Origin: Candidatus Binatus sp.
Lineage (GTDB): Bacteria > Desulfobacterota > Binatia > Binatales > Binataceae
Direction: 5' to 3'
Length of the DNA stretch: 64,000 nt
Assembly (NCBI RefSeq): GCF_030646925.1
Contig: NZ_JAUSKL010000024.1
Span: forward strand, 1 to 64,000
A program made the translations under genes and the position numbers. Below the pieces are notes generated by a model that did not search any database, was not told the origin of the DNA, and saw only the letters and a list, made by a program, of their open reading frames with translations. Below are positions 1-64,000 of the stretch, one piece after another. Each line of letters starts with the position of its first letter. The stretch's first letter is position 1.

Positions 1-512
1 GTGAAAAGCGCCATCGGGCTCGGCACCGAACTCCCGTTCACGAGGATGAACCATCGCGGCAGGTTCACGTCGGTAGTCAAGACCAGCGGTAATGCGGTCG
101 CCTCCGCAAACGGTCTCGCCGCTGTAGATGTCGCGCTTGCTTTCGGGGACCCGCCGCTGCTGCCCGATGAATTGCATCCTGACTCTGCAGCCATCCCGAC
201 CGCCACTACTATCAACAGTACGAGTAACCCCGGCCTGGGCCGATTGCGATTTCTCTCCGCGTATGTTGGCGACATCTCTTGTTCTTCTCCGAACGTGATA
301 AATGGTGCGGTGTGAACTGCAAGGGAGGCAAGGAAAGAGCGAGGAGAGCCTATCGGGATATCCCGGCGCCATGGTAAGAAGCCATCCTGCTCCCGTAATC
401 TTCGTCAGCGGTCGGTCACGACAACCAGCTTCGCGCCGCGATTTCGCGTACTTTAAGCTGGTTTCCAACGAGCGTCAAGTATCGTGCATTACTAGTGCAC
501 GTTAATTGAGAG
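1..512. other. Left edge, no supported gene
   Basis: I see no convincing gene here. One open frame runs from the window edge to about 315 on the plus strand, but its translation is rich in Thr, Ser and Pro and shows no recognisable motif. A short inverted repeat (CGTGCA, 7-base gap, TGCACG) lies near 484-502, just past the stop of the convergent TetR gene, and could act as a weak terminator. Confidence 0.4.
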
Positions 513-1181
513 TTAACTTTGGGTTTTGCCGGGTGGTCTGAACTGGCGCCGCGTGAGGTGCGCGCGGACGCGTCGCTCGGCCGCCGCAAGCACGGTCAGC
601 GCTACGCTGGTGATGATGGCGCGTGCGCGCCTGGGGGATAGGTGATAATGCGTTCGCAGGGTTTCCCATGAAGGCCAGGAACAGACCATGTGCAAGGTCG
701 TCAGCAGTGCGCGCTTTTCGCTGCGAGAGAAAGGCTTCAAGGCGGACCCGAGGGTCTTTGCCAAATCGCGCACGGCCGCATTGCGCGCCACCTTCATCGC
801 TTTTGCGACATCCGGATCGACCCTCTCGACCATCGCGGCGGTGCGGTGAATCGGCGCCACGTATTCCAGCCTCCGCATGTGCTTTTGCACGAAAAGTTCG
901 AGTCGTTCCGCGGCGGAACCGCGATCCGGAATTTCCTCGGAAAAGAACTCGCTGCTCTGCGCTTGCATGCGATTGAACGACGCAAGCCGCAGCGCTCGCA
1001 GATCGGAAAAGTGCTTAAAAATGACGCGCGGTGAGAGTCGGGCCCGCTCCGCTATTTCGCGGGCGATCGGCGCCGGAACGCCGCTGCGGATCAGATCGAT
1101 ATACGCGGTCAGGATGCTCTCGCGGACCCGTTGTCTGATCCGCAGCCCTTTGGCGGTGCGCCCATCGATGCGCTTCTTCAT
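513..1181 (-). CDS. TetR/AcrR-family transcriptional regulator
   Basis: The 222-residue product has the TetR plan. An N-terminal helix-turn-helix of about 50 residues includes a stretch reading ARLSPRVIFKHFSDLRAL that matches the recognition-helix region of the family. A helical ligand-binding part with no clear family assignment follows. I chose the ATG at 1181 (MKKRIDGR) because the helix-turn-helix begins soon after it and the longer frame adds unrelated residues. The target and inducer are unknown; TetR proteins usually repress a neighbouring gene, but the upstream neighbour here is gene debris. The family call is firm and the function is open. Confidence 0.85.
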   Translation of the reverse strand: MKKRIDGRTAKGLRIRQRVRESILTAYIDLIRSGVPAPIAREIAERARLSPRVIFKHFSDLRALRLASFNRMQAQSSEFFSEEIPDRGSAAERLELFVQKHMRRLEYVAPIHRTAAMVERVDPDVAKAMKVARNAAVRDLAKTLGSALKPFSRSEKRALLTTLHMVCSWPSWETLRTHYHLSPRRARAIITSVALTVLAAAERRVRAHLTRRQFRPPGKTQS

Positions 1182-1432
1182 TAACGATTTCGACTCCGGA
1201 CAAAGGAAATGACAAAATGCCGCCTTCGCTACAACTTGCCAGCTATCGATGAATGGGTATCCGTAAGCGGGCTTGCGAGGATTTATTACATTGTTAGTGC
1301 TGGTTGGAAGATGATGACTCCGGACACGAGTTGCGGCCACGTTTTCTCGGACTTTTTTGGAGGTCGAAACTCGCCGTGCGCCGAGTATAAGGTAGCCCTG
1401 ATCTCACAATTTGTTGCCTCGAGTTGAAGCAG

Positions 1433-1516
1433 ATGAAGCTCCATGACCTCAATACTCCGGCGCTGCTCGCCGACGCCGACGCGCTCGATTATAACCTCGC
1501 CGCGATGGCCGCCCCA
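1433..1516 (+). pseudogene. 5' fragment of a D-threonine aldolase / alanine racemase-fold gene
   Basis: The first 28 codons read MKLHDLNTPALLADADALDY and onward, which matches the start of the D-threonine aldolase/D-serine dehydratase family, where the motif HDLxTPALLxDxDALxxN opens the PLP barrel. The similarity stops abruptly at about 1516 and transposase-like sequence follows. No PLP lysine or metal-binding region is present, so it cannot be functional. Confidence 0.6.
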
Positions 1517-1527
1517 GCCTCGCCCTT

Positions 1528-1590
1528 GGGACGAAAGCCCTCTACACGGTGCGCAGCGAGCGGATGTTGTGCGAGCAGTTGGAGGCCGGT
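1528..1590 (+). pseudogene. IS5-like transposase fragment
   Basis: A plus-strand frame encodes TKALYTVRSERMLCEQLEAG before a stop. It resembles the YSVRSERQLMEQL segment near the N-terminus of IS5/IS1182-type transposases. The match is only about 20 residues, so the family call is tentative. It lies directly between an aldolase-like fragment and an IS3 fragment. Confidence 0.45.
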
Positions 1591-1591
1591 G

Positions 1592-1827
1592 AGTGAGCTG
1601 TCCGCCAGCAGCAGCACGCATTCGCGCGTGAACTGATCGACCACCGTCAGCACGCGGAACCAGCGGCCGTCAATCAAGCGGGCGGCGACGAAGTCCATCG
1701 ACCATTTTTCGTTCGGTCGCGTTGCGCGCTCGGCCGGCACGCGTGCGCGCCGTGCGATCTTCATGCGCACCTTGGTCCGCACCGCAAGTCCGTCCTCGGT
1801 GTACAGCCGGCTGACGCGGCGATACCG
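1592..1827 (-). pseudogene. IS3-family transposase (OrfB) internal fragment
   Basis: The minus strand encodes about 78 residues typical of IS3-family OrfB just before and into the integrase core. They include the segment YRRVSRLYTEDGLAVRTKVR, then RPNEKWSMDFVAARLIDGRW and VLTVVDQFTREC; the first catalytic Asp lies in WSMDF. Homology ends near DSSLTG and the remaining catalytic residues are missing. No inverted ends are visible. This is a decayed remnant. Confidence 0.8.
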
Positions 1828-1829
1828 CG

Positions 1830-1958
1830 GCTACATCCGAAGAAGCTACCGAAGTCCGGTTCTTCGCGCCCGACGAAATCCCGTGGACCGAGCTGGCCTT
1901 CCCGACCACTGTCGATGCGCTAACCGCGTGGCTCGCGAACACCCGCGAGCCCAACTAG
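1830..1958 (+). pseudogene. 3' fragment of a NUDIX hydrolase gene
   Basis: Forty-two codons and a TAG stop encode a NUDIX-type C-terminus with EVRFFAPDEIPWTELAFPTT followed by DALTAWL. This matches the end of ADP-ribose pyrophosphatase-like NUDIX proteins. The NUDIX box itself is absent because the similarity begins only three bases after the IS3 fragment ends. The gene is therefore truncated by the rearrangement. Confidence 0.65.
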
Positions 1959-2123
1959 CCCTCCCGTTCACGTTAGCACTCTTTGCTCCTTGCTTCGTCG
2001 AAAATTGCATGATTCCACGCCCTTAGACCCAAACTTGCATTAGCAATAATTTTGCGATCGTGCTAATTTCCTAATTCCTGAAGTTTCCGGTTCCATACCA
2101 TCCCGAGTATGGAGGTAGCGTAC

Positions 2124-2339
2124 ATGGAACGGGTGGAAGTGGTCGGCGGCAACGTTTTTGTGGTTCGGACGCGCCAACTGAGCGAAACCTGCTGGTGTTG
2201 CGACCTCTACGAATGCGTCAATGACGACGGCGTCGAGGACTTCGTGCTCGAAGAGTTCGGCGGCTCCGAGATGGAAGCGATCGGAATGGCGCTGTGCGAC
2301 GCGCACGAGCCGAATCACATCCAGCATCATCACCACTAA
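2124..2339 (+). CDS. Small acidic hypothetical protein with His-rich tail
   Basis: The 71-residue acidic protein contains a CWCC motif near residue 24 and a natural C-terminal HHHH. I do not recognise the family. The ATG at 2124 is preceded by GGAGG about eight bases upstream, which supports this start over the ATG at 2109. The Cys cluster and terminal histidines could bind a metal, but that is inference. An opposite-strand frame covers the same bases and looks like a shadow. Confidence 0.55.
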   Translation: MERVEVVGGNVFVVRTRQLSETCWCCDLYECVNDDGVEDFVLEEFGGSEMEAIGMALCDAHEPNHIQHHHH

Positions 2340-2376
2340 AGATTGCTGCGTTGTCCGGTAAAGACTGCCGCGTTGC

Positions 2377-4074
2377 CTAGCCGACCGGCTTGACCAACTG
2401 ACGTTCGAAATCAGCCCTCACGGTGGCGATACTGTCCGCTTCCTCGACCGACTTGTCCGGACGAGTCCGCACAATCCGCGCAAATCGTAGCGCCATGCCG
2501 CCCGCGTACTGCGGACTGCGCTGGATATCGTTGTAGGCGACCTCGACCACGATCGACGGCTTGACGAAAACTGTGCCACGAGACTCATCGATCTTGAGCG
2601 CGAGCAATTTTTCGGTCATCTCGCGGAACTGGTCGTCGGTGAGTCCCTTGAAGGTCTTGCCGATCATCACGAAGCCGCCGTTCTGTTCGTCGCGCGCCGC
2701 GAGATGGTAATTCGATAGCCATCCGTGGCGCCGGCCGTAGCCCCACTCCGCACCGATGATCGCCAAATCGAGCGTGCGCGTATGCTTGATCTTGAGCCAT
2801 CCGCGGCCGCGCACGCCTGGCGTGTATGCACTCGCAAGCGCCTTCGCCATCACGCCTTCAAATCCCGTCGCGCACGCGTCGTCATAGAATTTTTCAGCCT
2901 CGGGCAGTTGCGGACGAACGACGCGTCCGATCAATTCGAGTCCGGCCGCCGACGCCAGGTCGCTGAGCGCGTCGATTCGCTCGGCGTAGGGGCGGTCGAT
3001 GCATAGCTCGCCGTCAATCGAGAGCAAGTCGAACAGGAAGAGGCGAATGGGCTGCTCAAAGCGGGCGCGCTCGATTTTGCGCGTGCGTCCGAAGCGGCGC
3101 ATCAGTTCCTGAAACGCGACTGGTCGTCCTTCCGCATCGACCGCGATCACTTCGCCGTCGAAAATCGCGCGCCGCTCGCCGAGCCGATCCATCATCTCGA
3201 CGACTTCGGGCAGGCTCTCGGTGATCTCATTCAGCCGCCGCGAAAAAATCCGCACGCCGCCGCTCGCGCCGAGTTGATGAATTTGTACGCGCGCGCCATC
3301 GACCTTGTGTTCCAGCGCAAGCTCGGGACCGATCGAGGCGAACGCGTCGGCGACGCTCGGCGCGGGATGCGCCAGCATCGGCTTCAGCGGCTTCACCACG
3401 ACGCGTGCGCCTTGCGCCGTCGAGATCGTGCTCTGCGATTCCGCGCCAGGATCGTCGCTCGGCGGCGAGCGCAGGATGCGCACCACGCGGCCAACGTCGC
3501 CCTCGAGCATGTTGATGCGGCGCACGTCGGCGACCGCCTTCGACGCCATCTTTGCGATCGCCTCGAGCATCAGGCCCTCGCTCATGCCGTGGCGCATCTC
3601 GCGAATCAGAATCTTGGCGATGTACTTGCCTTCGAGCGCACTCGAGCGTTCGAACAGATCTTTCAGCGCGGCGAGCTTGCGATTGCGCGCGTGACGGCCT
3701 TCGATTGCGGCGATTTCCGCGAATTTGGCATCAAGGTCGCGAATCGTGAGGGTCGGCTCGGGGTCTGACGATCGATGCTTCAGCATCATCTCGACCGCCT
3801 CACCGAAATCCTCGGCGGCGGTAAAAATGTCCTCGCCTTGATCTTCGGTGCCGGTGATTTCAGCGACGATTTTCCAGATCGCGCGTCCGCTTACCTGGAG
3901 GCGCTTTTCTTCGCCCTGCTCGATCGCTTTGCCGACCAAAAACCGCGCCGCTATTTCAGCTTCATCGATATCCAGCGCGGCGAGAAAAGTGCCGACCGTT
4001 TCCGCCATCTGGAGCCGGCTCTGCGTTTGGCTGAGCGATTGGCAGACCAGCGCGAAATCGTAGAGCGAAGGCAT
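2377..4074 (-). CDS. lig: ATP-dependent DNA ligase
   Basis: The 565-residue product has the archaeal/eukaryotic-type ligase I layout. An N-terminal DNA-binding domain covers about residues 1-210 and an adenylation domain begins near 240. Nucleotidyltransferase motifs are in order: motif I KVDG with adenylated Lys257, FDGE at 305-308, FLFDL at 346-350, EGVM at 406-409 and motif V WLKIK at 426-430. A C-terminal OB-fold follows. Such enzymes seal nicks using ATP. In bacteria they accompany the NAD-dependent LigA and usually serve repair, so it is likely a second ligase. It sits alone, 15 bases upstream of an alpha/beta hydrolase gene end. Confidence 0.93.
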   Translation of the reverse strand: MPSLYDFALVCQSLSQTQSRLQMAETVGTFLAALDIDEAEIAARFLVGKAIEQGEEKRLQVSGRAIWKIVAEITGTEDQGEDIFTAAEDFGEAVEMMLKHRSSDPEPTLTIRDLDAKFAEIAAIEGRHARNRKLAALKDLFERSSALEGKYIAKILIREMRHGMSEGLMLEAIAKMASKAVADVRRINMLEGDVGRVVRILRSPPSDDPGAESQSTISTAQGARVVVKPLKPMLAHPAPSVADAFASIGPELALEHKVDGARVQIHQLGASGGVRIFSRRLNEITESLPEVVEMMDRLGERRAIFDGEVIAVDAEGRPVAFQELMRRFGRTRKIERARFEQPIRLFLFDLLSIDGELCIDRPYAERIDALSDLASAAGLELIGRVVRPQLPEAEKFYDDACATGFEGVMAKALASAYTPGVRGRGWLKIKHTRTLDLAIIGAEWGYGRRHGWLSNYHLAARDEQNGGFVMIGKTFKGLTDDQFREMTEKLLALKIDESRGTVFVKPSIVVEVAYNDIQRSPQYAGGMALRFARIVRTRPDKSVEEADSIATVRADFERQLVKPVG

Positions 4075-4089
4075 CGCTGAAGCGCGCCG

Positions 4090-4905
4090 CTACGCGCGCA
4101 TCGGATGCGATTTCACGAACGGCACGAATACCTCGACAAAAGTTTCGCGGCCCTCGCTCATGAACGCGTGGCCGACGCCGGGGATGATGTGCAATTTCGC
4201 ACCGGGAATTTGCGCCGCGATGATTTCGGAGTTCTTCGCCGGAATCAGCACATCCTCGGCGCCGGTGACTACCAACGTCGGCGCCTTGATTTGCGGCAGG
4301 CGATCGAAAGTTTTGAGCGTGTAAGTGCCTTCGAGCTGGCGCTGGAACGCATACGGCGGCGTCGGATACTTCAGCACCCGCGGAATCGCGGCTTCGAGCA
4401 GGTCGCGATGCTGCGCGATGTACTTCGCGGTGTAGCCGAGCGGCCAGCCGCGGCGAATCACTTCTTCGGGCGAAACGCCTTCGCGCGGCGCGGTCAGAAT
4501 TTTCAGAGACTCGGGCGGCGGCGGCACCGAATGCGTACCGCCAGCGGTGGTGCATCCGAGCGTCAGCGTCGCAGTGGGCGCGGGATGCCGCAGCGCGAAT
4601 TCCTGCGCGATCATCCCGCCCATCGACACGCCGAAAATGTGCGCGCGCGAAATTTCGAGCTTCGCGAGCAGGCCCGCGGCATCGTCGGCAAACATCTCGA
4701 TCGAGTACGGCGCGTCGGGCTTGTCGCTTTGGCCGGTGCCGCGATTATCGAAGGTGATGACGCGAAACGTGCGCGCGAGATCCTGCACCAGTTCCGGATC
4801 CCACTGGGCCGAACTCGCGCCGAGTCCCATGATCATCAGAATCGGCTCGCCCGCGCCGTAAACGTCGTAGTTGAGATCGATGTCGCCAACTTGAATTTTC
4901 GGCAT
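4090..4905 (-). CDS. Alpha/beta hydrolase
   Basis: The 271-residue protein is a canonical alpha/beta hydrolase of unknown substrate. The nucleophile elbow is GVSMGG with Ser94, the acid is probably Asp218 in TGAEDVLIP, and the base is His246 in GVGHAF. The oxyanion segment MGLGASSAQW lies near residue 27. The start at 4905 (MPKIQVGDI) is preceded by GGAGGA at good spacing. There is no signal peptide, so it should be cytoplasmic. Lactonase, esterase or C-C hydrolase activity is possible. Confidence 0.9.
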   Translation of the reverse strand: MPKIQVGDIDLNYDVYGAGEPILMIMGLGASSAQWDPELVQDLARTFRVITFDNRGTGQSDKPDAPYSIEMFADDAAGLLAKLEISRAHIFGVSMGGMIAQEFALRHPAPTATLTLGCTTAGGTHSVPPPPESLKILTAPREGVSPEEVIRRGWPLGYTAKYIAQHRDLLEAAIPRVLKYPTPPYAFQRQLEGTYTLKTFDRLPQIKAPTLVVTGAEDVLIPAKNSEIIAAQIPGAKLHIIPGVGHAFMSEGRETFVEVFVPFVKSHPMRA

Positions 4906-5001
4906 CGCAAATCCTCCGCTGGTTTCAACACTACCGCGCATCAGGCGCGCTTTTGAAGGACCGCTGTGATTGATTCGAATCGACGATTCGATATGGCGCG
5001 A

Positions 5002-5400
5002 CTACTTCTGCGCGCAGAAGCCCTGCGATTTCATGTAGGCGACCGAATTGTCAGTCAGCGCGGATTCTGGCGTTGCGTCGGCGCGCACGATCGCCGTGTG
5101 CGGCTGATCGTAGTAACACGTCAGCTTGATTGCCTGGCCCGCCGGAATCTGAAATTCCACCGACTCGGGCGCGGTCGCGTTGGCGTAAGTCGTTTGCGCG
5201 GCGCTCGGCGTCGATTCACTTCCGCCCGCGAGACTGCCGATAGCGCTGCACATCTTTGCCGCGTCGATCTCGCAACTGCCCGGCGGCGCCGGCGCGACCT
5301 TCATCACCGCGAGGCCACTCTCCGGCGACGAACTATTGCTCGAGCACGCTGCGAGCATCACCGCCATCGCAATCGATGCAATTGATGCCGCCTTCATCAT
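5002..5400 (-). CDS. Small putative lipoprotein
   Basis: The product of about 132 residues starts with a hydrophobic signal ending in the lipobox MLAAC, followed by a Ser/Asn-rich linker, so it is probably a lipid-anchored envelope protein. The mature part has three further Cys residues (SCEIDAAKMC, LTCYYDQ, GFC) and no recognised domain. A GTG at 5406 and an ATG at 5397 are alternative starts. It lies 22 bases downstream of the GT2-methyltransferase gene and may be cotranscribed with it. Confidence 0.7.
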   Translation of the reverse strand: MMKAASIASIAMAVMLAACSSNSSSPESGLAVMKVAPAPPGSCEIDAAKMCSAIGSLAGGSESTPSAAQTTYANATAPESVEFQIPAGQAIKLTCYYDQPHTAIVRADATPESALTDNSVAYMKSQGFCAQK

Positions 5401-5422
5401 CGCCACTTCGACATCGCCGATC

Positions 5423-6733
5423 TCAGGCCGCGCTCGACGCCCGTTCGCCGACGCTCTCGCTGCCGGCCGCGGCGGTTTCGATCTTGCGGCATCGGAGCAT
5501 CAGGTCGCTGCGCGCGATGTAGCTCGCCTCCTCGATCGCAAAACCGTGCCGCGGCAAAATCTCGCTCAGCTTTTCGAGCGAATAATGCGTGATGTGCTCG
5601 TCCTTGTAACCGCCCGGCATCAGGAATCCATACACCGGTTCGATGATCTGCCAGCCGATCGTCGAGTAGTCGGGCGTTTCGAGGATGAGCATCCCGCCGG
5701 GCCGCAGCACGCGGCTCATCTCGGAGAAGAGAACTTCGTCGTACGGCAGATGCTCGATCACTTCGGAGCTGATCACGCAATCGAACGAGCTGTCCTTGAA
5801 CGGCAGAGCGAAGGCCGACGCGTTGGTCAGCGGCATCCCGTAGCGGCGCAGAAATCGCAGCTTCGCGAAGTTGAAATCCATGCCGATCGCGTCGTTGAGA
5901 CTCTGCACGATCAGGCTCGAGCCGCATCCCGCGTCGAGCACGCGGCCCGCGCCGCGCGCCCACGACACCGTCACGTGATGGCGCCGGCGATGCCAGTAAC
6001 GCTGGATCGGAATGATGCTGTAAAACGCGCGCTCGTCGTAATCGGCCGATTCGAGCGAGTTGCGCATTTTCCAGAGCTTCAGCGACGACTTCACGATCTG
6101 CCAGCCGAACTGCAGCAGCTTCGCGTGCGAGCGTCCGGCGCCGCGCGGGAAATACGTGAACGGCACTTCGACGATGCTGAATCCGCGCGCGTACGCCTTG
6201 ACCAGGATTTCCTCGATCACTTCGAAATTGACGCTCTGCAGCTTGAGGCCTTCGATCGCTTCGCGGCGGTAAAGGCGGTATCCGCTCGAGAGATCCCGCA
6301 CCGGCATCGAGAGCATCCGATGCAAAACGAAATTCAGGCCCGCACTGGTCACGCGCCGCACGAAATTGGTGTAAGCGACGCCGCCGCGCGCGTAACGCGA
6401 CGCGATCACGATGTCGGCGCGCCCGCGCGCCCGCCACATCTTGGTGGCGAAATCGGGATCGTGCGACTGGTCGGCGTCGAGCGTCAGGATGTAATCGCCG
6501 CGCGCTTCGGCAAAGCCGGTTTCGATCGCGCCCGCGTAACCGCGCCGACACTCCGGGATCACGCGCGCGTCGAGCGCTCCTGCCGCCTCGCGCGTGCCGT
6601 CGGTCGAGCCGCCATCGACCACGATAATCTCGTGGCTCAAGTGCTCGCGATCGAGCAGCGCGTGCAATCTCGGAATCAAGGCGCAAAGATTCTCGCGCTC
6701 GTTTACGACCGGCAGAATTATCGATACATCCAT
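5423..6733 (-). CDS. Glycosyltransferase family 2 fused to SAM-dependent methyltransferase
   Basis: This 436-residue fusion has two domains. Residues 1-210 are a polyprenyl-phosphate-mannosyltransferase-like GT2 domain, with IIVVDGGSTDGT at 37-48 and the metal-binding DAD at 86-88. Residues 255-430 are a class I methyltransferase with the SAM motif VLDAGCGS at 265-272, DCVISSEVIEHLP at 318-330 and LRPGG. The likely role is transfer of a sugar from a nucleotide donor to a lipid carrier plus methylation of a sugar or lipid. The ATG at 6733 starts directly on the GT2 strand. It is divergent from dacA, which hints at an envelope role. Confidence 0.85.
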   Translation of the reverse strand: MDVSIILPVVNERENLCALIPRLHALLDREHLSHEIIVVDGGSTDGTREAAGALDARVIPECRRGYAGAIETGFAEARGDYILTLDADQSHDPDFATKMWRARGRADIVIASRYARGGVAYTNFVRRVTSAGLNFVLHRMLSMPVRDLSSGYRLYRREAIEGLKLQSVNFEVIEEILVKAYARGFSIVEVPFTYFPRGAGRSHAKLLQFGWQIVKSSLKLWKMRNSLESADYDERAFYSIIPIQRYWHRRRHHVTVSWARGAGRVLDAGCGSSLIVQSLNDAIGMDFNFAKLRFLRRYGMPLTNASAFALPFKDSSFDCVISSEVIEHLPYDEVLFSEMSRVLRPGGMLILETPDYSTIGWQIIEPVYGFLMPGGYKDEHITHYSLEKLSEILPRHGFAIEEASYIARSDLMLRCRKIETAAAGSESVGERASSAA

Positions 6734-6872
6734 CGGCGCTAAGTTTGCTTTATGCCTGCGCGAAACGAAAGAGAACGCCGCGGCGCTCCAGGCGGCGATT
6801 TGCGGCGAACCGGCAACTGCTTGCCCATCTTGCCCATGGATGCCGCGCACCATAGTTTCGAAGTGCTATCTT

Positions 6873-8132
6873 ATGGGGATGAGGAAGGGCGTGCGGCGAC
6901 GATCATTACTCAAAATCTTCTCGATTTTCGGATTCGCGATCGCGCTGGCGTTGCCGGCGCCGGATGCTGCGGCGCGGGCGAAGCATCGTGCCGCGGAGAA
7001 AAAGGCCGAGGCAACGCCGCCGGCCGTGCTCGCGAACATCCACGTGCTCGGCGATCGGCCTGCGCCGTTTGCGCTCGACGCCAAAGCCGCGATGATGGTC
7101 GACGGCGACACCGGCGCGGTGCTGTACGCATTCAACGAGCATCAGAAGATGCAGCCCGCGAGCCTCGCCAAGATCATGACGTTTTACCTGACGCTCGACG
7201 CGCTGAAAGCCGGCAAGCTGACGCTCGAAACCGACGTGGTGATCAGCGAGAAGGCATGGCGGCTTTCGATGGACGAAAGCGTGTCGCGGATGTTCCTCGG
7301 CGTCGGGCAGAAGGTGCCGGTGCGCGATCTGCTGTACGGCCTGATGGTCTCGTCGGGCAACGACGCGGCGGTCGCGCTCGCGGAATATCTCGGCGGCAGC
7401 ACCGACGGCTTCACCACGATGATGAACGAGAAGGCGAAAGAGATCGGCCTCGCCGATACTCACTTCACCAATCCCGACGGCCTGCCGACCGACGACGAAT
7501 ACACCACGGCGTTCGACATGGTGCAGCTTGCGCGCACGCTCGTGCAGCATCATCCGGAGGCGCTCACCTACACGGCCGCGAAGGAATTCACCTTCGACAA
7601 AATCAAGCAGCCTAATTTCAACACGCTGCTGTTCTACGATTCGCGCGTGAACGGAATTAAGACCGGCCATGTCGCTGAAGCCGGCTTTCATCTCGTCGCG
7701 TCGGCGCGCTCCAACGGGATGAATCTAATCTCGGCGGTGATGGGCGCGCCCAGTTCCGAGAAGCGCCGGACCGAAACGGAAAAGCTGATCGATTGGTCGT
7801 TCCGCACTTTCGTGAGCTACAAGCCCGACCTGCACAAGGACTTGCCGGCTGCGATTTCGGTGTATGGCGGCGTCGCGGATACGGTCGCGATCGGCCCGAT
7901 GGGTCAGGCGGTATTCACGCTCGGGCGCGGCGAAGAGAACAAGGTGACGGTCGCGTTCACGCCGTCGGCAAAATATCTGTCGGCGCCTGTGCACAAGGGC
8001 GACAAGGCCGGCGATCTCGCGGTGATGCTCGACGGCAAGCCGCAATCGACGATTCCGATCGTCGCGCAAGCCGCAGTCGCGGAAGCGGGTTTCTTCGGGA
8101 AATTGCGCCAGCAAATCCGCCGCGCGCTATGA
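6873..8132 (+). CDS. dacA: D-alanyl-D-alanine carboxypeptidase (penicillin-binding protein, S11 family)
   Basis: The 419-residue protein has all S11 motifs: S97-L-A-K100 (SxxK), S161-G-N and K263-T-G. It has an N-terminal basic stretch and signal peptide, and a C-terminal beta domain (about 330-400) followed by a basic amphipathic tail (GKLRQQIRRAL) like the membrane anchor of PBP5/6. It removes terminal D-Ala from peptidoglycan pentapeptides in the periplasm. ATG at 6873 and ATG at 6879 are both possible starts, and neither has a strong ribosome site. Confidence 0.93.
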   Translation: MGMRKGVRRRSLLKIFSIFGFAIALALPAPDAAARAKHRAAEKKAEATPPAVLANIHVLGDRPAPFALDAKAAMMVDGDTGAVLYAFNEHQKMQPASLAKIMTFYLTLDALKAGKLTLETDVVISEKAWRLSMDESVSRMFLGVGQKVPVRDLLYGLMVSSGNDAAVALAEYLGGSTDGFTTMMNEKAKEIGLADTHFTNPDGLPTDDEYTTAFDMVQLARTLVQHHPEALTYTAAKEFTFDKIKQPNFNTLLFYDSRVNGIKTGHVAEAGFHLVASARSNGMNLISAVMGAPSSEKRRTETEKLIDWSFRTFVSYKPDLHKDLPAAISVYGGVADTVAIGPMGQAVFTLGRGEENKVTVAFTPSAKYLSAPVHKGDKAGDLAVMLDGKPQSTIPIVAQAAVAEAGFFGKLRQQIRRAL

Positions 8133-8197
8133 GCGAATGGAGGCACCGCGCCCGCGCCGTTGCGATCGATGGTGTGAGCGCTGCGCACGTCCTGATA

Positions 8198-8330
8198 CCT
8201 CGCCCGCTTCTTTGCGGGAGAGGTCGCCGATACCGAACTAAGTGAGGGATCGGCGGGTGAGGGTGCAGGGATCGTGCGCACGGAAAAGACCGGGATTCCT
8301 CGCTCCGGCGACCTCTGCTCGGAATGAGAT
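8198..8330 (+). repeat. Dispersed repeat family R2, copy 1 (two modules)
   Basis: The first module (8198-8270) begins CTCGCCCGC, has TTGCGGGAGAGG and ends GGTGAGGGTGCA. The second (8288-8330) carries CCGGGATTCCTCG and CTCGGAATGAG. Both recur in the same order at 9290-9430. The segment fills the space between dacA and the second hydrolase gene and holds no gene. Confidence 0.7.
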
Positions 8331-8344
8331 AGCTGGCCGGCGCA

Positions 8345-9187
8345 TCAGCCTGCGATGAATTCGTCGAGCACCTTGAAGTAGCGCTCCGGCTCGTCGCGAT
8401 GCGCCCCGTGGCCGGCGCCCTCGAACACCTCGAGCCGCACGTGCTCGCGCGGAATCGCCGCCGCGATATCCTGCGAATCGGCGAGCGGCGTGATCGGATC
8501 GCGGTTGCCGCTGGTCACCAGCGTCGGACATTTTATTTTTGAAAGCGCGGGCAGCATGTTGAAGGTCTTCGATTCGTTGCTGAAAAAATCGAACGTCAAA
8601 TCGAAGTTGGTCACCGAACGCAGCGTAAATTCGGGCTCCATCGGCGTGCGGTTGTAAACCGGGAACGCTTTCTCGACAAACGCCGGCATCGTCGCGAGTC
8701 CGGGATTCGCGAAGAAGCGCTCGGCCGCGCTACGCACCTCCGCGCCGCCAAGCTGCTCGAATACCTCGAGCGATCGATCGGGCCGCATCCGCGCCGCCGT
8801 GCTCGCCAACACGAGCTTGCCGGGATGCTCCGGATGACGCGTCGCGTACGACATCGCGACCATCCCGCCGAACGACACGCCCATCACGATCGGACGCTCG
8901 ATTCCGAGCGCCTCGCAGAACGCGCGCACGTCGTCGCCCCATTGCGGAAGATTGTACTTCGACGTGTCGCTGCGATCGCTGCGGCCGTTGCCGCGATGGT
9001 CCAGGTAAACGACCTGCGCAATCTCGGACAATCGCGAAAAGGCGGGCTTGAAGTTCGAGTGATCGAAGCCCGGGCCGCCGTGCAGCAGCACGACGGTCGG
9101 TACCTCGCGCATCTTCGCGCCGTCGGGCCGCAACTTCGCCCCTTCCACGTCGAAAAACAATTTTACGTCGCCGATTTGTACGCGCAT
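8345..9187 (-). CDS. Alpha/beta hydrolase, proline iminopeptidase-like
   Basis: The 280-residue protein has the HGGPG oxyanion motif at 36-40, typical of S33 iminopeptidase-type and related hydrolases. The nucleophile is GVSFGG with Ser105, Asp230 lies in SGNRDPITP, and His260 in GAGHGAH. There is no signal peptide. The exact substrate (N-terminal proline peptides or small esters) cannot be told from sequence. The ATG at 9187 starts the first strand MRVQIGDVKLFF. The gene is bracketed on both sides by copies of the same intergenic repeat. Confidence 0.88.
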   Translation of the reverse strand: MRVQIGDVKLFFDVEGAKLRPDGAKMREVPTVVLLHGGPGFDHSNFKPAFSRLSEIAQVVYLDHRGNGRSDRSDTSKYNLPQWGDDVRAFCEALGIERPIVMGVSFGGMVAMSYATRHPEHPGKLVLASTAARMRPDRSLEVFEQLGGAEVRSAAERFFANPGLATMPAFVEKAFPVYNRTPMEPEFTLRSVTNFDLTFDFFSNESKTFNMLPALSKIKCPTLVTSGNRDPITPLADSQDIAAAIPREHVRLEVFEGAGHGAHRDEPERYFKVLDEFIAG

Positions 9188-9289
9188 GATGCGTGATTCT
9201 GTATCGCGATGGCCGCCCTCGCGCAATCAGAAAAATCGCGGACGCAGCCGCTCCATTCCTTCATCCCGAGCGGAGGTTGCCATCCTAAT

Positions 9290-9430
9290 CCTCGCCCGCT
9301 CAGTTGCGGGAGAGGAAGCCGAAGTAGCGGCACGCGACGAGGCAGGTGAGGGTGCAGTCGTCGCGAGAACAAAAGCCAGAAAGCAGATCCGGGATTCTTC
9401 GGCTCCGCAGACTCCGTCTCAGAATGACAA
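9290..9430 (+). repeat. Dispersed repeat family R2, copy 2 (two modules)
   Basis: It starts CTCGCCCGCTCAGTTGCGGG, reaches GGTGAGGGTGCA near 9356, then has CCGGGATTCTTCGGCTCCGC and CAGAATGACA to about 9430. The order and spacing of modules match the copy at 8198-8330, so the two copies flank one hydrolase gene as direct repeats. Confidence 0.7.
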
Positions 9431-9449
9431 AAAACGAATTGCGGGAAAT

Positions 9450-9686
9450 TTACTTTTCGATGCGCAGCCGGAATGCGCCGCCGTCGAGGGCAGTCGATTC
9501 CAGGACGACATAGCCTTCCGCTTCCGCGGCCCGCGGAATATCGCGGACGCCGCGCAGGTCGTCGAGGATCAATTCGAGCGTCTGCCCGCGCGACATCTGC
9601 TCGAGCCGCACCTTGGCGTGCGCCCAGTTGAGCGGGCATTTGACGCCTCGCAGATCGAGGCGAATCGGCGGCGCGGCATCGTCCAC
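9450..9686 (-). CDS. TusA/SirA-like sulfurtransferase
   Basis: The 78-residue protein fits the TusA fold. LDLRGVKCPLN places the conserved CPxx motif (Cys17-Pro18) near the N-terminus, followed by the typical amphipathic helix and a GxxLxLxxDD strand. TusA proteins carry persulfide sulfur between proteins, for example to tRNA thiolation or molybdenum cofactor maturation. The partner is unknown because no sulfur-relay genes are adjacent. The length is normal for the family. Confidence 0.85.
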   Translation of the reverse strand: MDDAAPPIRLDLRGVKCPLNWAHAKVRLEQMSRGQTLELILDDLRGVRDIPRAAEAEGYVVLESTALDGGAFRLRIEK

Positions 9687-9734
9687 GCGGATAGATTTAT
9701 CACACCGCGCGCGCCGATCATCTCGGCGGCACAG

Positions 9735-10205
9735 CTATATCGTGCGGCTTTGCCCCTTCGCCTCGGCCCATCCCTGCTTCAGCGGCACCACGTGATGGAA
9801 AAAAATCTTGCGCTCGACGAAACGCCAGCGTCCCCGCTCGCGCCGATACTTGTCTTCGTAGTAGCCCGCCGCGGTAACGCTTTCGCCATTGCGGGCAAAG
9901 CGCGCTTCAATCGCGCAGGTGCCGCGCGCCTCGTCGCCGTTCACCTCGATAATGTGATTCTGGATGAACGGGATCGCGGCCTCAGGCTCGCGCACCGACG
10001 TGCGATAAAATTTTAAGAGCGCCTCGCGCCCGCGCACCGCCTTGAAATCGCCGCCGGTGACGTCGAGCACGCCATCGTCGGCGAAAAGATTCGCGACCAG
10101 TTCGCCCTCGCCGTGCGAGACGTGCCAGCAATAGCGCGCGGTGAGTTCGCGGATTTCGTCCTTGTCTTCGAGTTCCTGGACGCGCTGTTCGACCGATTTT
10201 GCCAT
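9735..10205 (-). CDS. SnoaL-like / NTF2-fold protein
   Basis: The 156-residue protein matches the SnoaL_4 type of NTF2 fold. It opens with an EIRELTARYCWHVSHG helix, then an LFADDGVLDVTGG strand-turn, GREALLKFYR, and the late strand GRWRFVERKIFFHHVVPL. Such proteins are small dehydratases, isomerases or steroid/aromatic-binding proteins. AAGGAG lies six bases before the ATG. It is followed downstream on the same strand by tusA and preceded by an SDR gene, so a role in the same catabolic set is plausible. The substrate is unknown. Confidence 0.82.
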   Translation of the reverse strand: MAKSVEQRVQELEDKDEIRELTARYCWHVSHGEGELVANLFADDGVLDVTGGDFKAVRGREALLKFYRTSVREPEAAIPFIQNHIIEVNGDEARGTCAIEARFARNGESVTAAGYYEDKYRRERGRWRFVERKIFFHHVVPLKQGWAEAKGQSRTI

Positions 10206-10243
10206 TGATTGCTCCTTAAGTTTTCTGCTCGCTCATTCAGGAA

Positions 10244-11008
10244 TCACTGCGCGATATAGCCGCCGTCCACCACGAACGTCGCACCCGTCACGAAGCTCGA
10301 TTCATCCGACGCGAGATAAAGCGCGCAGTATGCGATGTCGTCGGGCGTTCCGAGCCGGCGTATCGGCGAGTTCAGGAGAAGCTGCCCGCTCTTTCTCATC
10401 GGATCGACCACCGGCGCGATCATCGCCGTGTCGATTGCCCCGGGACAGATGCAATTCGAGCGAATGTTCTTCGGCCCGAACTCGACCGCCAGCGCGCGGC
10501 TGAGCGCGACCATGCCGCCCTTGGCCGCGGTGTATGCGTGCGCCGCTTCGGACCCGATCATCGCGGCGATCGATGCGGTATTCACGATCGAACCGCCGCC
10601 ATTTTTGATCATCTCGGGAATCGCGAATTTCGCGGTCAGGTACATGCTCTTCAAGTTGATCGCGATCACGCGATCCCAATCTTCCTCGGGCGTGTTCAGC
10701 ACGTCCGCCATCGAGAGCGGCGACGAGAAGCCGACGCCGGCATTGTTGTAGAGAATGTCGATACGGCCGAAGGTCGAAATCGCCGTGCTGATCAAGTTCT
10801 GCACGTCGCGCGAACTCGAGACGTCGGTGCGGACGAAGATCGCTTTGCCGCCTTCGGCTTTCACCTGCTGCACGGTGTTGTCGCCGAGTTCAGGTTTCCA
10901 ATCGCACGCGACGATACTCGCGCCCTCTTTCGCGAACAGCACCGCGGCGGCGCGTCCCTGTCCGCCGCCGGCGCCGGTGATTACAGCGATTTTGTTTTTA
11001 ATTCGCAT
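10244..11008 (-). CDS. Short-chain dehydrogenase/reductase (classical SDR)
   Basis: The 254-residue SDR has TGAGGGQG at 11-18 for NAD(P) binding, NNAG at 88-91, catalytic Ser146 and the Tyr159-TAA-Lys163 pair. Asp36 after the second strand suggests NAD preference. It probably interconverts a hydroxyl and a ketone. Its ATG at 11008 overlaps the end of the FrnE-like gene by 28 bases, which indicates cotranscription and possible translational coupling. Substrate unknown. Confidence 0.9.
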
Positions 11009-11658
11009 GATTGATCCTCTGCCGCCTGCGCGGTTTCGACACCGCCAAAACGTTCCTTCGCGCGTTTCAGAATCGAGCGCATCACGTCCGGACTCTGCGC
11101 CCCGACCAGCGGATAGTCGCCGATAAAGAATGTCGGCACGCCGCTGACGCCGCGCTGATTCGCTGTCAACGCATTGTTCTTGAGCCGCAATTCGTACTTG
11201 GGCGATTTGATCGCGTCGGCAACTTGCGCCGCATCGAGTCCCGCCTCGGCCGCCAGTCGCAGCACGACTTCGCGATCGCCGATATTCGCGTCTTCGGTGA
11301 AGTACGCGCGATACACTCGCTCTTCGAACGCCTCGTGATCGGCGCCCGAGTCGCGCGCGAATTCGGCCGCCGCCAGCGCGAGGCGCGAGTTGGTCAGCAC
11401 CGACGGCGGCTTCATCGCGAGCCCGACCGACTCGGCCATCGTGCTGATTCGCTCCCACGCCGCTTTGCGCGCGTCGGCGTTTCCGAGCCGGCTCGCTTGC
11501 GCGGCGCTCGCGCCCTCGGCCGGCCACTCGGGATGAATCTGAAAGCCGCGCCATTCGATTTGCAAATCGAATTCCGGTTTCAGTTTTTCAATTACGTCGA
11601 ACCCGATGTAACAAAAGGGGCAAATGAAATCCGAGAACATCACTATTTTGAATGCCAT
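10981..11658 (-). CDS. DsbA-family oxidoreductase, FrnE-like
   Basis: The 225-residue protein has a thioredoxin fold with CPFC (Cys13-Cys16) right after the first strand. It also has a long helical insertion and the cis-Pro loop GVPTF near residue 167. This is the FrnE/2-hydroxychromene-2-carboxylate isomerase-like branch. It has no signal peptide, so it is a cytoplasmic disulfide oxidoreductase or isomerase. It heads a short run with the overlapping SDR and the SnoaL-like gene. Confidence 0.88.
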
Positions 11659-11851
11659 GCGGTTAGCTCTCCAGAAAATTTCTGTCGGCCAGAAAAACCA
11701 CTATAAGATTGTCGTGCGCGCCCCGTCAAAAGCGCTCGCCCCCCGAGCTAACTGAAATGCCGCCGTTTTCCGGAACATCGCGGCTGTGTTATTTCACTAG
11801 CGATGCCGCGCCGCGCGCGGCCGCTCCGCGAGCGTTCACCGAGGTGGAAAA

Positions 11852-12646
11852 ATGATTCTCGATACCCTGAAACTCGACGGCAAAGTCGCGATCATCACCG
11901 GCGCAGGCCGCGGGCTCGGACGCGCGATGGCGATCAAGTTCGCCGAGGCAGGCGCCGACGTCGTGGCCGCCTCGCGCACGCAAAAGCAGCTCGAAGAAAC
12001 CGCTGCCGAAGTGAGCAAGACGGGCCGCAAATGCATCATCGTGCCGACCGACGTCACCAACTCGCAGCAGGTGAACGCGCTCGCCGAAGCGACCATCAAG
12101 GAGTTCGGCCGGATCGACATCCTGATCAACAACGCCGGCGGCGGCGACAATTCGCTCGGCAAGCGCCTCGAGGAAATCACCGACGCCGAATGGCGGCGCG
12201 GGCTCGATACCAATCTCACCAGCCAGTTCTACGGATGCCGCGCGGTGATTCCGCAGATGGTCAAGCAGGGCCGCGGCAAGATCATCAACATCGCGTCGGG
12301 CTACGGGCTGCGCGGCGGCAAGCACAACTACATGTACGCATGCTCGAAGGGCGGCACGATTCAACTCACGCGCTCGATGGCGCTGACGTACGCGCAGCAC
12401 GACATCCAGACCAATTGCATCGTGCCCGGGATTTTTCCGCACAACGAAGAGATGATGCGCTTCTTCAAGGGCGGCAAATTTATTCCGATCGGACGCGTCG
12501 GCGAAGACGCCGAACTTGGGCCGCTGGCGATTTTTCTCGCGTCGGACGCCTCGAATCATGTCAACGGCGAATTGATCGCAATCGACGGTGGCGGACTGGC
12601 CGGCGGAATCACGCCGACCGGCGTCGCGCCGCAAACTGTCGCCTAG
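11852..12646 (+). CDS. Short-chain dehydrogenase/reductase
   Basis: The 264-residue classical SDR has TGAGRGLG near 16-23, NNAG at 93-96, Ser149 and Tyr162-ACS-Lys166. It resembles glucose/3-oxoacyl-ACP reductase-type SDRs. An AGGTGG-like ribosome site precedes the ATG. A second SDR gene starts 26 bases downstream, so the two may be cotranscribed and act together or as a heteromer. Substrate unknown. Confidence 0.9.
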   Translation: MILDTLKLDGKVAIITGAGRGLGRAMAIKFAEAGADVVAASRTQKQLEETAAEVSKTGRKCIIVPTDVTNSQQVNALAEATIKEFGRIDILINNAGGGDNSLGKRLEEITDAEWRRGLDTNLTSQFYGCRAVIPQMVKQGRGKIINIASGYGLRGGKHNYMYACSKGGTIQLTRSMALTYAQHDIQTNCIVPGIFPHNEEMMRFFKGGKFIPIGRVGEDAELGPLAIFLASDASNHVNGELIAIDGGGLAGGITPTGVAPQTVA

Positions 12647-12672
12647 CCGCCGCGCTCGCTAACGGAGAGAAG

Positions 12673-13458
12673 ATGGCATCGTCCAACGTCCTGCAGGAAT
12701 TTTCACTCGAAGGGAAAGGCGCGCTGATCGTCGGCGCGGAGCATAGCGTCGGACGCGCAGCGGCGGTCGCGCTCGCGGAAGCCGGCGCCGGCGTGGTGCT
12801 CGCATCGCAGGAGCCCGGCACCGACAAACAACTCAAGGAGTGTGCGAAACTCGCGCAGGCAGCCGGCGGAAAAGTGATCGTGCGCGCGCAGAATGCGTCG
12901 ATCCGCGCCGACGTCTCCGCCACCGCCGATCTCGCCGCGAAGGAACTCGGCGGCCTGCACATCCTGGTCAACGCGCTCGACAAGCCGGCCTACGGTCCCG
13001 CCGAATCCGACGACGATTCCGCGTTCGATCGCATTATCGAAAACAATCTGAAAAATATCTGGATGTCGTGCCAGGAAGGCGCGCGCGTGATGCTCAAATA
13101 CGGCGGCGGCTCGATCGTCAACATGACCTCGGTGCTGGCCGAGCGCGGCGTGCCGAATGCCGTGCTCTATTGCACCGCCAAGGCGGGAGTGCTGAATCTC
13201 ACGCGCGCGCTCGCGCTCGAATGGGCGCGCAAAGGCATCCGCGTCAACGCAATCGAAGCGGGATGGCTCGACGACGAATCGAGTCCCGCCAACAGAGACG
13301 ACGAGTTCAGTAAGATGTTGCTCAGGTACCTGCCGTACAATCGATTGGTGAAGCCCGAGGAACTCGGCGGCGCGCTGCTGTACCTGGTTTCGTCGGCGTC
13401 GGGATTCGTCACCGGCGAGTCGATCGGTGTCGATGGCGGACTGCTATGCCGCGTCTAG
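12673..13458 (+). CDS. SDR-family protein with altered cofactor motifs
   Basis: The 261-residue SDR keeps Ser153 and Tyr166-CTA-Lys170. Two cofactor-site motifs are changed: the glycine loop reads GAEHSVG at 21-27 instead of TGxxxGxG, and the NNAG motif reads NALD at 100-103. It could bind cofactor weakly or act as a partner of the SDR encoded just upstream. GGAGAGAAG lies before the ATG at 12673. The tandem arrangement suggests a functional pair. Confidence 0.85.
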   Translation: MASSNVLQEFSLEGKGALIVGAEHSVGRAAAVALAEAGAGVVLASQEPGTDKQLKECAKLAQAAGGKVIVRAQNASIRADVSATADLAAKELGGLHILVNALDKPAYGPAESDDDSAFDRIIENNLKNIWMSCQEGARVMLKYGGGSIVNMTSVLAERGVPNAVLYCTAKAGVLNLTRALALEWARKGIRVNAIEAGWLDDESSPANRDDEFSKMLLRYLPYNRLVKPEELGGALLYLVSSASGFVTGESIGVDGGLLCRV

Positions 13459-13513
13459 CCGCTCGACGTTCATTTGAGCGAATCGAGAAGCGAACATCGG
13501 ATTTAAGGGAACC

Positions 13514-14290
13514 ATGAGCAAGAGTGCGGCGTCGTTGGCAACGTCGAAGGACGAAGTAATCGAATACTCAAATTTCGCATCGGCGATCACCGGCGAGGGC
13601 GACTGGATGCTCGCGGGATTTCCGCTGCCAGACGGCGGATTCTGGCAGTATCGCGAGCCCGACGCGGTGGTGATCGTGCAGGACGGATTTCTTCGCGTCG
13701 CCGCGGTGCCGTACTCGCGCGGCCACGACAAGATCCAGTTCCTCGACAACGCCAAGCACATGTACTTCAGCACGCGGACGTTTCAATGTCCCGACGGCGG
13801 CACGATTTCGTTCGCGATCGATCTCGCCGCGACCGTCGTCGATGGCAAGCCCGGCGATCTCTACGACGCGTTCGTCTCATTCAACGTGCTCGATTTCTCG
13901 ACTGGCGCCGCGCTGGATTTTTTCGTCGGCAACGACACCATCGCGACCGTGTACGGCAAGCTTCCGTTTCCCGGCGTGCCGATCATCGATCCGGCGCACG
14001 GCCCGCGACACTTCTGCCTCTTCGAGGAGAATCGCAACGCGAGCACGCTGGGCGAACTTCATCACTTCGAGATCGTTTACGAATCCGCCAACGACCGCGT
14101 CACGTTCCTCTGCGACGGCAAGCAAATCCGCCAGTACGCGAACGTGCCCTTCAAGCTGGGGCCGTGTACGCTCGCGCTCGGCCTGATGAGCGAAAAAGAC
14201 ATCGCGCTCGGCAAGGGCAGCGTTTCATGCCACGGGCAGGGCGCGGTCGGCAAATGGGGCAACATCAAAATCACCACGCGCGCAGCGTGA
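13514..14290 (+). CDS. Hypothetical protein, possibly DUF6081-like, beta-rich
   Basis: The 258-residue protein is rich in beta strands and aromatic residues, with segments such as GDWMLAGFPLPDGGFWQYREP, SFAIDLAA and HHFEIVYESANDRVTFLCDG that suggest a concanavalin-like sandwich. I think it resembles DUF6081 but cannot confirm this. It has no signal peptide. It follows the two SDR genes by 55 bases on the same strand, so it may share their transcript. Function unknown. Confidence 0.7.
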   Translation: MSKSAASLATSKDEVIEYSNFASAITGEGDWMLAGFPLPDGGFWQYREPDAVVIVQDGFLRVAAVPYSRGHDKIQFLDNAKHMYFSTRTFQCPDGGTISFAIDLAATVVDGKPGDLYDAFVSFNVLDFSTGAALDFFVGNDTIATVYGKLPFPGVPIIDPAHGPRHFCLFEENRNASTLGELHHFEIVYESANDRVTFLCDGKQIRQYANVPFKLGPCTLALGLMSEKDIALGKGSVSCHGQGAVGKWGNIKITTRAA

Positions 14291-14346
14291 TCGAGACTCG
14301 ATCGAAATCGCGGCGAGCCGACGCTGGAAATTTTTGCGGTCGTCGA

Positions 14347-14375
14347 ATCACTTGCCGGCGGGGAAGCTGATCGTT
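14347..14375 (+). repeat. Distal direct repeat of the AbiJ-like island (attachment-like)
   Basis: This 29-bp segment matches 15405-15433 at 28 of 29 positions; the core is CTTGCCGGCGGGGAAGCT. Read on the minus strand it re-encodes the last codons TISFPAGK and TGA of the SDR gene at 15406. The single difference is G here versus A there. Confidence 0.85.
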
Positions 14376-14423
14376 GTGTGCGAACCCACCCTACTCAGAG
14401 CCCTCAAAGTAGCGGAAGATCTA

Positions 14424-15194
14424 TCAACTCTGGTCGAACTCGGATTCAGCTAGAATTCGAGAAATCAGAGCCGCGCAGATGTGAACTACTAGGAGGGCGT
14501 CCTCGAACTTTGGAAAGCTACCCTCTTTCGGATGACCGGAAGTTTGGGCCGCATAGCCATTTAGCTTTTCAATGGCCAAGTCTAGTGGCGACGGTAAGCG
14601 TAGATCTTTGACGAGCATGTTCAGTTTTTGGGTTCTCTCGCCAACAATGTGCTTAGCGAGAGATTCAACTGCCGCGAGTGATGCCTCGACCGCTGCGCGG
14701 GTGTCGGGAGTTGGTTTCTCAGAGAGCGCTGAAATGGCCCCGTGAAGGATTTTGGCGGTATCTGTTGCACCAGCTTCTTTCAATGCGTCGATTGCGTCCT
14801 TAGTCGCTGCCTCGAAGACGCTGTCACCCCGTGCCTCGACTAGGGATCCGGAAAGCTTCCAACCTATACCCTGTTCTTCGAGGAGTTCATTGATCTCGTT
14901 TTGAATTTCGTCACTACGGTGGATGTCGCACACTCTTTCGACTACATCGAAAATGTAAAACCACTCAAGAGACATAAATTCTTCTTCCACGTCTTTCCAA
15001 TAGGCGCTTTCTCTCTGCCTCGCCGATGGGATTTTTCTCGTCACGGAACAGATATGGTTGAACACAGGTTGCGCACCGATCCCGTTCTGGTACCAGACGC
15101 TTAACAGTCCCATTCTCGCAGGTTGAGGTAGACCGTCACGCTTCAAACCTTTTGGTATTTGCCGGAATCCGAAGCGTTTTGAGAAAATGGACAT
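14424..15194 (-). CDS. AbiJ-like abortive infection family protein
   Basis: The 256-residue protein begins MSIFSKRFGFRQIPKGLK, which matches the AbiJ N-terminal domain pattern (FSxRxGxxxIP, then a degenerate RNxLWNV-like GLLSVW). The C-terminal half, with ISALSEKPTPDTRAAVEASL, AVESLAKHIVGE and DALLVVHICAALISRI, fits the helical HEPN-like AbiJ C-terminal domain. AbiJ proteins are linked to phage defence by abortive infection. I chose the ATG at 15194 because the domain begins there. Codon use and G+C differ from the neighbours. The family assignment is by pattern only. Confidence 0.7.
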   Translation of the reverse strand: MSIFSKRFGFRQIPKGLKRDGLPQPARMGLLSVWYQNGIGAQPVFNHICSVTRKIPSARQRESAYWKDVEEEFMSLEWFYIFDVVERVCDIHRSDEIQNEINELLEEQGIGWKLSGSLVEARGDSVFEAATKDAIDALKEAGATDTAKILHGAISALSEKPTPDTRAAVEASLAAVESLAKHIVGERTQKLNMLVKDLRLPSPLDLAIEKLNGYAAQTSGHPKEGSFPKFEDALLVVHICAALISRILAESEFDQS

Positions 15195-15404
15195 AAAAAC
15201 TAAGCTGACATTCGACCCCACGGGCGTCATCGGTCGGAAGCAAATTTCATCGTCTCACTAAGCTTCTGATGCGGCGAGCTAGCCGAACGTCTCCCCGAGA
15301 ATTGTATTGGCGAATAGCATCGAGCAGGTGCGCTGCGGTTCCTAGATTAGCTGGTAGTCTTAGTCTTCTTCTAGCAGTACGCCGCCAGGTGACACTCTGA
15401 GGGC

Positions 15405-15433
15405 ATCACTTGCCGGCGGGGAAGCTAATCGTT
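15405..15433 (+). repeat. Host-side direct repeat of the AbiJ-like island
   Basis: This is the 3' end of the SDR gene including its stop, and is the partner of 14347-14375 (28/29 identical). Confidence 0.85.
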
Positions 15434-16185
15434 AAGCCGCCATCGACCATGATTGTTTGCGCAGTGAGATAACTCGCGGCGGGCAGACACAGCAGGCAGG
15501 CAATCGCCGCGATCTCATCGAGCGTCGGCGTTCGCTTCAACGCGGACCGCTCGGCGCATCGCCGCTGAAAATCCGCGTAGTCGACGCCGAGATAATTAGT
15601 GTAGAAGCGCGCCGAGTCGGTATCGATAAATCCGACGTTCAGGCCGTTGACGGTGATCCCGCGCGGCCCCAGTTCGAACGCGAAATCGCGCACCATGCTT
15701 TCGAGCGCGGCCTTCGCAGCGCCCAACACTCCGTGACCGGGCAGATTTCGAATCGAATCGATTCCCGAAATCATCAGGATTCGGCCACCGTCGCCCATCG
15801 TCTTGTTCGCCTCTTGCACCGCGGCGACGAATCCATTCACGCTGAGCGCAAAAGTCCGCGCGAGATTGTGCGGCTTGGTTTCGAGCAGCGGCTTGAACGC
15901 GGTCGCGGCGGCATTCGCGATCAGGATGTCGATTCGTCCGAATTCCGCAACCGCCTTCGCGACCATCGCGCGAACTTCGGCGTCATCCTCCAAGTCCGCT
16001 TTGACGAGAATCGATTTCGGCGCGATCGCGCGAACCTCGCGCAGCGTTCGCTCCGCGCTTTGCTCATCGCGCCGGTAATTCATCGCGACTGTGGCGCCGA
16101 GACGAGCAAGGCCAAGCGCGATTGCGCGGCCCAGCCCGCGGGTGCCACCGGTTACGAGCGCGAATTTGTCATTGAGATCGTGCAT
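15406..16185 (-). CDS. FabL-like SDR lacking the catalytic tyrosine
   Basis: The 259-residue SDR looks most like the FabL enoyl-reductase branch: NYRRDEQSAE at 36-45, SNAA-like ANAAATAFKPLLE at 90-102 and LGAAKAALE at 154-162. FabL uses a Tyr-x6-Lys pair. Here Lys158 is present, but the Tyr position is His151, and the classical Tyr position (Lys minus 4) is Leu154. The cofactor loop TGGTRGLG at 12-19 is intact. It may be a catalytically altered reductase. It lies 11 bases after the phosphodiesterase gene stop and is probably cotranscribed. Its 3' end is the island repeat. Confidence 0.82.
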   Translation of the reverse strand: MHDLNDKFALVTGGTRGLGRAIALGLARLGATVAMNYRRDEQSAERTLREVRAIAPKSILVKADLEDDAEVRAMVAKAVAEFGRIDILIANAAATAFKPLLETKPHNLARTFALSVNGFVAAVQEANKTMGDGGRILMISGIDSIRNLPGHGVLGAAKAALESMVRDFAFELGPRGITVNGLNVGFIDTDSARFYTNYLGVDYADFQRRCAERSALKRTPTLDEIAAIACLLCLPAASYLTAQTIMVDGGLTISFPAGK

Positions 16186-16195
16186 CGCCGGCAAA

Positions 16196-18100
16196 CTAAA
16201 ATTTCGCGAGGTCGCCGTAAAGGATCTTGCGGATGTCTGGCGCGATCGGCGAGCCGTCGAGCGTGAGCGTGCGCCGATTGAATGTCGGATGCTCGATTTT
16301 GAGCGACATCTCCGCGTCGGAAGCATCGGCTGGCGTCGCGAACGCGACTCGGCCGCTGTCGGGCGTCGATACCTCCGCGAGCATCGCGCCGCCGCGCCCG
16401 TAGAGAATCACTCGCGCGCCCGCGAGCGGCGGATGCTCCCCGTCGGGCATGTGATCGTTGTCGAAAACCGTCACGCTGACGCTCCGCAAATCGCGCGCGC
16501 GTTCGACCTCGACCCGCAGGTCGCGCAGATAAATCATCGGCTCGGCGAACACGCCCTGGATTCCCACCCGCGCCGGCTCGCACGCCGGATTGGCTTTCAA
16601 CTCGATACGCTGCGCCGCCATCCCGTGGTCCGACGTCACCACGAAGAGCGTCGATTCGAGCAATCCGCGGCGGCGAAATATCTCGAGCACCGCGCCGATT
16701 CGTTGGTCGGTGCGATAGAGCGCTTCGCGCAGGCCCTCATGATGCGGCCCGTAGTCGTGGCCCGCGCCGTCCGTCAGCACGAATTCATGCGCGACAAAAA
16801 CCGGCGCCTCGTCCGCGCAATGATCGAACAGATTGATCAGTTGCGCCATCCCGCGGATATCCACCACTTCCTCGCGCCGCATATCGGGCAAATCGTCGGC
16901 CATCCAGCGCGGACTGATATCGTTTGACATCGCCTGCGTGAGCGCCTTGAGCCGCGCCTTGTCGCCGATAATTCGACGCTCGAACACGGCGTGATCGGCG
17001 CCGCGGCACTGCGGCTCATGAATTGACGCGGTGATCGCGCTCGCGCCGCGCACGCGCTTGAACGCCTCGTACAGCGTCTCGACCTCGTGATTCAGATACC
17101 GCTCCATCTCGAAAATGTTGCCCTGGATCGGCACCGTCTCGCGATGCTCGCGCAGATGAAACGTCGGATTCACGACGTCATGATGCCCGCACCATGCGCC
17201 CGTCATAATCGTCGAATGGCTCGGCCACGTGATGCTCGGAAAATTCACGATCGAGCCGTGCGAGAGCATCGCGCCGCGTTCGATCAGCCCGGCAATATGC
17301 GGGATCGCCGTGCGATTCTGTTCGAGTTGATAGCGCAACTCGGTGTGCGACAAGCCGTCGAGCAGGATCATGTAAACGCGCGCCGGCGGTTCACTATGTT
17401 CATCGATAATTTCGCTGAGCGGATCTCCATCCTGCCGCTTCAGGTAAACTTGCGCGCCCGCGCCCGTCGCGTTCAATCCTGCGATCGCCGGAAAGCGCAT
17501 CACGCTCGCGATCGTCGGCGCGATATCGACGTGGCGCGCGCTCAACTGAAATTCACCGCGCCGGACGCCCGGTCCCGCGAACACCAGCGGCGCGCGGCAT
17601 TGCACCACGTCGAGCGACCCGTGCTGTCCCGGCTGGATTCCGTAGGCATAGCTCTTCGGACTCACGACCAGGTCCGGCGCGCGCGGACTATCGAACAGTT
17701 GCGCGATCCGCTCGTAGGCGTAGGGATGACTCAGCGCGTGCGGCTCGAAGTACGCGCGATTCGCGTCGTCGTCCGGATTGCCGCTCGCGCGCGCGGCGGC
17801 GAGTTCTTCTTCGATCGTGGCGACGACGAATGGATCCTGATTCGCGATCGGATTCTCACCTATTTGCTCGACGATTTTGAACGAGAGCGCGCCGTTCTCG
17901 CCGGCAAAGCGCTTGAAGCGGATCATCCCGCGCCGCGACCACACCTCGTATGCGTCGGCGCGCCACGTCGCGACCAGATCGATTTGTTCGGCGGCGATTG
18001 TTTCTCTCAGCAGCGCCACGATCGTGCGATCGCCCGACTCATACTGATGCGAGTCGAGTCCCTGGCCGCCGCGCCGCTCCGGTCCGTATTCGCGGGTCAT
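16196..18100 (-). CDS. Alkaline-phosphatase-superfamily phosphodiesterase/pyrophosphatase
   Basis: The 634-residue protein has a type I phosphodiesterase/nucleotide pyrophosphatase core. A metal-binding Asp lies in YMILLDGLSHTEL, the nucleophile region is FPSITWPSHSTIMTG, and metal ligands appear in VTSDHGM and TDGAGHDYG. An N-terminal part of about 225 residues (FAGPGVRRGEFQLSARHVDIAPTIASVMRF) resembles the C-terminal end of a second such domain, so the order looks permuted or partly duplicated. No signal peptide is seen. AAGGAG precedes the ATG. It likely cleaves a phosphodiester or pyrophosphate of unknown identity. Confidence 0.85.
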   Translation of the reverse strand: MTREYGPERRGGQGLDSHQYESGDRTIVALLRETIAAEQIDLVATWRADAYEVWSRRGMIRFKRFAGENGALSFKIVEQIGENPIANQDPFVVATIEEELAAARASGNPDDDANRAYFEPHALSHPYAYERIAQLFDSPRAPDLVVSPKSYAYGIQPGQHGSLDVVQCRAPLVFAGPGVRRGEFQLSARHVDIAPTIASVMRFPAIAGLNATGAGAQVYLKRQDGDPLSEIIDEHSEPPARVYMILLDGLSHTELRYQLEQNRTAIPHIAGLIERGAMLSHGSIVNFPSITWPSHSTIMTGAWCGHHDVVNPTFHLREHRETVPIQGNIFEMERYLNHEVETLYEAFKRVRGASAITASIHEPQCRGADHAVFERRIIGDKARLKALTQAMSNDISPRWMADDLPDMRREEVVDIRGMAQLINLFDHCADEAPVFVAHEFVLTDGAGHDYGPHHEGLREALYRTDQRIGAVLEIFRRRGLLESTLFVVTSDHGMAAQRIELKANPACEPARVGIQGVFAEPMIYLRDLRVEVERARDLRSVSVTVFDNDHMPDGEHPPLAGARVILYGRGGAMLAEVSTPDSGRVAFATPADASDAEMSLKIEHPTFNRRTLTLDGSPIAPDIRKILYGDLAKF

Positions 18101-18274
18101 ATCGTGATGCGCTCCTTGCGAACGGCCCATTGTGGCGCATCGCGAGCCGCGAGCGCAAAGTTTCGCGGCGCTGCTTCGTGTGGATTATCGGACGCTGCGA
18201 GCGCTTTCGGAGATTGCGCGTCCTGTTCCTTTCCGGCAATAGTGAAACGCCGAAATTGGGAGCGGCGCTGGTTT

Positions 18275-18622
18275 ATGGCACTCACTGAAGATTCCGCGTT
18301 TGAGTCACGCATCGGAAAAGGCACCAAGGCCTCCGGCAAGCTGAATTTTCGCGGACCGGTGAAAATCGAAGGCGAAGTGGAAGGCGAGATCTCTGGCGAT
18401 GAAGTCATGATCGCGAACGGCGCGGTGGTCAGTGCGCGAATTTCGGCAGGCCGCGTCACGATCGCCGGCGCATTCAGCGGCGAAGTCACCGCGCGTGAGC
18501 GCGTCGAATTGATGGCCACCGCGCGCGCGCAATGCACCATCAGCACGCCCAACCTGGTGCTCAACGAGGGCGCGCAATTCGACGGCGACTGCAAGATGCC
18601 GCGCAACAAGATCGCCGCCTAG
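18275..18622 (+). CDS. Bactofilin
   Basis: The 115-residue protein shows the repetitive right-handed beta-helix of bactofilins (DUF583): ASGKLNFRGPVKIEGEVEGEI, NGAVVSARI, AGRVTIAGAFSGEVTA and VLNEGAQFDG. Bactofilins form cytoskeletal filaments that scaffold cell-wall enzymes, polar proteins or ParABS. The length is typical for the small class. It is convergent with the next gene, and the two stop codons overlap. Confidence 0.92.
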   Translation: MALTEDSAFESRIGKGTKASGKLNFRGPVKIEGEVEGEISGDEVMIANGAVVSARISAGRVTIAGAFSGEVTARERVELMATARAQCTISTPNLVLNEGAQFDGDCKMPRNKIAA

Positions 18623-19233
18623 CCGCTCGTCGCGCTATCGCGGCGCGATATCAGCACCGTCTCGAAGCCGCGATTGTCGCGCCGCCGGATTATCACTCCC
18701 GTTTCATCGATCTCAATTTCTTCGCGGTCGCCCATCCGCTGCTCGTAAATCCAGGCCAGCGGATTGCCCGCCATCTGGCGGCACGATTGCTTGTAGGTCG
18801 CGCCCACCAGCGTATTCGGATCGATGATCGCGACGCGTCCGGTCCATTGCGATTGCCCGCGTGCGCGGATATGCGCGATCGTCAGCGCGCGAAAAATTAC
18901 CAGGTCGGCATCGACCTCGCGATAGCGCCCGAGTTTGGTCGTCAGCACGTTGCGGCCCGCCATCGCGCTCACGTTGCCGCGCAGAAAATCGCCGTCCGCT
19001 TCGTACGTCGCGTCGCGCACGAACGGCCCCCGCTTGTATCTCATCACCAGGCGCGTGATCAGATTCGCTTCGTCGAGATCGGCTTCCACTTCGAGACTGT
19101 CGGAGCTGGTCGCAGGATGCCGCGTGCCGCGAATTCTCTGCGCGAAGCGGCTCTCTTCCTCGATCGCGATCAGCTCGGCGCCGCGGCGAATTTCGTAGCG
19201 GTATTCACCCTCCGGCAGCAGCATCGAGATCAC
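18619..19233 (-). CDS. Hypothetical protein (DUF72-linked)
   Basis: The 204-residue protein is unrecognised. It is beta-rich with regular strand patterns (YRYEIRRGAELIAIEEES, EVEADLDEANLITRLVMRYKRG, TGRVAIIDPNTLVGATYKQSC) and has no signal peptide. Its GTG start overlaps the stop of the DUF72 gene as GTGA, which indicates coupled translation; an ATG at 19224 is an alternative. Its stop overlaps that of the convergent bactofilin gene. Confidence 0.7.
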   Translation of the reverse strand: MISMLLPEGEYRYEIRRGAELIAIEEESRFAQRIRGTRHPATSSDSLEVEADLDEANLITRLVMRYKRGPFVRDATYEADGDFLRGNVSAMAGRNVLTTKLGRYREVDADLVIFRALTIAHIRARGQSQWTGRVAIIDPNTLVGATYKQSCRQMAGNPLAWIYEQRMGDREEIEIDETGVIIRRRDNRGFETVLISRRDSATSG

Positions 19234-19961
19234 TCGGCTGACGCGGGCGGTGCTTCAGGCGGCTTCGCGTCGAGCATTTCCGCGAGCGCCAGCGCGTAAT
19301 GCGGCGCCGCATTGTTGTGCCGGAAGAAAGCGTAAGTCTCGCTGGCGCCGCGCGCGAGCCGCCGGATCGTTTTCGCCCACTCCCCAATCCTCGCCGTCTC
19401 ATAGCTGTCCTTGCGCAGGCGGAAATACAAATTCTCCGAGGTTCTGATCGCGGGCGTCGATAGATCTTCGGTCTCCGCGATACACAACGCGGCCGACGCG
19501 TCGCTGAGCGATTGCATGACCGAGTCGTCGAACCACGACGCGTCGCGAAATTCAAACGCCGGCCGAATCGATCCGGGCATTGTCGCAAGAAAGTCGTCGA
19601 GCAGCGCGATGTCCTTCTTCAACGTCGGCGGAAACTGGAACAGGATCGGACCCAGCCGATCGCCCATCGCGTTCGCGCGATCAGCGAACGCCTGCACCGC
19701 GTTGACTGTCGAGCGCAGCTTCATCGCGTGGGTGATTTGATACGGCGCTTTCAACGCGAAACGGAAATGAGGCGGCGTCGCCGCGGCCCATCGATTCAGC
19801 AGATCGACCGTCGCCGTGCGCCGAAACGTGTAATTGATCTCAACCGTCGCGATTCGCTCGGCGAAGTACGGAAGCATCTTCGCGCCCGCTAGCTTCGCCG
19901 GGTAAAAATCGCCGAGCCATTCGCGGTAGCCGAAGCCGGAAGTGCCGATCCGGATTTTCAT
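19230..19961 (-). CDS. DUF72 (YecE-like) TIM-barrel protein
   Basis: The 243-residue protein has the DUF72 signature: IRIGTSGFGYREWLGDFYP at the start, then TVEINYTFRR, RFALKAPYQITH, FQFPPTL and PAFEFRDASWF. These proteins form a TIM barrel of unknown biochemical activity, possibly nuclease-like. The ATG at 19961 is the natural start. It is the first gene of a two-gene unit with the overlapping hypothetical gene. Confidence 0.9.
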   Translation of the reverse strand: MKIRIGTSGFGYREWLGDFYPAKLAGAKMLPYFAERIATVEINYTFRRTATVDLLNRWAAATPPHFRFALKAPYQITHAMKLRSTVNAVQAFADRANAMGDRLGPILFQFPPTLKKDIALLDDFLATMPGSIRPAFEFRDASWFDDSVMQSLSDASAALCIAETEDLSTPAIRTSENLYFRLRKDSYETARIGEWAKTIRRLARGASETYAFFRHNNAAPHYALALAEMLDAKPPEAPPASAE

Positions 19962-20227
19962 CTCGCGCCCGCCCACGATTCGCAACCTATCGCCCCCCGC
20001 CGGCAGGGACAAGTTGTGATTTTGGCAGGTTTTTGTTCTTCTTATTGCCGAGCTCGCAGAAAATCGTCCATAAAATGCTGAATAGACTATCCTTGCACCC
20101 CGTATCTTGTTATGGGCTTGACGCGCTCGAAGAAATTGCTAATAAAGGGTCCATAGCGCAGTTCAGGCCGGGTGACCAGTTGATTGCCAGCCTAAGAACA
20201 GATAGGACTAATAAAGAGGACTTACAA

Positions 20228-20437
20228 ATGTCAGCGAAGGTACTTACAGTCAACGAGCTTGCGGAATACCTCCGAGTACATCGCTCGACGATCTATCGAT
20301 TGCTCAAGAAGGGCCAGTTGCCCGGCTTCAAGATCGGCAGCGACTGGCGCTTCAACGTCGAGGTTATCGACGACTGGCGCCTGCATCAGGGTACCGGCCT
20401 GCTTGCCGCTGAGGCCGCCGAAAGCGAGACTAACTGA
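20228..20437 (+). CDS. Excisionase-type helix-turn-helix DNA-binding protein
   Basis: The 69-residue protein is one MerR/excisionase-like helix-turn-helix: VLTVNELAEYLRVHRSTIYR, then LLKKGQLPGFKIGSDWRF, with the wing at KIGSDWRF. AGAGGA lies about eight bases before the ATG. Such single-domain proteins act as recombination directionality factors or small regulators. No phage or integrase gene is adjacent, so a regulatory role is more likely here. Confidence 0.88.
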   Translation: MSAKVLTVNELAEYLRVHRSTIYRLLKKGQLPGFKIGSDWRFNVEVIDDWRLHQGTGLLAAEAAESETN

Positions 20438-20534
20438 GAGCTCGGTTCCCGTAGCAACGGTTCGAAACTTTCTGAACCAGCGTCGATCTCTACGGTTGGC
20501 GCGCCGGGGCGCTACGGTCTAGACTGACCCGTCG

Positions 20535-21716
20535 ATGCCCACTGATGTTTCGGCCAGGACCGGCTTATTCACCGAGTCGGTGATCCGCGAGATGACGCGG
20601 CGCGCCCTCAAAGTTGGCGCGGTGAATCTCGCCCAGGGCTTTCCCGATTTCGCGGCGCCGGCCGAACTCAAGGAAGCTGCCAAGCGCGCGATCGACGAGG
20701 ACTTCAACCAGTACGCGATCACTCACGGCTCGCCGAATTTCCGCCGCGCTATCGCCGACAAGGTCCGTTCATTCAACGGCTTCGCCTGCGATCCCGACCT
20801 GAACGTGACGGTCACCTGCGGCGCGACCGAAGCGATGATCGCGGCGATGCTCGCCGTGATCAATCCCGGCGACGAGGTGATCATCTTCGAGCCGTTCTAT
20901 GAAAATTACGGACCCGATGTGATCCTGGCGGGCGCTACGCCGCGCTACGTGGCGTTGCGCGATCCGAATTTCTCGATCGATCACGCGGAACTGGAAGCGG
21001 CCTTCGGCCCGCGCACCAAGGCAATCGTGATAAACACGCCGCACAATCCGAGCGGCAAGGTTTTCACTCGCGCCGAACTCGAAAAAATCGCCGCGCTATG
21101 CATCCGGCACGACACGCTGGCGATCACCGACGAGATCTACGAGCACATCATCTTCGGCGGCGCGCGCCACGTATCGATCGCGAGCCTGCCTGGGATGGCC
21201 GATCGCACGATCACGATCAGCGGGCTGTCGAAAACCTATTCGATCACGGGATGGCGCCTCGCTTATGCGATCGCGTGCGAGCGGCTGACTTCCGCGATCC
21301 GCAAGGTGCACGATTTCCTGACCGTCGGCGCGCCGCATCCGCTGCAGGAGGCCGGCGCGGTCGCGCTCAGATTGCCCGAGTCGTTCTACGCGCAGCTCAC
21401 TTCGATGTACGAGCGCAAGCGCGCAGCGCTCTACGACGCGCTCTGCGGCGCAGGCCTGAAATGCACCAAACCTGACGGCGCTTATTACATCATCGCGGAA
21501 ATCGGAGGGCTGGGGTTTCAGGATGATTTCGCGGCGGCGGCATTCATGCTCGACGAGGTCGGCGTAGCGGGTGTGCCGGGCTCGAGCTTCTACCATCGCG
21601 CCGAACTCGGGCATCGCAAGCTGCGCTTCACGTTCTCGAAGAGCGACCAAACGATCGCAGCCGCGGCGGATCGGCTGCGGCATCTCAGCGAGAAACTCGC
21701 CGCGCGCAGCCGCTAA
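20535..21716 (+). CDS. Class I/II PLP-dependent aminotransferase
   Basis: The 393-residue enzyme has NTPHNPSGK at 167-175, the Asp/Tyr pair in AITDEIYEHI near 197-206, the PLP lysine Lys233 in SGLSKTYSITGWR, and Arg in KLRFTFSKS near the end. It resembles the kynurenine aminotransferase/methionine aminotransferase group (LAQGFPDF near 32-39). It transfers an amino group between an amino acid and a 2-oxo acid in the cytoplasm. Substrate unproven. Confidence 0.9.
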   Translation: MPTDVSARTGLFTESVIREMTRRALKVGAVNLAQGFPDFAAPAELKEAAKRAIDEDFNQYAITHGSPNFRRAIADKVRSFNGFACDPDLNVTVTCGATEAMIAAMLAVINPGDEVIIFEPFYENYGPDVILAGATPRYVALRDPNFSIDHAELEAAFGPRTKAIVINTPHNPSGKVFTRAELEKIAALCIRHDTLAITDEIYEHIIFGGARHVSIASLPGMADRTITISGLSKTYSITGWRLAYAIACERLTSAIRKVHDFLTVGAPHPLQEAGAVALRLPESFYAQLTSMYERKRAALYDALCGAGLKCTKPDGAYYIIAEIGGLGFQDDFAAAAFMLDEVGVAGVPGSSFYHRAELGHRKLRFTFSKSDQTIAAAADRLRHLSEKLAARSR

Positions 21717-21731
21717 TCTCGACGCAAAGAT

Positions 21732-22127
21732 TCAAGGCGCTTTCTTGCCGCCGCGCAGCGCGCGCAACGGCGGAAGTTCGATCCCGCCGGACAGATAGAC
21801 CAGCACCGTCCAGGCGCTGCGGGTGAGCGGATAGCACAGCAGCACGCTCGCCGCCGCGACCGTGCACAAGATCAGAATCTGCAACGTGTCGGAAATTCGC
21901 GTGAACGCGAGCACTCCCCAACAAACCAGGAAGGCCGCCGCGGCGACCGCGTAGTCGAGGTACATCGCGCCCAACCCTTCGCCGGGATCTTTCCAGAATA
22001 CGACGTGGCAGCGCGGGCATTCGCGATTCATCTTGAAATGGCTGCGGAACACCGCCCCGCGCCCGCATACCGGACACTGGCAATTGAGCGCGCGCTTGAT
22101 CAGCACCGATGCGGATTCGCCAGCCAC
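21732..22127 (-). CDS. DUF983 membrane protein
   Basis: The 131-residue protein has the DUF983 arrangement. An N-terminal zinc-ribbon-like part carries CPVCGRGAVF and ECPRCHVVFW, followed by GEGLGAMYLDYAVAAAAF and two or three membrane helices. The function of the family is unknown; it is common in alpha- and deltaproteobacteria. It is convergent with the aminotransferase gene, leaving only 15 bases between stops. Confidence 0.85.
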   Translation of the reverse strand: MAGESASVLIKRALNCQCPVCGRGAVFRSHFKMNRECPRCHVVFWKDPGEGLGAMYLDYAVAAAAFLVCWGVLAFTRISDTLQILILCTVAAASVLLCYPLTRSAWTVLVYLSGGIELPPLRALRGGKKAP

Positions 22128-22209
22128 AATACGATTGTACTCCCAGCTCGAACTCAGGCCAGCGGAGTTATCAGCTCGGTGATTTTTGTCCGGCGCGACG
22201 TTTAGCCGG

Positions 22210-23163
22210 CTAGCGCCACGGATTGAAGCTGAAGTTGAAGCCCAGTTCCGGCCCGATCATCTGCACGCGCACCATGTTGAACACGCCGGATGAAGTCTGC
22301 GTGTACTTGGAATAGTTGTAGTTCACCCCGACGAAAGGGCTGAACCCGCGCAGCCGGCTGTTCGAATAGATCACTCGCAGATGAGTTTCGAAGCCCGATT
22401 GCGAATCGTACACCGTGCCGCCTTCGTCGCGCCCCGAGTCCCATTTGTTGAACCAATAGCCCTGCGCCGTCGCCTCGATTGCCACGTGCGGAATCAGCCA
22501 GCGCCGCGCTTCGAGTCCGATCACTGGATACGGCAGGCCTCTCTCCTGCATCCGCACGCGCGTCAAAAACGGGGAATGGCGAAGCTTCGCGGGCAGGCCG
22601 TCGTTGATTCTGAAATCGTTGTAGGTGAACTCGACGCCGATTTTTGCGCGCAGATCCCAGCCCTTCAGGAATTGCGGCATCTGCCATTCGCGATTCTCAT
22701 AAAGCGGTGTCAGCCGCCGTTCATAAAATCCGCCAAACGTGTACCAGCGCGTCCCGTCATTGTTCAGGATTTGATTCTTCGGGATGAATCCGCCGCCGTA
22801 AAAAAATGGCGTCGTCGAAAAATGATCGCCATACATCGAGAAGTCTCTGAACTGGAACTGCGCCGCGTTGACGCTGTCGAACCAGTACGAAATCAGAACT
22901 TCGGGCGCCTGCAACTGAGTGGTGCCGAGATCCGGGCCAAGCCGAATTGTACTGTCCAGTGAGGAATCGACCCGTCGGCGGGCCGCGCTGTTATCGTCGA
23001 GAAATTGCCACGTATCCGACGCTTCGATATCGAACTGGCGCGGCGCAGGAGTGAGCAGATCATATTCCGCGTGATGCTCCGAGCCATAGTCGCCCGCAAA
23101 GCAGTTCACAGCGTAGAGCGCTACACCAAATGTTAACAGCAGCAGGAGTCGAAGTGCTTTCAT
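22210..23163 (-). CDS. Exported beta-rich (outer membrane-type) protein
   Basis: The 317-residue protein has a clear signal peptide (KALRLLLLLTFGVALYAVNCFAG). It also has many alternating aromatic strands and ends in an aromatic-containing strand (FNFSFNPWR). This suggests a small outer-membrane barrel. I do not recognise the family. It follows the PNPOx-like gene on the same strand after 43 bases and may be cotranscribed with it. Confidence 0.75.
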   Translation of the reverse strand: MKALRLLLLLTFGVALYAVNCFAGDYGSEHHAEYDLLTPAPRQFDIEASDTWQFLDDNSAARRRVDSSLDSTIRLGPDLGTTQLQAPEVLISYWFDSVNAAQFQFRDFSMYGDHFSTTPFFYGGGFIPKNQILNNDGTRWYTFGGFYERRLTPLYENREWQMPQFLKGWDLRAKIGVEFTYNDFRINDGLPAKLRHSPFLTRVRMQERGLPYPVIGLEARRWLIPHVAIEATAQGYWFNKWDSGRDEGGTVYDSQSGFETHLRVIYSNSRLRGFSPFVGVNYNYSKYTQTSSGVFNMVRVQMIGPELGFNFSFNPWR

Positions 23164-23206
23164 CGAGAGGCATGGTCTCTAAGTACGGTCTGAATTTCAA
23201 GCCGAT

Positions 23207-23770
23207 TCAGCGCGCTGCGGCGTTCGCGGGGACCTCGTCGATCGCAGGAGCCGGCGTTCCCGGCTGCGATTGAAAGCCTTCGCGCAGTTCGCGAATCGGC
23301 TCGATCTGAATCACGACGATTTGTTCCCGATCGATCTTCGCCCGGCTCGGCCGCGCAATACCAATCCATGCGAGCGTATATTTTTTAGGATACTGCTCGA
23401 TCACTTCATCCTGCACCGACGTATCCTTGATGATCGCCGCCTTGCCGATGAATGCCGGCCCGCTACTCGATCCAATCCACACCAGCGCGGGACTGCCGCG
23501 ACTGATTCGCTTCGCCTTCCAACTCGTCGGCGAGGTCTCGATCAGCACGCGATGGTCCTTGCTCACGATGAACCACACCGGAACGGCCTTGCTCTGATTC
23601 CCGTCTTTGCGCACCGTCGCAATATAGATGTAGCTCGACTTCGACAACGCCTCGAGGTTGCTCTGGCTGAACGGAGCGGCCGTCGCCGACGCTATCGGTG
23701 TAGCGATCGCGATCATCGCGATCAGCGCGCCGAATAAGTACGCATAGAGGCTTGCACGAGGCGATTTCAT
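23207..23770 (-). CDS. Exported PNPOx-like (split-barrel flavin-binding) protein
   Basis: The 187-residue protein has an N-terminal signal/anchor segment (AYLFGALIAMIAIATPIASATA). A split-barrel pattern follows: SSYIYIATVRKDGNQSKAVPVWFIVSKDHRVLIETS, then WKAKRISRGSPALVWIG. Such domains bind FMN, F420, heme or biliverdin. An exported version is unusual because cofactors are normally inserted in the cytoplasm; the segment could instead anchor it. It follows the VWA gene by 48 bases. Confidence 0.75.
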   Translation of the reverse strand: MKSPRASLYAYLFGALIAMIAIATPIASATAAPFSQSNLEALSKSSYIYIATVRKDGNQSKAVPVWFIVSKDHRVLIETSPTSWKAKRISRGSPALVWIGSSSGPAFIGKAAIIKDTSVQDEVIEQYPKKYTLAWIGIARPSRAKIDREQIVVIQIEPIRELREGFQSQPGTPAPAIDEVPANAAAR

Positions 23771-23818
23771 ATTTTTTCTCCGCGCGCTCCGTCATCTGCG
23801 AGATTGTGCGAAGCCCGC

Positions 23819-26404
23819 CTAGTCGCCGATAAACCGGCGGCGCACGAACACCTCGCCCAGGAACAGCGCAATCACAATCGGGATCAGCCAGGGTTCCGCG
23901 CTCCGCCGAAACGCGATGGTCTGGCCGGTATGCCGCGCGATCGCTTCCGCGGCAGCGTCGAACTCGCCGTGCGTGGCCTGCGACAGATGCCGCAGCAGTT
24001 CGACGTTCACCGGCTTGATGCGCAGTTCGGCGGTGTCGGCCGGGATCGATCCCGCCGTCGCAAATTCGCGCTGCTCGAGCACCCGCTCGGTGTCCCCCGC
24101 TTTGATCATCAGGGTCGCGGTGTACTTGCCGCGCCTGAGCGGTCCGACCTCGCCGGTATAGCGCGAGGCGGTCGCTTCCGTCATCGCGATATCCGTTACG
24201 CGCCCCGGCCCCGTGATGCGGCAGACGAGGTTGCTGACCTGCGCCGGTTCGGCCCGTTCAGCCTCCACCGTGATCGAACCGTCAGGCGAACCGTGAATGC
24301 GCATCGTGAACATCCCCGAATCGCCGGGCCGCATCGTCCAGCCCGCAAGCTGCGACCAGAATTCCGCGTAGCGGTTCCACCTGATCCAGCTAAGCGTTGC
24401 GAGCGAATCGGGATCGGCGGCAAAAATCGCGGAGCGCCCGAGTCCATACTGCCACGCGGCCAGCAGCGGCGCGGTCTTGTCGCCGCGCGATACCTTGAGC
24501 GCCACCTGCGCGCCATCTTTGGGAACCGTCGACGCGAAGAAATCGATCGGGGGAATCTCGTTGATATTTATCCCTGCGAGAATCGAAGTTGCCTCGCCGG
24601 CTTCCACCGTGGTCCGCCCTTGCTTGCGCCGATTCATCGCCTCGCGCGTCAGTCCGACCAGCAGCAGGGGCAACTTCTCTATATCCTGCACGCGATAAAA
24701 AACGCCGCCGGTCGCCTGCGCGAAATCCTGCAGCAGGCGGAGGTTGGCGAGGTCCGGGCCGATTCGAATCGTCGAAACCGGAATATGCTGCTTCGCGAAT
24801 TCCGCGATCAGATCGTCGTGATCGTGATACTGGCGATTGGTGTCGCCGTCCGTCAGCAGGATCACCTGCCGCACCGGAATCGAACTCTTGAGTATTTCGC
24901 GCTGCGCAATTTCCAGTGCGTCCTTGAAATCGGTGCCGCCGCCCGGTTGCAGGCGTCCGATGCGATTTTCCAGCTCCGCGCGATCGTCGCCGAGCGGCTG
25001 CAGATGCCCCAACACGTACGCCTGCGAATCGAACGCGATCACGCCCGCGAAATCCGTGTCGTCGAGCTGCCGCAAGAGCGCGATCGCGGCTTCCTTCGCG
25101 TAGCGAATCCGCTCGCCGTCGCGCACCGCCGGATAGCGCGAGTCGTAGCTCATCGAATTGGATCGATCGATGCACAGGTAGACCGCGATCGACTCGCGCG
25201 CCGGCGGCGGCGGCTGCGTCTGAAATTTTACCGGCAGCGTTTTTTCGAGTTCGCCGCCCGCCAACTGCTCGTCGCGCAGCGAATCGCCGGTCGCGATCAA
25301 CCCGCCGCCCAAGTCCGCTACATAGCGATTAAGCGCGTGCTGTACGGGCGCGGTCAGCGAACCGGTCGGCACGTCTTCGAGGATCACGAGTTGATACGGG
25401 AGATAGTCGGCGGCGCGATCGCTGAGACTGCGCGGCGATACGAAATCGATTCGATAATTCCTGAGCTTGAGCGCTGCAACTACGCTTTCCGGCGGCGCCA
25501 TCGACGCGATCAGAATTCGCGGCGCGCCAGTCACCGTGATCGCAGCCTCGGCGCGCGGATTCACCGCGAGTTTCGGCGCCGCCACGACGACCTCGGCGCT
25601 CATCAGGTAAGCGCCGGCGCTTTCCATGCGATACGGCAACTCGAAGCGGTTGAGCCCGGGCTTGAGCGTGATCGATTCGCCGCCGACCGCCGTTCCATCG
25701 CGATAAAGCTTCAACACCGCCGGCGTCGGCGCATGCGCCTCGCTGTCGATATCGATATGAAATGCGAAACGCTGGTCGGCGCGCACCGTCTCCGGCGATT
25801 CGAAATTCGTCACGGCGATTCGTTCGATATCGGACGGCGGCGGCGCGGCCGCGTAAATCCGGATGCCGTCCTCGAGCATCCCGGGCACTTCGGCGGCGGC
25901 GGAATCCACCGTCTCATTGCCGTCGGTGAGCAGCACGATTCGCTTGTCGGCGTCGGCCGGGAACAAACTCTCGGCCGCCGTCAGCGCGCCCGCGATATTG
26001 GTAGCACCGCGCTCAGCCGCCTCGCCGATCTGGCCGACCAGGCGCGGATCGCCGAGCGGCGTCAGCAGCCGGGCGTCGCGCGCGAAGCCGATCACCGCGA
26101 GCTGGTCGGTCGGCGCCATCGCAGCTTTGAGCTTTTCGACGCGGCGGCGCATCCACTGGTACTGATCGGGCGAGATCGATCGCGACTGATCGAGCGCCGC
26201 GATCACCGCCACGCTGCGCGCCGCGATTCGGCCGGGAATCCGCAAGCCCGCGAGCATCAGTACGATGCCGACGACGCAGAGCATCCGGAGCGCAGCCGCC
26301 GACGCTCCGGCAAACTGCATCCCGCCACGCATCGCAAGGATTCCGGGAATTGCCACGAGCGGCGCGAAGAGCAGTAGCCAGAGCATCAGTGGGCGATCAA
26401 ACAT
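23819..26404 (-). CDS. Membrane protein with two VWA domains and glutamine-amidotransferase-like segment
   Basis: The 861-residue protein has two N-terminal membrane helices. VWA domain 1 has MIDAS DQSRS at 72-76 and TDGNET near 160. A glutamine-amidotransferase-like segment (LVILEDVPTGSL to GGGLIATGD) lies near 339-373. VWA domain 2 has DRSNS at 413-417 and TDGDTN near 505. A further beta region and a C-terminal membrane helix follow. It is the last large gene of the MoxR operon, and its start overlaps the end of the BatA-like gene by 8 bases. Such proteins likely form a periplasmic metal-dependent complex with MoxR and DUF58 partners. Confidence 0.85.
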   Translation of the reverse strand: MFDRPLMLWLLLFAPLVAIPGILAMRGGMQFAGASAAALRMLCVVGIVLMLAGLRIPGRIAARSVAVIAALDQSRSISPDQYQWMRRRVEKLKAAMAPTDQLAVIGFARDARLLTPLGDPRLVGQIGEAAERGATNIAGALTAAESLFPADADKRIVLLTDGNETVDSAAAEVPGMLEDGIRIYAAAPPPSDIERIAVTNFESPETVRADQRFAFHIDIDSEAHAPTPAVLKLYRDGTAVGGESITLKPGLNRFELPYRMESAGAYLMSAEVVVAAPKLAVNPRAEAAITVTGAPRILIASMAPPESVVAALKLRNYRIDFVSPRSLSDRAADYLPYQLVILEDVPTGSLTAPVQHALNRYVADLGGGLIATGDSLRDEQLAGGELEKTLPVKFQTQPPPPARESIAVYLCIDRSNSMSYDSRYPAVRDGERIRYAKEAAIALLRQLDDTDFAGVIAFDSQAYVLGHLQPLGDDRAELENRIGRLQPGGGTDFKDALEIAQREILKSSIPVRQVILLTDGDTNRQYHDHDDLIAEFAKQHIPVSTIRIGPDLANLRLLQDFAQATGGVFYRVQDIEKLPLLLVGLTREAMNRRKQGRTTVEAGEATSILAGININEIPPIDFFASTVPKDGAQVALKVSRGDKTAPLLAAWQYGLGRSAIFAADPDSLATLSWIRWNRYAEFWSQLAGWTMRPGDSGMFTMRIHGSPDGSITVEAERAEPAQVSNLVCRITGPGRVTDIAMTEATASRYTGEVGPLRRGKYTATLMIKAGDTERVLEQREFATAGSIPADTAELRIKPVNVELLRHLSQATHGEFDAAAEAIARHTGQTIAFRRSAEPWLIPIVIALFLGEVFVRRRFIGD

Positions 26405-28283
26405 GGCGCATCCCCCACCACCGCGCGTGCCTGATGAGCAGCGCGCTCTCGAGCAGCAGCGCGAGCAGCGCGAGCGCCGCGAGCACGATTAACAGCGGAC
26501 GCACTTCGCGCGCCGGATTCGCGCTCGCAGCGGTGGACGATACCTCCGACGACGCGTCCTGCGCGCCGCGCCGCGGCGCGAGGTCGGATTCGGTCGCGTC
26601 ATAGTAGTTCGCCAGTACCGCGGTCTTGAACGATCCAGATTCGACTTGGTAACGGCCCGATTGCATCGGCCGAATCCGCGCGCGGCCCCATTTGTCGGCC
26701 GCAACTTCCCGCACGCTGCCGTCGGGATTCGTCACGCGCGCAACCTTCACTGCCGGCACCGTCAGGTACGAGCCGGTCGGCGCGATCTGCACTTCTTGCG
26801 TCGCAGTCAGTCGCTTGACGAGATCGACGGTCACGACCAGCGCGTCAAGATGGTCGGGCGCAAGCAGCAGATGATCGCGCACGTCGAATGCGATCAGCCC
26901 GACGCTCCCCGCGGCGGAGCGTCCGAGCGCCGCGGCCGGAAACGGCGGACGCCCTCCCGTCGCGGCTATCGCGATCGCCTCGATCCAATCCGGCAGTGCG
27001 ATAATTCGCGTCGATTCGAGCGCCATCGCTTTGGCGCCGCTCGCCACGCCCGTCAGAGCGTCGCTGATCTGAGCGCCGGAAACTGTTCCTTCCACCAAAA
27101 TTCCAAACGGTGGCTGCTGTCCCGCGCGCGCCGCCGGTGGATAAATCAGCAACGTCGATACGCTGGCGACGGCGGGCGCAAACGCATCGTGCATCACCAC
27201 CAGTTCATAGGGCTTGGGCGTCTCGCCGCCGGGGGCCGGCGCCGGATGAAAGCTCGCCGGATCGGCGGTCTCGACCTGGAAATTCGAATCGACCGCGAGC
27301 AGCACCCGCGCCACGTCATCGCGCACCGACGCGTCCGGCGAGAGCACCAGCATCCGCGCCGGCCGGCCCGACGCGGCGTGGGCATAACGGCTGTTGTCGG
27401 CTTCGATCGCGTCGTCGCTAAGGATTCGCGCGCGCAGCGTTCCGCCCGCGAGCAATGGCCCGAACGGCACGACCATCTGCTCGCGCGGCGCGAGCATCAG
27501 CGTCTGCCGGAAGATTCCGGTGTTGTTGAGTTCGATCGCCAAATCGCACGGATGAGGCTGCGCCGAGAAGTTGCGAATCGTCGCGCGGCCCTTGGTCGCG
27601 CCGGGAATCCCCGAATCCAGCGAAACGATCGCGAGGTTCGCCGCGCTCGATCCGATCAGATGAAAATTTACTTTCGCGACCGATGACACATCGGCAAGAA
27701 TTCCGGCCGGCGGCGTCCGATCCGCGAACAGATCGATCACCGACGCGCCGCGCGCGCGCATCAGAGCCGCTCTCAGAGCCGCCGTCCGCGCCGGTACCGC
27801 CATCGGCTCGAGTCCCGCGATCGCGTTCCTTAGTTCGCCGAGATTCGAACTCTGCGGATGAATAACCTGCGCTTCGAGCGCGTAGCCGCTCACGCTGAAC
27901 TCGTCGTCCACTGGCGCCTGATTGATAATCTCCAGCGCGACGCGACGCGCCTCGCCCAGCCGCGTGCTCGATCCTTCGCGCGCGCTCATGCCCGCGCCCA
28001 GATCGAAAATCAGCGCATGACTCCGCCCGTGGCCGGGACTCGGCGCGGTGCGAATATACAGGCCCGCGATCGCCAGCGTCAGCGCCGCGAGCACCGCCGC
28101 CTCGAGCCAGAACAGCGGATCGAGCCGCACGTGCCGGACGTTCGCGACGGGCGCGGGCGCCTCGTCGAACAGCATCAGGCTCGACACCTCGATCGTCGGA
28201 CGCGAGCGCGAGCGCAGGTAAATCGCCAGCAGCAGCGCGATACTCAGCGCATAGATGAGGTTTTGCGGATTCAGGAAACCCAC
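26397..28283 (-). CDS. BatA-type N-terminal membrane protein with degenerate VWA domain
   Basis: The 628-residue protein opens with the BatA N-terminal pattern GFLNPQNLIYALSIALLLAI and a second helix near 55-75. The VWA-like domain has DLGAG at 92-96 instead of DxSxS, so the metal site is degenerate. A long periplasmic part and a C-terminal membrane helix (LLIVLAALALLALLLESALL) follow. It lies between the DUF58 and double-VWA genes. Loss of the MIDAS suggests a structural rather than metal-dependent role. Confidence 0.82.
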   Translation of the reverse strand: MGFLNPQNLIYALSIALLLAIYLRSRSRPTIEVSSLMLFDEAPAPVANVRHVRLDPLFWLEAAVLAALTLAIAGLYIRTAPSPGHGRSHALIFDLGAGMSAREGSSTRLGEARRVALEIINQAPVDDEFSVSGYALEAQVIHPQSSNLGELRNAIAGLEPMAVPARTAALRAALMRARGASVIDLFADRTPPAGILADVSSVAKVNFHLIGSSAANLAIVSLDSGIPGATKGRATIRNFSAQPHPCDLAIELNNTGIFRQTLMLAPREQMVVPFGPLLAGGTLRARILSDDAIEADNSRYAHAASGRPARMLVLSPDASVRDDVARVLLAVDSNFQVETADPASFHPAPAPGGETPKPYELVVMHDAFAPAVASVSTLLIYPPAARAGQQPPFGILVEGTVSGAQISDALTGVASGAKAMALESTRIIALPDWIEAIAIAATGGRPPFPAAALGRSAAGSVGLIAFDVRDHLLLAPDHLDALVVTVDLVKRLTATQEVQIAPTGSYLTVPAVKVARVTNPDGSVREVAADKWGRARIRPMQSGRYQVESGSFKTAVLANYYDATESDLAPRRGAQDASSEVSSTAASANPAREVRPLLIVLAALALLALLLESALLIRHARWWGMRHV

Positions 28284-28286
28284 GCG

Positions 28287-29192
28287 CTATCTCACTATCC
28301 CGAAGAGCGGCATCTCGCGTTCCATGAACGTTTCGAGATTGTTCGCGCCGAACGCCTGCGCGTACGTGACCGCGTGGCTCTTGCAAACCTCGCGCACGCG
28401 ATCGCCGATCTCCGCGACCTTCCTCGCGCACGCCGCCGCCGTTTCCGGACCGAAAATCGTCTCGCGAATCTCGCCCGTCTCCGCGTCGCGCACGCGAAAG
28501 AGCCCCGGCGGATACGCGCCCGTGCTTTCCTGCTCGCCCATCACGTGCACCACCTTCACGTCGTGGCGCGCCGCGACCAGCCGCCGAATCGCATCTTCGG
28601 TCTCACCGTCGCTCACCAGGAAATCCGAAATCAGCACGACCACGCCGGTCGGACGGCGCTGCAACAATAATTGATCGACCGCCGCACCGAGCCGGGTTTC
28701 GCCGCCCGCCCGCACCGACATCACGAACGGCTTGAAATTGAGATACGATTCGCGCCGCCGATGGAGCGGCGTGGTTTCGAGCTTCATCGCGCCGCGGCGC
28801 ATCGCGAACGCGCCGATCCGCACCGCATCGTTGTCGGCCATCCCGATGTAGGCGAGCGACGCGCCAATCGCGAGCCCGAGGCCAAGTTTGTCGTCGCGCT
28901 CCGGCAGGCCCATCGACGCGCTCGCATCGATCAGCGTGGTGATCTCGACCTGCCGTTCCGCGCGATACGTCCGAATCATCAAATCGTCGAGCCGCGCAAA
29001 TGCATTCCAGTCGAGGAATCGCAGATCGTCGCCCGCCGCGTACTCCTTGAAATTCTCCGGCTCGATTCCAAGCCCCTGGATTCGGCCGAGCGCGCGCTGA
29101 CCCGCGCGCACCGTCCGCGCGCGCTTGATCCCGAGCACCAGCCGATCGAGCTTGCTCAGAAATTCGGGCTCGAACGCGCGCGCCTCGAGCAT
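28287..29192 (-). CDS. DUF58 domain protein
   Basis: The 301-residue protein has the DUF58 core: EPENFKEYAAGDDLRFLDWNAFARLDDLMIRTYRAE near 44-79, followed by a VWA-like domain with MIDAS DASAS in TTLIDASASMG. DUF58 proteins pair with MoxR ATPases. The gene is sandwiched in the operon, starting 8 bases after moxR ends and ending 3 bases before the BatA-like gene. Confidence 0.92.
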   Translation of the reverse strand: MLEARAFEPEFLSKLDRLVLGIKRARTVRAGQRALGRIQGLGIEPENFKEYAAGDDLRFLDWNAFARLDDLMIRTYRAERQVEITTLIDASASMGLPERDDKLGLGLAIGASLAYIGMADNDAVRIGAFAMRRGAMKLETTPLHRRRESYLNFKPFVMSVRAGGETRLGAAVDQLLLQRRPTGVVVLISDFLVSDGETEDAIRRLVAARHDVKVVHVMGEQESTGAYPPGLFRVRDAETGEIRETIFGPETAAACARKVAEIGDRVREVCKSHAVTYAQAFGANNLETFMEREMPLFGIVR

Positions 29193-29200
29193 CGCCTACC

Positions 29201-30244
29201 TCACCCGCGCGCCGCTCGAACGGATTTGATCACGCGCTCGACGATATGCGACGCGTCGATTCCGTCCGAGTGCGCCGCGTAGTTCAGCATGATGCGATGC
29301 GCCAGCGCCGACACCGCGATCCCGTCGATATCCTCGCGCGCGATATTCGCGCGGCCGTCCAGCAGCGCGCGCACTTTCGCGCCGAGGATCAGCGCCTGCG
29401 CGCCGCGCGGACTCGAGCCGAACATCACGTAGCGATTCACCATCTCGTCGTGCACCGCCTTCGCCTCGTCCGCCACGAAGCGCGAATTCTGCGGCTGCGT
29501 CGCGCGCACCAGCCGCGCCGCGTAAATTTCCATCGCGGGCGCCGCCATCACGTCGCGCACCAATTTTTTGAGCGCTTCGATCTGCTCGGGCGCCTCCGCC
29601 GCGCTGAAAACCGCCTCGACGCCGGCCTCTTCCGGGCCCGTCGTGGACGAGATGATCCGCGTGAGTTCCGCTTCGTCCGGATAATTCAGGCGCACCTTGT
29701 AGAGGAATCGATCGAGTTGCGCCTCCGGCAGCGGATACGTCCCTTCCATCTCGATCGGATTCAGCGTCGCCATCACGAAGTACGGCGGCGGCAGCTTGTA
29801 AGTGGTGCCCGATACGGTAACCTGCAACTCGGCCATCGCTTCGAGCAGCGCCGATTGGGTCTTCGGCGTCGCGCGATTGATCTCGTCGCCGAGCAGGATA
29901 TGGCAAAAAGCCGGCCCCGGCTGGAACGAAAAATCGCGCCGCCCGTCTTCGCTCGACAGGATCACGCGCGTGCCGGTGATATCCGCCGGCATCAGATCGA
30001 CCGTGAACTGGATTCGATTGAAGCTTAAGTTGAGCGCGATTCCGAGCGTCTTCACCAGCGTCGTCTTGCCGGTGCCGGGCACGCCTTCGATCAACACGTG
30101 CCCGCCCGCGAACAGCGCCGACAGTAGTTCCTCAACCGCCTGCTCGTGGCCGATTATCACCTTGTGAATCTCGGCCTGGATTCGCCGGAACGTCCGCGTA
30201 AAGTCCGCCACCGTCGGCGTTTCCACCGCTGAAACCTCACTCAT
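29201..30244 (-). CDS. MoxR-family AAA+ ATPase
   Basis: The 347-residue ATPase has Walker A GVPGTGKT at 54-61 and Walker B in LLGDEINRATPKTQSALLEAM. Sensor and arginine-finger regions lie in VMATLNPIEMEGTYPLPEAQLDRF, and the MoxR-type lid (SPRGAQALILGAKVRALLDGR) is present. MoxR ATPases act as chaperones that load metal or assemble complexes with VWA partners. The start overlaps the upstream gene's stop (ATGA), so translation is coupled. Confidence 0.95.
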   Translation of the reverse strand: MSEVSAVETPTVADFTRTFRRIQAEIHKVIIGHEQAVEELLSALFAGGHVLIEGVPGTGKTTLVKTLGIALNLSFNRIQFTVDLMPADITGTRVILSSEDGRRDFSFQPGPAFCHILLGDEINRATPKTQSALLEAMAELQVTVSGTTYKLPPPYFVMATLNPIEMEGTYPLPEAQLDRFLYKVRLNYPDEAELTRIISSTTGPEEAGVEAVFSAAEAPEQIEALKKLVRDVMAAPAMEIYAARLVRATQPQNSRFVADEAKAVHDEMVNRYVMFGSSPRGAQALILGAKVRALLDGRANIAREDIDGIAVSALAHRIMLNYAAHSDGIDASHIVERVIKSVRAARG

Positions 30245-31596
30245 CTTTCGAATACCTTCTTGATCGTCGCCCGATCTTCCGGCGGTACCGACGCCCGCGC
30301 GACCGGCTCATCTGGTTGCTGATCGGCGTTCAGCGGCGTACGCACCTTGGGCGGCACGTAAGCCTGGCCCGCGCCCTTCGCGCCCTTATCGACCGGCCGC
30401 GCTTCGATTGCGATCTCGAATCCTTCGGTGCCGAGCTTGGCCTGAGTGGGCGCGCCGAAGAGGCTATCGGGATCGGCGCCGATTCCATGTGAAGCTCCGC
30501 CGTTGCTCCCCGCGTCGCCATTCTGATCGGAGCTGTGATCGAGCAACGCGTCATCTTGGCCGCTCGAACGACCCTTCCCGCCACTCTGCGCTCCGAGGTC
30601 CGCGCGATTTCCGCTCGGCTGCGCCGGTTTGCCAGATGCGTCAGGGTCGTGCTCGAGATTGAACTTATTCGCCGTTTCCGGCTGGCCCCGCTGGAACTGC
30701 CCGGCCGCATCTTCGCGCGATTTCTTGCCGCTTAGCTCCGGCCTCCGGCGAATCTCATTGCGCTCGAGTCCTCCGCCGTTGTCGGCGAGGCGCAGATTCA
30801 GGCGCTGCTTGGGCGATTGCTCGCCGGTGAGCTTGCTCTGAAATTTGCCGGCCATCTCGCGCGCATGATTCATCAGCCCGGTGATCGAATTGCCCTCGCC
30901 GCCGCTCGCCTGCGGATTCTCGCGCATCAGCTTGTCCTGCAAGCGGCGCATCGTCGCCGGATCGGCGTTGACTTGCATGCCGGTTTCTTCGCCCGGCTCA
31001 GTCGGCCGCAAATGAAGATCGTCCAAATCGATCGTCAGCTCGTCGATATTTTGTCCGGGAACGATCCGCGCCGGATGCTTGATTCGCGCGAGCGGCAAAC
31101 TCAGCATCGCCAGCGCGACCGCGCCGGCCAGCGCGTAGATACCGCGCGAAACGCGGCGCCGCTCAATCTTCGCCGCCGCGAATTCATTCCGATGGCTCAG
31201 CGCGTCCTCGACCAAGTACGACCAGAGCGACCCGCGATGCGATTTGCCCGACAGCGCCACGATCGTCGCGACGCGATCCTTCAACGCCGCGCGCTCATCC
31301 ACGATCGACGCGGCCCGCATCGAGCTGGTTTTCATCCGCCACGCGCGCCGGATCGCATCGAAGACCCCGATCGCGCCGAGTACTATCGCCGCCGCCGAAC
31401 AGATCAGAAATTGCAGCGCCGAAAGCTGATACGCTCCGACGTAGATCACCGCGCCCGCCGCGATCGCAATCGCCAGCGAGAAAAATATCGCGTGCTGCAG
31501 CGCGAGCGAGTTGAGCCGCCGGCGCACCGATCCAACCTGGCCCAGAATCAGCCCAAGTTTCTCGTCAGCGATTTTGCGTTGTGACGGGAAAGCCAT
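30241..31596 (-). CDS. Hypothetical membrane protein heading the MoxR operon
   Basis: The 451-residue protein has two membrane helices near 34-80 and a third near 153-170. A long, low-complexity periplasmic part rich in Gly, Ser, Gln, Asn and Asp follows (about 230-400). It is similar in plan to DUF4175-type or coiled-coil partners found in MoxR operons, but I cannot name a family. It starts the operon and overlaps moxR by 4 bases. There is no catalytic motif. The disordered tail may bind the VWA partners. Confidence 0.75.
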   Translation of the reverse strand: MAFPSQRKIADEKLGLILGQVGSVRRRLNSLALQHAIFFSLAIAIAAGAVIYVGAYQLSALQFLICSAAAIVLGAIGVFDAIRRAWRMKTSSMRAASIVDERAALKDRVATIVALSGKSHRGSLWSYLVEDALSHRNEFAAAKIERRRVSRGIYALAGAVALAMLSLPLARIKHPARIVPGQNIDELTIDLDDLHLRPTEPGEETGMQVNADPATMRRLQDKLMRENPQASGGEGNSITGLMNHAREMAGKFQSKLTGEQSPKQRLNLRLADNGGGLERNEIRRRPELSGKKSREDAAGQFQRGQPETANKFNLEHDPDASGKPAQPSGNRADLGAQSGGKGRSSGQDDALLDHSSDQNGDAGSNGGASHGIGADPDSLFGAPTQAKLGTEGFEIAIEARPVDKGAKGAGQAYVPPKVRTPLNADQQPDEPVARASVPPEDRATIKKVFER

Positions 31597-31701
31597 CTGA
31601 ACGCGCGATGCGCGTCCAATCGAGAATAGTTAAGGCAGGCCAAGCGCGCAACGCAGTTTCCGTGGCCGGCGACCATGGCGACCGGAAGGAAAATACTTGT
31701 T

Positions 31702-31831
31702 CCGAAACCTCACGCAGGTGGAGTTTACCCTGAGCCTCGAAGGGGCCGCTTCCCGTGGCGACGCGAAGCCGACTTCGGGCCGCAGGGCCGAATCGCTATA
31801 AGATGAAGATGCGGGCTACGCCCTGTTAGTA
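31702..31831 (-). repeat. R1 repeat, long form, inverted
   Basis: Read on the minus strand it gives TACTAACAGGGCGTAGCCCG, then ATCTT, later GCCACGGGAAGCGGCCCCTT, CGAGGCTCAGGGTAAACTCC and the terminal GTGAGGTTTCGG. It is the longest copy, with the extra middle module also seen at 36451-36517. Confidence 0.75.
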
Positions 31832-31890
31832 ATGGAAAAGTGAGAAAGGGGCCCGCGTGCAGCTTAAGTCTTGTCCCGTTTTCTTACCGG

Positions 31891-31915
31891 TACTAGCAGC
31901 GCGTAGCGCGCATCC
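31891..31915 (+). repeat. R1 repeat, 5' module only
   Basis: Only the first module is present: TACTAGCAGCGCGTAGCGCG followed by CATCC. The core GCGCGTAGCGCGC is an imperfect palindrome. Confidence 0.7.
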
Positions 31916-31960
31916 TTTTCTCCGCCGGCGTCGAGCGACAACGCACGCATTTTTTGCACC

Positions 31961-32030
31961 TATTAACAGCGCGTAGCGCGCATCCTACTTGCCACGGGAA
32001 GCTCGAAACCTCGTGAGGTTTCGAACTCCT
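31961..32030 (+). repeat. R1 repeat, standard form
   Basis: It contains TTAACAGCGCGTAGCGCGCA, then GCCACGGGAAGCTCG and the perfect hairpin CGAAACCTCGTGAGGTTTCG (9-bp stem, 2-base loop). It lies just downstream of the gene at 32059, which reads toward it. Confidence 0.8.
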
Positions 32031-32058
32031 ACTCCCCTCTTCCGACGCCGCGGCGCCG

Positions 32059-32838
32059 CTAGAACGCCCAGCCCACGATCGATTTCAGGAACAGCCCGTT
32101 GCTGGTTCGAGTCAGCCCGATACCCACGCCCAGATTCAGTTCGAGTTGCGGGATCAGGTCCAGGTTCAGCGCCGGTACGATAAAATGCTCCTGGCGCTGC
32201 ACCCCCGGTATCACCTGCAGGGGACCCAAGTCGCCGTAATATTCGACCGCGGGCTGAATCCAGCGCGACAGGTCGTACACGATCTCACCCGACGGCGACA
32301 ATTCAACCCCGCGATGCGTCCCCGGTCCGCTGAACGGCTTCTCGAACGCGAAGTTCCCGATCGCGGTGAACCTCCCCAGATGCGTCTCGACAATCGGGCG
32401 CAGTTCGAGCGTCAGCGGATTCTCGTCCGCCTGCCGGCGCATGTAATCAAGCTCGATATTCGCGCCGAATCGAACCGGCCATCGCTCCGTCATCGGCACG
32501 CCGAAATGAACCTTGGTGCGCGCACCTGCGTACTCGTACTCGCCGTTGTTCAGCCGGGCCGTGCACAGGTACTGCCCGACCTCGAGGTATCGCAGCACGC
32601 CGTACGAGGCCTCGAGCGTCTCGTGAATCTGATACGGATTGAGCGCGTCCTTCGCCTCGTGTCCGGTCGCAGTGCTGACGGTATTCGAATGAAGCTCGAC
32701 TTCGAGATGCCCCTTTGGCACGGTCTCGGCGGAATAAATCTGAATTTCGTAGAAGTCGATCGCGAGCGCGGGTCGCGCCGCGACCGCGACCGCCGCGATC
32801 AAAAACAGGAGCGCGCAAATCGATCGGCCCGGATTCAT
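32059..32838 (-). CDS. Exported outer-membrane-type barrel protein
   Basis: The 259-residue protein has a signal peptide ending at ARPALA. It has alternating amphipathic strands (GHLEVELHSNTV, RWPVRFGANIELDYM, LELNLGVGIGLT) and a C-terminal aromatic residue (SIVGWAF) typical of outer-membrane barrels recognised by BamA. I know no specific function. It lies alone between an intergenic repeat cluster and a dehydrogenase gene on the same strand. Confidence 0.78.
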   Translation of the reverse strand: MNPGRSICALLFLIAAVAVAARPALAIDFYEIQIYSAETVPKGHLEVELHSNTVSTATGHEAKDALNPYQIHETLEASYGVLRYLEVGQYLCTARLNNGEYEYAGARTKVHFGVPMTERWPVRFGANIELDYMRRQADENPLTLELRPIVETHLGRFTAIGNFAFEKPFSGPGTHRGVELSPSGEIVYDLSRWIQPAVEYYGDLGPLQVIPGVQRQEHFIVPALNLDLIPQLELNLGVGIGLTRTSNGLFLKSIVGWAF

Positions 32839-32857
32839 CGCGCCCAGGCTTCGCGTG

Positions 32858-33754
32858 CTAGCGGGACACTTTCAGGCCGGCGTCATCGGCCGCGCCCAGC
32901 GCAATCGCGGACCAGTCCAGGTCGGCGCGACCCTTCGCAATCGCCGAGAGGAATCGATCGCGCAGCAGGCTCGCCGCCGGCATCGGCACATTTGCCTCGG
33001 CCGCCGTCTTCAGCACGAGATCGATATCCTTGAGGCCAAGCGGCAGCCGAAATCCCGCCGGAGTGAACTTCCGATGCGCGATCATGGCGCCGTAGCCCTG
33101 ATACACCGGGCTCGCGAACAGCGTCGTCATCAGCATCTCGATCGCCGCGACCGGATCGACACCGCTCTTCTGCACCATCGTGAGCGCCTCGCTGATCGCC
33201 TCGAACGAAGCTGCGATCATGAAGTTGCCGGCGAGCTTGACCACGTTCGCTGCGTCTGGGTCTTCGCCAAAATCGAAAATGCCCTGTCCCATCGCTTCGA
33301 GCAACGGACGGACTCGCGCCTTCGCGTCGGCCGGTCCCGAGGTGCAAATCCAGAGCTTCTTTGCGGCCGCCGCGTTGGGCCGCCCGAACACCGGCGCCGC
33401 GATCATCGTGCTCTCGCGCTCGGCGTGCACGCGCGCGAGCTTGCGCGTGATCGCGGGCGACACGGTGCTCATCGAGACGTGGATTCCGTCGGGCCCGAGA
33501 TTCGCCGCGAGGGCGTCCTCGCCCGCGACGAGCGCCTCCAGCGACGCGTCGTCCGCGAGCATCGAGACGACGATTCCACCCGGCCGCGCGACGTCGCCCG
33601 CGCGGGCCGCGCGATGAGCTCCGTGCGCAAGCAGCGGCTCCGCCTTCGATGCGGTGCGATTATAAACGGTTAACTGATAGCCGGCGGCGATCAGGTTCGA
33701 CGCCATCGGCAGGCCCATCGCGCCGAGTCCTACGAATCCAATTTTCTGCGTCAT
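32858..33754 (-). CDS. NAD(P)-dependent beta-hydroxyacid dehydrogenase (3-hydroxyisobutyrate dehydrogenase family)
   Basis: The 298-residue enzyme has GLGAMGLPMASNL at 9-21 for NAD(P) binding. The substrate motif is degenerate (STVSP near 96-100), and the catalytic lysine motif VVKLAGNFM gives Lys173 and Asn177. Arg33 after the second strand suggests NADP. Family members oxidise 3-hydroxyisobutyrate, tartronate semialdehyde, glyoxylate or succinic semialdehyde. Substrate unknown. Confidence 0.9.
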   Translation of the reverse strand: MTQKIGFVGLGAMGLPMASNLIAAGYQLTVYNRTASKAEPLLAHGAHRAARAGDVARPGGIVVSMLADDASLEALVAGEDALAANLGPDGIHVSMSTVSPAITRKLARVHAERESTMIAAPVFGRPNAAAAKKLWICTSGPADAKARVRPLLEAMGQGIFDFGEDPDAANVVKLAGNFMIAASFEAISEALTMVQKSGVDPVAAIEMLMTTLFASPVYQGYGAMIAHRKFTPAGFRLPLGLKDIDLVLKTAAEANVPMPAASLLRDRFLSAIAKGRADLDWSAIALGAADDAGLKVSR

Positions 33755-33779
33755 GCAACTAAGCTATCACGCAAAATGG

Positions 33780-33799
33780 TTGGAGCAATTGTGCTCCAA
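33780..33799. promoter_or_regulatory. Inverted repeat upstream of the dehydrogenase gene
   Basis: A perfect 8-bp inverted repeat with a 4-base loop (TTGGAGCA ATTG TGCTCCAA) lies 26 bases upstream of the ATG at 33754. It could be an operator or a terminator facing the plus strand, where a CCCTTTTCTT tract follows. There is no direct evidence for either. Confidence 0.4.
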
Positions 33800-33948
33800 T
33801 CCCTTTTCTTCTCTTATGATCTTGCCGAGCGGCCCCTGCCGTCCACGTTCACAGCTTCCGACAGCAACGCCTTGAGAATAAGCGGAGGAAGTCCGCCAGT
33901 CTCGAAGCTTAAGCGCGATCTTTGGCGAGTCGATTAACCTGATAAAGA

Positions 33949-34296
33949 CTAGGAGCTCGGGCATGTCCTAAGGCACGCATCGCGAGCATCATCGACTTTG
34001 TCGACACATTGCTGGGTTTCTGCTTCGATACGACGCCCGTTATATTGCGTGTAGGCTTGTCGGCAATTACCCATCGAGATTTCGTGCGTCTGGGTGCAAG
34101 TTCGCGAACAAGCTTGAGCGTCCGCTGTGCTGGCAACGGAAACCGCTGCGGGTCTTGAGACCGAATGCTTCGGGACGTAATAAAACCCTTGAACATCGCA
34201 GCCGTTCACAGATGTGGCGCAAGCAACGCCTCTAGCGATAACATAATCGTGAGCCTTATCCGGTACCCCTTCACAATATTTCCTCGGCTCGTCCAA
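33949..34296 (-). CDS. Cysteine-rich hypothetical protein, start uncertain
   Basis: About 115 residues contain ten cysteines in patterns such as CSRTCTQTHEISMGNCRQAY and QCVDKVDDARDACLRTC, which suggests a disulfide-rich exported protein. No signal peptide is visible, and the only start in reach is a TTG at 34296; the frame stays open further upstream without ATG. It may therefore be truncated at the N-terminus. G+C is lower than in the neighbours. Confidence 0.4.
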   Translation of the reverse strand: MDEPRKYCEGVPDKAHDYVIARGVACATSVNGCDVQGFYYVPKHSVSRPAAVSVASTADAQACSRTCTQTHEISMGNCRQAYTQYNGRRIEAETQQCVDKVDDARDACLRTCPSS

Positions 34297-34374
34297 AAGA
34301 ACGAAATGTTTAAGGCGATTTTTGTTAACTAAGAGCTGTTCGGATCTCTTCTTTCTCTTCTCCTAAGTTGAGGC

Positions 34375-35556
34375 TCACGCGATCACTCCCGACGTGCGCA
34401 GTTCCGCGATTTTCTCCGCCTCGATTCCTAACTCCGCGAGCACCGCCTCCGTATGCTCACCGAGCATCGGTGCGGGGCGCGGAATCTCGGTGGGCGTGCC
34501 CTCGTATCGGGCCGCCGGACGCGGCTGGCGCATCGCGCCCGCATGCGGATGCACCGATTCGACGATCAGCTCATTCGCCGCGATCTGCGGATCGTGGAAC
34601 AAATCCTCGCGGCTCAGGATCGGCGCGCACGGCACTTGCGCCGCGTCGAACTTCGCGAGCCATTCCGCCGATGTCTTTCCGGCGAGCGCCTGCTGCGTCA
34701 GTTCGAGTCGCTCGTCGATATAGCGCGCACGACCCGCGACCGTCTTGAAGCGCGGATCGTCGATCCACTCCGGATGCCCGATCGCGTTGGCCAGCCCCGC
34801 CCACTCGGCATCCGACACCGCACCCACCGTGATGAATCCGTCGGCCGTCTCGAACACCAAATCGCGCACGCCGTTTCGAATCGCGGCCCCGTCACTGCTC
34901 TTGAACGTATGACGCGCCATCCCCTCCGGCCACATGAACGCGACCACCGCGTCGAGCATCGCGAGCCTGACGTGCTGCCCCTTGCCGGATTTCGTGCGCG
35001 CGAGCAGCGCCGCCGTGATGCACTGCGCCGCCGTGAGCGCGGTGACCTTGTCCGGAATGATCAGCCGCATCATGCGCGGCCGTCCGGTCGCCGCGTCGGC
35101 CTGAATCGCCGCGAGGCCCGAGAGCGCCTGCACCACCGGATCGTAAACGCGCTTGTGGACGTACGGCCCCTTCTCGCCGAAGCCGCTGATCGACACGTAA
35201 ATCAGCTCCGGCTTGATTCGCCGCAGTTCCGGCTCGCCGATTCCCATCCGCTCCGCCGCGCCCGGCCTGAAATTCTGGATGAACACGTCGGCGCCTCGCA
35301 CGAGGTCTTTCAGCAGGTCGACGCCGCGCGCATCCTTCAAATTGATCGCGACCGATTTTTTACCGCGATTGATTACGGCGAAGGTCGGCGCCATCCCGCG
35401 CTTGGCGCCGCCGAGCGCGCGCGTTAAATCGCCGCCGCCCACAGGCTCGACCTTGATCACGTCGGCGCCCTGGTCGGCGAGGATCATCGTCGCCATCGGT
35501 CCCGAAACCATCTGCGTGACATCTATGATGCGATAGCCGTCGAGTGGTCCTGGCAT
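34375..35556 (-). CDS. Class III CoA-transferase (CaiB/BaiF family)
   Basis: The 393-residue enzyme opens with GPLDGYRIIDVTQMVSGPMATMILADQGADVIKVE, the class III signature. The catalytic Asp139 lies in RVYDPVVQALSG. Further motifs are NRGKKSVAINLK and LVRGADVFIQNFRPGA. It transfers CoA between carboxylic acids through an Asp-CoA intermediate. The ATG at 35556 is preceded by AAAGGAG. It lies downstream of nth on the same strand. Substrate unknown. Confidence 0.92.
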   Translation of the reverse strand: MPGPLDGYRIIDVTQMVSGPMATMILADQGADVIKVEPVGGGDLTRALGGAKRGMAPTFAVINRGKKSVAINLKDARGVDLLKDLVRGADVFIQNFRPGAAERMGIGEPELRRIKPELIYVSISGFGEKGPYVHKRVYDPVVQALSGLAAIQADAATGRPRMMRLIIPDKVTALTAAQCITAALLARTKSGKGQHVRLAMLDAVVAFMWPEGMARHTFKSSDGAAIRNGVRDLVFETADGFITVGAVSDAEWAGLANAIGHPEWIDDPRFKTVAGRARYIDERLELTQQALAGKTSAEWLAKFDAAQVPCAPILSREDLFHDPQIAANELIVESVHPHAGAMRQPRPAARYEGTPTEIPRPAPMLGEHTEAVLAELGIEAEKIAELRTSGVIA

Positions 35557-35602
35557 GATGACTCCTTTAAGCGCGAACGAATTCTTAACGTGAACGCACT
35601 TC

Positions 35603-36277
35603 TTAACGTGAGCGGATAACGCCGATTCGCGGGCACAGATGCGCAATTTTGCAGCGCGAGCACCACGGCGACGTCGGATGACAAATCGTCTGTCCGAACG
35701 CGACCAGCAATCCGTTGTATTCGATCCAATGACGCGGCGGCAGCGCCTTGCGCAGCGCAACTTCGGTCTTGTCGGGCGTCTTCGCCTTGACGAAGCCCCA
35801 TCGATTCGAGATGCGATGCACGTGCGTATCGACGCAGATTCCCGGCCGCCCGTACGCCTCGGTCACGACCAGGTTCGCGGTCTTGCGCCCGACGCCCTTC
35901 AGCTTCAGCAACTCGTCGATGTCATCGGGCACGACAGTGCCGAACTTATCGATCAGGTCGCGGCAGATTCCGCGAATCACGCGCGCCTTGGTGCGATAAA
36001 ATCCGACCGGGTAGATAAGTGCCTCGAGGGTCTTCGGCGCGAGTTTCAGGATCGCGTCGGGTGTCGCAGCGCGCTCGAACAATCGATGCCAAGCCGCCGC
36101 GGTGGTCTCATCCTTGGTGCGGAGGCTCAGGATACATCCGATCAGCGTGCGGAACGGATCGCGACTCTGCACCGCGATAAAACTCACGATCGGCGCATTC
36201 CACTTCGGCGCCTCGCGCCGCAGGATCGCGAGCGCCCGGCTGACCGCGCGCGCATCGAGCGGCGCCCGCACCGCCAT
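35603..36277 (-). CDS. nth: Endonuclease III (DNA glycosylase/AP lyase)
   Basis: The 224-residue protein has the helix-hairpin-helix LKGVGRKTANLVV carrying the catalytic lysine, the Asp in VDTHVHRISNRWG, and a [4Fe-4S] motif C-x6-C-x2-C-x5-C in CHPTSPWCSRCKIAHLC. It removes oxidised pyrimidines in base excision repair. The ATG at 36277 is chosen; a GTG at 36316 would add 13 residues. The N-terminal part (about 30 residues before RTLIGCILS) is a little longer than in E. coli Nth. Confidence 0.92.
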   Translation of the reverse strand: MAVRAPLDARAVSRALAILRREAPKWNAPIVSFIAVQSRDPFRTLIGCILSLRTKDETTAAAWHRLFERAATPDAILKLAPKTLEALIYPVGFYRTKARVIRGICRDLIDKFGTVVPDDIDELLKLKGVGRKTANLVVTEAYGRPGICVDTHVHRISNRWGFVKAKTPDKTEVALRKALPPRHWIEYNGLLVAFGQTICHPTSPWCSRCKIAHLCPRIGVIRSR

Positions 36278-36450
36278 CCTCGATGATGCTCTTACCGGCT
36301 TGATTGCGACTGGCACTCACGACGATCTATCATCCGCCCGCCCGCCACTAAACCATTGCGCCTTCGAAGGTCCTCTCTGCTTCGCCCTCCGTGACCGATA
36401 ACGGCTCTTTCACCACCGTCGGATGCCGCCACTCGATGCTCCGTCATTTT

Positions 36451-36517
36451 TACTAACAGCGCGTAGCGCGCATCTTCAATCGGACGGGGAGCGGCCTCTT
36501 CGAGGATCAGCGTAAAC
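36451..36517 (+). repeat. R1 repeat, variant with middle module
   Basis: It begins TACTAACAGCGCGTAGCGCG and continues with CGGGGAGCGGCCTCTTCGAG and ATCAGCGTAAAC, the module also present in the inverted copy at 31702-31831. It abuts the stop codon of the beta-propeller gene. Confidence 0.75.
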
Positions 36518-37711
36518 CTAGTGCGAGAGCACGATGCCGTACGGTGCGCTGCTCGCGTTCGCCGGGTTCTCGGTCGCGATTGTCGGCCCGGTGCATATCG
36601 AGCTGCCGCAAGTCCCGTTGATCACCGACAGCGAGACGGTGCCGTCGCCGGAGTCGGCCGCGTACACGAACTTATTCAATGGATCGACCGCGAGTCCGAT
36701 CGGTCCGTTGTATCCCGAGGCCACCGTCGGCGGCGTCGTCAGCGTGGTGCCGGTAGCGACGAACGACGAGATCGAGCCAATCAATCCGCCGCTGCCGCGG
36801 TTCGCGGTGAACAGAAATTCGACGCCGGTGTTCACTCCGATGCCGATGCCGATCGGCGAGTTATTCACGTTGCTGTTTTGAAAAGTGAAGGCCGCGGTTA
36901 GTGCTCCGGTAGTCGAGTTGATCGAGAAACTCGAGACCTCCGCCAATTGCTGATCCGCAACGAAGAGCGATGCGCCCGCGGAATCGATCGCGATAAATCC
37001 CGGCGTGTCAGCATTGACGTCGGCACTATGCGCGGCGGGCAGACTCTTCGAGATTTTACCGTCACTGCCAATCGTCAGCGGCCAGATTTCGCCGGTCGCC
37101 GCGTCTGCGACGTACAGAATCGAGCCTGACGAATTCACCGCGATACCGAAAGGAGTATTGAATCCGCCGAGCGCCGCGCCGTTCTTGGCTAGCTGCCCGG
37201 TGCTGGTATCGACGGTGTACGCCGCGACGGTGCCGTCGTTCGATCCCGTCGCCCAGAGAAAACTGCCGCCCGAGTTCATCGCAAGTTGATCGGGTCCGCT
37301 CCCGTTGCCATTGCTGATCGAAGCGGGCGAGAGCGCCGTCAGCGTCCCATTGGTCGAGCTCACCGCGAACTCGTAAATGTTGTCGTCGGCGACATTCGCG
37401 ACATACAGAAACGCGTTGCTGGGCGCGACCGCGAGCCCATGCGGACCTTTTTTCGCTCCTGCCGCGATTGTGCCGCTGCGTTTCAACGCGCCGGTCGTCG
37501 TATTGCGCGTCAGCGACGACACCTTCGCGTCGTTGAAGTTCGTGACGAAGCCGAAGCCGCCTACATTGCTGGTGGCCGTCGAAGTCGGAGTCCCGGAATT
37601 GCTGCTGACCGGGGTCAAAAGTCCGCCGCTACCGCATGAAGCGGTGTTGAGCGTCACCGCCATCACGAGCAAGGCCGGCATCAGCATCGCGAAATTTCGC
37701 AGCATTCTCAT
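36518..37711 (-). CDS. Beta-propeller lipoprotein (lactonase/YVTN-repeat type)
   Basis: The roughly 397-residue protein has a signal with lipobox LNTASC, a Ser/Thr linker, and seven-bladed propeller repeats with recurring motifs such as GPHGLAVAPSNAFLYVANVADD, TPFGIAVNSSGSILYVADAATG and GPIGLAVDPLNKFVYAADSGDG. It resembles the 6-phosphogluconolactonase-like/YVTN family. It is likely an envelope-anchored, non-enzymatic or binding protein. The ATG at 37711 gives a compact signal peptide. Confidence 0.85.
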   Translation of the reverse strand: MRMLRNFAMLMPALLVMAVTLNTASCGSGGLLTPVSSNSGTPTSTATSNVGGFGFVTNFNDAKVSSLTRNTTTGALKRSGTIAAGAKKGPHGLAVAPSNAFLYVANVADDNIYEFAVSSTNGTLTALSPASISNGNGSGPDQLAMNSGGSFLWATGSNDGTVAAYTVDTSTGQLAKNGAALGGFNTPFGIAVNSSGSILYVADAATGEIWPLTIGSDGKISKSLPAAHSADVNADTPGFIAIDSAGASLFVADQQLAEVSSFSINSTTGALTAAFTFQNSNVNNSPIGIGIGVNTGVEFLFTANRGSGGLIGSISSFVATGTTLTTPPTVASGYNGPIGLAVDPLNKFVYAADSGDGTVSLSVINGTCGSSICTGPTIATENPANASSAPYGIVLSH

Positions 37712-37973
37712 CGCGGACAATTCGTTCTGATGATCGATCACGTGCGTCTCTCGCCCCTTTTCGATGCCTTCCCAAACAATCGTGAATCAGACGTCGATAC
37801 AAGACTATCGCGAAATTATCGATGACCGGATCATCGTGAAATTATGCGCCGCCGAATCGAGCAGCCGCGCGATTGGCCTTGACACGATCGCCGGACAGAG
37901 TCGTATGTTTGCGCTTACGCAATGAAGACTAGCTGATAATCCCCGCTGCGGAGTTTATCGAGGAGATCTCACG

Positions 37974-38951
37974 ATGGCGCAAATCGATTTGAAAAAAGTT
38001 CCGCGCTTCTCCGAACTGCCGGCCAAGCCGGGCAAACCCGCCGAGTCCTCGTGGGGCGTGTTCGGCGACGACGACGAACTCGGATGCCTCAATTTTCTTT
38101 CCGCCGACGGCGTGGTCGAAGCCGCGCGATTGGTGCGCAAGGGCGCCGTGTTTCGGCTCGATACCAAAATCAACTACGCGACCCCGCCGCTGTTCAATCG
38201 CACCCCAGCCAAGCATACGATCCTGAGCTTCGAAAGTTACGGCTTGCTCGGCTTCGACGATTCGCTCGACAACTACAACACCCAGGAAGGCAGCCAGTGG
38301 GACGGCCTCGCGCACGTCGGCAGCCCGCGCTACCAGAGCCTCTACAACGGCGTGAAGGCGAGCGAGATCAAGGATGGCCCGACTGGGCGGCTGAGCATCC
38401 ACAAGTGGGCGAACAAGGTCGTCGGGCGCGCGGTGCTGATCGACGTATGCAAGTATCGCACGGCAGAGGGGCGTCCGCTGAATCCGCTCGATTCGGAGGC
38501 GTACAGCCTTGCCGATCTGAGGGCGGCGTTGATCGCGCAGGGCGGCGAGTTGCGGCCCGGCACGATCCTGCTGATACGCACCGGATGGATGCCGGCGTAT
38601 CTGGCGGCGTCGGCGGCGGAGAAGACTGCGATGGCGCCGCTCGAGAAGCTGAAGGCGTGCGGAATCGAGGCGACGCGCGAGATGGTCGAATGGTTCTGGG
38701 ACAATCGCATCGCCGCGGTCGGCACCGATTGTCCCGCGGTCGAGCCGTGGCCGTGGGATTTCAAGGATGAAGGCGCGCTGCATTACCGCACGCTCTGCCT
38801 TTTGGGATTGCCGATCGGCGAGCAATTCAATCTTGAGGAACTCGCGGCCGATTGCGCGGCCGACAAGCGTTACGAATGCATGCTGGTGTCGGTGCCGATC
38901 AATCTGGAAGGCGGGATCGCATCGCCGCCGAACGCAGTCGCGATCAAATAG
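37974..38951 (+). CDS. Cyclase-family metal-dependent hydrolase
   Basis: The 325-residue protein belongs to the kynurenine formamidase/cyclase family. The metal-binding HxGTHxD motif is changed to QWDGLAHVG near 104-112, as in the fungal-like subgroup, while late conserved residues in AAVGTDCPAVEPWPWD are present. GAGGAGAT precedes the ATG. It may hydrolyse an amide or lactone. The imperfect motif makes exact activity unsure. Confidence 0.85.
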   Translation: MAQIDLKKVPRFSELPAKPGKPAESSWGVFGDDDELGCLNFLSADGVVEAARLVRKGAVFRLDTKINYATPPLFNRTPAKHTILSFESYGLLGFDDSLDNYNTQEGSQWDGLAHVGSPRYQSLYNGVKASEIKDGPTGRLSIHKWANKVVGRAVLIDVCKYRTAEGRPLNPLDSEAYSLADLRAALIAQGGELRPGTILLIRTGWMPAYLAASAAEKTAMAPLEKLKACGIEATREMVEWFWDNRIAAVGTDCPAVEPWPWDFKDEGALHYRTLCLLGLPIGEQFNLEELAADCAADKRYECMLVSVPINLEGGIASPPNAVAIK

Positions 38952-38963
38952 CTGAAATGAAAA

Positions 38964-38989
38964 CGGGCGCTGGAGGAATCCAACGCCCG
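38964..38989 (-). terminator. Hairpin terminator of rpsU (possibly bidirectional)
   Basis: An 11-bp stem (CGGGCGTTGGA with TCCAGCGCCCG on the minus strand, one G-T pair) with a 4-base loop is followed on the minus strand by TTTTCATTT. It lies 23 bases past the rpsU stop and 13 bases past the stop of the convergent cyclase gene. Confidence 0.85.
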
Positions 38990-39011
38990 ACGAAATCGAG
39001 GAGAAAATTGA

Positions 39012-39209
39012 CTACATCGCGGACGCGCGGCGACGGCGTTGTTCCTTGCGGCGGCGGCGTTGGGCTTCGGATCGCTTGCGCTTGCGGCGGACGCTGGGCT
39101 TCTCGTAAAAGGCGCGCTTCTTCATTTCTTTGAACACGCCCTCCTTGGCCAGCTTGCGTTTGAGCACGCGCATCGCTTGATCAAGGGAGCCTTCGACCCG
39201 AATTTCCAT
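39012..39209 (-). CDS. rpsU: 30S ribosomal protein bS21
   Basis: The 65-residue basic protein matches bS21: an N-terminal EGSLDQAMRVLKRKLAKEGV helix, then KEMKKRAFYEKPSVRRKRK and an Arg-rich tail. It is part of the small ribosomal subunit and aids initiation. It is a single-gene unit with its own terminator and lies immediately outside the left end of a low-G+C mobile unit. Confidence 0.95.
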   Translation of the reverse strand: MEIRVEGSLDQAMRVLKRKLAKEGVFKEMKKRAFYEKPSVRRKRKRSEAQRRRRKEQRRRRASAM

Positions 39210-39285
39210 AGTCCTCCGTCCGTCCGGTAGCTTAGCCCACCGAGCTTAGGTCCGTCCGAGATTAGAGTCAACCCGCCGGATTTTA

Positions 39286-39333
39286 CGGTACTGGCCGAAT
39301 TAGGCCACCCGCGTCGGGAAATTAGGCCACTCC
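39286..39333 (+). repeat. Left end of inverted-repeat-bounded unit
   Basis: It starts CGGTACTGGCCGAATT, an inverted match (15 of 16) to the right end, and continues with two copies of AATTAGGCCAC. Multiple short terminal repeats are typical of IS21-like ends, which is suggestive only. Confidence 0.75.
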
Positions 39334-39375
39334 ATTCAAAAGTGGGAAAGTTTGCAAATCATTCTCTAAAATGGA

Positions 39376-39699
39376 ATGGAGGAGCACGAGATTCGATGGG
39401 GTCGTTTTGGACTAGACCTAGATTTGTGGCTTCGAGGCTGGATCGCGATCCAACGCCTACTTTTGGCCTCGATCATTCTGATTGCTCACCGCGGCTACCG
39501 ATGGCTCTTAACGTACCTGTTTGCCCAAGAATTTGAGGGAATTCGGAAACTCTTGGACATTATCGAGGGAGTGGCGATCGTGGCGCTGACTGCGTGGCTT
39601 TTAACAGAAGCGATCAGGATCTTTCTTCCCCTGCCGTGGGGGCTTAAAATCGTATCAGAGAAACGAGCGGATTCCCATGGATCATCTGCAAACCTTTAA
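39376..39699 (+). CDS. Small two-helix membrane protein
   Basis: The 107-residue protein has two predicted membrane helices (WIAIQRLLLASIILIAH and GVAIVALTAWLLTEAIRIFL). I do not recognise it. Its stop lies 23 bases inside the next gene, so the two are probably cotranscribed and coupled. The G+C content is much lower than that of chromosomal neighbours. Confidence 0.55.
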   Translation: MEEHEIRWGRFGLDLDLWLRGWIAIQRLLLASIILIAHRGYRWLLTYLFAQEFEGIRKLLDIIEGVAIVALTAWLLTEAIRIFLPLPWGLKIVSEKRADSHGSSANL

Positions 39700-40249
39700 A
39701 GACTGGCTTCGCTTTGTTCGAAATGGCGCGATCGCCACTATCGTGGTGATTCTCTTATTCTTTTGGAATTCCCCTCATTCAGCGCAGGAAATCGCAGTGG
39801 TAATTGCGCTGCCGTTAATAATCTTCAACGCTTTCCCAATTTTGATTACGGGGCTTGTGGATATATTCCAAAGGTTCGTACCCAAAACGCAGCAGCAGTC
39901 GTTTCCATTTACGCCGACTCCGGTTGAGAAACCTACCTTTACGCGGAAGCAAAGAATAATTGGATGGTTCATTATCGGAACGCTTATCGTTATGGTCGTG
40001 TCGTTTTGTGCAGGAATTTCGATATTGATAGCTAGCTCTTGCTACCATTCCCTCAATGTTGCGTGGGCTATAATCCCTGCTCGTTATGTTTCCTACACGC
40101 TGATTGGAATCAGCATTCTTCCAATTGTCGCGATCGTCTTCCTATATATCGGACTGCGATATTCTGCTTGGTTTCGCGACAACGGTTCGTTCCCTTCAGC
40201 TTCGGCCTTGATCAAACGCCCAATAAACCACTGGCCGACTTCGGCTTAG
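39677..40249 (+). CDS. Four-helix membrane protein
   Basis: The 190-residue protein has about four membrane helices (GAIATIVVILLFFW, AVVIALPLIIFNAFPILI, IIGWFIIGTLIVMVVSF, YTLIGISILPIVAIVFLYIG) and a short soluble loop with proline-rich sequence between the second and third. No family is recognised. It overlaps the preceding small membrane-protein gene, so the two may form a complex. It is cargo of the inverted-repeat-bounded unit. Confidence 0.6.
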   Translation: MDHLQTFKDWLRFVRNGAIATIVVILLFFWNSPHSAQEIAVVIALPLIIFNAFPILITGLVDIFQRFVPKTQQQSFPFTPTPVEKPTFTRKQRIIGWFIIGTLIVMVVSFCAGISILIASSCYHSLNVAWAIIPARYVSYTLIGISILPIVAIVFLYIGLRYSAWFRDNGSFPSASALIKRPINHWPTSA

Positions 40250-40265
40250 AGATTCTGGACGATCT

Positions 40266-40577
40266 TCATTTTCCTTTACGTCTTGGCATCTTCCCGCCCC
40301 TGATCACGATGGGTCTGAATGGCCGGTATCCGGGCCGCAGCGTGGTCGATGGCTTGCGCGGGATCGGCGGCACGTCTGACGGTTGCGCCGCAGCATTGAT
40401 CAACTCTCCAATCGACCAGATATGATCCGTCACCCCAAGCGCCATCGCGGGCGTCACGCGCAACGATTCGTGCACGCGGCAGAAATTATAAAACGCGATC
40501 CAGAGCGCGATTGCTGCTGTGTGATTCTCGGTGAACATGGTCGCGGAGGCTATCGCTCTTCTCATTCGAATCTCCAT
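40266..40577 (-). pseudogene. IS1-like transposase C-terminal remnant
   Basis: The minus strand encodes FTENHTAAIALWIAFYNFCR, then VHESLRVTPAMALGVTDHIWSIGELI, the typical end of IS1-like transposases in environmental bacteria (YNFxRxHxTLRxTPAMAAGVTDxxW). The N-terminal part and upstream frame are missing. It cannot be functional. Confidence 0.75.
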
Positions 40578-40713
40578 ACGAGAAACGATAGCCTGGTGGC
40601 GCGCACACGTCAACAGTAGATCTGATATATTTATCAGCCAGTAGGGTGTATTGACTATCACGAAGTAACGGAGCAATAATTCAGACTCAATCTTTAAGGA
40701 TGGCTCAAAGAAC

Positions 40714-41487
40714 ATGGTCGAGACGAACGAACAAACTTCAAACGGCGCTCAAACTCCCACCAAAAAACATAGGCAGCGGAGTCCGAACTATCCAGCGGAA
40801 AGTCTTGAGGCCGCGATTAAGCGAGTCGGCAAGCTGTACCATGAAGATCACGAAGCGGGATCGACAGTCGATTCGGCTGCGGTGCATATCGGTTTCAACA
40901 AAGCGCACGGAGAAGCCAAGTCTGTACTGGCTGGGCTGAAAAAGTTCGGCCTCGTCGAGATGGCGGGTAATCGCGTGATCGTCACCAAACGAGCGGTCAG
41001 CATTTTGCTTTTCCCAGAAGAAGAACGAGGGAAAAAGGCGGTTCGCGATGCCGCTCTTTTGCCTGACATTTACCGAAAGCTCGTAGCCCGATACAGGACG
41101 ACAGGACTGCCATCCGACAAGAGCCTGCGGGCCGAATTAATAGCGGACGAAGGTTTCAATCCGAAGGCAGTAGATGCCTTTATAAAGGATTTTCGAAGCT
41201 CATTAAGTTTCGCTGGCATATCAGTCGAAAGCGGTCTAGACTCATCGGAAGAAGCGCAGACAGGCGACGAACTCAACGATGAGGAAACGCAATTGAAAAC
41301 TGAAGAAACGGAGATATTAGAGAACCGGCCGGGAACTCCGCCAAATAAAAGCACTAAATCAAAAGTCTTTAACGTCGCGTTGGACCCGATTACGCAAGAT
41401 GCACCGCAGTTCGCTCAGGTGCTGATACCAGTGCCGATCAGCGAGGAACAAAAGAGGCGGCTCATCTCGTTCCTTCAGAACCTGTGA
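40714..41487 (+). CDS. Hypothetical protein with winged-helix-like N-terminus
   Basis: The 257-residue protein begins with a Lys/Arg/Pro-rich stretch (KKHRQRSPNYPAESLEAAIK). A domain that looks like a winged helix follows (VDSAAVHIGFNKAHGEAKSVLAGLKKFGLVEMAGNRVIVTKRA), then a second helical domain (LRAELIADEGFNPKAVDAFIKDFRSSL). The C-terminal acidic linker is probably disordered. Similar proteins are common in genomic islands, but the function is unknown; DNA binding is inferred. Its stop overlaps the start of the next gene (TGATG). Confidence 0.65.
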   Translation: MVETNEQTSNGAQTPTKKHRQRSPNYPAESLEAAIKRVGKLYHEDHEAGSTVDSAAVHIGFNKAHGEAKSVLAGLKKFGLVEMAGNRVIVTKRAVSILLFPEEERGKKAVRDAALLPDIYRKLVARYRTTGLPSDKSLRAELIADEGFNPKAVDAFIKDFRSSLSFAGISVESGLDSSEEAQTGDELNDEETQLKTEETEILENRPGTPPNKSTKSKVFNVALDPITQDAPQFAQVLIPVPISEEQKRRLISFLQNL

Positions 41488-41762
41488 TGAAATCCCGCCA
41501 CGCTGCCGCGCTCACGCTTGTTGGCTGGTATCTGATGATGCCGCCAGCCGATACGAAAGTCGGCCTGCTCCTTGACGCGCCATTCTCGGACTGGCGCGTC
41601 GTGGAAAGTTTCGATACTGCGGCGGAATGCAAGGCGTCACTGAAAGCAAAACGCAATGGAGTGAAGATTCCCGAGGTCTCCAAGAATTGGCCGAACGATG
41701 TCCCTACTGTCGCCTTTTGGGAGTGTATCGCGACCGACGATCCCCGACTCAAATCAAAGTAG
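41487..41762 (+). CDS. Small exported hypothetical protein
   Basis: The 91-residue protein starts with a short hydrophobic segment (HAAALTLVGWYLMMPP) that may be a signal peptide, then contains DAPFSDWRVVESFDTAAECKA and a closing CIATDDPRLKSK with two cysteines. It is coupled to the upstream gene by a TGATG overlap. Its stop lies exactly at the right end repeat of the mobile unit. Function unknown. Confidence 0.6.
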   Translation: MKSRHAAALTLVGWYLMMPPADTKVGLLLDAPFSDWRVVESFDTAAECKASLKAKRNGVKIPEVSKNWPNDVPTVAFWECIATDDPRLKSK

Positions 41763-41814
41763 GCCACTCCGCATTTCAAATTCAGCCACTCGCGCTCAAA
41801 TTAGGCCAGTACCG
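41760..41814 (-). repeat. Right end of inverted-repeat-bounded unit
   Basis: On the minus strand it begins CGGTACTGGCCTAATT, matching the left end at 15 of 16 positions, followed by AGTGGCTGAATTTG and AGTGGCCTA units. Confidence 0.75.
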
Positions 41815-42076
41815 ATTTTGCGGGTGGAGACGTGAAGAGCCGCACATGGAGCTCGTTCGGCAAACGCTAACGAATCCGTTGTGTTTGATTCATCGTGAGT
41901 TGACCCCATCCCCGGCCAATGAAAATATTGGCAGAGGACGTTTTGTCCACAGGCCGTGGCTCTGTTGTGCATGCGCGACGGTTAGGTTTCGTTGCTTTTC
42001 GGCTGCTCATTCCAATAACATCCGCCGACTAGAGTTTTGAATGAAACCTGCCGGAAAGCGCGGGCGGAGGGATGCG

Positions 42077-42727
42077 ATGATTTCAGAACGAAGCAGGTTG
42101 CTCGAAATCCTGAAGCAAACCTCTTACATGGAGAATCAAACCGAGGGCTTTCTTCTCGCCTCAGGAGAACGCAGTCCGTATTACGTGGATTGCAAAAAAG
42201 CGCTCTCTCATCCGGAGGCACGGATGCTGATTGGATCTTTGATCTATTCCATCATCGAGAAGGATGATCCAATCGATGCCGTCGGAGGGTTGGAAATAGG
42301 GGCATATCCGATCGCGACAGCAGTGTCCGACAAAATTTGGCAAGAAACGGGAAAATCCGTTCGAGCGTTTGTCGCCCGTAAGGATCAGAAGAAGCACGGA
42401 GTAGGAAAACGCCTGGCAGGCGATGTTCGCCAAGGTGACAAAGCGCTGATTGTTGATGATGTGATCACGTCTGGTGGCTCAGCAATCATGGCGATCGATC
42501 GAGCGCGTGAGGAAGGGCTTGAAGTCCGCCGAGTGATCGCCCTGATAGATCGTGAAGAACAAGACGGGCGCAAAACCATCGAGGCGCGGGGAGTCAAATA
42601 TGATGCCTTGTTTACCTTGTCGGACTTGATTCACTTTCATGGCCACGACCAGCAAAGCGAAGATCCGGGCGCTGATCAAAAGCGGCTTGTACGAAGGCAA
42701 CCTCCGCGCTCTGCTGCCGTTGGTTAA
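42077..42727 (+). CDS. pyrE: Orotate phosphoribosyltransferase
   Basis: The 216-residue protein has the OPRT features: SGERSPYYVDCKKALSHPEA, VGGLEIGAYPIATAVS, the flexible loop ARKDQKKHGVGKRLAG and the PRPP-binding ALIVDDVITSGGSA. It makes OMP from orotate and PRPP in pyrimidine synthesis. GGAGGG precedes the ATG at 42077. After the normal family end near ALFTLSDLIHFHGHD, about 25 extra residues of odd composition follow, which may be read-through of gene debris. G+C is lower than usual for this genome. Confidence 0.88.
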   Translation: MISERSRLLEILKQTSYMENQTEGFLLASGERSPYYVDCKKALSHPEARMLIGSLIYSIIEKDDPIDAVGGLEIGAYPIATAVSDKIWQETGKSVRAFVARKDQKKHGVGKRLAGDVRQGDKALIVDDVITSGGSAIMAIDRAREEGLEVRRVIALIDREEQDGRKTIEARGVKYDALFTLSDLIHFHGHDQQSEDPGADQKRLVRRQPPRSAAVG

Positions 42728-42790
42728 GCAGCAGTTCCATCAGCGTCCAGTCCCTGTATGGTTCTCTGATTTCTTTGCTGTTGGCTCTAA

Positions 42791-42952
42791 TCGGACGAGT
42801 TCGCTAACGGGCAAATCCCGACTGATCGTCTCGATCACATCGAACGGCAGCTTTCGCAGCCGATGCTAGACGCCTTGGACGCAGAATTTGCGAAACCTCA
42901 GGAATTGCTCGACAAGCTGAACGCGCTTCATACCGCGTGGTTCAATCTTTAA
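42791..42952 (+). pseudogene. C-terminal gene fragment after pyrE
   Basis: Fifty-three codons in one frame encode a coherent helical C-terminus (FANGQIPTDRLDHIERQLSQ, then DALDAEFAKPQELLDKLNAL and HTAWFNL) that ends in TAA. The frame is closed by a stop just upstream, so the 5' part is missing. I do not recognise the family. It suggests a deletion joined pyrE to the end of another gene. Confidence 0.45.
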
Positions 42953-43186
42953 ATCCGCCCAGCGCGGGGGGTCAGACCCGCATTGACAAACCCGCTCGCG
43001 ACTCATTGCGGCACCTTTTCGTTGCCGCTCATAGTTCGTCCAGACGACGGGATCCGGCAGAAATGCTTTTGTGTCGTTCATAGAATTCTCAAGTCGAAAT
43101 CTATGCGGCACTAGTCATCCGACGAGTAGATTGAACTGCGAGATGCGAGCTTATAAAGACGGAACGCCAGAGCAAGGAGTATCCAG

Positions 43187-43960
43187 ATGGATCTAGGACT
43201 TAACGGTAAGGTCGCGATGATCACCGGCGCTAGCCGCGGACTCGGGCGCGCGATGGCCAAGGCGCTCGCCGACGAGGGGATGCAGGTCAGCATCTGCGCC
43301 CGCACCAAAGAAGCAGTCGATGATGCCGTCGCGGAACTGACGCGATCGAACGCATCGCGCGTGATCGGATTCGTCGGTGATGTGACGAAGGCCGACTTCG
43401 CGCGGCGATGGGTCGATGAAACCGCGAAGCAACTCGGCGGTATCGATGTGCTGGTGAACAACGCCGGCGGGGCGCAGCCGGGCGCGCTCGCGGACCTGCC
43501 CGATTCCGCATGGCAAACGACTTTCGACCTGAATCTCTTCGCGCCGGTCAGGCTCGCGCGCCTTTGCGCCCCGCACCTCGAGAAACGCGGCGGCGGCTCG
43601 ATCATCAATATCGGATCGATCTACGGGCGCGAGTCGGGCGGGCCGCTGACCTACAACGCGTCGAAGGCGGCGCTTCATTCTTTCACCAAGATGCTCGCGC
43701 GCGAGTTCGCGCCGAAAAAAATCCGCGTCAACACGATCGCGCCGGGCTCGATCATTTTCGAGGGCGGCGTCTGGCAGCAGGTCTTCAAGGCGAATCCCGC
43801 GTTCGAGAAAGATTTCATCAGCCATGATTTCCCCGCCGGACGGCTCGGACGTCCCGACGAAGTTGCGTATGCGGTCGTGATGCTCGCGTCGCCGCGCGCA
43901 AGCTGGATTACCGGCGCGTGCATCCCGGTGGACGGCGCGCAGGGGCGCTCGATCAATTAA
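43187..43960 (+). CDS. Short-chain dehydrogenase/reductase
   Basis: The 257-residue classical SDR has TGASRGLG at 13-20, NNAGG, Ser in INIGSIYG and Tyr-NAS-Lys in LTYNASKAAL. It resembles 3-oxoacyl-ACP reductase-like enzymes. AAGGAG is about nine bases before the ATG. A lipoprotein gene begins 7 bases after its stop, so cotranscription is likely. Substrate unknown. Confidence 0.9.
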   Translation: MDLGLNGKVAMITGASRGLGRAMAKALADEGMQVSICARTKEAVDDAVAELTRSNASRVIGFVGDVTKADFARRWVDETAKQLGGIDVLVNNAGGAQPGALADLPDSAWQTTFDLNLFAPVRLARLCAPHLEKRGGGSIINIGSIYGRESGGPLTYNASKAALHSFTKMLAREFAPKKIRVNTIAPGSIIFEGGVWQQVFKANPAFEKDFISHDFPAGRLGRPDEVAYAVVMLASPRASWITGACIPVDGAQGRSIN

Positions 43961-43967
43961 ATCGTCG

Positions 43968-45122
43968 ATGGCACGATCGCACTTCGCGCGCGCTGCGGCC
44001 GCGTTCGCAAACGCGGGGCTGATTCTCGCGGCACTGCTCGCCGCGTTATCCGCGATCGTGCTCGCAGGATGCGCCGCGCCGCTGCCCACCACGGAATTGC
44101 CGCCCGCACGATTCATCGCGCCGGTGCCTGAGTTTCCGGGACTGCGCGACTATCGCGGAATTTTCGATTTCAGGATCGGGGCGACGGGACTCGACCAGGC
44201 GGGCGTCGCGGATCTCGCGAAGGAAGCGCAAATCGATTTCATAATTCCCGGCGATCGCATCGAGCCGGGCAGTTCCGACTACGGAATCCCGGGCTTCACC
44301 TCGACGATTCTGTTTATCGCGGGCGGCGCGTTCGAGAGCGGCGGCGGCAGAATCATCGGGGTGAATCTCCACGAGCCGATTCATCCTGATTTGAGCACCG
44401 CCGATCTGATTAGCGCGATTCGCGACCAGGGCGGGCTCGCGATCGCGGCACAGCCGGCGAAATTCACGAATCCGGCCGACTTCGCGCTGGCCGACGGAAT
44501 CGAGGTGTACAATCAGCGCGATACGTGGCTCGAGCAGAGCCCGGCGGCGCTCTATCTGCGCGCGATTTTCACGAACACGGACAAGTTCCTCGCGAGCCTC
44601 GACGTGCGACCCGACGTGAATCTCGCCTTCTACGACAGGATTGCCGCCGGTGCGCGCGTCACGATGCTCGCCGGCCTGGGCGCGCCCGACGACCTGACGG
44701 TGCTCGGCTCGAAAGTCGGCACCACGCCGCAACTGATGCTCTTCTACACGACGCATCTGCTGGCGCGCGAGCGCGATCAGGAACCGTTGGTCGAGGCGCT
44801 CAAGCTGGGGCATTCGTACGTCAGTTTCGATTTTCTAGGCTATGTCGGCCAGTTTACGTTCTTCGCGCAAACCGCCGATGCGAACACTGGGAGCAAGGCG
44901 CTGATGGGCGATGAAGTGAGATTCGCGCCCGGCATGACTCTCAAGGCGGAACTGCCCGACGCGGCGGATCGCATCGCGATGTATCAGAACGGCGCCGAGG
45001 TCGCGTCGGCAGAGAACGCGAGGAACCTCGAGTTCGCGCCGAAGTCGGCGGGCGCGTATCGAATCGAGGCGTATCGGGGCGGCCATATGTGGATTCTATC
45101 GAATCCAGTTTACGTGCGCTGA
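43968..45122 (+). CDS. Lipoprotein with degenerate PHP-like domain
   Basis: The 384-residue protein has a signal with lipobox VLAGC (Cys35). The next region follows the PHP phosphoesterase plan: DYRGIFDFRIGATGLDQAGVADLAKEAQIDFIIPGDR, then GGLAIAAQPAK. The metal-binding positions are replaced: the usual HxHxxxSDG reads FDFRIGATG, and the usual TDH reads PGDR. A C-terminal beta domain of about 100 residues follows. It is probably a lipid-anchored pseudoenzyme or binding protein. Confidence 0.72.
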   Translation: MARSHFARAAAAFANAGLILAALLAALSAIVLAGCAAPLPTTELPPARFIAPVPEFPGLRDYRGIFDFRIGATGLDQAGVADLAKEAQIDFIIPGDRIEPGSSDYGIPGFTSTILFIAGGAFESGGGRIIGVNLHEPIHPDLSTADLISAIRDQGGLAIAAQPAKFTNPADFALADGIEVYNQRDTWLEQSPAALYLRAIFTNTDKFLASLDVRPDVNLAFYDRIAAGARVTMLAGLGAPDDLTVLGSKVGTTPQLMLFYTTHLLARERDQEPLVEALKLGHSYVSFDFLGYVGQFTFFAQTADANTGSKALMGDEVRFAPGMTLKAELPDAADRIAMYQNGAEVASAENARNLEFAPKSAGAYRIEAYRGGHMWILSNPVYVR

Positions 45123-45195
45123 GCGGAGGCCGCGCTGAACAAAGACTACTAGCGCGCAGCACGCACACTACAATCGTGCTTTCTGACCTTTCTGT

Positions 45196-45264
45196 TACTA
45201 GCAGCGCGAAGCGCGCATCTTACTTGCCACGGGAAGCTCGAAACCTCGTGAGGTTTCGAACTCT
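45196..45264 (+). repeat. R1 repeat, standard form
   Basis: It reads TACTAGCAGCGCGAAGCGCG, GCCACGGGAAGCTCG and the hairpin CGAAACCTCGTGAGGTTTCG. A degenerate half copy (ACTACTAGCGCGCAGCACGC) precedes it at about 45146-45170. It sits between convergent genes and may help terminate both. Confidence 0.8.
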
Positions 45265-45292
45265 TCTTCCCCGGCGCTTTCTTTCTCTTTTC

Positions 45293-45739
45293 TCAGCGCG
45301 GCGCGCGCCCCCACGCCTCGATCAGTCGCTCGAATGCCGCCCGCAGTTCCGGATCCTTCAGCTCTGGCAACTCGATCGATTTCCGCGTCGCACGCGGCAC
45401 CGTGCGCAATGCTGGCCGCTCGCGCCGGCTAAGCCGCCCTTGAATAAATCGCAACTCGCGCACCACGTCGTCGCCCATCCGTTCTGTGACGCGCGCGAGT
45501 ATCTGCGGTTTCATCAGGTTGAGTTCCTGTATCCACATCGCGCCCGAAACTTTTACCACCAGCGTGTGGAATTTCAGCGACACGATTTCAGTCCGCCGCG
45601 CGATCGCCTCTCCGACAATCTCTGGCCACGCCTTCACCATCCGCACGATCGCGAAATGCCCCTCGCGATCGAGTCGCTCGAGCAGAGGCTGCATCGCCGC
45701 GCCGATTTGCTGCGGAGCTTTGTAACGCTGCATCGACAT
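45293..45739 (-). CDS. DUF721/DciA-like protein
   Basis: The 148-residue protein has the DUF721 core: AIVRMVKAWPEIVGEAIARRTEIVSLKFHTLVVKVSGAMWIQELNLMKPQIL. This domain occurs in DciA, the helicase-loading factor of bacteria that lack DnaC/DnaI, and in DUF721 proteins generally. The ATG at 45739 or 45733 is the likely start; the longer open frame runs into the AT-rich control region. It is divergent from nrdJ. Confidence 0.82.
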   Translation of the reverse strand: MSMQRYKAPQQIGAAMQPLLERLDREGHFAIVRMVKAWPEIVGEAIARRTEIVSLKFHTLVVKVSGAMWIQELNLMKPQILARVTERMGDDVVRELRFIQGRLSRRERPALRTVPRATRKSIELPELKDPELRAAFERLIEAWGRAPR

Positions 45740-45897
45740 GGATTTCGCAGCATAGCGCCGCGCATCGATGGACGCATACTGCGGGTCGCAAGGGTCGCAC
45801 TCGGTAACCGCGGATCTATCCACCTTAGCATAAGCACAATTTATATGAATTCTCTGTCGGGCTTGTATTTTTAATGATGGCGAACATTTACCAAAAG

Positions 45898-45930
45898 TTA
45901 TCAACAACCTAATATATGGGTTGTGCACAA
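45898..45930 (+). promoter_or_regulatory. DnaA-box-like sequences between dciA-like gene and nrdJ
   Basis: TTATCAACA at 45898-45906 differs from the DnaA box TTATCCACA at one base, and TTGTGCACAA at 45921-45930 is a palindrome resembling weak DnaA sites. They lie in an AT-rich stretch. DnaA is known to regulate nrd genes in some bacteria. Two near-matches are not enough to prove it. Confidence 0.35.
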
Positions 45931-45954
45931 GTTCTCATACACTACCTGTAGGGG
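45907..45954 (+). promoter_or_regulatory. Tandem NrdR-box-like sites
   Basis: Two 16-base sites at 45907-45922 (ACCTAATATATGGGTT) and 45939-45954 (ACACTACCTGTAGGGG) match the NrdR box ACACTATATATAGTGT at about 10 and 12 positions. Their starts are 32 bases apart, the usual three-turn spacing of NrdR box pairs. They lie directly upstream of the nrdJ promoter. Confidence 0.65.
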
Positions 45955-45961
45955 TTCGGGC

Positions 45962-45992
45962 TTGACATCCGGCATATGCATTGGGTTATATT
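45962..45992 (+). promoter_or_regulatory. Sigma-70-type promoter of nrdJ
   Basis: A perfect -35 TTGACA (45962-45967) and TATATT (45987-45992) are separated by 19 bases, or 18 if the -10 is read as TTATAT. It lies 8 bases after the second NrdR-box-like site and leaves a leader of roughly 110 bases before the chosen ATG. Confidence 0.6.
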
Positions 45993-46107
45993 GCCGCCCA
46001 CGCACCTCGAATCGTTAGGGGCGCAGAGCGGCGGGGGAAGGCGCTCGGATGATGCGAAATCCGGACGTAACGCGACGGTAACTTGGCGGGTTCGGGAGGA
46101 GGCGGTG

Positions 46108-48966
46108 ATGGCGGGTGGCGCGAGCGAGAAAGAGATAGCTTTGAAACCGACTTCAAAATCCAGCGAACGCGACAACGGCAGTCCCGCCGCGACGACTGAC
46201 AAGTCCGCCGCACGACGCGGCGTTGCGCTCGAGCGCTACTTCACCACTCCCGGCGTCGATCCCTACACCGAAGTCGATTGGGATTTCCGCAGCGCGATCA
46301 TCTCCGGCGAAGACGGCCGTATCGTCTTTGAACAAAAGGACGTCGAGGTGCCGCGCCCGTGGTCGCAGACCGCGACCAACGTCGTCGTCTCGAAATATTT
46401 TCGCGGACCGCTCAGCCAGGTTGGCATGCAGCCCGGCGCGCCCAAGCGCGAGACCAGCGTCCGCCAGCTGATCTCGCGCGTGGTCGATACCGTCACCGGC
46501 TGGGGCGAGAAGCAGAATTATTTTCCGACCGCCGACGCGCGCGAAATTTTCCACGCCGAACTGACTCATCTGCTGCTCAACCAGAAGGCCTCATTCAACA
46601 GCCCCGTCTATTTCAACGTCGGCATTGAAGAGAAGCCGCAGTGCTCCGCCTGCTTCATCCTCAAGGTCGATGACAACATGGAATCGATCCTCGGCTGGTA
46701 CCGCAATGAGGGGATGATCTTCAAAGGCGGCTCCGGCGCAGGCGTGAATCTGAGCGCGCTCCGCTCGTGCCGCGAGAAGCTGTCGTCGGGCGGCACCGCG
46801 TCGGGACCGCTCTCGTTCATGAAGGCCGCCGACGCGTCGGCCGGCGTGATCAAGTCGGGCGGCAAGACGCGCCGCGCAGCCAAGATGGTCGTGCTCAATG
46901 CGGACCATCCCGACATCGAGCGATTCATCAAGTGCAAAGTCGAAGAAGAGCGCAAAGCGTGGGCGTTGATCGAAGCGGGCTACGACTCGTCGCTCGACGG
47001 CGACGCCTACGGCTCGGTGTTTTTCCAGAACGCCAACAACTCCGTGCGCGCGACCGACGAGTTCATGCAGGCCGTGCTCGATGACGGCAACTGGAATACG
47101 CGCTTCGTCAAGTCCGGCGAAATCGCCGAGACGATTCGTGCCCGCGATCTCATCCGCATGATTGCCGAGGCTGCGCACGCCTGCGGCGATCCCGGGATGC
47201 AGTTCGATACCACGATCAATCTCTGGCACACCTGCCCCGCGAGCGGACGCATCAACGCGTCGAATCCGTGCAGCGAGTACATGCATCTGGACAACTCGGC
47301 GTGCAATCTCGCCTCGCTCAACCTGATGAAGTTTATCGACGAGCGCGGCGAGTTCGACGTGCGCGCGTTCCGCCACGCGGTGGACGTGATGATCACCGCG
47401 CAGGACATCGTGATCGACAACTCTTCCTATCCGACCGACGAGATCGGCCGCAATGCCGTCGCGTATCGCGAGCTGGGCCTCGGCTATGCCAACCTCGGCG
47501 CGCTGCTGATGGCGCTCGGGATGCCCTACGATTCCGAGCAGGGCCGCAGCTATGCTGCCGCGATCACCGCCCTGATGACCGGCGAGGCGTACCTGCAATC
47601 CGCGCGCATCGCCGAGCAGATGGGCCCGTTCGCCGGTTACGCGCCGAATCGCGAGCCGATGCTCAAGGTGATCGAGCGCCATCGCGGCCAAGCCTACAAG
47701 CTCGATCCGTCATTCGTCACGCTCGACTTGCTGCGCGCCGCACGTGAGTCGTGGGATGAGGCGCTGAAGCTCGGTACCGCCGCCGGTTATCGCAACTCGC
47801 AGGCAACCGTGATCGCACCCACCGGCACGATCGCGTTCATGATGGATTGCGACACCACCGGCATCGAGCCCGATATCGCGCTCATCAAGTACAAGAAACT
47901 GGTCGGCGGCGGGATGCTCAAGATCGTGAATAACACCGTGCCGCGCGCGCTCAAGCGCCTCGGCTACGATTCGCGCGAAATCCAGGAGATTGTCGAGTAC
48001 CTCGACGAGAACGAAACGATCGAAGGCGCGCCGCAACTTGCCGATGCGCACTTGCCGGTCTTCGATTGCGCATTCAAGCCGCGCTCCGGCTCGCGCACGA
48101 TTCAGTGGCACGGGCATCTCAAGATGATGGGCGCGGTGCAGCCGTTCATCTCCGGCGCGATCTCGAAGACGATCAACATGCCGGCCGAAGCTACCGTCGA
48201 TGAAGTCGCGGAAGCATACCTCACCGCGTGGAAGCTCGGGCTCAAGGCGGTCGCGATTTATCGCGACGGATCGAAGCGCACGCAGCCGCTCAACACCGGC
48301 AAGAGCAAGGAAGAAAAAGCGGCGGACACCGCCGCGGCGGTGGCGATCGCGGCGGCCGACGAGATGCGCGTGAAGCGGCGCAAACTGCCCGACGAGCGCA
48401 ACTCGATCACGCACAAATTCGATATCGCGGGGCACGAAGGCTACATCACGGTCGGCATGTACGAGGACGGGTCGCCCGGCGAAATTTTCGTGATGATGTC
48501 CAAGCAGGGCTCGACTATCTCCGGCCTGATGGATTCATTCGCGACCGCGATTTCGTACGCATTGCAGTACGGAGTGCCGCTGCAGTTCCTGGTCGACAAG
48601 TTCGCGCACATGCGCTTCGAGCCGTCCGGCTTCACCAAGAATCCACAGATCCCGTTCGCCAAGTCGATTGTGGATTATTTGTTCCGATGGATGGCGTCGA
48701 AGTTTCTCGACGAAGAAGCCAAGCGCGAAGTCGGCATCATCGAGGCGGATCGAAGTATCGAGTCGAAGACCGCGGCAGTGGCGAGCAAAGCGCCGATCAC
48801 GCTCGCGATCGCGCCGAGTCTGCGCGACGGCAAGGACAGCGGGATGCGCCAGGCGTTCATCAATCAGGCCGACGCGCCGCCGTGTCCGGATTGCGGGAGC
48901 ATCATGGTGCGCAACGGCAGTTGCTACAAATGCATGAACTGCGGCAGCACCAGCGGCTGCTCATGA
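46108..48966 (+). CDS. nrdJ: Adenosylcobalamin-dependent ribonucleotide reductase (class II)
   Basis: The 952-residue enzyme has the class II layout: QCSACFILKVDDNMES (Cys179, Cys182), FKGGSGAGVNLS near 206, the catalytic loop NPCSE at 386-390 (Cys388), PTGTIAFMMDCDTTGIEP, and a C-terminal zinc-ribbon/redox tail with four CxxC-type cysteines (CPDCG, CYKCMNCG). It reduces ribonucleotides to deoxyribonucleotides using a B12 radical, with or without oxygen. I chose ATG 46108 because GGGAGGAGG precedes it; the earlier ATG at 45976 lies between the -35 and -10. Confidence 0.95.
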   Translation: MAGGASEKEIALKPTSKSSERDNGSPAATTDKSAARRGVALERYFTTPGVDPYTEVDWDFRSAIISGEDGRIVFEQKDVEVPRPWSQTATNVVVSKYFRGPLSQVGMQPGAPKRETSVRQLISRVVDTVTGWGEKQNYFPTADAREIFHAELTHLLLNQKASFNSPVYFNVGIEEKPQCSACFILKVDDNMESILGWYRNEGMIFKGGSGAGVNLSALRSCREKLSSGGTASGPLSFMKAADASAGVIKSGGKTRRAAKMVVLNADHPDIERFIKCKVEEERKAWALIEAGYDSSLDGDAYGSVFFQNANNSVRATDEFMQAVLDDGNWNTRFVKSGEIAETIRARDLIRMIAEAAHACGDPGMQFDTTINLWHTCPASGRINASNPCSEYMHLDNSACNLASLNLMKFIDERGEFDVRAFRHAVDVMITAQDIVIDNSSYPTDEIGRNAVAYRELGLGYANLGALLMALGMPYDSEQGRSYAAAITALMTGEAYLQSARIAEQMGPFAGYAPNREPMLKVIERHRGQAYKLDPSFVTLDLLRAARESWDEALKLGTAAGYRNSQATVIAPTGTIAFMMDCDTTGIEPDIALIKYKKLVGGGMLKIVNNTVPRALKRLGYDSREIQEIVEYLDENETIEGAPQLADAHLPVFDCAFKPRSGSRTIQWHGHLKMMGAVQPFISGAISKTINMPAEATVDEVAEAYLTAWKLGLKAVAIYRDGSKRTQPLNTGKSKEEKAADTAAAVAIAAADEMRVKRRKLPDERNSITHKFDIAGHEGYITVGMYEDGSPGEIFVMMSKQGSTISGLMDSFATAISYALQYGVPLQFLVDKFAHMRFEPSGFTKNPQIPFAKSIVDYLFRWMASKFLDEEAKREVGIIEADRSIESKTAAVASKAPITLAIAPSLRDGKDSGMRQAFINQADAPPCPDCGSIMVRNGSCYKCMNCGSTSGCS

Positions 48967-49129
48967 AGTGAGGGTTCAAGGGCCCCGGGGAACGGGTGGA
49001 GGAAGAGCAAGGCAACTGGCTGGTGGGGGCGGTCGAGGATGACAGGCGCGCGGCGAAAAAAGATTTTCGCCAGTTGTCCGAACGGATGAGAAGGTGGGAG
49101 ACAAGTCTCCGGGGCCCACTCTGATTGAG

Positions 49130-49210
49130 TCCCGCGCCCGATGCGGGCGAGGGCAAGCGCGGCGGCGCGATGCGATCGAGGAATCGGGACGCGCGCGGGT
49201 GAGGATGATG
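49130..49210 (+). repeat. R2-like repeat, degenerate copy
   Basis: It starts CCCGCGCCCGATGCGGGCGA and ends GCGGGTGAGGATG, matching the outer borders of the first R2 module at 8198 and 9290. The middle is diverged and the second module is absent. Confidence 0.5.
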
Positions 49211-49281
49211 AATTCCTCGCGTCGAGTCGCAGGTCGCGCTTCAAAAGTGCGGTGGATGTGGCGGCGGATGTGGTAACGGCA

Positions 49282-49307
49282 GGGGGCTGGGAGCAATCCC
49301 AGCCCCC
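49282..49307 (+). terminator. Strong hairpin after nrdJ
   Basis: A perfect 11-bp stem (GGGGGCTGGGA, loop GCAA, TCCCAGCCCCC) lies 316 bases after nrdJ and 35 bases before the next gene. No T-run follows, so it may be a transcript stabiliser rather than a classic terminator. Confidence 0.5.
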
Positions 49308-49342
49308 AACTCCTTGTGGAGGCTGAATTGGTGTCATAGAAG

Positions 49343-50155
49343 ATGTTGAGCACCCATATCCCGGATTTCATCCGTACCAAGGCTATCGCACCGTACCTTC
49401 CTCCGATTCGACTCAGCGAAAAGGATTTGAGAGATCTCGCGCACCTAATGAGCGACGCTGCAAAACGGTTCGGAGGCAACGTCAAATTCGAAGTTGTGAC
49501 CGGGGACGGAGAAGATAGGTACGATACTGCCGACAGCGATTTTTTCATTTCCGCTGACATGCCGGACCGCATCAGGCGAGTTGCTTTGCGGTACGACGAT
49601 CGAGAGTCTCATGTTTCCTTGACACTTGAATTGCCCAACTCGGTTACAGGTCGAGGGGAGCTCTTGGGAGAAAGCCAAGGTGCCAGCGTAACCTATGTCG
49701 TTGGCCTAACAAGTGAACTCGACCGCCGTCTCCGACAATGTCTCATTGCATCGAAATCGCTGACTTTTCTTCACAAGAATAAGCAACCCTCGCTGCCAAC
49801 TATATTCCTCATCCTTGGCGTCACTATGTCCATGATCTTGGGTTCAGTAAGCGATCGACTAGTAGAATATTTGAATCAGATTGGATCGTTTAGTTCACCC
49901 GACGACTTTCACGCCGTCAAACTTCTCGCATTTCTGATCGTTGTAGCAGCTGGCGGATTCTTTGGAGGTTGGTGGACAGCCGATTTCACGGAAAAACTAC
50001 GGCAAGCCTTTCCGCGTGTACAGTTCATCGGGGCCATTTCTGACCCAGGCTCGCAACGTCGCCCCGCGATTCTCCACGTCACGAAGTTGATTGCAGGTGG
50101 TCTCGTGGCGGTCACATTGAGCCTGTTTGCTTCAGCAATCTACGCTCGCCTCTGA
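49343..50155 (+). CDS. Hypothetical membrane protein
   Basis: The 270-residue protein has a soluble N-terminal part (1-150) with mixed alpha/beta character (FEVVTGDGEDRYDTADSDFFI, YDDRESHVSLTLELPNS). Three membrane helices follow near 152-170, 194-212 and 245-266. G+C is lower than in nrdJ. I do not recognise a family. The plan (cytoplasmic sensor domain plus membrane helices) recalls effector proteins of defence systems, but nothing supports that directly. Confidence 0.6.
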   Translation: MLSTHIPDFIRTKAIAPYLPPIRLSEKDLRDLAHLMSDAAKRFGGNVKFEVVTGDGEDRYDTADSDFFISADMPDRIRRVALRYDDRESHVSLTLELPNSVTGRGELLGESQGASVTYVVGLTSELDRRLRQCLIASKSLTFLHKNKQPSLPTIFLILGVTMSMILGSVSDRLVEYLNQIGSFSSPDDFHAVKLLAFLIVVAAGGFFGGWWTADFTEKLRQAFPRVQFIGAISDPGSQRRPAILHVTKLIAGGLVAVTLSLFASAIYARL

Positions 50156-50220
50156 GCCGTTCTTTGAAGCGCTTCCTCCTTTCCTCGTCCGTCCTTTTCC
50201 GATTTCTCGCCCCTTCCCTT

Positions 50221-50282
50221 CTAACAGCGCGTAGCGCGCATCTTATCGCCACGGGAAGCCCGAAACCTGCGTGAGGTTTCGG
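50221..50282 (+). repeat. R1 repeat, standard form
   Basis: It reads CTAACAGCGCGTAGCGCGCA, GCCACGGGAAGC and the hairpin CCGAAACC, 7-base loop, GGTTTCGG. A second, unrelated inverted repeat (TGAATTGGAGA at 50304 and TCTCCAATTCA at 50341) follows within 25 bases. Confidence 0.8.
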
Positions 50283-50417
50283 AGAATCCTTTCTTCTCAT
50301 TGTTGAATTGGAGACGCTGGGTCCTGGTATCCGGATCCGCTCTCCAATTCACATACAATTTGCTCGGCTAGAAAGTGATCGAGCCGTATCGCGCGATTGC
50401 GATGACACCCACGCATC

Positions 50418-50870
50418 TCAATACCTGCCGCCGAGCTTGCGGTGATCCCAGCTAGCGATTTTTTGCGGGATCACTTTCAGCACGACGCGTTTCGGCGCCG
50501 TCGTGAGTGCGGTGTTCTCGGCCTGCCCGCCGCCCGAGTATCGATTGCGAATCGCATTCATAGTCGCGTTGACGGTCGCGACATCCTCGATGATCTCGCA
50601 TTCGCCGCGAATCAGCACTCCGCGCAAATCCGAGTAAGCCCGCCCGGTCTCGACCATCACGCCCACTCTCGGATTGCGTCGGATATTGACCACCTTTTGC
50701 GCCTTGCCGTACGAGGTCATCAGGATTGCGCCGTCGCGCCAGAGGTAGTTCATCGCGACCACGTGCGGATAGCCGTCCTTGTCGATCGTGGCGAGCGCCG
50801 CCTTGGGCGCCTTGCTGAGAAATTCCTCCTGTTCCGCGGGAGTCAGCTTGATTTGGTCGCGTCGTTTCAT
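50418..50870 (-). CDS. PPOX-class (F420/FMN-dependent) pyridoxamine-phosphate-oxidase-like protein
   Basis: The 150-residue protein has the split-barrel pattern AALATIDKDGYPHVVAMNYLWRDGAILMTS, then QKVVNIRRNPRVGVMVETG and LRGVLIRGECEII. This resembles F420-dependent PPOX-class proteins common in actinobacteria and some other lineages. GAGGCGG precedes the ATG at 50870. It likely reduces or oxidises a small molecule; cofactor not proven. Confidence 0.85.
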   Translation of the reverse strand: MKRRDQIKLTPAEQEEFLSKAPKAALATIDKDGYPHVVAMNYLWRDGAILMTSYGKAQKVVNIRRNPRVGVMVETGRAYSDLRGVLIRGECEIIEDVATVNATMNAIRNRYSGGGQAENTALTTAPKRVVLKVIPQKIASWDHRKLGGRY

Positions 50871-51063
50871 TTTACCGCCTCGTTTTAAGCTCTCTGCGCC
50901 GTCAAACAGTCGCGCCCGCGCGCGCATCGTGTAAATATCCAACTTCCGGTTGATACCGCGCTCGTCCGGTCGGTCACGATGCTAGCGGTTTTGATGGCTT
51001 TGCGCCGCATCGCGCTTTCCCCTAGATTTGCGCTTTGGCGGAGGAAGCGCTTCCATAATAGAG

Positions 51064-53130
51064 ATGGCATCAACACCGAACACCGGCTCGAAGCCGACAC
51101 TGTCTGACGGGGAGAAACCCGGCAAACGCACGCTGAGCGACGTCATTATCGGACCGCCGCGCGACGTCCGCGATCCCAAAATCTTCCACAGCCTCTCGCT
51201 GGTGGCGTTTCTGGCGTGGGTGGGGCTGGGTTCCGACGGGCTCAGTTCCTCGTGCTACGGCCCCGAGGAGGCGTTCCTCGCGCTGGGGCATCATCAGTAC
51301 CTGGCGGTCTTCCTCGCGCTGCTGATGGCGCTGACCGTATTCATAATTTCAGCCTCATACTCGCAGACGATCGATCTGTTTCCGACCGGCGGCGGCGGCT
51401 ACCTGGTCGCGACCAAGCTGCTGGGCAAATATTGCGGCCTGGTCTCGGGTTCGGCGCTGGTGATCGACTACGTACTGACGATCTCGATCTCGATCGCGAG
51501 CGGCGCCGACGCGATCTTCAGTTTCATGCCGGCCGGATGGCTCGGCTTCAAGTTCGGGGTCTGTATCGCCGTCGTAGTGCTGATGGTGGTGATGAATCTC
51601 CGCGGCGTGAAGGAATCGGTCCTGTCGCTGCTGCCGATTTTTATCGCATTCATCATCATGCACGTGTGGCTGATTGGCTATGCGATTTTCAGCCGCGGCA
51701 GCGAGTTGCCGTCGATCATCGGGCACGCGGTCGGCGAGGTGCACGCGAGCAGCAGCAGCATCGGCATACTCGCGCTCGCGGTGATTTTCTTCCGCGCCTA
51801 CAGCCTCGGCGGCGGCACCTACACCGGGATCGAGGCGGTTAGCAACGGCCTGCCGATTCTCCGCGAGCCGCGCGCCGAGACCGGCAAGCGCACGATGATC
51901 TACATGGCGGTGTCGCTGGCGTTTATCGCGGGCGGAATCCTGCTCTCCTACCTGCTGCTTAACGTCGAAGCGGAGCACGGCAAGACGCTGAACGCCGTGA
52001 TGTTCGAGAAGCTCGCGACCGACTGGAAATTCATGGGGCTGCAAGTCGGCGGATGGATCATCACGTTCGCGCTGCTGACCGAGGGCGCGCTGCTCTTCGT
52101 CGCGGCGCAGACCGGCTTCGTCGATGGGCCGCGGGTGCTCGCCACGATGGCGTCGGACCGCTGGCTGCCGCGGCGATTCTCGAACCTGAGCGCGCGGCTG
52201 GTGACGCAGGACGGCGTCGTCGCAATCGGATTAGCTGCGGTCGTCATCCTGATCGGCACCGAAGCGAAGGTCGATCTGCTGGTGGTGCTCTATGCGATCA
52301 ACGTGTTCGCAACCTTCACGCTGTCGCAACTCGGGATGACGGTGCATTGGTGGACCGAGCGCAAGACGGAGCGCCGATGGCTCCGCAAGCTGACGATCAA
52401 CGGTATCGGCACGCTGTTTACCGCAACCATCCTGGCGATCACGCTCACGCTGAAGTTCGACGAGGGCGGCTGGATTACGGTGCTGATGACGGGCGGCCTG
52501 GTCTTCCTTTGTTACATGGTGCGGAGCCATTACGAGCGCGTGTCGCGGGCGATCGAACAGCTCGAAGCCGACATCCTGCCCAAGCTCTACGCGGTTGAAA
52601 AACTGGAGCCCGCCAAACGCGATCCCAACGCCTCGACGGCGGCGATCCTGGTCAGCGGTTTCAATGGACTCGGGCTCGCGACGCTGATCGCGGTCACGGA
52701 TTTGTTCAAGGGCGAGTTCCGCAACGTGGTGTTTATCGGCGTCGGCGAAGTCGATTCGGCGCTGCTGAAGGGACCGGAAGAAGTGCAGGAACTCGAGCAT
52801 CGGATGGCCGAGGATCTGAACGAGTACTGCCAGTTCGCGTCGGACCTGGGCCTTCATCCGGAGTTGCGGGCGGGCCTCGCGCCCGACGTCGTGGTCGAGC
52901 TCAGGCGGATTTGCCTCGAGGTCGCGCACGAGTTCCCGCACGTCGTGTTCTTCGCGGGCAAGCTGATTTTCTCCGACGAAGTCGAAGGCTTCATCGGGCG
53001 CTTTCTGCACAATCACACCGCGCTCGAATTGCAGAACTGGCTGCAACTCTACGGCTTCAGCCTGGTGATTCTGCCGGTCCGGGTCGGAACCGGCTCGATG
53101 ACGGTGCCGGTGACGTCGCAGGCTGCCTAG
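51064..53130 (+). CDS. APC-superfamily permease (KimA/amino-acid transporter-like)
   Basis: The 688-residue protein has about 12 membrane helices and the APC signature GLGSDGLSSSCYGPEEAFLALG near residue 53, with GGGGYLVATKLLGKYCGLVSG near 112. A C-terminal cytosolic domain of about 190 residues follows (from ILVSGFNGLGLATLIAV). The helix-1 motif and cytosolic tail resemble the KimA/YdaO potassium importers and related APC permeases. Substrate (potassium or amino acid) unproven. Confidence 0.85.
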   Translation: MASTPNTGSKPTLSDGEKPGKRTLSDVIIGPPRDVRDPKIFHSLSLVAFLAWVGLGSDGLSSSCYGPEEAFLALGHHQYLAVFLALLMALTVFIISASYSQTIDLFPTGGGGYLVATKLLGKYCGLVSGSALVIDYVLTISISIASGADAIFSFMPAGWLGFKFGVCIAVVVLMVVMNLRGVKESVLSLLPIFIAFIIMHVWLIGYAIFSRGSELPSIIGHAVGEVHASSSSIGILALAVIFFRAYSLGGGTYTGIEAVSNGLPILREPRAETGKRTMIYMAVSLAFIAGGILLSYLLLNVEAEHGKTLNAVMFEKLATDWKFMGLQVGGWIITFALLTEGALLFVAAQTGFVDGPRVLATMASDRWLPRRFSNLSARLVTQDGVVAIGLAAVVILIGTEAKVDLLVVLYAINVFATFTLSQLGMTVHWWTERKTERRWLRKLTINGIGTLFTATILAITLTLKFDEGGWITVLMTGGLVFLCYMVRSHYERVSRAIEQLEADILPKLYAVEKLEPAKRDPNASTAAILVSGFNGLGLATLIAVTDLFKGEFRNVVFIGVGEVDSALLKGPEEVQELEHRMAEDLNEYCQFASDLGLHPELRAGLAPDVVVELRRICLEVAHEFPHVVFFAGKLIFSDEVEGFIGRFLHNHTALELQNWLQLYGFSLVILPVRVGTGSMTVPVTSQAA

Positions 53131-53298
53131 GAGCGACTGAGCAGCTCGGTCCCTCCGGTAATCATGAGCGACCGCCCATTCCGTCGATAGATGCCCAGTT
53201 TCCCGCGACGGTGACGTGACGGGTCGAACGTTTCAACTGGTGGAGACGGAACCGGTGAGTAAAGCCGAACCGGTTAGACCAAAAATAGCTTGGATTGA

Positions 53299-54696
53299 TC
53301 AGCGTTTTTTCGGCTTGGTCTTTCGCCAAGCGGCTTTTCCACCGATAGTTTTTCCGGGAACCGGTTCAATCAGTCCGCGATCCTTGAGAGATAGGAACAC
53401 GCTTTTCATTGAATTTTCCGATCGGATACCGGTCAGGTCGCGCGCTATCATGTTTGTTATTTCGTCATTGTTTTCCAGGTAAGCGATAACCGTGTCATGA
53501 GCCGAAGCCAAAGGAGTGTGCCGAATATTGATCGTCACCGAGTGCTCGCTTTCCTCGATGACCGGTTCCTTTAGCCTCAATTTTTTCATTGCCTCGAAAG
53601 CGGTATTCAATCCCTCTCCAACGTCCTTGTTCGGAGCGTCCGGAAACTTGTTGATTAACCGGACGATCTTCGGATTCCGAGCCGATTGCTCATCCAAAAT
53701 ATTCTCTTTGGTTACATGACCCGGAAGCCGACCGGGGCTCTCAACTTCGATGCGATTGTCATATATCCGCACTTGAACATCGGCTGCGATGCTGTAGTCC
53801 CTATGCAGGACCGCATTCGTAATGATCTCGTGAAGCGTCTCGTGCGGATAGGTTACCGACTCCAAGCCGTTCGGTCCTAAACGGTTGATACCTTCGACCA
53901 ATTTCTTGGTTCTCGCGACCGCTTCTCTAATCTGCTGGTCTAGTGGCCCTTCGATCGTCAGAGGATCAAACGCTAACGATTCGCGATTTCCCTCGGCCTC
54001 CTTGGTCTTGTATCTGAAAAGTTTGATCGCCGACCGCTTCGGAAGTGCAGCCTGTGGCTCGTCGGCAAAGAGGAGAAGACCGGCCACCGTGGGTTTTCCT
54101 TCAGCAACGAGATTTTGCTTTGCGATCCACGTATCCGGCTCTCCAGTAGGCACAACATTCAGCATGAACTCAATGATCGCAACCGAATTGGTTATCAGCT
54201 TCGGATCCAGGTTTAGGGTTTCGTCCTCGAACGATACAATGCCCTTATCCAGTCGCAGCCGGTGCAGAGCCTCTTCGCCTTTGACCGACTGTTTTTGAGC
54301 ACCGCGACGGACATAGGCGACGCCGTCGCTCGCGTACAAGATATCCTTTGTCTTGAAAATTATAAGTTGTAGTACGTAGCCGGAACGCCCATCAGCCGCC
54401 AGAAAGGTCGCTCGGTAATGCGTTCCCAAGGGCGACATCGCCTCAATTACCTGAATGTGGTTGTTCGCCTCCTCGACATCAGAAAATCCACGCCAGTGAC
54501 GTATCTTTCTGCCGTTATGATCCGCTTCATCGATGCCAATGAAGAGTTCTCCACCCGCAGTGTTCGCGAATGCGGAGACAGCTTCCGTCAGTTTCGCGGG
54601 CGCTATGTCGGCGCTTTTGAGGTCTAGATAGTGACTTTCCTCTAAATCAAGAATGCGCTTCGATTCAGCGTCGTCGATTCTAATCTGTTCAATCAT
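53299..54696 (-). CDS. Schlafen/AlbA-type ATPase-like DNA-binding protein
   Basis: The 465-residue protein has an N-terminal AlbA_2 (Schlafen-like) domain: ESHYLDLKSADIAPAKLTEAVSAFANTAGGELFIGID at about 20-56 and YVRRGAQK near 129. A HATPase_c_4-type domain includes ETLHEIITNAVLHRDYSIAADVQVRIYDNRIEVESPGRLPG. A C-terminal winged-helix part ends in a basic tail (KKPKKR-like). Members include regulators, helicase-associated factors and candidate defence proteins. G+C is lower than in the flanking permease gene. Confidence 0.82.
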   Translation of the reverse strand: MIEQIRIDDAESKRILDLEESHYLDLKSADIAPAKLTEAVSAFANTAGGELFIGIDEADHNGRKIRHWRGFSDVEEANNHIQVIEAMSPLGTHYRATFLAADGRSGYVLQLIIFKTKDILYASDGVAYVRRGAQKQSVKGEEALHRLRLDKGIVSFEDETLNLDPKLITNSVAIIEFMLNVVPTGEPDTWIAKQNLVAEGKPTVAGLLLFADEPQAALPKRSAIKLFRYKTKEAEGNRESLAFDPLTIEGPLDQQIREAVARTKKLVEGINRLGPNGLESVTYPHETLHEIITNAVLHRDYSIAADVQVRIYDNRIEVESPGRLPGHVTKENILDEQSARNPKIVRLINKFPDAPNKDVGEGLNTAFEAMKKLRLKEPVIEESEHSVTINIRHTPLASAHDTVIAYLENNDEITNMIARDLTGIRSENSMKSVFLSLKDRGLIEPVPGKTIGGKAAWRKTKPKKR

Positions 54697-54920
54697 CTCA
54701 ACCTAAAATCGTCTTTGGCGTCGGGGCCGTCAAGGCGTTGCGCGCGACGATGACCTCTTGTTATTGATCCGGTCACCTCATGGGTGACGGAACGCTCTAT
54801 CCGCCCTTGCTCGACATGGGGCTATGCCCCATGAGCCTCGCCGACGTGCGCGAATTGTGCGTCGAAGACACCCGCTTTCGTTTATCTCACACTCGGCGTT
54901 CTTCGCGTTTCGTTCCCCTG

Positions 54921-54928
54921 AACTCTCC
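54921..54928 (+). repeat. Target-site duplication, left copy
   Basis: AACTCTCC directly precedes the left inverted end and recurs exactly at 57655-57662 after the right end. Eight bases is the expected duplication length for IS1595-family elements. Confidence 0.9.
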
Positions 54929-54952
54929 GGGGATTAGTAGGATGTTGACACC
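54929..54952 (+). repeat. Left terminal inverted repeat of IS1595-family transposon
   Basis: The 24-base end begins GGGGATTAGTAGGATGTTGA and is a perfect inverted match to 57631-57654. Confidence 0.95.
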
Positions 54953-55046
54953 ACTAGAAATAGCGAGCATTCTGAGCAGGACGTGACAGGCCGCAGCGAT
55001 TTGGGGTATGCTACTTTCCCTTGGCGGCGATCAAAAGGCGAATATC

Positions 55047-55862
55047 GTGATAAACGACTGGCAACCAAATGATCGCGATATGACGCTGACCCTTCATGGG
55101 CTTGACGTGGACAACGGAAAAGTTCGGGCCGATGTGTTCGCCGTCAAATTCCGAGCGCTGCTTTCCTCCCTAAGAGCAGCCGACAAATTTGCTAACAGAA
55201 AGAAATCTCACGAATACGTTATTGAGACAGCACAAGGAGGGAGCATATATACCGCCGTCCGAGAGCGAATAAGTGTCAAGAAGCGGATACCAGCGCCAAG
55301 CATCCCTGTGATGCGAGACGCCTTGATGGCGGTTTACAACGGCGAACAAACTGTCGAGAGATTTCCCAAAGGCATTATTGATAACATCCGGTTAATAGCC
55401 AAGGATGCCGGAAAGAAATTCTCGCACGGCGAAGTTGGCACAAAAGACAATCTCGTACGAATAGATGACTATCTCGTCAAACAGGTGAGCAAAGCTGAGG
55501 AACGCATATTAGGAACTGGACTCATTAAGCCACGTCGGCACTTCGAGGGCATATCCTTCGGAACGTTCGATGGCATCGTGAAGGAAATGGACGCTCGCGG
55601 ACAACTGGTCAGAGGAAAACTGATCTTGACTGCCGGTGAGAAGGAAATCGATTGCATTTTCCGTAGAGACGATCTGCCGACTCTAAAGCTGAGCTTCGAC
55701 CTTCGCGCTCGGGTCGAAGGAATGGCCCACTACGACGGCGAATCTCTGTTACCAGTGCGGCTAGATGTCAGGCGGATAGCAGTCACAGAGGAAGCAGCAG
55801 ATTTGCTGCGTTGGAGAAAAGCGCTTGCGCATAAGAGAGGGCGGCGAAAGGACCCTTTTTGA
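55047..55862 (+). CDS. Uncharacterised partner of the PIN protein
   Basis: The roughly 271-residue protein starts near MTLTLHGLDVDNGKVRADVFAVKFRALLSSLRAADKF and has a central mixed region and a beta-rich C-terminal part (FEGISFGTFDGIVKEMDARG, DLRARVEGMAHYDGES). I do not recognise the family. I chose the GTG at 55047 because AAAGGCG lies upstream; ATGs at 55008 and 55080 are alternatives. Its TGA touches the PIN gene's ATG, so the two are translated together. It could be an antitoxin or effector partner. Confidence 0.7.
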   Translation: MINDWQPNDRDMTLTLHGLDVDNGKVRADVFAVKFRALLSSLRAADKFANRKKSHEYVIETAQGGSIYTAVRERISVKKRIPAPSIPVMRDALMAVYNGEQTVERFPKGIIDNIRLIAKDAGKKFSHGEVGTKDNLVRIDDYLVKQVSKAEERILGTGLIKPRRHFEGISFGTFDGIVKEMDARGQLVRGKLILTAGEKEIDCIFRRDDLPTLKLSFDLRARVEGMAHYDGESLLPVRLDVRRIAVTEEAADLLRWRKALAHKRGRRKDPF

Positions 55863-56450
55863 ATGCCTAATGCGCCGACTAACTTGTTCTGGGACTCTTG
55901 CGTATTCGGAGCATTACTGTACGACGAAATCGACGTATACGACCTAGCCAGCATTGAACAGTACCTTAAAGAAGCGAAAGACGGGCGACACAAGATTTAT
56001 ACATCCTCGATCATCTTCGCTGAAATCGCAGATAGTAAGATCAAAAAGACAGGCATCGGTTCTATTGGGGATTTGATTAACGATTTCATTGGCTCGACGG
56101 TTCCCATCGATCCATCTGTCAATATTATGACATTGGCGGGTCGTCTCAAGGACATTAAATATCGAAAAGGTGAATCTAAGAATCGTCACCTAGGAACAGG
56201 TGATGCGATCATGCTCGCGACGTGTCTCTACCTAGAGGACGCCATGGGCGTTAAGGCTGATTTCTTTCACACCTTCGATAATGGGAAGGGACCTAAGAAA
56301 GAGGTCCCACTTTTAAGTTATCACGAATGGTGTGAGGGCCTTTCTGGCGAGAAAGATCAGCTTGCTCAACGAGTATGTTCTCTAAAGAGGCAACAGCCGA
56401 TTCATCCAGCGCCGCCACTTCCCCTAGGACCACCCTCTACTGCTACTTGA
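55863..56450 (+). CDS. PIN-domain ribonuclease-like protein
   Basis: The 195-residue protein has the four acidic PIN residues in order: Asp11 in LFWDSCVFG, Glu54 in SSIIFAEI, Asp114 in GTGDAIMLA and Asp139 in FHTFDNGKG. PIN domains are Mg-dependent RNases, often VapC-type toxins. The product is longer than the usual 130-140-residue VapC and has a Pro-rich tail. It begins directly at the stop of the upstream gene. As transposon cargo it could serve as an addiction or defence module. Confidence 0.88.
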   Translation: MPNAPTNLFWDSCVFGALLYDEIDVYDLASIEQYLKEAKDGRHKIYTSSIIFAEIADSKIKKTGIGSIGDLINDFIGSTVPIDPSVNIMTLAGRLKDIKYRKGESKNRHLGTGDAIMLATCLYLEDAMGVKADFFHTFDNGKGPKKEVPLLSYHEWCEGLSGEKDQLAQRVCSLKRQQPIHPAPPLPLGPPSTAT

Positions 56451-56628
56451 CCGTGCCGGACCTGTGTGGCCCGGCCTTCCTTGATTTCTCAGCAGCATCA
56501 ATCTTTTCTTTCGGAACGTGTACCAGGTGCCGCATCATGCGGTCGAACTCGCCCATGTCTGCGTTTGCGAGTTCTTCGCGGGCGTCTTTGGTCTTTTCTT
56601 TGATCGCCGGTGAGTCTGACTTTGCCAC
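56443..56628 (-). CDS. Small charged hypothetical protein
   Basis: The 61-residue, Lys/Glu-rich protein (SPAIKEKTKDAREELANADM, then EFDRMMRHLVHVPKEKIDAA) is predicted helical. Its stop overlaps the convergent PIN gene end by 8 bases. It follows the transposase gene on the same strand after a 39-base gap. It may be an accessory protein or small antitoxin-like protein; I do not recognise it. Confidence 0.6.
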   Translation of the reverse strand: MAKSDSPAIKEKTKDAREELANADMGEFDRMMRHLVHVPKEKIDAAEKSRKAGPHRSGTVK

Positions 56629-56667
56629 GCTTGAATTTTAGCGCGGCAACGCTCACGCGGCTAGCGG

Positions 56668-57600
56668 CTACGCGTTTGATATGAGTTCAGCAAACGGATC
56701 ATCATCGTGCCGCCGGTTATGGCGGAACGTGAACTCGCTCAAATACAGAGGCAGATAGTCGCGGGACATCTTGTGATACGTGCCCATGACGCCGCGCCGC
56801 AGGAGCGACCAGAACGACTCGATATTCTGCGTGTGCACCTTGCCGCGCACGTATTCTTCTCGCTTGTGCGTGACGATCTCATGCGGGAATCCGAGCGAGC
56901 GCAGGTGCCGATAGCGGAACGTCTCATCGGTCGCGATCAGGTTCACTCGACCGGATACGGTCTTGCGCACGAAATTGTCATACGTGCTGAAATCCGCTTC
57001 CTCGACCATTTGGCACACGATGTTGCCTTTGCGGGCGATGGCTCCGATCACTTCGGTCTTGCCTTGCGAAGCCCAATTGCCGACGCGCTTGCCCTTGTGC
57101 TTGTTCTTTTCCTTGCCGCCAAGATAGACCTCATCGATCTCGACTTCGCCCATTAGCTGTTCCCATTCAGAATCCCGCATCGCGCCGCGAAGTCTCATGC
57201 ACTGGCACCAAGTCGTGTGGTAGTTATCGAGATGCTTCGAGCCGAACATCATGCGATGCAGTTGCAACGCGCTGATGCCCTTTTTCGAGACCAGCATCAG
57301 GTAGCCGATTTTGAACCACGACACGAGCGGGCGCTTGGTGTTCTCGAATACCGTGTGCGTGATGACGCTGAATCGATAGCCGTTCTTTTTGTTGCAGGTC
57401 AGAACTTCGCCCGTCGATTTGTTCACGCTCTCTTTGCCGCTCTTGCATACCCAATTGAACGGGCGAGCCTTTAGCTCGTAAACCTTGTCGTGGCCACAGC
57501 GCGGGCATTTCACGCCATCGGGCCAGCGCATCTTTTTCAGATACTCGCGGCAAGCGTTCTCGTCCGGGAAGCGTTTATCGAATGCGTCTTGTGTCTGCAT
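56668..57600 (-). CDS. IS1595-family transposase
   Basis: The 310-residue transposase has an N-terminal zinc ribbon (CPRCG at 32-36, then Cys52 and Cys69). The DDE-type core has Asp156 in VEIDEVYLGGKEKNKH, Asp225 in LIATDETF, and Asn259-x-Glu261 in HTQNIESFWSLLRRG. Length and motifs indicate an intact enzyme. Its start lies 31 bases inside the right inverted repeat's inner edge. It catalyses cut-and-paste movement of the element. Confidence 0.95.
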   Translation of the reverse strand: MQTQDAFDKRFPDENACREYLKKMRWPDGVKCPRCGHDKVYELKARPFNWVCKSGKESVNKSTGEVLTCNKKNGYRFSVITHTVFENTKRPLVSWFKIGYLMLVSKKGISALQLHRMMFGSKHLDNYHTTWCQCMRLRGAMRDSEWEQLMGEVEIDEVYLGGKEKNKHKGKRVGNWASQGKTEVIGAIARKGNIVCQMVEEADFSTYDNFVRKTVSGRVNLIATDETFRYRHLRSLGFPHEIVTHKREEYVRGKVHTQNIESFWSLLRRGVMGTYHKMSRDYLPLYLSEFTFRHNRRHDDDPFAELISNA

Positions 57601-57630
57601 GATGAGGATAACTTAGCGCGTTACGTGCTC

Positions 57631-57654
57631 GGTGTCAACATCCTACTAATCCCC
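57631..57654 (-). repeat. Right terminal inverted repeat of IS1595-family transposon
   Basis: It is a perfect inverted match of 24 bases to 54929-54952 and is followed by the second AACTCTCC at 57655-57662. Confidence 0.95.
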
Positions 57655-57662
57655 AACTCTCC
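57655..57662 (+). repeat. Target-site duplication, right copy
   Basis: AACTCTCC, identical to 54921-54928; it marks the edge of the transposon insertion. Confidence 0.9.
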
Positions 57663-57674
57663 TGAACTTTCATA

Positions 57675-57690
57675 CGTTTCACGTGAAACA
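57675..57690. promoter_or_regulatory. parS-like ParB binding site 1
   Basis: CGTTTCACGTGAAACA matches the chromosomal parS consensus TGTTTCACGTGAAACA at 15 of 16 bases, with the full 14-bp palindrome intact. Confidence 0.92.
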
Positions 57691-57704
57691 TCTCGACCAC
57701 AAAA

Positions 57705-57720
57705 TGTTTCACGTGAAACG
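57705..57720. promoter_or_regulatory. parS-like ParB binding site 2
   Basis: TGTTTCACGTGAAACG matches parS at 15 of 16 bases. It is 30 bases from site 1, on the same helical face within about one-sixth of a turn, and overlaps the region just after the glycosyltransferase gene stop. Confidence 0.92.
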
Positions 57721-57734
57721 TTTCTCGCTCGTCC

Positions 57735-59216
57735 TCAGCGCGGTGCGGGCGTGATGCGATAGATTCCCAGATCGGGCTCGCGATGAGTCTCGACAATTTT
57801 GAAATTCTTCGCGTCGGGGAGTTCCGAGCGCACCGAGTCTCCATCTTTCCAGCTTGCGAGCCATCCGCCGCCCGCCGCTGACACTCTGCTCTCGATCGTA
57901 GCGCGCGCCGATTGCGGGTCGTAGCCGGGCACCGCGACGCGCGGATTCGGACCGCGAAAATAGTAGTTGAACACCACCGAGTAGTAGCCGAACGGGAAGC
58001 CCGCGCTCGGCTCGTTCGCAGTCCTGCCGTTCGAGACGAACCCCGATTCGAAGAACACCGGTTCCGCCGGGCCGCCGGCGGCGACCTGGCGCGCAAGTTC
58101 CCGCCACGGCTGCGGCTTGGCCCTCGCGAACGGCGAGAGAATCAGGCATAGCAGCGCGAATCCCGCCGCCAGCAGATTGCGCCACTTGATGCTCCATGCG
58201 CCGATACCGCCCGCGACCAATATCGAAGTCGCAGCAATCCCCGGCGACAGATACCGCGGATTGAACATCGGATGCAGAACGATCGAGCCGATAACAAATG
58301 CGAGAGTCGGTATTGCAGCCCACGTCACCAGCCAGCGCAGAGGCTCGTCGCGATCTTTTTCCACGGCGCGGCCGAATATCAGCCATAAGCCGAATCCCGC
58401 GGCGATCGCTAACGCGGCAACCTTGTCGGTGAGCGAGTAGTTGTAGGCCGGGCCCAGGTAGTCCAGCGAATGACCGTACATCAGGTCGTGGCTTTGTCGC
58501 GCCGCGACGGGAACGTAGGGAAGGAACAGGCCGAGCGCAATAGCCATCGCGAGCCATACCATCGGATCGCGCCTGCCGCGGGTGAAATCGCGCAGTAGCA
58601 TCGCGGCCTCGGCGCCGACGATCAGCAGTCCGGCCATGTGCGTGTACGGCATCGCTGCGCCGAGCACGCCGCATCCGATTGCGCGAGCAGTGCTCGGCCG
58701 GGAGCGCACGCGTATCAGCGTGAGCAGATGCGCGAGCGAGATCGCGATGAACATCGGATACATCCGCGCGGTCTGCGCGAACACGATCGCGAGCGGATTG
58801 AACGCCCAGATCGCCGCCGCCGCGACGCCGGTCTCCGCGTCGAACATCTGGCGGCCCAGCGCGAAGATTAGGAGCAGGCTGACGACCGCCAGCGTCGCCG
58901 ACATCGATCGCAGCGCAACTTCGCTGAGGCCGAAAATCCGCGTGTAGTAGTGCAGCACGGCGTAGTAGAAGACCTGCTTGCCGGGATCGTCCATCACCGG
59001 CGTCCGCACGATCGCGGCGACGCCCGGCTTCGACGCCGCCCATGCGCTGTAAGCCTCGCTCGCGCCGAGCGCGTCCTTGCCGAGGTGAAAGGAATAGAGG
59101 GCGGCCGCTACGATCAGAATCGCCGCGAAGATCTGCATCGCACGCCGCGACGATCCCGCCCGAGACGGCGCTGTGATCCCGGCCGATGCGGCCGCGTTCG
59201 CGCTATCCATGCTCAC
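57735..59216 (-). CDS. GT39/ArnT-like membrane glycosyltransferase
   Basis: The 493-residue protein has about 10-12 membrane helices and the PMT_2-type N-terminal loop (LGKDALGASEAYSAWA, then YYAVLHYYTRIFGLSEVALRSMSA). FAQTARMYPMFIAIS and a C-terminal periplasmic part follow. Such enzymes move a sugar from a polyprenyl-phosphate donor to lipid or protein on the outer face of the inner membrane. The usual DE motif in the first loop is GASE here. The ATG at 59210 is an alternative start. Confidence 0.82.
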   Translation of the reverse strand: MSMDSANAAASAGITAPSRAGSSRRAMQIFAAILIVAAALYSFHLGKDALGASEAYSAWAASKPGVAAIVRTPVMDDPGKQVFYYAVLHYYTRIFGLSEVALRSMSATLAVVSLLLIFALGRQMFDAETGVAAAAIWAFNPLAIVFAQTARMYPMFIAISLAHLLTLIRVRSRPSTARAIGCGVLGAAMPYTHMAGLLIVGAEAAMLLRDFTRGRRDPMVWLAMAIALGLFLPYVPVAARQSHDLMYGHSLDYLGPAYNYSLTDKVAALAIAAGFGLWLIFGRAVEKDRDEPLRWLVTWAAIPTLAFVIGSIVLHPMFNPRYLSPGIAATSILVAGGIGAWSIKWRNLLAAGFALLCLILSPFARAKPQPWRELARQVAAGGPAEPVFFESGFVSNGRTANEPSAGFPFGYYSVVFNYYFRGPNPRVAVPGYDPQSARATIESRVSAAGGGWLASWKDGDSVRSELPDAKNFKIVETHREPDLGIYRITPAPR

Positions 59217-59327
59217 CGCTTATAGCGGATCGCATCGCCACAATCTTCCACCGGTCCGCACCGCTTGCGCGTCGCGCGATAACTTCACTTGACTAGCCGG
59301 GCCGGTACTGGCGAACTGCTCAAAGTC

Positions 59328-60716
59328 ATGTCCGAGTTTCCCGAAGTAGTTCCCGAGATCGGCGAACAGCGGATTGCGGTGACGCTGCCGCCGATCGGCC
59401 GAATCCGCGCCGAGGTATGGGCGCTCGCATGGCCGGTGATTCTGTCGTTCGGACTGGATTCGATACTCGGGCTCGCCTCGATGCTGATGGTGGGGCGCCT
59501 CGGCGCGGAGGCGGTCGGCGCGGTCGGCCTGGCGACGCAGATTCTCGGCGCCGTGCGCGCGGGTATCGCGGCGGTCGGCACCGGCACGGTCGCGCTGGTG
59601 GCGCGCTATATCGGCGCGGGCGATCGCAATAGCGCCGAGGAAGTGCTGAAGCAATCGGTCATCTTCGGCGTGATCGTTTCGACCGTCATCGCGATTCCGG
59701 TGATCGTGTTTGCGCGTCCGCTGATGAGCCTCTTTCAGGTGCAGGGCCAGATGGCCGACATGGGCGCGCGCTATCTGCAAGTGGTGATGCTGTCGGAACC
59801 GTTCCAGGGAATCTTTCTGATGTGCGCGTCGGCGTTGCGCGGCGCCGGCGATACGCGCACGCCGCTCTGGATCGGCGGCATCATCGACGTGGTCGCGATT
59901 TTCTTCAACTACGTGTTGATTTTCGGCAAGCTCGGATTTCCGGCGCTCGGCGTCGACGGCTCCGCGGTGGCGACGCTGCTCGCGATCGCGATCGGAGGGC
60001 TGCTTTTCTTCTGGGCGCTATCGATCGACGGAATGGTGCTGAACTTCAGATGGCATCGGCTGTGGCCCGACCTCGGGCTCGGCCGGCGAATCCTTAGCGT
60101 CGGCAATCCGGCGGCGCTCGAGCAATTGATCATCCAGTTCGGCTTCGTCGCTTACGTCGCGTTCGTCGCACGCTACGGGCCGAAAGAAGTGGCGGCGTAC
60201 TTCATCGGCGTGCGGATTCTCGCGCTGTCGTTTCTGCCGGGCTTCGGCTTCTCGGCCGCGTCGGCGACGCTGGTGGGGCAGGGACTCGGCGCCAACGATC
60301 CGGCGTTTGCGCGCAAGGCGGGATGGGAATCCACCCGCATGGCAGTCGTGATGATGACGGCGCTCGGCCTGGTGTTTCTGCTGTTCGCGCGTCAGATTGC
60401 GGCGCTCTTCATCAGCGACAAGGAGGTAATCGAGTACACCGTCCAGTTCATGTATGCGCTGGCGGCGGCGCAACCGCTGATGGCGATCGATTGGACGATT
60501 ACCGGCGCGCTGCGCGGCGCGGGCGATTCGCGCTATCCGCTATGGGGCTCGCTCGCGGGCTTTTACGGGATGCGGCTGCTGGTCACGATTCTGATTTCAT
60601 ACTACGGCGGCAGTACCGTGTGGATCTGGTGGTCGCTGATTGCGGACTACGTGGTGAGGTCGGCGCTGAAATCGTGGCGCTTCAGCACCCGCCATTGGGA
60701 AACAATCGAGGTGTGA
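59328..60716 (+). CDS. MATE-family multidrug/Na+ efflux transporter
   Basis: The 462-residue protein has 12 membrane helices with the two-lobe MATE plan: LAWPVILSFGLDSILGLASMLMVGRLGAEAVGAVGLA in lobe 1 and GNPAALEQLIIQFGFVAYVAFVARYGPKEVAAYFIG in lobe 2, and GALRGAGDSRYPLW near the end. It exports drugs or metabolites against Na+ or H+. The ATG at 59328 is the likely start. The last codons (HWETIEV and TGA) are duplicated at the far end of the downstream island. Confidence 0.92.
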   Translation: MSEFPEVVPEIGEQRIAVTLPPIGRIRAEVWALAWPVILSFGLDSILGLASMLMVGRLGAEAVGAVGLATQILGAVRAGIAAVGTGTVALVARYIGAGDRNSAEEVLKQSVIFGVIVSTVIAIPVIVFARPLMSLFQVQGQMADMGARYLQVVMLSEPFQGIFLMCASALRGAGDTRTPLWIGGIIDVVAIFFNYVLIFGKLGFPALGVDGSAVATLLAIAIGGLLFFWALSIDGMVLNFRWHRLWPDLGLGRRILSVGNPAALEQLIIQFGFVAYVAFVARYGPKEVAAYFIGVRILALSFLPGFGFSAASATLVGQGLGANDPAFARKAGWESTRMAVVMMTALGLVFLLFARQIAALFISDKEVIEYTVQFMYALAAAQPLMAIDWTITGALRGAGDSRYPLWGSLAGFYGMRLLVTILISYYGGSTVWIWWSLIADYVVRSALKSWRFSTRHWETIEV

Positions 60717-60718
60717 GG
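60693..60718 (+). repeat. Host-side direct repeat of the HNH island
   Basis: This 26-bp segment (core CATTGGGAAACAATCGAG) is the 3' end of the MATE gene including its TGA. It matches 63462-63487 at 25 of 26 positions (A here, G there). Confidence 0.85.
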
Positions 60719-60896
60719 CAAGGACAACGTGGGTGCCGACAGTCGTTGCGAGCTACTGACAACGCCACATCTGCGCGGCCCTTCATCGCGAGAGATTGCC
60801 CACCCATCAAGAGAAGCTCAGGTTCTTCGACTTCTGCCATTCGACGGCGAACGAGCATCAGGACCGACACCTCGGCTGGTTGTTGAGCGCCATGTA

Positions 60897-61433
60897 CTAG
60901 GAGGTGTCTTCCGGTAGAGAAGCGAGTCTTCGACCCTCAGACGTGATCGTCCACTTTCCTGGGGTTTGCTCGAGAAACCCTTGTTCCATCATCGGAATGC
61001 GAGCACGACGAAATTGCGCCTTCCACCTTGGACGGCCACCTGCTAGCAAAATCGAATCCCCTTCCTTCAAAAGAGAGGCGATAAGAGGTTCAAGTTCTCG
61101 CTCGAGTGCCTTCGGCGTCGCTTGTCCTCCCATCTTTAGCAGTGTCTTGAGAATGAGCGGATAGAATTTCCACTGTGGCGTGGCGCTGTCCTTAGAATTA
61201 GAAGCGTCTCGCCTGATGCCCTTAAGTGCTCGCCATTCCCGGCGCATTCCTTCGATCTTTAGCTGGAACTCTTCCACGGATCGCGCCAACGCTATCGTTG
61301 CTGAGGCCGCTTCGTAAGCCGAGCGTGAGAGAAGCTTGGCACTTTGCTGATTGAGTAGCCGGCGAACCGCTCTTATCTCACCCACAGCCTGTTTGAGCAT
61401 ACGGTCCACGCCGCCCGAATGCGGAATCTTCAC
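60897..61433 (-). CDS. Winged-helix partner (Mrr N-terminal-like)
   Basis: The 178-residue protein has a helical N-terminal half with a coiled-coil look. The C-terminal winged helix (QWKFYPLILKTLLKMGGQATPKALERELEPLI, then RARIPMMEQGFLEQTPGKWTITSEGRRL) resembles the Mrr_N domain of restriction-like proteins. The GTG start at 61433 overlaps the HNH gene's stop as GTGA, so translation is coupled. It probably binds DNA and guides or controls the nuclease. Confidence 0.7.
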   Translation of the reverse strand: MKIPHSGGVDRMLKQAVGEIRAVRRLLNQQSAKLLSRSAYEAASATIALARSVEEFQLKIEGMRREWRALKGIRRDASNSKDSATPQWKFYPLILKTLLKMGGQATPKALERELEPLIASLLKEGDSILLAGGRPRWKAQFRRARIPMMEQGFLEQTPGKWTITSEGRRLASLPEDTS

Positions 61434-63079
61434 GCTGCAATGCCCTTTCGCGCTTCGGACGTTTCTTGAATCATTTGATTCAAATCTAACGGACACGCCA
61501 AAACTGCTACGCCTGCGGGCGAGGCTCCCGTCTTAAAGACCTGTAGCCAAAACTCGCGATTTTGCTTAGCGCCGAACACCGTCTGACTCAGGTGCTTATC
61601 TATCCAACAGGGCAGCATCGCAAGATTGCTGAGGAAGAGTTCTATTCGTCTCCACAGATCCTCTGGAAATTTCTTCTGAAAGAGTCTTTCCTTGTTCGTC
61701 ATTTGCCCCGTCCAGGCAAAGTAGTGTTCAACTACCAGCCTGACCCATTGCAGGATCGCGCCCACAACTTCCTCTCGAGCCATTCTCCAAGCTCTGAGAT
61801 GCGGTTCGGCAATCAACGTGCCCTTCTGAACCTGGTACTCGATCTTCCTCCCTCCTGTCTCGGGATCCCATTGGCCTACGAAGAACACGTCAGCGAATAA
61901 GTTCATTAGCCGGATGAGTTGATCTCGTTCCAAAAAACGAGGGTTCTCGCCACGTTCGACGCCCTCGTCGATGGGACTGTCCAACGCGTTCTTGTAGACA
62001 AATTCGGCGAAAAAGGTGCGCTCGATCGTGCTGTATGCGAGTGGTCTATCAGCTCCCTTGCCCGACCACTCTATGAATTCCTTGAGTCGATTCTCCGTAC
62101 TGTGGGTTATCTGATCGCGTACCGAATCAACAATGTACCGCTGCATTTCCCGGTGTTCGCCGCGAAAGAAGGCAACGAGATCTCGCTCACTGAAACCGTA
62201 GTGATCCTCTCTGAAGCCCTTCATTGTCTGGTATTGACGTATCCGCTCGACGAACAACGAACTACCTAAGTGCCTGATTACCGCCGTATCAAAGGCCACT
62301 TGACGGAGCTTATCGCCTGCATTTGTGTTTGCTTGCAACAAGACATTGGTGTCGGGCTGAACGAACACTCGGACCGGCAACTCCTTGACGCCGAGCAGAA
62401 TCTGCGCGGCAGCCTTATGTTGTCCATCAAATACCTTTAAAAGGCTCGCTCCATCTGGCTCGGGAGCCCACCAAGCGAGGGCGATGTGAAGTTGAGGACG
62501 TTTTTTCATGAACTCTTCTATGAGTCCACGAACATTTGACCCGATACTTCTGGGATTGATTCGATCGTCGTGATGAAGGTACTCAAGCGGCATGAGCGCG
62601 AAAAAATACTCCATGCCACTTAGCGAGTCTTTGTATAGTGGCACAGATTGAATCTCAGGCCGACCAATTTCACTTAGCACAAAGTCGACGTGCTCTGGTC
62701 GTCGCTTGAGTCGAAGCTTCGCTTTAGAACCGCCATAACGCTGAAGCACATTTCCTAAGTTTGCGCCTCGCAAACCTTGCTCTTGGGCTTCGATCTGTAG
62801 TCGATCGAATTCGGCCATACGGCGGGCTACTCTCAGGTCCGAGGCTCCCTTACTTCGGTTACAAGAGAGGTGGACTATAGCAAAATTGTTCTCCTCATCG
62901 GGCCCGACTTCCGACAAGGGAATAATATGGTCAACGTCGAGTTGACCCTGATGGAGGAGCAGGTCGATTGGTTTGTCACAGATAAAACACTTCCCCGACT
63001 GACGTTCGGCGAGGCGCTTTTCAAGGGTAGACCTTTCTTCCTTGCTGAGCGCTGAAAGCATTGTCACACGATCGGCCAT
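61430..63079 (-). CDS. HNH nuclease fused to DGQH (DndB/ParB-like) domain
   Basis: The 549-residue protein begins with an HNH domain: CFIC (Cys31, Cys34), LDVDHIIPLSEVG (Asp50, His51) and NNFAIVHLSCNRSKG (Asn65, His70, Cys73). A DGQHR-type domain with KVFDGQHKAAAQILLG (218-222) and RVFVQPD follows, as in DndB/DptB-like and ParB-fold nucleotide-binding proteins. The C-terminal 250 residues are helical and unassigned. An attack on foreign or modified DNA is inferred. It is coupled to the winged-helix gene. Confidence 0.8.
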   Translation of the reverse strand: MADRVTMLSALSKEERSTLEKRLAERQSGKCFICDKPIDLLLHQGQLDVDHIIPLSEVGPDEENNFAIVHLSCNRSKGASDLRVARRMAEFDRLQIEAQEQGLRGANLGNVLQRYGGSKAKLRLKRRPEHVDFVLSEIGRPEIQSVPLYKDSLSGMEYFFALMPLEYLHHDDRINPRSIGSNVRGLIEEFMKKRPQLHIALAWWAPEPDGASLLKVFDGQHKAAAQILLGVKELPVRVFVQPDTNVLLQANTNAGDKLRQVAFDTAVIRHLGSSLFVERIRQYQTMKGFREDHYGFSERDLVAFFRGEHREMQRYIVDSVRDQITHSTENRLKEFIEWSGKGADRPLAYSTIERTFFAEFVYKNALDSPIDEGVERGENPRFLERDQLIRLMNLFADVFFVGQWDPETGGRKIEYQVQKGTLIAEPHLRAWRMAREEVVGAILQWVRLVVEHYFAWTGQMTNKERLFQKKFPEDLWRRIELFLSNLAMLPCWIDKHLSQTVFGAKQNREFWLQVFKTGASPAGVAVLACPLDLNQMIQETSEARKGIAA

Positions 63080-63461
63080 GCGTCACGTCCCTCCTGGCTG
63101 ATGCCTCGACGTCCGGGTGTTCACGTTCACTAATTCTGGCTTGACGCCGAGCAGAATCACAGCCCCGAGCATCATACTTTGAAAAAGTATTGATCGGCGA
63201 AGGAGGGGCGGTCCAGACAAAACCAAATACCGAAAAGGACGAGTGCTCGAGTAACATCAACGGCTGCGTGAGAATTATTCCAATTGATGCGGTGGCAACT
63301 GTCGTTCGCGACTCGTGTTCATTCGGACCCGAAACACAAAGGCACCCGTAAATCTTGCCGGTATCTTGGCTTGCAGGGTCCTTCTCCATCGACCAATCCG
63401 TACTCTTGTCACCGAGCGGGGCGTGCGCCAACGAGCAATTGCCCGGAGGACAGGCACCGGA

Positions 63462-63487
63462 CATTGGGAAACGATCGAGGTGTGAGG
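63462..63487 (+). repeat. Distal direct repeat of the HNH island
   Basis: It repeats the MATE 3' end (25 of 26 bases), including the in-frame TGA context, 2.77 kb away from the gene. Confidence 0.85.
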
Positions 63488-63571
63488 GCGAAGCGCGAAG
63501 GCCGCGCGCGCGTCGCGTCGGCCTGCCTTGTTCAACTCGTAAGAAAAGTGTTTTGCGTTTGCGATGCTGGA

Positions 63572-63598
63572 CCGCGCCGCAGCGCGGCGGGGCTTTTG
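63572..63598 (+). terminator. GC hairpin with T-tract
   Basis: CCGCGC, loop CGCA, GCGCGG is followed by CGGGGCTTTTGATTT on the plus strand. The only plus-strand gene that it could serve is the MATE gene, now separated from it by the island. Confidence 0.6.
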
Positions 63599-63626
63599 AT
63601 TTCCCCGTCGCACTACGCAGGAGAAG

Positions 63627-63797
63627 TTAGAAGGCCGCGGTGACGGTCGAGATCTCGCTGGTGATCTTGCCGCCGAGCAGCGTGTAAGCCGTCATCCCGG
63701 CGACCGCCACTGCGGCGAGGATCAGCACGTACTCGGTCATCGTCTGGCCCTTGCGGTTCTCGCGGATTGCTACGAAGAGTTTGGTTAGATAGTCCAT
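63627..63797 (-). CDS. Flp-type (type IVb) pilin
   Basis: The 56-residue protein begins MDYLTKLFVAIRENRKGQTM and continues with TEYVLILAAVAVAGMTAYTL. This is the Flp/Fap pilin pattern, with a short basic leader, the conserved Glu in QTMTEY and a hydrophobic helix. Flp pilins are cleaved by TadV and assembled by the Tad secretion machinery for adhesion. AGGGG precedes the ATG. No tad genes are in view; they may lie beyond the window. Confidence 0.88.
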   Translation of the reverse strand: MDYLTKLFVAIRENRKGQTMTEYVLILAAVAVAGMTAYTLLGGKITSEISTVTAAF

Positions 63798-64000
63798 TGT
63801 GGTTCCCCTTTTTGCGCTCCTTGGAGCGTTTTGTGATTGTTAGTGCATCCACCGTGCCACCTGGAGGCCGACTGAATGATGCACATATTCTGATGGAGAT
63901 TCGTCTTACTGACTCGAACGGCGCCAGATTAGGGTCTCGAAAGGACTCGCAGGTGCCTCGATTTGTCGCGGCCCGGTCCAATTCATTCGACGCGCCGTCC
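63798..64000. other. Right edge, no supported gene
   Basis: The last 203 bases include the upstream region of the pilin gene. I see no coding frame with recognisable features. Confidence 0.4.

What the first reader, a model, noticed from the sequence alone, without database searches (positions are those of the whole stretch)
54921..57662. Complete IS1595-family transposon carrying a PIN-domain gene pair
The sequence shows 24-bp perfect inverted ends, an exact 8-bp duplication (AACTCTCC) and an intact-looking transposase. The left half is filled by two directly joined genes (TGA touching ATG) and one small gene. IS1595 elements are known to carry passengers in some subgroups; a PIN nuclease with an uncharacterised 271-residue partner would be an unusual cargo. 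It may be an addiction or anti-phage module that rides a transposon.
Basis: partly seen in the sequence, partly recalled or inferred. Interest (0 to 1): 0.9.

Follow-up and report, generated by a model that had tools for sequence, protein, structure and literature searches.

The report
Jumping gene carrying a toxin-like pair
A small complete bacterial transposon carries a nuclease-like gene joined to a partner of unknown family, and some distant bacteria carry a related pair in related transposons, which suggests a mobile self-preservation or anti-virus module, although nobody has tested what it does.

Summary
Window 54929-57654 is a 2726-bp IS1595-family element with 24-bp perfect inverted ends, an exact 8-bp target duplication and an intact-looking transposase. 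Its left half is a two-gene cargo: a 271-284-aa partner (ORF1) and a 195-aa PIN protein with all four catalytic acids. Queries with ORF1 or PIN, never with the transposase, found distant homologues. An IS1595 transposase, whole or decayed, lies beside ORF1 in 9 of 17 assessable loci; eight of the nine have inverted ends and target duplications. The other eight loci lie among phage genes, in a conjugative region, beside methylases or elsewhere. ORF1 matches no NCBIfam family and only scattered weak Pfam models; its C-terminal part is predicted as an OB fold. In the window's class, 47 of 48 delimited IS1595 elements are long enough for cargo, of many kinds, including Panacea, PIN_10-DUF433 and GmrSD genes. 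Most likely this is a toxin-antitoxin-like PIN module, for maintenance or phage defence, on an IS1595 chassis whose ends look like inward promoters. Function is inferred, not shown. IS1595 elements and toxin-antitoxin pairs in other transposons are known; I found no report of this combination in one open-access library.

The parts
54921..54928 (.). left copy of the 8-bp target duplication AACTCTCC
54929..54952 (+). left terminal inverted repeat, 24 bp, with an inward-facing TTGACA box
55008..55862 (+). ORF1, partner protein, 284 aa from the first ATG (271 from GTG at 55047; homologues suggest about 55080); predicted OB fold at residues 178-264; no Pfam hit for this member and no NCBIfam family
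55863..56450 (+). PIN-domain protein, 195 aa, acids D11, E54, D114, D139; starts directly after the ORF1 stop
56443..56628 (-). 61-aa lysine/arginine-rich small ORF behind the transposase, of a kind recurrent in IS1595 elements
56668..57600 (-). IS1595-family transposase, 310 aa
57631..57654 (-). right terminal inverted repeat, 24 bp, with an inward-facing TTGACA box
57655..57662 (.). right copy of the target duplication AACTCTCC

Best explanation
54929-57654 is a complete IS1595-family transposon. Its chassis is the inverted ends, the transposase and a small basic ORF; its cargo is a closely coupled partner-PIN pair. I read the pair as a toxin-antitoxin-like module. The PIN protein is a metal-dependent nuclease, probably an RNase like VapC. 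The upstream ORF1 protein binds it and holds it off, using a C-terminal OB fold to bind either the PIN protein or nucleic acid. Loss of the element, or phage attack, would tip the balance, so the pair stabilises the element or protects its host. Promoter-like boxes inside the inverted ends would transcribe the cargo from one end and the transposase from the other. Shown by sequence: the transposon, its ends, the pair, its conservation and its recurrence in IS1595. Inferred: nuclease activity, toxicity, neutralisation by ORF1, expression from the ends, and the benefit.
For: Ends, duplication and transposase. Related pairs in IS1595 elements with 8/8 target duplications: Roseomonas marmotae plasmid, a Rhodospirillales MAG, G347 and G447, G965; also G863, frameshifted transposase, 6/8. 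Four acids invariant in 16 of 16 PIN proteins; ORF1 directly upstream in 16 of 16, spacing -14 to +5 bp with the starts I chose. Pfam PIN matches 8 of 11 family members, best 7.6e-15; the PIN model resembles VapC structures (rows with probability mostly 1.00, E from 9.8e-3). ORF1 residues 178-264 match OB folds, Z up to 9.9. The pair is also in two virus-collection contigs, a conjugative region and beside DNA methylases (contexts read by eye), usual places for TA and defence genes. Other IS1595 elements of this genome or its class carry Panacea, PIN_10-DUF433, GmrSD and RelA/SpoT-type genes. Inward -35-like boxes at 94 of 108 element ends against a shuffled mean of 14.5, maximum 27.
Against: No activity is shown. 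The window's PIN protein alone gives no Pfam hit at E up to 1; its model is middling (pLDDT 63) and no PDB match reaches E 1e-3. ORF1 is about three times the length of usual VapB antitoxins (recalled) and has no recognised antitoxin domain; its N-terminal residues 1-123 are below pLDDT 50. In the window's own class the only other pairs found, in 2 of 148 genomes, are not beside IS1595. The pair is rare: 2 further genomes in 395 of the phylum with the broader profile. The window's own ends have only 3 of 6 matches at the -10 position. No PADLOC model matches either protein.
Confidence: 0.62

Rival explanations
1. Anti-phage module rather than addiction: ORF1 is a sensor, its OB fold recognising phage nucleic acid or a DNA-binding protein, and it switches on the PIN nuclease during infection; the transposon merely spreads it.
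For: Pair present in two virus-collection contigs among phage genes and beside DNA methylases in three loci (read by eye); other IS1595 cargo includes GmrSD/HEC-06 restriction and a weak Pycsar-type membrane hit; ORF1 is larger than a usual antitoxin.
Against: No PADLOC model hits the pair; no infection data; the predicted OB fold shows no function; no control set shows that IS1595 cargo is enriched in defence genes.
Confidence: 0.3
2. The pair belongs to the transposition machinery: PIN cuts transposase mRNA or ORF1 binds single-stranded ends, limiting or aiding movement.
For: Nine of 17 assessable ORF1 loci sit beside an IS1595 transposase; in five elements the transposase, ORF1 and PIN run in one direction as a likely operon (L012, L032, L120, L121, L143).
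Against: In the window and L013 the pair lies at the other end and converges on the transposase; eight loci have ORF1 without IS1595; the IS1595 elements surveyed here mostly carry other genes.
Confidence: 0.1
3. Selectively neutral hitchhiker: IS1595 elements pick up adjacent genes at random and the pair means nothing to the element.
For: Cargo is very diverse, and in the window's own class the only other pairs found were not in IS1595 elements.
Against: Related ORF1-PIN pairs recur in elements whose transposases are only 25-36% identical between window, Roseomonas and MAG (the G863 transposase is closer to the Roseomonas one, 54-63%, and the other transposases were not compared), with all catalytic acids kept; random capture would hardly repeat this.
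Confidence: 0.08

Closest known systems
IS1595 family of insertion sequences
   Same: DDE_Tnp_IS1595 domain, N-terminal zinc ribbon, 8-bp duplications, inverted ends (family features from passages of PMC8101967)
   Different: Members are described as having a single transposase gene (passages) and listed as 700-1287 bp in a Ralstonia survey (passages of PMC7371123); this one is 2726 bp with cargo. Siguier et al. [quoted passage not shown] that it treats passenger genes is recalled.
Toxin-antitoxin pairs of Tn3-family transposons (Lima-Mendez et al. 2020, PMC7157771)
   Same: TA pairs, some with PIN toxins, carried inside transposons and acquired repeatedly (passages read)
   Different: Another transposase family; no resolvase among the genes scanned here; there the antitoxins belong to named families, here the partner belongs to none found.
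VapBC type II toxin-antitoxin systems
   Same: PIN protein with four acids, partner gene upstream, overlapping or abutting
   Different: Partner about 250-290 aa with a predicted OB fold, not a small DNA-binding VapB (the VapB size is recalled).
Cargo of Tn7-like transposons (Benler et al. 2021, PMC8649781)
   Same: Transposons loaded with TA and defence genes (abstract read)
   Different: The IS1595 elements delimited here are 1.1-3.5 kb with one transposase and usually one to three other genes (the latter by eye).

Membership tests
IS1595 family | DDE_Tnp_IS1595 domain | tested here: met
   E 1.1e-36 over the whole profile; NF033547 E 2.4e-47
IS1595 family | N-terminal zinc ribbon (all groups but IS1016) | tested here: met
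   Zn_ribbon_IS1595 E 7.9e-14, residues 12-54
IS1595 family | 8-bp target duplication | tested here: met
   AACTCTCC on both sides
IS1595 family | terminal inverted repeats | tested here: met
   24 of 24
IS1595 family | transposition activity | not testable with these tools
   no experiment; single whole copy in its genome
VapBC toxin-antitoxin | PIN-domain toxin | tested here: met
   PF01850 in 8 of 11 relatives; VapC-like fold for the window's model, no match below E 1e-3; not by Pfam on the window protein itself
VapBC toxin-antitoxin | conserved acidic active-site residues | tested here: met
   D11, E54, D114, D139 in 16 of 16
VapBC toxin-antitoxin | small VapB antitoxin with a DNA-binding domain (recalled definition) | tested here: not met
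   ORF1 about 250-290 aa; none of 11 members matches an antitoxin family in Pfam at E up to 0.1 (three weak hits, each in one member, to unrelated families) or any NCBIfam family at E up to 0.01
VapBC toxin-antitoxin | toxicity neutralised by the partner | not testable with these tools
   needs expression assays
Tn3-type TA passenger | TA pair beside a resolvase gene | tested here: not met
   none of the element's four genes is a resolvase by Pfam; the longest other ORF, 149 aa, is antisense to the transposase and was not scanned; a res site was not searched for
known anti-phage systems (PADLOC) | match to a system model | tested here: not met
   no hit at E up to 1 for ORF1, PIN, small ORF or transposase

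The most novel reading that the evidence does not exclude
IS1595 elements form a widespread class of minimal cargo transposons: a fixed chassis (promoter-bearing inverted ends, one transposase, one small basic accessory protein) with an exchangeable bay for TA and defence genes; the ORF1-PIN pair, a load that recurs across distant lineages, is a new toxin-antitoxin type whose antitoxin is an OB-fold protein.
Probability: 0.45. Interest if true: 0.78.

Novelty: new variant of a known kind. Interest (0 to 1): 0.62.

Why it matters
If true, very small one-transposase elements usually thought of as simple insertion sequences would be a carrier of toxin-antitoxin and defence genes in little-studied bacteria, delimited to the base by their ends and duplications. 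That gives a route to new defence genes (read what lies between IS1595 ends) and a testable new PIN-partner family.

Tried and rejected
Chance ends: rejected. A loose rule for ends (8/8 duplication with 14 of 24 in the repeat, or similar) was rejected because mismatched flanks passed it in 102 of 203 trials; the strict rule passed 2 of 134. Under the strict rule 21 of 69 loci gave no element, among them three of the window's own genome (L056, L057, L059); several of the 21 have a contig end close by. A precise empty site in the genus was not found: relative G020 has the flanking genes adjacent without the element, but also lacks the neighbouring Schlafen/AlbA gene, so it is only a locus without the element.

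Searches without a result: ORF1 in phage records, PDB sequence searches (only weak unrelated rows or none), small ORF in plasmids, window transposase in plasmids at 1e-50, L121 ORF1 in plasmids, first viral scan, NCBIfam for ORF1, PHROGs (one weak hit in one member). Repeat viral scans found the same two contigs; L030 ORF1 in plasmids found Roseomonas again, as did L017 ORF1. The genome-contig scan gave one locus. ORF1's N-terminal fold could not be tested, as its model is poor there. G243 (weak hit; no match) was dropped. G796 has the coordinates of the R. marmotae hit and was not counted again. In one search I left out 18 of the 76 cargo ORFs, mostly as likely antisense or spurious, and added the 2 window proteins. 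One search does not tell how many of the 60 proteins lack any hit.

Literature: searches. 31 papers hold both IS1595 and toxin-antitoxin (15 listed) and one holds IS1595 and PIN domain (PMC6211672); I did not open these and judged them by title and start of abstract. Passages were read of PMC7157771, PMC12548467, PMC7371123, PMC11092175, PMC12888890 and PMC8101967, and the abstract of PMC8649781. Subscription papers and preprints are mostly not held, so this is weak evidence of absence.

Full report
Observation. The element is as described. Two perfect 24-bp inverted repeats (54929-54952, 57631-57654) are flanked by AACTCTCC on both sides and occur nowhere else in the window with up to three mismatches. 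The transposase has the complete IS1595 DDE domain and the zinc ribbon. ORF1 (55008-55862, + strand) abuts the PIN gene (55863-56450, + strand); a 61-aa ORF (56443-56628, - strand) lies behind the transposase and overlaps the PIN end by 8 bp. Only one whole copy exists in its genome.

The cargo pair. ORF1 and PIN gave no Pfam or PADLOC family on their own, and NCBIfam only one hit far below its cut-off for ORF1. In plasmids each found one record, the same one: Roseomonas marmotae p1318-1, where both genes lie beside an IS1595 transposase. The element there has 20 of 24 matching end positions and an 8/8 duplication TATCTTTA. A Rhodospirillales MAG gave a third element (24 of 24, TAAATTTT); joining its flanks gives one 467-aa frame across the site. 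Two IMG/VR contigs carry the pair among phage genes without a transposase (phage genes by eye). Searches of genomes added G077 and G004 through the PIN protein, G626, G889, G863, G652 and G694, G347 and G447, and G925, G965, G1122 and G1013 through ORF1 profiles. The pair is rare: 3 of 148 genomes of the class with the PIN protein, own included; 3 of 395 of the phylum with the broad ORF1 profile, own included; 7 of 395 in the order of the MAG; 4 of 240 in its class; 3 of 42 in the class of G447, the centres included. These searches score only a limited number of candidates per genome.

Tally. Of 18 distinct ORF1 loci, one (G925) is cut by a contig end. Of the other 17, nine lie beside an IS1595 transposase: window, Roseomonas, MAG, G863 (frameshifted), G652 (fragments), G347, G447, G965, G1013 (fragments). 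Eight do not: the two virus contigs, a conjugative region (G626, traG and relaxase by eye), three beside DNA methylases (G889, G077, G004, by eye), G694, and an island with an integrase (G1122, by eye). In G652 and G1013 no PIN gene was found. The two virus contigs came from a virus-only collection. No query contained the transposase. A rough background of 0.1% of loci within reach of a transposase follows from the 129 rows in 145 genomes; even at 1% the chance of 9 or more of 17 is 2e-14, if loci were independent, which they are not fully. Eight of the nine have ends and duplications that pass the strict rule: window, Roseomonas, MAG, G347, G447 and G965 with 8/8; G1013 7/8; G863 6/8. Gene order differs: transposase-ORF1-PIN in one direction in five elements, pair and transposase convergent in the window and the MAG. 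The transposases are 25-36% identical between the window, Roseomonas and MAG elements; that of G863 is 54-63% identical to the Roseomonas one. The MAG pair is 74% (ORF1) and 77% (PIN) identical to the pair of virus contig L017, while the six pairs compared with the window's are 32-47% identical to it, so the pair changes vehicles.

What the proteins are. The four PIN acids are invariant in 16 of 16 and ORF1 is directly upstream in all 16, -14 to +5 bp with the starts I chose. Pfam PIN matches 8 of 11 members, not the window protein. The model (pLDDT 63) resembles PIN structures: best row E 4.6e-3, VapC rows from E 9.8e-3, none below 1e-3, probability mostly 1.00. ORF1 (pLDDT 53 overall, 73-86 per ten residues over 181-260) has a C-terminal OB fold, Z up to 9.9 to PriB, with SSB and other OB folds in the list; a shared fold shows no function. 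None of 11 ORF1 members matches NCBIfam, and Pfam gives three weak hits, each in one member.

The vehicle. The window's genome has 14 rows of transposase matches. I delimited IS1595 elements in 69 loci with a transposase: 59 of 60 stretches fetched for 60 of the 121 rows outside the own genome, chosen by me (one stretch missed its gene; one held three genes, of which the best was used), plus 10 from the own genome. The strict rule found ends in 48 of 69, against 2 of 134 mismatched flanks. Lengths are 1124-3526 bp, median 2312; 47 of 48 are 1631 bp or longer with at least one further ORF of 60 aa or more, and one (L098, 1124 bp) is a bare IS. Some of the ORFs will be spurious. Among 58 cargo proteins scanned with the window's two, Pfam found DUF3800 (5), SocA_Panacea (2), DUF4145 (2), Trypsin_2 (2) and single cases of GmrSD, RelA_SpoT, DNA methylase, HNH, PIN_10, DUF433 and others, 23 families in all; PADLOC, with 25 of 54 families shown, gave HEC-06, methylases and PDC candidates. 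No control set of random genes was scanned, so enrichment for defence genes is not shown. The closest transposase (69%, G019, L060) carries other cargo.

Two chassis features recur. A small ORF with a basic tail was found at E below 0.05 in 25 of 54 elements, seven of them seeds of the profile, against 2 of 2595 flanking ORFs; the profile was grown only from ORFs inside elements, which favours the inside. A TTGACA-like box facing inward lies in 94 of 108 ends (base-shuffled mean 14.5, maximum 27), followed by a -10-like box of 4 of 6 or better in 64 (shuffled mean 1.7, maximum 6); the ends are related to each other, and the window's two have the -35 box but only 3 of 6 at -10. These are consensus matches, not measured promoters.

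Mechanism and comparison. I favour a TA-like module in which ORF1 restrains a PIN nuclease, borne by an IS1595 chassis; the defence reading is the main rival and the two can overlap. It works like VapBC, but I do not file it as VapBC, since the partner is not a recognisable VapB. Tn3 transposons carry TA pairs beside the res site (passages of PMC7157771), and Tn7-like transposons carry TA and defence genes (abstract of PMC8649781); IS1595 does not occur in the main text of the former. IS1595 members are described as having a single transposase gene (passages of PMC8101967).

Novelty. The transposon family and TA cargo in other transposons are known. The ORF1 family, its recurrence in IS1595, and the frequent cargo of IS1595 in this class I did not find in the library searches listed under Tried and rejected, most of whose papers I saw only as listings.

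Noticed in passing
L038, L054, L055, L058 (own genome): Other IS1595 elements of the same genome carry a PIN_10-DUF433 pair, a SocA_Panacea gene with a 138-aa neighbour, a membrane protein with a weak Pycsar-type hit, and a GmrSD/HEC-06 restriction gene.
   Followed up: partly
IS1595 elements, e.g. window 56443-56628: A small basic ORF (42-78 aa in the matches) recurs in IS1595 elements and may be an accessory of transposition.
   Followed up: partly
ends of 54 IS1595 elements: Inverted repeats carry inward-facing promoter-like boxes, at both ends in 42 of 54 elements.
   Followed up: partly
L120:7077-7700 and L102:2964-3518: ClpP-like protease genes as IS1595 cargo in two distant elements, in L120 beside the ORF1-PIN pair; both assigned by eye, L102 consistent with the single Pfam CLP_protease hit.
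   Followed up: no
window 53299-54696: Schlafen/AlbA_2 plus HATPase_c_4 protein directly beside the element, with PADLOC matches to pAgo-type models; absent at this locus in relative G020.
   Followed up: partly
window 57674-57721: Palindromic TTTCACGTGAAAC repeats just outside the right end; similar short copies are scattered in the genus.
   Followed up: no
L112:5256-6500: A DNA methylase as IS1595 cargo, assigned by eye and consistent with the single Pfam N6_N4_Mtase and the PADLOC methylase hits.
   Followed up: no
L143:4620-5060: The small IS1595 ORF appears fused to a longer C-terminal part (146 aa), read by eye.
   Followed up: no
L012:4803-8575: The Roseomonas element appears to split an IS30-like transposase gene, read by eye.
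   Followed up: no
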